Virus record (IMG/VR): IMGVR_UViG_3300042898_004618 | Coordinates: 1 to 24,030 of that record | Strand: one strand, 5' to 3' | Origin: a virus | Length of the DNA stretch: 24,030 nucleotides | Shown here: piece by piece, positions 1 through 24,030 of the stretch | How the letters are laid out: every line of letters starts with the position of its first letter | Position numbering within the stretch: the stretch's first letter is position 1 | Notes under the pieces: model-generated | What the model was told of the DNA's origin: nothing | Seen by the model: only the letters and a program-made list of their open reading frames with translations | Databases searched by the model: none | Program-made: the position numbers and the translations under genes

Positions 1-2
1 TT

Positions 3-923
3 GAAACATTTTCCTGTGAAGCTAATTTAACTTCTGATTTTGCTAACATTTACACATCAGATAAACTTAATTTGGTTTACTCTGCTGATAAGAATGTTGT
101 TCATCTTGGTGATAAAAGTGCAAAATGCGTAGTACTGGCCAATGATGGATCAGATTTTATACCTTTTAATTTCTTACCAAAGTCTATAATTTTTGATGTT
201 CCTGGTTCTTCTCTTTGGCATGCTTTAAATTACACAGCATTTTCAACTTCAAAAGAAAGCATGATCAACGCAGTCTATTTAAATTTTGATTCAGCTTATC
301 TAACTGCATATTCTTTTGATGATAGAAGAATGTCAAGATTCAGAATTAAGATTGGTGAAAATTGCCCTGAGTTTGAATCTTTTTTCGTTCCAAAAGAAAC
401 TGCAGAAATATTGATCAATTTACTTCAAGATAATACAGTTACATTTGAAGTAGGACAAAGACACTTAAAGCTAACTTGGGAAGACACTATTTTAATTTTA
501 TCTCTTGTTCAAATTGACAAGAAAACTTATCCAGATTTAAATAAGTTTTTCCGCAAAGATGACAAGGCTGAGTTTAAAGTAAATAAAGCTGAACTAACCA
601 AAGCATTAAAGTTAGCTGGTCTTGTTGCTAAAAACTCATTCATTAACATTGAATTGAAAGATAAGACTTTAATCTTTACTGGTTCTGATAAAGAGCGTGG
701 ATCAACTCAGAATAAAATTGAGTGTATTTCAAGCACTAATTCAGGAGAAGTCCAAGTTCTACACAAAGACTTGATGGATTGTATTTCTAAAACTGAAGAT
801 GAAGAATTAGTATTTAAGATTAAAGAAATCGATGAAGAAAAGTTGTCACTGTGCTTGATTCATGGTAACTTTAATCACTTGCTAATGCCAATTGTTTCTA
901 AAGATGAAAATGAAGAAGACTAG
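3..923 (+). CDS. dnaN: DNA polymerase sliding clamp (beta/DnaN-like), 5' end outside window
   Basis: The reading frame is open from the left edge, so the true start lies upstream; about 306 codons are visible against roughly 365-380 for a full bacterial beta clamp. It reads as the C-terminal two and a half domains of DnaN. A domain-2 start resembling the family's 'TS..E..LN.VYL' pattern is seen in AFSTSKESMINAVYLNF, followed by the 'LTAYSFDDRRMS' strand. A 'VPKETAEILINLL' helix and a 'YPDLNKFF' segment match the family's 'IP.K...EL..LL' and 'G.YPDY...IP'. The C-terminus has LLMPI, like the canonical LIMP end. Its role would be to tether polymerase, and possibly other factors, to DNA. It overlaps the delta-like gene downstream, suggesting translational coupling. 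A TTG at 72 could be taken for a start, but coding sequence clearly continues upstream of it. Confidence 0.82.
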   Translation, partial: ETFSCEANLTSDFANIYTSDKLNLVYSADKNVVHLGDKSAKCVVLANDGSDFIPFNFLPKSIIFDVPGSSLWHALNYTAFSTSKESMINAVYLNFDSAYLTAYSFDDRRMSRFRIKIGENCPEFESFFVPKETAEILINLLQDNTVTFEVGQRHLKLTWEDTILILSLVQIDKKTYPDLNKFFRKDDKAEFKVNKAELTKALKLAGLVAKNSFINIELKDKTLIFTGSDKERGSTQNKIECISSTNSGEVQVLHKDLMDCISKTEDEELVFKIKEIDEEKLSLCLIHGNFNHLLMPIVSKDENEED

Positions 924-2010
924 TACGTTTATTGAAGAGAATTGGAAGAAAGTCTACATATACACGGGGGATGAATATATCTCCCGTATTTTTTCTTTTG
1001 AAGACACAATTGTAGAAAGACTAGACACAAACTCTTCTATCAATAAAATTGCTAACACTATACAGGGTGTTAATATATTTGAACAAAAAAAATGTGTCAA
1101 GATTTACAACCCGAATACAGCTCAAATTAAAGTTATATACGATTCTATTCTTACATCTAAAATTAATGTTGATTATCTTCAAATCTATTGCTGCAATGAG
1201 TCTTTAGATGGTAGATCAGCTTTAGCTACGAAAGGCAAGACAGCTGGAAGAATATTCAACTATAGTGCAATTGAATACACTAATGTTTCTGGGTTCTTAA
1301 GATTTTTAAATGATTGGCTTTCACATAGAAATCTTACAATCACTTATGAAGCAGAAAATTGGATACAAAGCAATTCACCATCCACAATAGTTAAAATGAA
1401 ATCAGGGGCCACAAAAAAAGAAGTAATTGTTTATGATCTTCCCTTGATCTTTAATGAATTATCTAAATTAACAGTTCTAGACAAAAAAGAATTAGATTTA
1501 GATGATGTGAAGATTTTTCAATTTAGTGATCATAATAAGAACATATTTGATTTCTTCAATGTATGTATGTATGGTAAACCCTCAGATATACTAAAAGGAC
1601 TGATTGATTTAAACGAATCACATGGCCACCAAATGATATTGATGGTTTTTCTTTCTCAATTATTTTTCTATCTTAAAATTGCAGAATATAAAGAAAGTAA
1701 AATTAATAACAATGATATGCTTGAAGATTTAAGTCTGTCTAAATATCTAAAGAAGTACCTCGATGCAGACTTTAAAGAAATAGAGCAAGACATACCCTTG
1801 AAACAAGTAAATCCAATAAGACTTCAAATTGCTTATAATCAAACTTATCTATCCACAAAGGAAATATCAACTTATATTCAATCTACTTTGAACCTAGTTA
1901 TTGATTTAAGAAACAATTTGAGTACAGAAATAGTTTTTCCATACTACTCTTTGTGTTTATCTAACAAGAGATTATATCAAGTCATGTCGTATAACTATAT
2001 TAATGATTGA
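904..2010 (+). CDS. holA: Clamp-loader delta subunit-like protein (HolA family)
   Basis: About 368 residues. The N-terminus has 'KKVYIYTGDEYISR', matching the 'vyll.G.e....e' opening of DNA polymerase III delta. This is followed by the usual 'plF..+..V.i' region (VNIFEQKKCVKIYNP). In the middle, 'LDLDDVKIFQFSDHNKNIFD' and 'GKPSDILKGLIDL' match the 'it.edV......ifdl.dai..g....al..l..L' region that leads into the C-terminal collar domain. In bacteria delta opens the beta clamp, so its place directly after a clamp gene supports the call. It overlaps the clamp gene by about 20 bases and ends in two successive TGA codons over the start of the sigma gene. The start is uncertain: TTG 892, ATG 904 and ATG 910 are all possible, and none has a clear Shine-Dalgarno. 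I chose the first ATG. Confidence 0.72.
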   Translation: MKMKKTSTFIEENWKKVYIYTGDEYISRIFSFEDTIVERLDTNSSINKIANTIQGVNIFEQKKCVKIYNPNTAQIKVIYDSILTSKINVDYLQIYCCNESLDGRSALATKGKTAGRIFNYSAIEYTNVSGFLRFLNDWLSHRNLTITYEAENWIQSNSPSTIVKMKSGATKKEVIVYDLPLIFNELSKLTVLDKKELDLDDVKIFQFSDHNKNIFDFFNVCMYGKPSDILKGLIDLNESHGHQMILMVFLSQLFFYLKIAEYKESKINNNDMLEDLSLSKYLKKYLDADFKEIEQDIPLKQVNPIRLQIAYNQTYLSTKEISTYIQSTLNLVIDLRNNLSTEIVFPYYSLCLSNKRLYQVMSYNYIND

Positions 2011-2557
2011 TGAACATTACACATACATTAATGAATTAGTTAAAAAAATAAAAGAAGATGAAACCTCAGCACTTTTCGAATTGTTTAGTTTTTATAAGCC
2101 TTTAATTTTTTCAGCAATTACAAGATGTTTAGCAAAAGATAAAAACTTAATTTCTTACAAAGAAGATTTGGTTCACGAATCTATTTTTGTCTTGCAGAAA
2201 TTAAGTAAAAATTATGATCCAGCTTTATCTTATTTTTCATACTATTTATCAATAAGAATAGACCATGCTCTTTTATCTCATTTCAAAAGTGCGTTTGATG
2301 TCAAGCCTGAGCCTATTGAATTACCTGTAATTCATACATATTTTGACCCATTTAACAGGGTCAATAATGAGATTGTAATTGATGAAGCAATGGATCAATT
2401 AAATGAGAAACAAAGAGAAGCAATAGAACTTTATTTTTTTCAAGAAATGACACAAGAAGAAGCTGCGGAAAAACTTGGAATACAACAAGCAGCATTCAGT
2501 AAGAGACTTGACAGAGCTTTAGACAAATTAAGATCTATTTTGAGCGATTCTTTCTAA
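2003..2557 (+). CDS. Sigma-70-type RNA polymerase sigma factor, phage-encoded
   Basis: The protein has 184 residues, the size of ECF or small phage sigma factors. Residues about 20-100 form a helical region-2-like segment containing 'YFSYYLSIRIDHALLSHFK'. Residues about 128-178 are a clear region 4: 'LNEKQREAIELYFFQEMTQE' followed by an HTH ('EEAAEKLGIQQAAFSKRL') and 'DRALDKLR'. It would direct RNA polymerase to phage promoters, probably those of the late genes that start right after it. Its ATG overlaps the end of the delta-like gene, so clamp, loader subunit and sigma are likely translated together. The chain ends in a short hydrophobic/acidic tail (ILSDSF). In T4 the late sigma gp55 binds the clamp through a C-terminal tail, but whether that applies here is speculation. 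Confidence 0.85.
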   Translation: MIDEHYTYINELVKKIKEDETSALFELFSFYKPLIFSAITRCLAKDKNLISYKEDLVHESIFVLQKLSKNYDPALSYFSYYLSIRIDHALLSHFKSAFDVKPEPIELPVIHTYFDPFNRVNNEIVIDEAMDQLNEKQREAIELYFFQEMTQEEAAEKLGIQQAAFSKRLDRALDKLRSILSDSF

Positions 2558-2612
2558 ACCGATGGAATATTTTAATCAAGTTTTTTGTACTATATTGATA
2601 TGCTGAACTTTT

Positions 2613-2645
2613 AAAACCCCTAGTTAATTCCAGGGGTTTTTTATT
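2613..2645 (+). terminator. Rho-independent terminator after clamp/delta/sigma operon
   Basis: A 9-bp perfect stem (AAAACCCCT / AGGGGTTTT) around a 10-base loop is followed by a T-rich run. It lies 55 bases after the sigma stop codon and separates the replication/transcription genes from the morphogenesis genes. Confidence 0.85.
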
Positions 2646-2651
2646 TTGGTA

Positions 2652-2659
2652 TATAAATT
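2652..2659 (+). promoter_or_regulatory. T4-late-promoter-like octamer TATAAATT
   Basis: The octamer matches 7 of 8 bases of the T4 late consensus TATAAATA. It is placed between a terminator and a gene with a strong ribosome site, about 32 bases before the start codon. In AT-rich intergenic DNA such matches also arise by chance. Confidence 0.3.
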
Positions 2660-2690
2660 TGCAAATTTATTTATTTAAGGGGAGTCTAAA

Positions 2691-3410
2691 GTGTCCGAAA
2701 AAAATAATGATGACTTTATTTACAATTGGCGCAACGAGCTTAAGCAACACGCAGATGGTGCTTATCTTGTAGCTAAAAGAATGGCCTCAAATCTCAAAGA
2801 AAAAGGATTGAGCAAGAGTGATGTTATAGAACTCTTGGCTGTAGAGAACTTTGACTTAGATCTTGCTAAGAGAGTTGCTTCTAAAGTTTTTGATGAGAAA
2901 GGTACAGTAGCTGAGAAAAATACAATCGAAGTTTCCGTAGTTCCAACAAAATATGCCGATTGTGCTCCAATTATAGAAAGAAGTCTAATAAAATTAAGTG
3001 CTAAAGAGTTTGCTAAGAGACTTTGTTCAGGTCCTTATGCAATTGTAAAAGCAGATGAAAAATCATTTGATTCATGGGTAAGATTAGCAGAATTAGCTAA
3101 GACATCAGCAAATGCCAAAAACAATTTGCATTCTGAATTAAAACCATGGGTTGAAGAAGCTTTATTAAACTCTGTTTTAGTAGCACAAAATGATAAGCCA
3201 GTAATTACTGCAGCTGATAAATCAAATAAGATTTTCAAAGTTGCAAACAAAAAAGGTGAAGCAACAGTTAATTTAGCTGCTGGTACTTCTTCATCTGATA
3301 AATACACTAAGGGTAATTATGAAACATTCGGCATTGCTGATGAATTTATAGTTTCAGCTGCAGATACAGTTTCCCCTTACCAAAGATTGAAAAGAGCATT
3401 AGACTTTTAA
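2691..3410 (+). CDS. Unknown protein, possibly virion-associated
   Basis: The protein has 239 residues and starts at GTG after an excellent Shine-Dalgarno (AAGGGGAG, spacing 6). I do not recognise a family. Residues about 25-70 form a small predicted helical unit ('RMASNLKEKGLSKSDVIELL') that resembles a segment of the protein encoded at 11736-12659. The rest is Ala/Lys/Ser-rich, and the tail ends 'YQRLKRALDF'. No signal peptide or membrane helix is apparent. The gene is a single transcription unit, with its own possible promoter and terminators on both sides, which suggests separately controlled and perhaps high expression. Position after the sigma gene and before terminase suggests a late protein, but function is unknown. 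Confidence 0.7.
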   Translation: MSEKNNDDFIYNWRNELKQHADGAYLVAKRMASNLKEKGLSKSDVIELLAVENFDLDLAKRVASKVFDEKGTVAEKNTIEVSVVPTKYADCAPIIERSLIKLSAKEFAKRLCSGPYAIVKADEKSFDSWVRLAELAKTSANAKNNLHSELKPWVEEALLNSVLVAQNDKPVITAADKSNKIFKVANKKGEATVNLAAGTSSSDKYTKGNYETFGIADEFIVSAADTVSPYQRLKRALDF

Positions 3411-3413
3411 TTA

Positions 3414-3421
3414 TATAAATA
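3414..3421 (+). promoter_or_regulatory. Exact T4-late-like octamer TATAAATA
   Basis: This is a perfect TATAAATA just after a stop codon and just upstream of the terminator at 3430. If it worked like a T4 late promoter, transcription would begin at about 3427, at or within the left arm of that hairpin. Chance occurrence in AT-rich spacer DNA is possible. Confidence 0.28.
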
Positions 3422-3429
3422 ATATTTTT

Positions 3430-3459
3430 AAACCCGTCGATTTCGACGGGTTTTTCTTT
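3430..3459 (+). terminator. Rho-independent terminator
   Basis: The stem AAACCCGTCGA / TCGACGGGTTT is a perfect 11 bp around TT, followed by TTCTTTT. The stem tip (TCGATTTCGA) is identical to that of the terminator at 17214. Confidence 0.9.
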
Positions 3460-3480
3460 TATCTGTAAAATTATATTAAT

Positions 3481-4167
3481 ATGGCTAACTCAAAAGATAA
3501 CATCATCAATTCACTAGTTCAAGTAGAAGAAAATTTACCAGAATCTTCTATCAGATATTTTAAAGATATCAAAGAAACTGATAAGCCTTTAATTCCTCTG
3601 CCTCCTGATCATATGGCAGACATTACATACCCTCAATTTATAGAGGTTAGGTGTGCAATTTGCTCCTCCCATTTAAGAAACATAGCAGAACATGTTTATC
3701 TTGAAAGTGGAAAGAAACCCCAAGCTGTAATTAAGTTTTTTGAAAGGCATTTTGGAGCTAGGCTAAACTGGACACAAGTTTCTACTCACATGGATAGTCA
3801 TTGTGATTTTAAGAAACTTGTAACTTCTGGCTTAAAGAGTTACGAACACCAAGAAGAGTTAATTGCCCCTTGGATATTTAGAGAAAATCAATTAGCTCTT
3901 ACTGCATTAATGGTTGAACTTGATGATGTCAGAGGCATTGATTGTAGCAAAAACAATGATCTGAAATTGAAAAGAGCTGCAATGGTAGAAAAGCTTATTA
4001 GTAAAATCCTTGATATCAAAGACAAAAGAGACAATCAAGGTGTATTCTCAATTAATGTTTTTGAGATATTATCCGAACTTCATGACAAATTCGAAAGTGA
4101 GCATGACAAAAGACTATTAAGAGATGAACTTAAAAAGCTGAGAGAAAAGCTTAAGCAAGAAAATTAA
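3481..4167 (+). CDS. Putative terminase small subunit with Zn/HTH-like motif
   Basis: The protein has 228 residues, directly upstream of and overlapping the large terminase by one base (TAATG). Residues 58-108 show C58-x2-C61, then a helix-rich segment like an HTH ('GKKPQAVIKFFERHFG'), then H103, H107 and C108. This is the pattern of small DNA-binding domains of the type 'C.iC......ie..l..g.s...ia..f......v..H...H'. The C-terminal third is a charged coiled-coil-like helix ending 'LRDELKKLREKLKQEN', reminiscent of the oligomerising helices of small terminases. The role proposed is recognition of the phage genome and delivery to TerL. Evidence is motif plus position; small terminases are too diverse for a firm call by eye. 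No clear Shine-Dalgarno precedes the ATG. Confidence 0.6.
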   Translation: MANSKDNIINSLVQVEENLPESSIRYFKDIKETDKPLIPLPPDHMADITYPQFIEVRCAICSSHLRNIAEHVYLESGKKPQAVIKFFERHFGARLNWTQVSTHMDSHCDFKKLVTSGLKSYEHQEELIAPWIFRENQLALTALMVELDDVRGIDCSKNNDLKLKRAAMVEKLISKILDIKDKRDNQGVFSINVFEILSELHDKFESEHDKRLLRDELKKLREKLKQEN

Positions 4168-6293
4168 TGAGAAAAAACGCATCCAAAGCTTCATTGACAC
4201 AAGCTGAAATTAGACAGCAATTAATTCAGCAAGCAAATTTAGCATCCGAAAAGTTTAAGGACAGTGAATATGCAGAAGAGTTTGCTGATGAAGTAGCTCC
4301 TAATGTAAGATCTGAAATTGCGCCTCCAACAAAACCTGATAGAACAAGATTTAATCCTGATCAGATTGTTGATATTGTAACTTTCATTGAACATCCTTAT
4401 TTTTGTAATCTAAAACCTTATCCTTTACAAAGACTAATTCTAAAATGTTTTTATATGGGACAGGAAGGAAATACAGATTTAGTAATTCAAGACATTCCAG
4501 AAGAAGAAAGAGTTGGGTGTGATGGATGTGTATGGGATTTTGTAAAGAAAAATGAGCATAAGTCTGTTGAAATGCACAAGCAAAACAGACCATTTAAAGC
4601 TTCATTTTCAGTTATTAATTCTCCCTGTTTAACATGTGATCGAATGGATAAAGATATTATTCAACAAAGATTTGAACATGAGAAAGACAATGCAACTAAC
4701 CCAGATGCTTTAAAGAAAATTGAGCAACTCTTAGAAAGACCATTCATAGATAATTTCCAAACAGAAAAAGACTTATTATATTCAGAAGAGTTTGATCCAA
4801 AATTGCGTATGCAAATTATGGATAAATGTAATAACAGATACAAGTTTCAAGAATTAGTGCTAGTACTTGGAAGACGTAGTGGTAAATCATTCCTTGTTTC
4901 TGCAATTGGTTTGTATGAATTATATAGACTAATTTCTATGGGTCATCCTCAAGCAAGATATGGCTTGATGGAGTTTGATGCGATTTATCTGTTAAACGTG
5001 GCTAAGAATGAAGAGCAGGCTAAAAATGCTATCTTCGCAAAACTTAAACAAACTGTATTAGCCTCTCCATTTTTTCAACCATATATTGGCAAAGATACAG
5101 AATTAGAAATGCGGTTCTTTACTGAAAATGATCGTAAAGAAAATGAAAGAAGAGAAACTGCTGGATTAAACTTATTTTCTGGGTCATTAGTTTTAAAGTG
5201 CGGTTCTAGTAGTGCATCTGGTCTCGTTGGTCTCACTTGTTGGAGTGTGATCATGGACGAAATTGCTGCTATGGCAGGAGACAATCCTGATTCTGGTCTT
5301 GACTATGATTTATATAATGATCTAAAACCTTCTCTTGCTACATTTGGGCGTGATGGAAAGATGATGATGCTTTCCAACCCTAAAGGCCCAATTGGATTAC
5401 TTTATGACTTGCACGAAAATAGACAAGACGATCCATCCACTCTTGTTATGCGTGGCCCTACTTGGCTTGTAAATCCTAATATTGACAGAGATTTTCTAGA
5501 GTCCGAAAAGAAGAAAAACCCTACTGAATATCAAATGCAATATGGAGCAGAATTTGGGGCTTCTTCATCTGATCCTATGTTTGCTGAAGATGATATTAAT
5601 AGATTCTTTTCATCTATGTCAATGGTTAAAAGATCTGAAAAAGGATTTGGTATGCATGATTATTTCTGCCATTTAGACCCTGCTAGGACTTCTGACTATT
5701 ATGCTTTAGCTGTTGCACATACCGAAGCTATTATTGGACAAATGGGTGCTGATGGAAGAATTATGAGAAGAATCGTAATTGATCATATACACTTCTGGAA
5801 TCCATTAACTAAGAACCAACCTATAGAAGAAAAAACAATTGAAGAATATGTTTTAGATTTACACAAAAGATTTAGGTTTAGACAAGTAAGTATAGACCAA
5901 TGGAACTCGCAATCTTCAGTAATAAAGCTTCAAACTTTAGGTGTACCAATTATTGAAAAGCAATTCAACAAAAACTATAAAGAAAGTATTTACACAGAAT
6001 TGGCAACATTAATTAGAGAAGACAGAATTGATATTTATGATATTTCTGGTGGAGCATATTTAGATAAATCAGGAAATAAGCATCCTTTAAATGAAATTAA
6101 AGAAGCTAAAAATCAATTCTTATTTCTTCAAAAAAAATGGAAAGGAAAAAGATTTGCAATTGAAGCTCTGTCTGGATATCACGATGATATTTGTGATGCT
6201 GTGGCAGCTGCTGCTTATGAAGCACTATTTGCTAAGATTGCAAAAACATTACCCAAGTCAAGGACGATTAATATGAGCGGAAGAATAAGATAA
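4167..6293 (+). CDS. terL: Terminase large subunit (TerL) with N-terminal Cys insertion
   Basis: This is the motor ATPase/nuclease that packages phage DNA into the prohead; 708 residues. The ATPase domain has Walker A GRRSGKS at residues 235-241, Walker B VIMDE at 361-365 (catalytic E365) and coupling motif LSNPKG at about 402-407. The RNase-H-like nuclease domain shows D504 (HLDPARTSDYY), D577 (SIDQWN) and D673/D674/D677 (YHDDICDA). The region between the N-terminal adaptor motif ('YPLQRLILKCFY', about 85-96) and Walker A is unusually long. It carries C118-x2-C121 and C154-x2-C157, a putative zinc site. The start overlaps the stop of the preceding gene. TerL is separated from the portal gene by about 8.5 kb, unlike compact phages. 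Confidence 0.95.
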   Translation: MRKNASKASLTQAEIRQQLIQQANLASEKFKDSEYAEEFADEVAPNVRSEIAPPTKPDRTRFNPDQIVDIVTFIEHPYFCNLKPYPLQRLILKCFYMGQEGNTDLVIQDIPEEERVGCDGCVWDFVKKNEHKSVEMHKQNRPFKASFSVINSPCLTCDRMDKDIIQQRFEHEKDNATNPDALKKIEQLLERPFIDNFQTEKDLLYSEEFDPKLRMQIMDKCNNRYKFQELVLVLGRRSGKSFLVSAIGLYELYRLISMGHPQARYGLMEFDAIYLLNVAKNEEQAKNAIFAKLKQTVLASPFFQPYIGKDTELEMRFFTENDRKENERRETAGLNLFSGSLVLKCGSSSASGLVGLTCWSVIMDEIAAMAGDNPDSGLDYDLYNDLKPSLATFGRDGKMMMLSNPKGPIGLLYDLHENRQDDPSTLVMRGPTWLVNPNIDRDFLESEKKKNPTEYQMQYGAEFGASSSDPMFAEDDINRFFSSMSMVKRSEKGFGMHDYFCHLDPARTSDYYALAVAHTEAIIGQMGADGRIMRRIVIDHIHFWNPLTKNQPIEEKTIEEYVLDLHKRFRFRQVSIDQWNSQSSVIKLQTLGVPIIEKQFNKNYKESIYTELATLIREDRIDIYDISGGAYLDKSGNKHPLNEIKEAKNQFLFLQKKWKGKRFAIEALSGYHDDICDAVAAAAYEALFAKIAKTLPKSRTINMSGRIR

Positions 6294-6319
6294 TTATCCG
6301 TCTTTGAGGTTCTCAACAA

Positions 6320-7273
6320 ATGTCTTCAAAAAAGAATATAAAAACAGCTGCTGGTTTTGGTGGTGTTGGAGGTGCAGGCTCTGGTGCTTGGTCTCCTGGT
6401 GGTAGTCCAAGTGGCGGAAATTATGGTGACTATAATCAATTTATCACAGATCAAGCTTTTGAATCAATTTTAGCTAGAACGCACAATCCGCCAGATGACG
6501 ATGCAAACAGAAATTTTGAAGCAAGATTAGTACCTTTCCACACTATGAAAGAAGATGATGTATTAGGAAACATTGACATTCTTGACCCGGTGGAAAGAGA
6601 AAGAATTAAATTAAGGGCTAAATTGAGAGATCATAAGTCTTTAATGGAATCTGAAGCTAACAAGAGCAAGTACACTGATAATAAAGAATCATATATTTCT
6701 ATGGAAGAATCACTTTCCAAAAGAAGAAAATATAAAGAAAAGCAAAAGTTTGATTATGAAGATGAAACTCCTGAACAAATCAAACCTGAAAGAGTGCATT
6801 ATTCTTCAAATCAATTTACAAAATTAGCTAAGGACTTTACAACTAGAAGAAGAGACAATATTACCCCTTCTGGTCCTGATGATAATCCATTTTATGATGC
6901 ACAATTTTCAAACGCTCATCTTGGTAAAACTCCATTACTAACTGAAGGAGCAGATATTGATAAATATTTTGAAGACCAAAGAATGGAATATACTCCAGAT
7001 AAAGATGGTTTCAGAAATGAAACAACTATTTTGGATACTTTAGATCCAGATGCTGCTTACCCATCATTTTCAGGAAAAAGTTCTGCTGAAAATTATGATC
7101 CTAGTGAACAAGACAAAACTATTGAACAGCAATTACATACTCAAGAATATGCGTTAAATAATGATTACGATAGAAATAAACAAGGTGATGAGGAAGTTGG
7201 ATTTGATGATAATCCTGGATTAAAAGGACAAGGCAATTTCCCAAGAGTTCCATGGGCAGGTTCCAATTTGTAA
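6320..7273 (+). CDS. Unknown Gly-rich, highly charged protein
   Basis: The protein has 317 residues with no family recognised. The first 40 residues are Gly/Ser-rich ('GGVGGAGSGAWSPGGSPSGG') after a KTAAG peptide. The remainder is hydrophilic and low in hydrophobic clusters, so probably largely disordered. Residues 266-272 (KTIEQQL) match a short motif also found in the proteins encoded at 12666 and 14234. The end reads 'FPRVPWAGSNL'. A weak ribosome site (TTGAGG) lies about 12 bases before the ATG. Position right after terL and shared motifs suggest a virion or assembly protein; function unknown. Confidence 0.65.
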   Translation: MSSKKNIKTAAGFGGVGGAGSGAWSPGGSPSGGNYGDYNQFITDQAFESILARTHNPPDDDANRNFEARLVPFHTMKEDDVLGNIDILDPVERERIKLRAKLRDHKSLMESEANKSKYTDNKESYISMEESLSKRRKYKEKQKFDYEDETPEQIKPERVHYSSNQFTKLAKDFTTRRRDNITPSGPDDNPFYDAQFSNAHLGKTPLLTEGADIDKYFEDQRMEYTPDKDGFRNETTILDTLDPDAAYPSFSGKSSAENYDPSEQDKTIEQQLHTQEYALNNDYDRNKQGDEEVGFDDNPGLKGQGNFPRVPWAGSNL

Positions 7274-7282
7274 AATATATGT

Positions 7283-8407
7283 ATGGTATATGACTATTTA
7301 ATTATTGGAGCCGGATTTTTCGGCTCCATTTTTGCTTATGAAGCTAATAAAATAGGCAAGAAAGTTTTAGTTATCGATCAAAGAAATCACATTGGTGGAA
7401 ATTGTTACACTGAACCACATGAAGATTATCATATACATAAATATGGGCCTCATATATTTCACACATCTAAGAAATACATTTGGGATTATTTAAATCAATT
7501 TTCAGAATTCAATAATTATTCTCATAGAGTCAAAGCAATAAATCATGGCTATATATATTCTTTGCCTATCAATCTATTAACAATTAATCAAATATGGCCT
7601 GATGCAAATACCCCTGATAAAGCCATAGCAAGAATACAAGCTGAAATTGTGCCTTGTGAAAATCCAAAAAACTTAGAAGAACATATATTATCTCTTGTTG
7701 GCCCTACTATTTACAAAACTTTAATTTATGGTTACACAAAAAAACAATGGGGTAAAGAACCTAAATATTTACCATCTTCAATTATAAAAAGATTACCAAT
7801 TAGGTATACATTTGACGACAGCTATTATCCAGACCAAGATGTTTATCAAGGCATACCAATAAACGGATACACGCCAATATTTGAAAAATTGCTAAAAAAC
7901 ATTGATATTGAGTTAAATGTTGACTTCTTTAATGATAGATCATATTGGGAATCGAAAGCTCATAAAATAGTGTATACAGGTCAAATTCAAAGATATTTTG
8001 ATTGTATGTATGGTGAATTAGAATATAGATCACTTGATTTTAAAAATTATGAAGTTATGACTGACTTTCAAGGATGTTCACAAATGAATTATCCTGATGA
8101 AAATACACCTTGGACCAGAATAATACAGCACAAACATTTCACGAAAAGTAAATCCAAAAATGACTTAATTACCTATGAATATTCAAAAAAATATGATTCT
8201 CAAGATTTAAACAGCCAGCCATATTATTCAGTTAACGATGAAAAAAATAATCTTATTTATGAGAGATATCAAGAATATTACCAAAAGTTTACTAAAAACT
8301 TAATTATTGGTGGACGTTTAGGAAATTATAGATATTACGATATGGATATGACTATTGCTAATGCATTGAACGTATGTAAAAGAGAATTAGCAGGAAATTC
8401 AGTTTAA
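7283..8407 (+). CDS. glf: UDP-galactopyranose mutase
   Basis: This flavoenzyme interconverts UDP-galactopyranose and UDP-galactofuranose. Its length of 374 residues is normal for the family. It has the N-terminal FAD-binding motif GAGFFG (about residues 9-14) and the acidic end of the second strand ('VLVIDQRNHIGGNCY'). It also has 'KYGPHIFHT' (about 51-59), 'YTKKQWGKEPKYLP', the 'LEYRSLDF' strand, 'WTRIIQHKHF' and the C-terminal 'GRLGNYRYYDMD' signature. Deviations: the usual 'YTGPID' reads YTGQIQ, and the usual 'EYP' reads EYS. So it may have altered kinetics or substrate, although the flavin and most substrate motifs are intact. It sits as a single sugar gene inside the structural block with no other glycan genes in view. 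It may supply Galf for virion glycosylation or remodel the host surface (inference). No Shine-Dalgarno precedes the ATG. Confidence 0.93.
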   Translation: MVYDYLIIGAGFFGSIFAYEANKIGKKVLVIDQRNHIGGNCYTEPHEDYHIHKYGPHIFHTSKKYIWDYLNQFSEFNNYSHRVKAINHGYIYSLPINLLTINQIWPDANTPDKAIARIQAEIVPCENPKNLEEHILSLVGPTIYKTLIYGYTKKQWGKEPKYLPSSIIKRLPIRYTFDDSYYPDQDVYQGIPINGYTPIFEKLLKNIDIELNVDFFNDRSYWESKAHKIVYTGQIQRYFDCMYGELEYRSLDFKNYEVMTDFQGCSQMNYPDENTPWTRIIQHKHFTKSKSKNDLITYEYSKKYDSQDLNSQPYYSVNDEKNNLIYERYQEYYQKFTKNLIIGGRLGNYRYYDMDMTIANALNVCKRELAGNSV

Positions 8408-8426
8408 AAATTATAAAACACAAATT

Positions 8427-8885
8427 ATGCATAGAAGTGAAATTGTTAGATTATTAAAACTTGCATACACATTTGACAAGTCAGGGAACTTTCGTGAGTC
8501 TGACAAAATAACTTACAAGCTTACTAGAATTGCTCAATACTACGGCAACTTTATGACTACCAACACAGAAAACAGAGTAGTACCTTATGCTGATACTGAA
8601 GAAGATGTAGAAATTGATGCAAAAAGATTAGACAAGCAAGACAGATTTAGAGTACCCGAATCTAAAGATGATGAAGCTTCTAATCCAGAATTTTTTAGTA
8701 TAGAAGCAAAACTACATGGTGCTTCTGGTGGGGGAATTACTTATGAAGATCCAGCCCCAGAATCAAAAAATATTGGCTTAGATGACAATGTAAGCCGTGG
8801 CGATTTAAGTGATTATTTATTCGAAAATACTTATGAACAAAATGTTTCAGATGGCAATGGCTATTTGAACAGAAACCCAAGATAG
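8427..8885 (+). CDS. Unknown small protein with N-terminal helical motif
   Basis: The protein has 152 residues and no recognised family. The N-terminal 40 residues look like a two-helix unit: a hydrophobic helix 'IVRLLKLAYTFDKSGNF' followed by 'ESDKITYKLTRIAQYY'. This fits an 'A..LD..G...EAD.I...L..IA' pattern that I associate, from memory only, with proteins of large phages. The rest is acidic and probably disordered, rich in Asp/Glu/Ser/Asn. No Shine-Dalgarno is visible, and it follows glf by 19 bases. Context suggests a virion or assembly accessory protein. Confidence 0.62.
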   Translation: MHRSEIVRLLKLAYTFDKSGNFRESDKITYKLTRIAQYYGNFMTTNTENRVVPYADTEEDVEIDAKRLDKQDRFRVPESKDDEASNPEFFSIEAKLHGASGGGITYEDPAPESKNIGLDDNVSRGDLSDYLFENTYEQNVSDGNGYLNRNPR

Positions 8886-8894
8886 GAGAAAATT

Positions 8895-9371
8895 ATGCCT
8901 TTACCAATTCAATCTTTAAACAACTTTCCTGAAGATAATGACAATGTTCAAATGTCTTCTTTAGGTCTTTCGGATATGCAAATTCAACTTTTAGGTTTTT
9001 CAAAGCCTGTTAGAGAAGCAAAAGTAATTGTAAGTCAAAAACACATTGATTTATTAATTGAAATTGAAAAGAATCAAAATGATGTAGTTACAGCTGCAAA
9101 TATGATTAATAATCTAAAAGATGCTAAAGTTTGTAATGTTCCAAAGACTATACATGACAATGACCTTCTTGCTCTTAAAACAGCTGGATTATTGACAGGC
9201 AGCGGTAGAACTGTTGCATTAACTGCAAAAGGAAAGATTGCACTTAGAGATGCATATTTGAAAGATCCAGTTAATGAATTTAAGAAATCAAGAAAGAAAG
9301 AAAAGTTTGATTTGACAGAAGCTAAAAATGTTAAAGTTGCTTCCAAAAAATCAACATTTAAGAAAATATGA
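8895..9371 (+). CDS. Winged-helix-like small protein
   Basis: The protein has 158 residues. Residues about 48-118 resemble a winged helix-turn-helix: a helix 'QKHIDLLIEIEKNQNDVVTA', then 'LLALKTAGLLTGSGRTVALT' and 'AKGKIALRDAY'. The L...GLl.g.gr.v.LT.kG pattern is typical of MarR/ArsR-like wings. The C-terminal 40 residues are Lys-rich ('FKKSRKKEKF', 'KVASKKSTFKKI') and could bind DNA or be a tail removed on maturation. A strong Shine-Dalgarno (AGGAG) overlaps the previous stop. The TGA stop is followed directly, in the same frame, by the coding sequence of the DUF192-like protein. It could be a regulator or a DNA-binding structural protein. Confidence 0.68.
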   Translation: MPLPIQSLNNFPEDNDNVQMSSLGLSDMQIQLLGFSKPVREAKVIVSQKHIDLLIEIEKNQNDVVTAANMINNLKDAKVCNVPKTIHDNDLLALKTAGLLTGSGRTVALTAKGKIALRDAYLKDPVNEFKKSRKKEKFDLTEAKNVKVASKKSTFKKI

Positions 9372-9395
9372 CTGACAGAAGATTTTAAAGGAGAG
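9368..9395 (+). other. Candidate +1 frameshift site or single-base indel at DUF192 start
   Basis: An ATG at 9368 overlaps the upstream stop (ATGA) and opens a six-codon frame ending UUU-UAA at 9383-9388. The four T bases at 9383-9386 allow the Phe tRNA to slip +1 and still pair with UUU, after which the frame continues as AAA GGA GAG into the DUF192 coding sequence. A Shine-Dalgarno-like AAAGGAG lies just downstream. One extra T from assembly or mutation would look identical. Confidence 0.45.
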
Positions 9396-9446
9396 TTTGA
9401 ATTAAGACTTGTTGCTGATAATGACAAATTATTACAAAAAGGTCTA

Positions 9447-9749
9447 ATGCATTCCAAACCTTTAGAAAATCTTGAAGTTGCTTATTTTGTTTTTCCAACA
9501 AAAGGCAAGCACTCATTTTGGAATAAAAATGTTTCATATCCATTAACATTAGCTTTTTTAAACTCAAACCATGAGATTGTTGATTTTAAAGATATGGAAG
9601 CAGAGCAGACTGAAAGTGTTTCTCCAGACAGTAATTTTGTAAAATATGTAGTTGAAGCTAACAAAGATACATTCAAAGAACTGGGTATTAAAGTTGGAGA
9701 TAAATTAGAATACAAGGATAACAAAATAGTTTTCCGTAAAAGTAATTAA
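9447..9749 (+). CDS. DUF192-like protein, 5' end probably extends upstream by frameshift
   Basis: The visible ATG gives 100 residues that match the DUF192 core: 'MHSKPLENLEVAYFVFP' (family: GLM.r..L....GMLFvFp), 'FWNKNVSYPLTLAFL' (FWMKNT.iPLDiaFl), 'NHEIVDFKDM' and 'KELGIKVGDKLEY'. In DUF192 the conserved strand and the Gly-Leu before this Met are normally present. Here they lie upstream in the same frame (9387-9446 reads KGEFELRLVADNDKLLQKGL) without an ATG. Either the ATG at 9447 gives a truncated protein, or the true start is ATG 9368 with a +1 shift, or TGA 9369 is read through. DUF192 proteins are often exported; no signal peptide is seen here. The function of the family is poorly known. 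Confidence 0.72.
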   Translation: MHSKPLENLEVAYFVFPTKGKHSFWNKNVSYPLTLAFLNSNHEIVDFKDMEAEQTESVSPDSNFVKYVVEANKDTFKELGIKVGDKLEYKDNKIVFRKSN

Positions 9750-9796
9750 TAATGCCTAAAAAGCAGGGTTAAAAGCATTTTTTATAGAAGGTTTTT

Positions 9797-9840
9797 AGTA
9801 AGTATCAATTGCTTACTTAATCACAATCTTTAAAAAGATT
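9797..9840 (+). promoter_or_regulatory. Two small hairpins in leader of acidic-protein gene
   Basis: AGTAAG/CTTACT (9797-9817) and AATCTTT/AAAGATT (9825-9840) can each fold as short AT-rich stems in the 122-base gap before the gene at 9872. A weak GC-poor stem near 9750-9780 ending in T6 might terminate upstream transcription. No clear promoter is recognised. Confidence 0.3.
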
Positions 9841-9871
9841 AAAAGGATTGAACTTGAGGAGAAATTACACA

Positions 9872-10846
9872 ATGGCAGATAGAATTTTCCCAAACAAGTA
9901 TCAAGAATCTGGATTGGATTCTGAGCTTGTTTTTACTGGTATCAACTGGGATACATTTGGTCAAAGACTTGCCGCTATGGAAGAAGGCGAGGGCAAAGAC
10001 GAAAAGAAAGATGTCCCTGATGAACTTATGAAAGCACTTCATGAGAAATATGAAGGCACATTTGACAACATTGCTGAAGGCTCTGATCAAGGCCACAAGC
10101 CAGTCAATGCTAAATGGGCTTCAGTTGAGGAAGATGACGAAAAATCTGACGAAGATGAGTCTGAGGAAGATGAAGACGAAGAATCTGAAGAAGATGAAGA
10201 TTCTGATGTTGACACTGATGAAGATGATGAAATGACAGAAGAATCAGAAATGAAAAAGAAAGCATCCAAGATTGTCTTCACAAATCCTGCTCAACTTTCC
10301 GCAGAAGCAGTTGAAGCTGCTGTTGCAAATGGTGATGTTAGATTAGCAAACACAATCCTTGCTGCAAGACATCAAAGAAGATTAAGATTAGCTGGCAAAA
10401 TTGAGAATAATATCAAGACTGCACAAGCACACGATCTTAAGCTTGCACAAAGAAGAGCTTACAGAGAAAGCCTTGTAAAAACTGCTGCAAATGCTGCAAA
10501 GAAGACTGTTAAAACTGCAAAGTCTAACGATTCATTTACAAAAGCATCACAACTCAACAATGGCGCTAAGCAGGCTTTTGCTGCTAAGGCAATTGCATCT
10601 GGTTTCCCAGCAGAATATGTAGAAGCTATGCTTAACACTCCTGTTACAGAAAAGCCAGTAGTTGTAGAAATCAAGCAAGTTATGGCTTCTAATTTAACTA
10701 AAAATGTTAAGAAGACAGTTGTAGCTAATATGATTAAAGAATCTGAATTAGATTCAGCAAACATCAACAGATGCAAAGATTATTGGAAGAATGAGCTCGG
10801 TTATGGCGACCCAGAATGGGTAGACGAGTTATTTAAAAATAGTTAA
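9872..10846 (+). CDS. Acidic/basic two-part protein, probable virion or prohead-core protein
   Basis: The start is ATG 9872 with Shine-Dalgarno GAGGAG at 9856; an upstream in-frame TTG at 9848 would place that site inside the gene, so I reject it. The protein has 324 residues. Residues 86-126 are a nearly pure Asp/Glu/Ser tract. After it the protein turns basic and Ala-rich ('MKKKASKIVF', 'NIKTAQAH', 'LVKTAANAAKKTVKTAKS'), ending with a compact tail 'YWKNELGYGDPEWVDELF'. This is the charge pattern expected of internal head/core proteins (compare acidic T4 gp22 and gp67 in composition only). The many K-T/V-A peptides could be processing sites. No family recognised. Confidence 0.72.
   Translation: MADRIFPNKYQESGLDSELVFTGINWDTFGQRLAAMEEGEGKDEKKDVPDELMKALHEKYEGTFDNIAEGSDQGHKPVNAKWASVEEDDEKSDEDESEEDEDEESEEDEDSDVDTDEDDEMTEESEMKKKASKIVFTNPAQLSAEAVEAAVANGDVRLANTILAARHQRRLRLAGKIENNIKTAQAHDLKLAQRRAYRESLVKTAANAAKKTVKTAKSNDSFTKASQLNNGAKQAFAAKAIASGFPAEYVEAMLNTPVTEKPVVVEIKQVMASNLTKNVKKTVVANMIKESELDSANINRCKDYWKNELGYGDPEWVDELFKNS
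10127..10249 (+). repeat. GA-rich low-complexity tract encoding Asp/Glu run
   Basis: GAA/GAT/GAC/TCT codons repeat imperfectly and encode residues 86-126 of the protein starting at 9872. A similar tract occurs at 22168-22275 in another gene. Confidence 0.8.
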
Positions 10847-10868
10847 TTAAAATCCTCAAGTTCAAAAT

Positions 10869-10892
10869 ATCCCAGAGCGAAAGCTCTGGGAT
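10869..10892 (+). promoter_or_regulatory. Perfect 10-bp hairpin capped by GAAA tetraloop
   Basis: The stem ATCCCAGAGC / GCTCTGGGAT encloses a GNRA (GAAA) loop, with no T-tract after it. It lies 23 bases after one stop codon and 30 bases before the next start. It is GC-rich for this genome, so probably a structured mRNA element (stability, processing or attenuation) rather than a terminator. Confidence 0.7.
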
Positions 10893-10921
10893 TAAGACTT
10901 GGGAAAGAATAGGATGCAAAA

Positions 10922-11734
10922 ATGAGCAAATTCAGAAAAGTTTCAGACATAGAAAACATTCCATCATTTATGGAACAAAAATTCGTTGGCGCTAGTTATG
11001 AAGCTTTTGATGATCCATATGCTGAATTGAAGCAAAATTCTACAGAAAATAGAATCAAGATTTCTAAGCAAACAATTGGTAATCAAAAAACAGCAGAAAA
11101 CTTCACAAAGTCATGGGAAAAGATTCAAGGCCCATCTGTATATGAAGAACCAAAATACAACTTCAATAATGAAGATCTTTTTGGAACTAATACTATCAGA
11201 AGAGCAGGATCTGATTATGATGAAGGTTTAAACGCTAGAACCACTACATCAGGCTTAAAAGCTTACTCTGCAGATGAATATATGAATGCAATGCTCAGTA
11301 GAAGCGCTTCCATTTTTAATCCAGATATGATTGCTCTTTCAGAAGAGTTTTTAAATAGCCAAGAAAGCACAAGCCAACAATCTATGGTTAATCAAGCTCA
11401 AAGAAGAGAAGCACAAAGTTCTAAACATGCTTCATGGGAAGAAAAGCAACTCAACCAAATTAGAAAGTCTAGTGTTGTTTCAAATAGAGCGCACTCTGTT
11501 TTAAGAACTGCTAATGAAGGTCAATACTCTTCACAATTTGGCATGATTGATACAGATTCTTTAGATAACAGAGAATCACAAAGAGTTGCTATGCAAGAAA
11601 AATCAAGAGAACAAAGACTTGGATTAAAGAAGAGTCATACAGAAGATCTTGAAAATAGAGCGGTAAACAGAGCTCAAACAATTCATGACATTTATAATAA
11701 TGTGAATATCAATTTAGATATAGACAAGATTTAA
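10922..11734 (+). CDS. Unknown hydrophilic protein, probable virion protein
   Basis: The protein has 270 residues with no recognised family. It is hydrophilic, rich in Ser/Gln/Asn/Glu/Arg, with no signal peptide or membrane segment. The last third ('REQRLGLKKSHTEDLENRAV') looks helical, perhaps coiled coil. Shine-Dalgarno AGGA lies 7 bases before the ATG, and a GNRA-capped hairpin precedes it. A three-codon ATG frame at 10914 overlaps the start (TGA shares bases with the ATG). It is followed after one base by the next gene, with which it is likely co-translated. Confidence 0.68.
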   Translation: MSKFRKVSDIENIPSFMEQKFVGASYEAFDDPYAELKQNSTENRIKISKQTIGNQKTAENFTKSWEKIQGPSVYEEPKYNFNNEDLFGTNTIRRAGSDYDEGLNARTTTSGLKAYSADEYMNAMLSRSASIFNPDMIALSEEFLNSQESTSQQSMVNQAQRREAQSSKHASWEEKQLNQIRKSSVVSNRAHSVLRTANEGQYSSQFGMIDTDSLDNRESQRVAMQEKSREQRLGLKKSHTEDLENRAVNRAQTIHDIYNNVNINLDIDKI

Positions 11735-11735
11735 T

Positions 11736-12659
11736 ATGGAAAGGAAATATTCTTTGTCTGGTCTTGCATCAAATCCTGCAATGGGAATAAATAATCTCGA
11801 CTTAAATGTAGTAGGAGCTGATGGATTACAAGGAAACCAAGAAAGTTCTGATGGTGTATCCATCAAAGATATGATTAATATTTTGGATAAGTTTGAAAAT
11901 TCAAATGGCCAAAATATAAATGATATTAAAACTGATTTAGAAGAAATATTTCCTAATATTACAAGAGAAGAGTATCGTACGATGATCACTCAACTTATGA
12001 ATTCAATTGATTATGCTAATGACCCTAAGAAGAGAACTAAAAATCCTTCCACTGGGAAATATGATCCAACACCTCAAGAATTAGCTCAAAGAATGAAGCA
12101 TAAGTTAAATCATATTAAAGATGTTAATTCACAGCAATCTGAAAAAGTAGGTAGCACAATTATGCCTTTCAATAGTAGACAAGCACAAGTAAAGAAAAAG
12201 AAAAAAACTAGGGGCAATCCTTTCCGTGTTTTAATGGGGAAAGTTGGAAAGCTTTTAGATCATGGACTTGAAAAGAAAGACATTGTAAGATATTTAAATA
12301 AGCAAAAGTACTGGAATAGCGAAACAATTGAACGTGCTGTTGACATTGTAAGAGATTATAACAAGAAAATTAAAAAAGATTCTAAAGATGAAGAGCCAGC
12401 CAAGAAAGCATCTCAAGAATTAAATATTAAAGTTGCTTCTTACGATTATGACACCAAACCAGATTTTGAAAAGAGATCAACACCAGAATTAATTTCAAGA
12501 GCATATTTTTTAGACGATTTGTTAGCTTATAATAAAACTACTCCTCAAGGTGATTTTAAAGAAGCGGCTAATAAAGAAGGCGCTAAAGAAGAACTTTCTA
12601 AAGTTAAAGCTGAGCTTAAAAAAAGAGGAATGGATCTTAAAAACTTAGATTTAGGGTAA
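11736..12659 (+). CDS. Unknown basic protein with small helical module
   Basis: The protein has 307 residues with no recognised family. Residues about 40-90 are an acidic helical region ('VSIKDMINILDKFENS'). Residues about 155-165 are strongly basic ('VKKKKKTRGNPFR'). This is followed by a helical module 'LLDHGLEKKDIVRYLNKQKY' that resembles residues 30-65 of the protein encoded at 2691. The C-terminus is a charged helix ('KEELSKVKAELKKRGMDL'). It contains KKASQ and IKVASY peptides of the kind seen across presumed virion genes here. No Shine-Dalgarno is present; the start codon follows the previous stop by one base, so translation is probably coupled. Confidence 0.66.
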   Translation: MERKYSLSGLASNPAMGINNLDLNVVGADGLQGNQESSDGVSIKDMINILDKFENSNGQNINDIKTDLEEIFPNITREEYRTMITQLMNSIDYANDPKKRTKNPSTGKYDPTPQELAQRMKHKLNHIKDVNSQQSEKVGSTIMPFNSRQAQVKKKKKTRGNPFRVLMGKVGKLLDHGLEKKDIVRYLNKQKYWNSETIERAVDIVRDYNKKIKKDSKDEEPAKKASQELNIKVASYDYDTKPDFEKRSTPELISRAYFLDDLLAYNKTTPQGDFKEAANKEGAKEELSKVKAELKKRGMDLKNLDLG

Positions 12660-12665
12660 AAAATA

Positions 12666-14234
12666 ATGGAAAAGAAAAATTACACAATAAAAATGAAACT
12701 TCAATCACAAAACCCTAAGACAGTTGGAAAATTAATTGGTGGAACTGGGATTTTAGATATGCTCAAAAACATTATGGGCAATCTTTCTCCTATGCACTCA
12801 ATGCCAGAATCACCATTCCATGATTTAGAAAATGATGATATCGATGCATCAGACCCGGTAGGCGCAAAGCTTTTAAACATGGGTGGCCCTAAGCATGTTG
12901 TAAAAATCTTCAGGATGCAATCACCAGAAGATATGCATCATGCAATGAAGCATTTAGCAAATACACTTTCTGAAACAAGAAATGCTTATATTAGAAAAGA
13001 ATTAAGACATTTATTTGCTTCCATCAACTGTGCATTGGGTAATGAAAACGATGCATTTACAATGGAAAGAATTGCAAGCAAATTACCAAAGAAATCTCCT
13101 GGACTATGGCAAGCAGAATCTATTGCAACAGTTGAAAGGTTAATGAAAGTTGCAAATGTTCAAGAATATGATGCGCTTGTTGAAATTGATAAAATGCTTA
13201 GCAATGGTGGTTATGCTCATGTAGCTAATGCATCAAAGATTGCTAAAAATATGTACGAAGCAATTTCAACTCCAAGAAACACTAGAGTTGCATATACTAC
13301 ATTAGCAACTACCGATGGTGAACCAATTTTAATGTGTCCTAAAGGCAAAGTAGAGTTTGGCTCTGCTGTCCCAATGGAAGCATCAAAGTGTAGATGGAAT
13401 TGTATTGACTCAAGATTAGATGTTGACGGAAACGTTAGATGTAATTATGAATCTTGGATGAAGCAATCATTCCAATCCCATGATGTTGTAATGGGAAGAT
13501 TAGACACAACAAGACATCCTGACAATGAAGCTAATTTATTAAATATCAAAGATGGTGAAAGAAAAACCCATGAAGATGAAATTGGCTATGAAAAGATGTT
13601 TGAAGACAGTGATCTCAAGGCAGCTAAACTTAGAAAAGACAAACCAAATACAGATGACAGCATGGAAAAACAATTAGCTGATCTTTCTGCTGTTGGTTAT
13701 GGCCACACAGTTGACGATAAAAAACTCAACAAAAGAACTGCACAATCTGATCACTCTAAAACAATAGAAGACCAATTACCACGTAAAGGCGAACAAAAGA
13801 AATCATTATTTGATCTTCTTGTAAGCAAATATAATACAAAAGTTAATTTAGATGAAAAAATCGAAGTTAATTTAGAAGACAATGCTGGGCTTTACGATAG
13901 AAAAGGTGAAGAAGATAAGTCCACTATTGAAAAAATTAATGAAATGAAAGAAAATCCAATCAATGTATCTGAAGAAATAAATGAAGATGCAGGTGATGGA
14001 GATGATAAAAGCTTGCCAGATCATTTAAATAAAACAGCATCAAAAGATGAAAAATCTTTTGACAATATGTTGGAAGATAAAAGAACTAATAAAAAATTAG
14101 ATAAAACAATTGAAGAAATGCTTGAAGATGATGCAGAAAACTGGGGACATCAATTTTCTGATGATGATTTAAAAGAATTCGCAAAACACTTAGGCTTAGA
14201 TTACATTTTAGAAGAATCAAGAGAAGAAGACTAA
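12666..14234 (+). CDS. Unknown protein with Cys-rich segment and repeated TIE motif
   Basis: The protein has 522 residues. Residues about 1-210 are helical, with 'EDMHHAMKHLANTLSETRNA' and many K/R-[IV]-A peptides. Residues 224-259 contain C224, C242, C246 and C259 ('LMCPKGK', 'SKCRWNCIDSR', 'VRCNYESWM'), a likely metal-binding or disulfide-bonded unit of unknown family. The C-terminal 200 residues are acidic and probably disordered. They carry KTIEDQL (13758-13778), KTIEEML (14103-14123) and related SMEKQL and SFDNML segments. The last base overlaps the next ATG (TAATG). Probably an assembly or virion protein, from position and motif sharing. Confidence 0.68.
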   Translation: MEKKNYTIKMKLQSQNPKTVGKLIGGTGILDMLKNIMGNLSPMHSMPESPFHDLENDDIDASDPVGAKLLNMGGPKHVVKIFRMQSPEDMHHAMKHLANTLSETRNAYIRKELRHLFASINCALGNENDAFTMERIASKLPKKSPGLWQAESIATVERLMKVANVQEYDALVEIDKMLSNGGYAHVANASKIAKNMYEAISTPRNTRVAYTTLATTDGEPILMCPKGKVEFGSAVPMEASKCRWNCIDSRLDVDGNVRCNYESWMKQSFQSHDVVMGRLDTTRHPDNEANLLNIKDGERKTHEDEIGYEKMFEDSDLKAAKLRKDKPNTDDSMEKQLADLSAVGYGHTVDDKKLNKRTAQSDHSKTIEDQLPRKGEQKKSLFDLLVSKYNTKVNLDEKIEVNLEDNAGLYDRKGEEDKSTIEKINEMKENPINVSEEINEDAGDGDDKSLPDHLNKTASKDEKSFDNMLEDKRTNKKLDKTIEEMLEDDAENWGHQFSDDDLKEFAKHLGLDYILEESREED

Positions 14235-14794
14235 TGTGGTACAGAATTAAAAAGGCTCAATTTGGAGGAGGAGTTGTAAAAGCTACTCCTCTTTTGCCTG
14301 TTTCAAGCGGACAAATTGAACAAGAACTTCAAGAAGAATTAAAAGATTCTACTGAGTTTAATAATTTTGATGAACTTAATGAAGCTTTAAAAATGATCTT
14401 GGAAGAAATGGGGCAGACTTTAGAAGAATATTATGAAATGTCTGCAGCTCAACAAAAAGAACTTTGGGAATTATTAATTAGAAAACCTCATCACATTGGA
14501 GGCAGCGAATCATTAACTGATCGTGATCTTAATTCCTATGGAGATCAATTATCTTCTAATTCACAAAGAAGACTGTCCCCTTTTCATGATTCTCCAGAAA
14601 ACACTACAATTGAAGAACAGTTAGATGGATCAAGACATCAAAATAGTAATGTAGATCCAATTAACAAACAATCCTCTGAAGTTGGTAATGGAGTTATTCT
14701 TCAAACAGGTATTGGATCACCATCATTCTTTGCATCTTCAAAATCCAATCCTCTCTTTACTGGTGATTTGCCTTCAGCAAGAACACTTATATAA
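14234..14794 (+). CDS. Unknown small protein with TTIEEQL motif
   Basis: The protein has 186 residues and starts by one-base overlap with the preceding gene. The N-terminus is 'MWYRIKKAQFGGGVVKATP'. Residues about 27-80 are an acidic helical region ('GQIEQELQEELKDS', 'ALKMILEEMGQTLEEYY'). TTIEEQL at 14603-14623 repeats the short motif of its two neighbours. The tail is Ser/Asn/Gly-rich. No family is recognised. It lies immediately upstream of portal, where connector or core accessory proteins are often found. Confidence 0.64.
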   Translation: MWYRIKKAQFGGGVVKATPLLPVSSGQIEQELQEELKDSTEFNNFDELNEALKMILEEMGQTLEEYYEMSAAQQKELWELLIRKPHHIGGSESLTDRDLNSYGDQLSSNSQRRLSPFHDSPENTTIEEQLDGSRHQNSNVDPINKQSSEVGNGVILQTGIGSPSFFASSKSNPLFTGDLPSARTLI

Positions 14795-14814
14795 TCAAAT
14801 AATCTCAATGTGGG

Positions 14815-14822
14815 TATAAATA
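14815..14822 (+). promoter_or_regulatory. Exact T4-late-like octamer TATAAATA before portal
   Basis: The octamer ends four bases before the portal ATG. If used as in T4, transcription would start at or just after that ATG, giving a leaderless or shortened product. It may therefore be fortuitous. No Shine-Dalgarno precedes this ATG. Confidence 0.25.
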
Positions 14823-14826
14823 AAAT

Positions 14827-17193
14827 ATGATTTCCAAGAATGCACCTACATTAGCAAACGTTTTAAAAACAGCAGCGCAAAATGTATCGGGAGAGAAAGT
14901 TTCATCAGCAGAATATTCAGGACAATATGCTTATTCTAGAATTGCAACTGGACTAGGACCGTCTGTAAATTCTAAAACTTCTCAAATATCCGGTGGTAAC
15001 AATACAATGACCACCGCACCAAACTTTTACTCTCCATTCCTTACTCCTACATCTTTTTCAATTCCAAATGCTAGACGTGAAGTTTATCTTTGGGCGAACT
15101 GGTGGAGGAACAATGAGCCAAAAATTGCTGCAGCCATTAACTTCTATACCAACTACCCTTTCTCTGGTTGGAAATTAGAATGTTCTTCTTCATATGTAAA
15201 AGATTATTTTGAAAAGTTAATTGAAGAACTTAACTTTCAAAAATGGCTTCCAGAAATCTCGAAAGTTTACCATTTACTTGGAGATGCATTCGTTCTTCTT
15301 TCAATTGATTGTGAGCATTGTCATGGATCAAATTGGGATGAAGAAAAGGACGAAGCCTGTAAACATGATGGCGCAACGTGGAAATCAGTATGTTTATTAA
15401 ATCCAGATAGTGTTCTCAAGTCTCCAAGTATGATTGACCAGGCAGGAATGTACACTTATAGACCATCTCCTGAAGAAATCAAAATTGTAAATGAGAGACA
15501 GCCAAGAGAATATTATGATGCTATTCCTGACAATGTAAAGAAACTTATATTAAAAGGCGATCCAATTCCGCTATCTCCAATTTCTATTCATCATTTTAAA
15601 CATGGATCTAACCCTTGGGAAGATTATGGTACTCCTCTTATTAGACCATTATTTCCAACATTAGCCTACAAAGATAAATTAAGGCAATCTCAATGGATTG
15701 TTGCAGAAAGACATATTCTTCCTGTAAAAGTTGTTAAAGTAGGAAATGACCAAAGACCAGCATCGCAAGAAGACCTTGACTCTGTTCAGGATGAGTTGGC
15801 TGCAATTGCTAACGACCCTAACCTTACTCTTGTCACTCACCATGCTTTTGACTTTGATTATGTTGGAGCTTCTGGAAAAGTACTTCAATTAACAAATGAA
15901 TATGAATTAATTGATCAGGAAATCCTTGATGGTGTAATGCTTAATAAAGCTCTTCTTAATGGCGAAGGTCCGACATATGGTAATGCTCAAGTTGGTCTTC
16001 TTGCAATGGCTCAAAGATTAGAGACATTTAGAAGAGAAGTGGCAAGATGGGTTGAGCAATGCGTATTTAAACCTGTGTCTGAATGGAATGGCTTTACAGT
16101 TGAAGGCGAAAGAGGACAAGAAGAAATTATCTTTCCTACAATCAAGTTTGATGATCTTCAATTAAGAGATGACACTGGTAAGTTGCAGATGCTTGTAACT
16201 GCTAACTCAAATGGTGTTATTTCCAATATGACTCTTATTGAACAATTTGGATTAGACCCAGATCAAGAAATTGAAAGACTAAGATTTGAGCAAGGGTCTA
16301 ACTTTGTTCAAAACCCTGCATTTGGAAACCTAGATTCAAGTAATGGTTTTCAATCAGGGGAAGTAACTGGTCAAGGTTTTGGTGCAGATATGGGAATGGG
16401 TTCACCTGGAATGGGAATGACACCTCCTCCTCCTGGTGGTATGGGTGGCATGGGTGGTGGAATGCCAGGTATGCCTATGGCTAGTAATTTTATTCAAAAT
16501 TATAGATTAGCTGCTTCTATTATGAACGAGCTTTACTATGAGAACTTGGAAAATAATTCGAGTTTGATCAATATAAGGGTTGCTGGAAGAAGATTTAAGT
16601 CAGCGGCACATGAGGGATTTATTAGAAGCTTATCACCTGTTTCTGGACGTGGTAAGCTTGGATCTTTACCTGAAACTTATGATGGTTTTGGTGGTGTTTT
16701 AAATCCTTTACCTTTTGGCGGACCTTATTCAAAAGCACTTAATTATGCCGCTGAATATGAACAATATGGCTTTGCAAATAGTGAAGATACAAGAAATGTT
16801 TATGCTGCAAAGAAAATGGAAAAACCACCAGCACAAATGTTTACCTCAATAGAAAAGAAACTTTATGGTCTTTTACTTTCTATTAATTTACCTTATCCAT
16901 TGTATGCTCAATATTCCGCTGGTCCTACTATGGACTATCAACTAGATGCTGCAATTCCTACTCTTAAAATTGGAGTTGAAGCTGATGGTGAAATATGGCA
17001 CAACAACTCTGGAAAAATTGCAAAAGATAAAAGAAGAGATATCGAACTTGCTTCTAATGGATGGGTCATGTTAAGGTTCACAGATAAAGAATTAAATGAT
17101 CATCCACAAGATGTACTAAATGTTGTTATGCAAGCAATACGAAAGAAAACTGGAAAAACTGAAGGACAAAATCCAGATGAAATAAAAATTTAA
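14827..17193 (+). CDS. Portal protein fused to C-terminal VSR/DUF559-like nuclease
   Basis: The protein has 788 residues, far longer than most portals (about 450-600). Residues about 75-500 are a portal body: 'REVYLWANWWRNNEPKIAAA' opens a typical portal N-terminus, with 'YHLLGDAFVLLSID' in the wing. 'DCEHCHGSNWDEEKDEACKH' adds an apparent zinc site (C162, C165, C178, H180). Residues 513-552 form a Gly/Met/Pro linker. Residues about 665-772 match the VSR/DUF559 PD-(D/E)XK fold: 'IEKKLYGLL', 'AQYSAGPTMDYQLDAAIP', 'KIGVEADGEIWH', 'KDKRRDIELASNGWVMLRF'. Likely catalytic residues are D707, E718 and D720, with H725. The portal forms the DNA channel of the head; what the nuclease cuts is unknown. 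The start has no Shine-Dalgarno, so a later start is possible, but portal-like sequence begins well after it. Confidence 0.9.
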   Translation: MISKNAPTLANVLKTAAQNVSGEKVSSAEYSGQYAYSRIATGLGPSVNSKTSQISGGNNTMTTAPNFYSPFLTPTSFSIPNARREVYLWANWWRNNEPKIAAAINFYTNYPFSGWKLECSSSYVKDYFEKLIEELNFQKWLPEISKVYHLLGDAFVLLSIDCEHCHGSNWDEEKDEACKHDGATWKSVCLLNPDSVLKSPSMIDQAGMYTYRPSPEEIKIVNERQPREYYDAIPDNVKKLILKGDPIPLSPISIHHFKHGSNPWEDYGTPLIRPLFPTLAYKDKLRQSQWIVAERHILPVKVVKVGNDQRPASQEDLDSVQDELAAIANDPNLTLVTHHAFDFDYVGASGKVLQLTNEYELIDQEILDGVMLNKALLNGEGPTYGNAQVGLLAMAQRLETFRREVARWVEQCVFKPVSEWNGFTVEGERGQEEIIFPTIKFDDLQLRDDTGKLQMLVTANSNGVISNMTLIEQFGLDPDQEIERLRFEQGSNFVQNPAFGNLDSSNGFQSGEVTGQGFGADMGMGSPGMGMTPPPPGGMGGMGGGMPGMPMASNFIQNYRLAASIMNELYYENLENNSSLINIRVAGRRFKSAAHEGFIRSLSPVSGRGKLGSLPETYDGFGGVLNPLPFGGPYSKALNYAAEYEQYGFANSEDTRNVYAAKKMEKPPAQMFTSIEKKLYGLLLSINLPYPLYAQYSAGPTMDYQLDAAIPTLKIGVEADGEIWHNNSGKIAKDKRRDIELASNGWVMLRFTDKELNDHPQDVLNVVMQAIRKKTGKTEGQNPDEIKI
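16363..16482 (+). repeat. Gly/Met/Pro-rich linker repeat in portal
   Basis: Repeated GGT/ATG/GGA codons encode MGMGSPGMGM and GGMGGMGGGMPGMPM segments (residues 513-552). They separate the portal body from the C-terminal extension. Confidence 0.75.
16819..17142 (+). other. VSR/DUF559-like nuclease domain within portal gene
   Basis: This marks residues about 665-772 of the portal protein. The D707 ... E718-x-D720 arrangement, the following W-H pair and the 'DK.RD..L...GW.vlRF' helix-strand unit are the hallmarks of this PD-(D/E)XK subfamily. The domain is complete and in frame, with no stop between it and the portal. Confidence 0.82.
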
Positions 17194-17213
17194 TTCTTTT
17201 CGAATGTGTACAA

Positions 17214-17247
17214 AAAACCTATCGATTTCGATAGGTTTTATTGTTTT
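17214..17247 (+). terminator. Rho-independent terminator after portal
   Basis: The perfect 12-bp stem AAAACCTATCGA / TCGATAGGTTTT encloses TT and is followed by ATTGTTTT. It separates portal from the protease transcription unit. Confidence 0.9.
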
Positions 17248-17290
17248 AACAGGATTTTTAGAGCAAAACTGAGAAGAGAAATTAGAGTAA

Positions 17291-17353
17291 ATGTCTAAAA
17301 TTGTTTCAGCATTAAACAATTGCAGGAGAAAAATTTATTTATGTACAGAGTAG
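17291..17353 (+). CDS. Possible 20-codon upstream frame overlapping protease start
   Basis: An ATG frame (MSKIVSALNNCRRKIYLCTE) spans the hairpin and ribosome site of the protease gene and stops 11 bases into it. The upstream Shine-Dalgarno is weak. It may be a leader peptide that opens the hairpin, or chance. Confidence 0.2.
   Translation: MSKIVSALNNCRRKIYLCTE
17301..17323 (+). promoter_or_regulatory. Hairpin immediately before protease ribosome site
   Basis: The 8-bp perfect stem AATTGTTT / AAACAATT (about 17299-17321) ends only two bases before the AGGAG of the protease gene. It could modulate initiation there. No terminator T-run follows. Confidence 0.5.
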
Positions 17354-20300
17354 CAATAGGTGGGCCTATAACAATTAATAGCTTTCTCACCGAACATGAC
17401 AGAAATACTGCAAGAGAACATATGCTTAAAACTGCTTCCAAACAAATGAGAGAAGCTGCTAAAATTGGTTTACAATCTTTATACGCAGATCCTTCAGAAG
17501 TTTTAGAAAAATATAAAGATTTCGATATTGTCAAAGAAATGAAAGCTCGTAAGGATGCTAAACTTCTTTGGGTAAGAGCTAGATCCATTGATGCAGACAC
17601 AGTTAATCATAATGGAGACTATTTTTCTAAAGCTGAATTATTAAAAGAAGTTGAAGTTAAAGGCGAAAAAGTACCAGCTTATAAAACATTCGAAGGTGTG
17701 CCTATTTACACCAACCATAAGAATGACGATATAGAACAAGCAAAAGGTATGGTTGTTTACGCAGAATGGGAAGAATCTGAGAATTGTGTTTATTGTACAT
17801 TTTTCGTAGATGAAGAAGCTTACCCTGATATTGCAAGAAATATTAGAACTGGTGTAATTCATGATGTCTCAATGGGATGTTCAGTTGCCTACGGAATATG
17901 TTCTAAATGCGGCAATAAAGCATACACAGAAAAAGAGTATTGTTCTTGTCTTAAAAAATGGAAAGGCAAAAAAGAAAATGGAACAGGTAAGTCCATTTAT
18001 GAAGAAAACTATGATTTAAAATTCATTGAACTTTCTTGTGTAGGTGACGGTGCTTTTGATACCTGTGAAATTAAAGAAATCTACGATGTTGAAGATATCC
18101 TTAATGCCGCTACCGATGCTGAGAAGAAAGCATCTGAGTTGATTTCTAACATTGTAATTGCTCAACAAGGCGCTCCATCAGACCCAACTGTTAGACATGA
18201 ATATGAAGAATGTTTAAGAGTAGCAGAAGATACCACTAGAACTGCAATTAGATTAGCTCAATCTGCCGGTACTTTAGTAGGCGGACAATTGATGGCTGGA
18301 GAGGGCGCAAATCAAAACTCTACAGTCCAAGCAGTTTTAGGAGCTTTGGGAATTGATCCTAGAGCTGGTTTAAATATTTTAGATCTTATCAATTTATCAC
18401 TTAACTTTTTAGAAGTAGCTGTGATGAATATGTTTGCACGTAAAGACAATGTTGATTTAGTACACGTAGGCAAAATCACTAAATCAATGGCAGATCTTCA
18501 ATCAACAATGCAAGATATGATTGATGATGGAATTGATGTTGGTTCAGGTCAAGGGCAACAACCCTTAAATCAACAACAATTACAACAACAGCCTCAGCAA
18601 CAACCACAACAGCCTCAACAAGGTAATGTTGCTCCTGCTAACTATATGCCAGCAGGAAATGTAGGCAGAATGATTGAGCCTGCATTATTTACAGCTCCAC
18701 AACAAGGAGTTGGAGGGGCTGTTGCATTAGCTTCTTCAACACATAATCTTGTATGGGCATCCAAAGATGGCAGAAGAGAAGTCTTTGCCAGCACATCAAC
18801 TCAACCTAAGGATAGTTCGTTTATAAAACTAACTAAGGGATTGATTCAATTCAAAGAAGCATTGTCAGATAATACATCTATTGCTTCTGTTACACAAAAC
18901 GTTATTAGAGTTGCTAATGAACGAAACAAAAATATTAGAAACAATACGCCCCATTCTCTAAGGGCGGAGGGAAATAATCAAATGGATCATTTTGCTAAGA
19001 TAGCGTCTGAACAACGCAAAAAATTAGCTGCCGCCGTTACAATCGATTTTAAGGTTGAGGATGGGGCTGGTAATCGTTTAGTTCTTTCAACAGATGGTTC
19101 TATTACTGGATTCACTAATGGTAATAGATCAAGCTGGGAACCAATTCTTTCTGAACAACAACTTTCTGCTATGGAAAGTGGCCAAGGTGCTAGAGTTGCT
19201 GCAGATCTTCTTAAAGATTTTGTAAAGACTGCAATCAAGGCTCCTCATATGGACAAAGATGTTAAAGAAGTTGAACTTAAGGGTGAACGTAAGGGTTTAC
19301 CTTACAAAAATATTGCTGATGGCATTGCTACACAACATGCAGATGCACATGCAGACATGACAAGAGAAGAAGCTCTTGAAAGTTTGAGAAAAGATAATGC
19401 AGAGTATGGTGAAGAAGCATTAATCTCAGTTGGCCTTTATGGTCATAAAGTAAAAGATGCTGATGTAAAAGAAACTTTATCTGAATTAGTTGCACAAGCT
19501 AATAAGGGTGTTTCTGAAGAAGGACTTAACGAAAGATTGGAATGCTGCAGAGTAGAAGGTTCTGCTCCAGCTCATGAAGTTATGGTTCATACAGTTGAAG
19601 CATTAGGTCATGCTGTAGTTGAATCATACTCCACTCCATCTGAAGTTGTTGAAGCTTCTACAAAACTTGCAAATGAAGAACTTTTACCTGAAATGATTGC
19701 AACAGCATCAGCTGGTACAAGTGTTCGTGCAAAGCTTGCATCTAAAGCAGATTTCTTTAAGAGTGAAAGAGTTTCAAGCTCACCTTTAACAGCTGTACTT
19801 ACATCCTTAGGAGATAGAGTTTCAAAGACAGTCACCGCTGGTGATCTTGCTGAAGCACTAAGAGTTGCAGCCAGTGAAGTTGATTTCACAATGGAATCTG
19901 TTACAAAACTTGCTGAATTAAAAATGTCAAGTGCTAAAGGTTCTACGTCTGAAGCAAAAGCTAAAGTTTCCAAATCAGAAGAACTCAGAACTGCACTTAA
20001 AGGCAATGTAACTGGCGATGCTTTAATTTCAAAGAACGATTTAAAGTCAGTTATTTCTGCAATGGCTATGTCGGCTGATGATACAGATTCAACACCTGAA
20101 GAAGTTGCAACAGAAGTTGAAGAAATGGATGAAGAAGAAATGATTGCTGAAGTTAACAAAGCAAGAACAGCTTCTGCCACTAGCGCAAGATTAAAATCTA
20201 GAGCTAGACGAGAATTCTGGGGCGAAAGAGTTGCTTCCAAAACTAATCTTTCAACAAATGTTATTGGCTGGTTAGCAGATTATGCTACTAATTTTAACCT

Positions 20301-21531
20301 TTCAACTAGATCTATTGTAACAGCTGCTAAGAAGCTTGTTTCTGATGGTGAATTAGCTGAGAAGTTGATTGTTAAGGCAATCGAAACAAAACAAAATGCT
20401 GAAAGAACAGCAGCTATGCAAGTTACTCATGAAACATCTGATTCTATCAGATTTGTCTGCAGAACTGAAGATTTAGATGGCCTTAAGCCTAATGACGAAG
20501 GTTTTGAAGATGCTTTCAGACAAAAGGCAATGGAAGTTCTTCAAGGAAATGGTTTTACAGTAGACCCTAACACATTCTCATTCACAGATTTGAATGTATC
20601 AGCTTATGGCGACATCAATGCAACTGTATCTTCAAGAACATCTAAAACATTCTCAGCACAGAATACTTCTGAAGTACCTGTAGTTGGTGGTGAGATGGGC
20701 CCAGTAGAAGAAATGGGTGAGCCACAAGTCATTATGACCGATGAAGCTAGAATGGCAAGAAATGAAAGAAGAAGCAGAATCTTAAATAAATATGCTCAAA
20801 TGACAGCGCCTGGTCAAGCGATGGGTGGTGGAATGGGCGCTCCAGCTGCACCTGATATGGGCATGGATGCTGGTGCTTTTACTGGTCAAGGTATTTCCGC
20901 TATGACCACAGATCCAATGGCAGCAGATGCTCCAGCGGGTGAAGATATGGATGCAATGTCAGAACCAGGTGATAAGAAGCCATGGGGCACAGTTTGCCCT
21001 GTTTGTGGATCTGATGATGTAGATGTTGCTGAATCAAAGGGTTCCTGTAATTCATGTGGATCTACTTATGAGATTCAAATGTCCTTAAAGCTAATTTCTG
21101 ATGGAACAGGCGGACAAGGCGAAAAGGATGAAGAACCTGAAGCAGACATGGGTGACATGGGTGCTATGGGAGATCTTGGTGCTCCTCCAGCTGCTCCAGT
21201 TGGTGGACCAATGGGTGCTCCAGCTCCAGGTGGAGCTCCTGCAGCAGGCATGCCTGGTTTACCAGCAACAGCTTCAGTTAAGGGTTTATTTAGATTGGCC
21301 GCTACAGTGGATGCTGATGTTTATCTTGAAACTGCAAAGGAAGGATTTACCAGAACAGCATCTAAGAGATTGCCAATCGGTATGGTATGTCCTAAGTGCG
21401 GCAATAGAGAAGCAAACAAGGTTAAGGACACTTCTTTCTGCCATTCTTGTGGAAATATATCCAAAACTACTGTTGCACAAAACAAGAAGAATCCAAGCAA
21501 ACTTGACGTTACAATTACTTGGATTGACTAA
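17341..21531 (+). CDS. Prohead protease with long scaffold-like extension and zinc ribbons
   Basis: The start is ATG 17341 behind AGGAG at 17324; a TTG at 17320 would put that site inside the gene. The protein has 1396 residues, several times longer than usual prohead proteases (about 200-250). Residues about 70-245 are the protease: H126 in 'VPIYTNHKND' and S177 in 'HDVSMGCSV' fit the catalytic His/Ser of prohead proteases. A Cys cluster follows (C187, C190, C201, C203). Residues 404-427 are a Gln/Pro run. About 540-1110 is an Ala/Lys/Glu-rich, mainly helical scaffold-like region with many R/K-[VTI]-A peptides. From about 1157 it is Gly/Met/Pro/Ala-rich with two CxxC...CxxC zinc ribbons ('CPVCGS...CNSCGS', 'CPKCGN...CHSCGN'). 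It would process the head interior before packaging. The single chain suggests a protease-core fusion; an internal start at 18982 may release the scaffold part. Confidence 0.82.
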   Translation: MYRVAIGGPITINSFLTEHDRNTAREHMLKTASKQMREAAKIGLQSLYADPSEVLEKYKDFDIVKEMKARKDAKLLWVRARSIDADTVNHNGDYFSKAELLKEVEVKGEKVPAYKTFEGVPIYTNHKNDDIEQAKGMVVYAEWEESENCVYCTFFVDEEAYPDIARNIRTGVIHDVSMGCSVAYGICSKCGNKAYTEKEYCSCLKKWKGKKENGTGKSIYEENYDLKFIELSCVGDGAFDTCEIKEIYDVEDILNAATDAEKKASELISNIVIAQQGAPSDPTVRHEYEECLRVAEDTTRTAIRLAQSAGTLVGGQLMAGEGANQNSTVQAVLGALGIDPRAGLNILDLINLSLNFLEVAVMNMFARKDNVDLVHVGKITKSMADLQSTMQDMIDDGIDVGSGQGQQPLNQQQLQQQPQQQPQQPQQGNVAPANYMPAGNVGRMIEPALFTAPQQGVGGAVALASSTHNLVWASKDGRREVFASTSTQPKDSSFIKLTKGLIQFKEALSDNTSIASVTQNVIRVANERNKNIRNNTPHSLRAEGNNQMDHFAKIASEQRKKLAAAVTIDFKVEDGAGNRLVLSTDGSITGFTNGNRSSWEPILSEQQLSAMESGQGARVAADLLKDFVKTAIKAPHMDKDVKEVELKGERKGLPYKNIADGIATQHADAHADMTREEALESLRKDNAEYGEEALISVGLYGHKVKDADVKETLSELVAQANKGVSEEGLNERLECCRVEGSAPAHEVMVHTVEALGHAVVESYSTPSEVVEASTKLANEELLPEMIATASAGTSVRAKLASKADFFKSERVSSSPLTAVLTSLGDRVSKTVTAGDLAEALRVAASEVDFTMESVTKLAELKMSSAKGSTSEAKAKVSKSEELRTALKGNVTGDALISKNDLKSVISAMAMSADDTDSTPEEVATEVEEMDEEEMIAEVNKARTASATSARLKSRARREFWGERVASKTNLSTNVIGWLADYATNFNLSTRSIVTAAKKLVSDGELAEKLIVKAIETKQNAERTAAMQVTHETSDSIRFVCRTEDLDGLKPNDEGFEDAFRQKAMEVLQGNGFTVDPNTFSFTDLNVSAYGDINATVSSRTSKTFSAQNTSEVPVVGGEMGPVEEMGEPQVIMTDEARMARNERRSRILNKYAQMTAPGQAMGGGMGAPAAPDMGMDAGAFTGQGISAMTTDPMAADAPAGEDMDAMSEPGDKKPWGTVCPVCGSDDVDVAESKGSCNSCGSTYEIQMSLKLISDGTGGQGEKDEEPEADMGDMGAMGDLGAPPAAPVGGPMGAPAPGGAPAAGMPGLPATASVKGLFRLAATVDADVYLETAKEGFTRTASKRLPIGMVCPKCGNREANKVKDTSFCHSCGNISKTTVAQNKKNPSKLDVTITWID
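18550..18621 (+). repeat. CAA/CAG repeat encoding Gln/Pro linker
   Basis: Short runs of CAA, CAG and CCA/CCT codons encode residues 404-427 of the protease-scaffold protein. It marks the junction between the protease domain and the long extension. Confidence 0.8.
18965..18984 (+). promoter_or_regulatory. Internal Shine-Dalgarno and in-frame ATG in protease gene
   Basis: GCGGAGGG (18964-18971) precedes an in-frame ATG at 18982 by 10 bases. It is a G-rich island in AT-rich DNA, built with AGG and GCG codons that look uncommon here. Initiation would give an 849-residue product starting MDHFAKIASEQ, lacking the protease. Confidence 0.5.
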
Positions 21532-21548
21532 TTATTAAAATATAGTAA

Positions 21549-21583
21549 AAATAGGGAATTATAGAATAAATAGTTCCCTATTT
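21549..21583 (+). terminator. Possible terminator or structured element after protease gene
   Basis: The 10-bp stem AAATAGGGAA / TTCCCTATTT has a 15-base loop, 17 bases after the stop. The T-run after it is short, so efficiency as a terminator is uncertain. Confidence 0.5.
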
Positions 21584-21614
21584 AACTGTAAAAGTAAAAA
21601 CTATAGCAGGAAAA

Positions 21615-21670
21615 AAATACTTTATTCAAGAAAGTATTTACTAATATCAACTACTTTGCCGAGTAGTTGA
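21615..21670 (+). promoter_or_regulatory. Tandem hairpins in leader of acidic core protein gene
   Basis: AAATACTTT/AAAGTATTT (21615-21639) and TCAACTACT/AGTAGTTGA (21647-21670) are two perfect 9-bp stems spaced by 7 bases. They lie 33 bases before the start codon. With the stem at 21549 they fill most of the 171-base gap. They probably shape the mRNA leader; no promoter consensus is recognised. Confidence 0.55.
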
Positions 21671-21702
21671 GCGTGAATAAATGAGGGAAGCAGCACAAAC
21701 AA

Positions 21703-23319
21703 ATGAAAAATAATACGAAGACAGCTGGTATTCAAGATAAATTTGTCGCTCTTCGTTTAGCCGAATTGAAGGCAACCGATAAAGAAGATTTCCAAACATG
21801 TGTAGCAGACATGCAACGCACTGCATCACTTAATCAAAGTGAAGCAATTGCAGTGGCTAAAGCTATCAGAGCAAAGTATCTTCCAAATCTTGCAAGAGAA
21901 GCAGGTTTTACAAAAGAGACATCAGGTGGATTTTTAAATCTTGATGACAGCCATGAAGAGACTGCAGACTTCGCAAAAGAAATGACAAACGATGATGACG
22001 AAGACATGCCATTCAATGGCGCTAACGATTTAAATATTGACGAAGACGATGAAGAAGCAAGCGAAGTAGAAGATGACGATATCGCAACTTTTGAAATTGA
22101 AGTTCCCGCTGATATGGTTGACGCCGCACAAAAGGCAGTGCAAGAGGCGCTTGACAGGGTATTAGGCGGAAATGATTCTGATGATGATATGGAAATGGAA
22201 GATGACGATATGTCAGATGAAATGGAAATGGATTCAGATGAGGATGAAATGGAAGATAATTCCGATGAGAGCCAAATGCATAAAACTAGCAGGAGAGACA
22301 ACAAAATGAATAGACAATCATTAGCTGCTCGCCGTGCGGAGAGAGAAGAGATCCTTCGCAAATTTGCTTCTGAAGAGGAGCACGTAGAGGCGTCAGGCAG
22401 TTTTAAATACAGTGACGAAATGAATCAGTATCCAGGAGAAATGAAGTATCCTACCATGAAGTTACAAGGCGAAAACTCAATGAAGGGTGAAAACCCAGAT
22501 TTCGCTAAGACTAAGGTTCCTACTAAGAACCCTAAAAATCTTCAATTCAAGGATTCCATGGATGCTGTTGGTTTCGAAGGTTCTGGAGAGAGTTCAGACT
22601 TTGAGTACGAAGTAGATTGGAAGCAAATGGACGCTAATGTAGTTCCTACTACAGGCGAAGCTAAATTAAAGGGCTTTGAGATTCCTTCAGAAATGGATCT
22701 TCAAGCACGTAAAACAACCGTTGCACAAAAAGAAGATGAAGATTTAGCTTCATATGCTAAGTCAAAATACAAGTGTGAAGATTGCGGAACTGTCAAAGAA
22801 ATGTCAGAAAGAGAAGCAATGGAAGCAACTTGTGAAACATGTTCTGGTAATAACAAAGTTGAAGCAGAAAATCTTAGCACAGAAGATGTTGATGCCAATG
22901 CAACTGCGTTAATGAATGCAGCTGAACTTGGTCAAGGTGTTGTTGACAAGACTAAGCAAACTGGAAATGCATTAGCATCAGTTGAAACTGCAAGAATCAA
23001 GGCAGCTTATTCCTGCGCAACAAAATTAGCTTTAGCTGGAATTATTACTTCCAATGAAACAGACGACTATGCTGGCCAACTTCTTGAAGATGGTATCAGA
23101 GCAGACGTTATGATCAAAAACACCCAATTACTTCTCAGATCAGCCCAAGCATCCGCAGAGCGTGTTGCTGCATCAGCTGCTGAGAGACTCAATGTTAGAA
23201 CTGCCTCCACGATGGGTATTTCTACTTCCCCTGCACTTTCTGGTTCGTCCAATAGTGCAGCTCTTGACATCCAAGCTGCTCTTAGGGGTACTTGGTCAAT
23301 GCCACAAATCGAGGGTTAG
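21703..23319 (+). CDS. Acidic prohead core/scaffold-like protein with zinc ribbon
   Basis: The protein has 538 residues and lies between protease and head protein, the position of T4 gene 22 scaffold. Residues 1-75 are helical, with KTAG and RTAS peptides. Residues about 80-195 are strongly acidic, with a helix 'PADMVDAAQKAVQEALDRVL' between two Asp/Glu/Met tracts. Residues 202-230 switch to basic 'MNRQSLAARRAEREEILRKF'. C358/C361 and C377/C380 form a zinc ribbon. The C-terminal 150 residues are an Ala-rich helical region ('LLLRSAQASAERVAASAAER'). No homologous family is recognised, so scaffold is inferred from position and composition; a structural shell role is possible. The ribosome site GAGGGA is weak and distant (about 14 bases). 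An in-frame AGGAG-ATG at 22306 could yield a 337-residue form lacking the acidic half. Confidence 0.75.
   Translation: MKNNTKTAGIQDKFVALRLAELKATDKEDFQTCVADMQRTASLNQSEAIAVAKAIRAKYLPNLAREAGFTKETSGGFLNLDDSHEETADFAKEMTNDDDEDMPFNGANDLNIDEDDEEASEVEDDDIATFEIEVPADMVDAAQKAVQEALDRVLGGNDSDDDMEMEDDDMSDEMEMDSDEDEMEDNSDESQMHKTSRRDNKMNRQSLAARRAEREEILRKFASEEEHVEASGSFKYSDEMNQYPGEMKYPTMKLQGENSMKGENPDFAKTKVPTKNPKNLQFKDSMDAVGFEGSGESSDFEYEVDWKQMDANVVPTTGEAKLKGFEIPSEMDLQARKTTVAQKEDEDLASYAKSKYKCEDCGTVKEMSEREAMEATCETCSGNNKVEAENLSTEDVDANATALMNAAELGQGVVDKTKQTGNALASVETARIKAAYSCATKLALAGIITSNETDDYAGQLLEDGIRADVMIKNTQLLLRSAQASAERVAASAAERLNVRTASTMGISTSPALSGSSNSAALDIQAALRGTWSMPQIEG
22168..22275 (+). repeat. GAT/ATG/GAA low-complexity tract encoding Asp/Glu/Met run
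   Basis: Imperfect repeats of GATGATGA-type codons encode residues 156-191 of the acidic core protein. It is similar in composition to 10127-10249. Confidence 0.8.
22291..22308 (+). promoter_or_regulatory. Internal Shine-Dalgarno and in-frame ATG in acidic core gene
   Basis: AGGAGA at 22291 lies 9-10 bases before an in-frame ATG at 22306. It falls exactly at the change from acidic to basic sequence. The product would be 337 residues starting MNRQSLAARR. Confidence 0.5.
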
Positions 23320-23351
23320 TCCTCACAAATTAATTTTAGGAGAATAAAAAA

Positions 23352-23987
23352 ATGGCAATTCGTGCATTAAATTCAGTGATCGTTGCTAACTATGAAACAG
23401 CTGCTAATGCTTCCTGGCATGCAGGAGCTTGTTTAGCTCGTGATACATCCAATGTTGGTAGAGTAGTTTTAGCTGACAGAGCTTCTGGCGCTATTGTTGG
23501 TGGATTCGTTGGCTTCTCCGCAGATGATACTGCTAGAACCGACAACACCATGATCCTTGCTGATCCAGTTGGTTCCAACTACATCGACGGTTCCGGTGTT
23601 TTCCAAACAAACAACAACGGCTTCTACGTTGCTGCAAAGAGAGCAATTGGTGACTTCCAAGCTGAGAACGTTAACGGCGTTACCAACCTTTCCGCACAAT
23701 CTTCCGGCTACGAAGGCCCAAGAAGAGGCGTTGGCGTTTTCAACACCCCAGGTGGACAATTCGTTACCGACCAATTCACAACTGCAGCTTCCTCAGGCGT
23801 TAGTGCTGATAGCTCTACAGCTACTTATGCTCCAGGTGCTTATCTTACTGTTGCTTCTGATGACAGTGGCAAGATGGTTGAGTTAGCAAACAAGGCACAC
23901 GGCCCAGTTGTAGGTATTGTTGACAAGTATGACTCAGCTGCTGGCTTACTCTACTTCACCCAAGCTTACTTCGAGAGAGCCATCTAA
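23352..23987 (+). CDS. Probable abundant head protein (decoration or structural)
   Basis: The protein has 211 residues. Its beta-rich composition (Gly/Ala/Val/Thr/Ser) has no charged tracts, Cys-poor except for one near the start. Two similar segments, 'LARDTSNVGRVVLADRASGA' near residue 30 and 'LTVASDDSGKMVELANKAHG' near 165, each lead into a 'GfVgfs.d' or 'GiVdkyd' strand. Such a pattern is common in small phage head decoration proteins. Codon use is richer in C-ending codons (TTC, AAC, ATC, GGC) than the other genes here, as expected for a very abundant protein. A strong AGGAG lies 9 bases before the ATG, and the stop is doubled (TAA TAG). It lies just before another strong-ribosome-site gene start. 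Decoration or capsid-associated role inferred from these features; family not identified. Confidence 0.72.
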   Translation: MAIRALNSVIVANYETAANASWHAGACLARDTSNVGRVVLADRASGAIVGGFVGFSADDTARTDNTMILADPVGSNYIDGSGVFQTNNNGFYVAAKRAIGDFQAENVNGVTNLSAQSSGYEGPRRGVGVFNTPGGQFVTDQFTTAASSGVSADSSTATYAPGAYLTVASDDSGKMVELANKAHGPVVGIVDKYDSAAGLLYFTQAYFERAI

Positions 23988-24015
23988 TAGTTAGGACTTA
24001 AAAGGAGAAAATAAA

Positions 24016-24030
24016 ATGTCAATGATTAAG
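24016..24030 (+). CDS. Start of next gene, probably major capsid protein (partial)
   Basis: Only five codons (MSMIK) are present. The start has an excellent Shine-Dalgarno (AAAGGAG at 24001, spacing 8). Position after portal, protease, scaffold-like protein and head protein makes the major capsid protein the first guess, but no sequence evidence for that is in view. Confidence 0.5.

Follow-up and report, generated by a model that had tools for sequence, protein, structure and literature searches.

A portal protein joined to a predicted EDxHD/VSR-type nuclease domain across a large clade of uncultivated phages

Architecture and neighborhood of the portal-nuclease gene

The window, that is, the whole 24,030-base IMG/VR contig analyzed here, carries a frame (14827-17193) that runs uninterrupted through portal and nuclease regions for 788 codons (Table 1). 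Profile and fold matches confirm the organization predicted from the sequence, namely a portal protein followed by a linker and then by a PD-(D/E)XK nuclease domain of the EDxHD/VSR/DUF559 type. A preliminary description of this DNA had identified the N-terminal part as a portal, and this identification is borne out by profile and structure alike. The Pfam Portal_Mu model matches residues 219-463 over its cut-off (E 2.9e-10), and the portal family phrog_16240 is the best PHROGs match to the N-terminal part of the product (2.1e-39). A model of the full-length chain is of medium confidence (mean pLDDT 60.5, with low values in the linker), and its residues ~75-499 superimpose on solved portals with Z scores of 15-19; residues 44-470 of SPP1 gp6 align to model residues 81-495, and residues 74-515 of T4 gp20 to model residues 81-499. 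Fold, profile and a neighborhood of terminase and head genes all agree with membership in the portal class.

The gene sits within an ordinary head and packaging module, with the terminase large subunit gene (TerL) upstream, a head maturation protease-like gene directly downstream and, in relatives, the major capsid gene also downstream of the portal. A phmmer comparison of TerL with PDB chains gave no match. The 1403-aa product of the protease-like gene combines a protease-like N-terminus with a long Ala-rich tail and has thirteen [KR]xA[AS] motifs overall. A gene for UDP-galactopyranose mutase (7283-8407; Pfam GLF, 6.1e-65) lies amid the head and packaging genes, and just 3' of the portal gene (17209-17241) a hairpin followed by a run of T (aacctatcgatttcgataggtttt) looks like a transcription terminator.

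Table 1. Positions in the window of the portal-nuclease gene, its predicted parts and the flanking packaging and head genes
Feature	Position	Strand	Basis
Terminase large subunit (TerL), upstream of the portal gene	4167..6293	+	phrog_2, 1.1e-27
Portal-nuclease fusion gene, 788 aa	14827..17193	+	Single open frame; full-length homologues exist
Portal core, residues 71-495 (wing, stem, clip and crown by homology)	15037..16311	+	Portal_Mu; phrog_16240; model against solved portals
Flexible linker, residues 496-556, with a Gly/Met/Pro-rich stretch at ~515-551	16312..16494	+	Sequence; low pLDDT; dN/dS 0.22
Variable junction region, residues 557-660	16495..16806	+	Present in the near clade; missing in distant relatives, e.g. 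L259, L263, L322
Y559-[KR]-x-A562-[AS] motif (YRLAA in the window), candidate processing site	16501..16515	+	Conservation in relatives
EDxHD/VSR/DUF559-type PD-(D/E)XK nuclease domain, residues 672-775	16840..17151	+	Profile and fold matches
Predicted catalytic D707 codon	16945..16947	+	Invariant in 80/80 non-redundant domains
Predicted catalytic E718-A719-D720; intein between E718 and residue 719 in five relatives	16978..16986	+	Domain alignment
Predicted catalytic H725 codon	16999..17001	+	80/80 domains
D734 to D738, two more invariant acidic residues	17026..17040	+	80/80 each
Head maturation protease-like gene, 1403 aa, directly downstream of the portal gene	17320..21531	+	phrog_18299, 3.2e-16 at residues 93-248

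The nuclease domain and its active site

The Pfam DUF559 model matches residues 700-771 with E-values of 1.4e-7 for the whole chain and 5.9e-9 for the C-terminal part alone, at scores (31.7-36.2 bits) over the curated cut-off of 20.6; the MTES_1575 model also matches the domain, below its own cut-off. A family profile of the C-terminal region run against PDB sequences recovered 3hrl, an endonuclease-like protein (9e-6), and 3r3p, the catalytic domain of I-Bth0305I (6.6e-5). The AlphaFold model built for residues 566-788 has a mean pLDDT of 70.9, with values of about 76-92 in the nuclease domain, and superimposes on 3hrl with a Z score of 14.1 (93 residues, 1.8 A), on 3r3p with 13.2 and on the VSR-DNA structure 1cw0 with 11.0, other folds being weaker (TnsA 6.9, Hjc 6.4 and RecU about 5). 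Given these profile matches, and Z scores above those of TnsA and the Holliday-resolvase folds, we place the domain in the EDxHD/VSR/DUF559 branch of the PD-(D/E)XK nucleases. The preliminary description had read positions 16819-17142, which correspond to residues 665-772 and fall in this nuclease region, as a complete VSR/DUF559-like nuclease with D707, E718, D720 and H725; all four residues lie where it placed them, and the nuclease profile matches on which that reading had been made to hinge were obtained with DUF559, 3hrl and 3r3p.

Across 80 non-redundant nuclease domains, ranging down to 30% identity with that of the window, D707, E718, H725, D734, R737, D738, G745, W746 and R750 are invariant, position 720 is Asp in 78 and Glu in two, and the E-D-H-D catalytic set is kept in all 80. 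With this set intact in the alignment, the nuclease is apparently a working one. A profile match over the cut-off, the fold and the catalytic residues all point to the same family, and the fold and the E-D-H-D set are held in common with I-Bth0305I and other EDxHD homing endonucleases and with VSR (DUF559 and MTES_1575 families). Those enzymes are encoded by free or intron-encoded genes, whereas here the nuclease is a domain of a structural protein; no added DNA-recognition domain was recognized in it. In all 12 of the long near-clade contigs, DUF559 matches over the cut-off are confined to the portal. L260, a smaller contig from an unrelated phage, has a stand-alone DUF559 gene at 3773-4216, whose product has an N-terminal hydrophobic stretch and is 48% identical to the portal nuclease. 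Scaffold-like and portal-like genes flank it, it is encoded on the other strand, and HNH-like genes are nearby. Remoter EDxHD-like domains occur in L264, L265 and L267 and in L266 and L268, behind Cys-rich zinc-finger-like repeats or inside a DNA methyltransferase-like frame.

E718 is split from D720 in five relatives (L298, L306, L319, L323 and L329) by an insert, 365-387 aa long, whose first residue is a Cys next to E718 and whose last is an Asn; the Cys that follows it replaces residue 719. LAGLIDADG_3 matches were obtained in all three of the nuclease-site inserts tested, one of them weak, and an intein-splicing model matched two of the three, below its cut-off. As the intein interrupts the E-x-D motif, the active site in these five contigs is predicted to be assembled only after protein splicing. 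Inteins typically occupy conserved functional sites in important proteins, and their placement here thus lends independent support to the importance of the nuclease active site; it marks that site as conserved and makes splicing-dependent activation testable. More generally, 51 of 120 portals are longer than 950 aa, as expected from inserted inteins, with recurrent sites near window residues 90, 350 and 380. The distant clade stands out for intein hot spots in its portal genes, where insertions occupy several positions (L259, L263, L298, L306, L319, L323, L329, L390 and others); the longest frame with inserts, of 2416 aa, is that of L390.

Distribution and shared history of the fusion

When the whole protein was the query, relatives, either full-length or truncated, turned up at 69 loci, with 48-95% identity over the entire chain. 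Wider scans, queried with the portal core only and thus blind to the nuclease, extended to contigs of up to 548 kb and to portals whose core segment is just 43-58% identical. The distinct portals that retain their 3' end number 120 and come from many metagenomes. In 119 of them the nuclease follows in frame; the remaining apparent absences, due to contig ends, were left out of the 120. The linkers of these 120 relatives vary from 37 to 106 aa (median 85) and are rich in Gly, Pro, Ala and Met. In the sole exception, contig 3300012000_000088 (L053/L287), the linker is interrupted by an in-frame TGA at L053 7678-7680, and the nuclease frame is open behind it; the TGA may mark a real split, or reflect readthrough or a sequencing error. 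A search for other portals with the same fusion, as proposed in the preliminary description, thus turned up many, all in uncultivated phages, and what had been described from a single phage is general to a large clade. That the fusion is real is supported by the open frame in the window and by its recurrence in 119 of the 120 complete portals; a stop or frameshift between portal and domain, which the same description had considered, is absent from the window and its relatives and is seen only as the TGA of L053.

None of 50,697 phage records shows portal and nuclease together; the portal matches listed end near residue 500, and the nuclease matches in these records fall in helicases and other genes. 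Scans of 84,980 species genomes from bacteria and archaea found no relatives, and DUF559 is absent from Tunturiibacter phage Tunturi_5. An apparent MuF-DUF559 fusion in Gordonia phage Angelicage was rejected, because the DUF559 match and the MuF gene are on opposite strands. We found no account of a DUF559/VSR-portal fusion in the open-access literature, an absence that weighs little as open-access PMC alone was covered. Taken singly, portals fused to other domains, nucleases bound to portals and EDxHD nucleases are all known; what appears to be new is their combination, clade-wide and constrained, of which we found no description.

Conservation along the chain was compared in a set of 39 portals (<97% identical). 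The mean fraction of the top residue is 0.834 in the nuclease core, 0.850 in the portal core and about 0.6 in linker and junction, and the pairwise dN/dS values, which are rough since dS is near saturation, are 0.048 for the nuclease, 0.042 for the portal core, 0.22 for the linker and 0.19 for the junction. Distances in the nuclease and the portal core are correlated (r 0.92), and the portal-core tree conflicts with none of the nuclease splits whose support is at least 0.9. These comparisons show that the nuclease is co-inherited with the portal, under purifying selection estimated to be as strong as that on the portal core. Conservation, dN/dS, congruent history and invariant residues together make a strong case against a read-through that arose recently by accident, and likewise against decay of the domain. 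They bear also on the idea that the fusion is a chimeric assembly, or the domain a dead relic kept for binding only: the in-frame TGA between the two frames of L053/L287 would suit it, but 119 distinct portals of many metagenomes share the fusion and the catalytic residues are kept throughout, which makes the idea barely credible.

A role in mobility can be judged by the same data. The homing endonuclease I-Bth0305I is among the closest solved relatives, the domain matches the PADLOC model called homing endonuclease (1.1e-6), and the 48% identical stand-alone relative in L260 lies among the head genes of an unrelated phage; hence the domain might be an EDxHD gene captured at the 3' end of the portal gene, domesticated or still mobile, and serving homing or competitor exclusion. 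Homing genes, however, are typically patchy and decay once fixed, whereas presence/absence polymorphism is not seen here (119 of 120 portals have the nuclease), the trees are congruent and dN/dS is 0.048. The domain has neither the patchy presence nor the separate history of a mobile homing gene, and a present role of this kind is quite unlikely. Capture of such an endonuclease through loss of a stop codon, an alternative raised in the preliminary description, therefore conflicts as a recent event or present state with universality, co-inheritance and purifying selection, and is plausible as the ancient origin of the fusion.

Possible roles at the portal vertex

In solved portals the C-terminal end of the aligned region is the crown. 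As the chain by homology exits the portal there, the linker and nuclease are predicted to begin on the inner side of the vertex, and from sequence and model we infer that the nuclease would be tethered at the lumenal crown rather than at the outer clip where terminase docks. Since portals are 12-mers, each would carry some twelve nuclease domains. The T4 portal crown is in contact with genomic DNA within the capsid (PMC9958956), and the C-terminus of the P22 portal projects inwards and is surrounded by ejection proteins (PMC4992974). Known C-terminal extensions of portals are more varied than the mostly Mu-F-like ones of the preliminary description, and include PBECR, 2H and InPase domains (PMC5512222) and the P22 barrel (PMC4992974). 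Of the roles suggested there, simple trimming of ends at the motor is made less direct by the predicted position of the portal C-terminus at the crown inside the head and not at the outer clip.

We propose, with a probability of roughly 0.4, that the nuclease processes DNA of the phage itself at the portal, while that DNA is being packaged or the head is being completed. The portal would display nucleases tethered at the crown, on the inner side of a vertex that all DNA crosses, and DNA entering the head would be nicked or cleaved by them at irregular structures or ends. Such cleavage would allow head completion and later genome ejection, and a VSR-like specificity, limited by structure or sequence, would spare the packaged genome. 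The job would be analogous to that of the T4 portal-vertex nucleases, the portal-bound gp49 and the head-completion gp4, here performed within the portal chain. T4 gp49 (Endonuclease VII) binds the portal gp20 and acts during packaging (PMC9958956), so that a nuclease is likewise held at the portal, but as a separate, non-covalently bound protein of a different fold. T4 gp4, like the head-completion nuclease of jumbo phages, is a virion DNase of the REase fold required for packaging (PMC7824862), as in the role proposed here; it differs in having a gene of its own and in belonging to the TnsA-like branch (Z 6.9 for TnsA versus 13-14 for the EDxHD relatives of the portal nuclease). A bolder version, in which an obligatory covalent nuclease makes the DNA gateway itself cut during packaging or head completion throughout the clade, with splicing licensing the activity in some members, we hold only tentatively.

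Several points stand against a packaging role. The crown faces the lumen, while branch stalls and the terminase cut occur at the outer face; a nuclease beside packaged DNA would need restraint; many near-clade genomes have a RusA-like resolvase of their own; the predicted topology derives from homology and a model of medium confidence; and Bacillus phage G (Donellivirus), which has a related head, manages without the domain. Phage G is the nearest isolate: the core of its portal gp14 is about 32% identical and is followed by a similar Gly/Pro-rich tail, and its gp27 is 47-50% identical to near-clade major capsid proteins, yet its portal lacks the nuclease domain, its genome has no DUF559 match and RuvC is present. 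Few machines of tailed viruses are as conserved as the portal, which is usually viewed as a channel, a sensor and a docking ring. A fixed catalytic nuclease on it, constrained like the portal fold throughout the clade, would add an enzymatic function and offer a direct handle on the packaging, finishing or delivery of very large genomes, and the sequences suggest that DNA processing of a new kind is built into the particle gateway of these giant phages.

Exit of the chain into the lumen by homology, together with the location of the P22 ejection proteins around the portal C-terminus (PMC4992974), is also compatible with a virion-carried effector, the main alternative, which we consider possible but somewhat unlikely. 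Here the prohead protease would free the nuclease at the linker or junction, and the enzyme would exit with the genome and cut host or competitor DNA early in infection. A [KR]-x-A motif follows the linker in all 39 near relatives, with Y559 and A562 invariant within a variable stretch; motifs of the form [KR][LVTIF]A[ASN] number 33 in the open reading frames of the window, about eight times the 4.3 expected from shuffled proteins; and a head-protease-like gene adjoins the portal gene. However, the motif-bearing junction is absent from the distant clade, and no obvious motif lies close to the N-termini of the major capsid proteins. Effector fusions in polyvalent proteins and MuF toxins similarly place an extra enzymatic domain on a portal or a MuF-type minor head protein, and portal fusions to PBECR, 2H and InPase are read as injected effectors (PMC5512222). 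Such domains (PBECR, 2H, InPase or variable toxins) usually vary and swap, whereas the portal nuclease is clade-universal, never exchanged and constrained like the portal core; it shares with ejected portal effectors the enzymatic fusion but not the variable, exchangeable domain. Because the known portal-vertex nucleases serve packaging and the domain is never exchanged, we rank a role in packaging or head completion slightly above ejection.

The T4 precedent could be taken further, with the domain as a portal-borne branch resolvase that stands in for portal-bound gp49 on stalled junctions. RuvC, present in phage G, is absent from 24 long contigs of the clade, and several distant genomes (494, 371 and 334 kb) are without RuvC, RusA or Endonuclease VII matches. 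On the other hand, a 548 kb contig has Endonuclease VII, the topology is lumenal, and the fold is nearer to VSR/EDxHD than to Hjc or RecU, so that we regard this role as very unlikely. Pure resolvase replacement, as deduced from missing RuvC, RecU and Endonuclease VII, was downgraded in view of RusA in many near-clade genomes: a RusA-like match is present in 9 of 12 near-clade contigs, over the cut-off in three, and a debranching nuclease is thus not obviously missing from the near clade.
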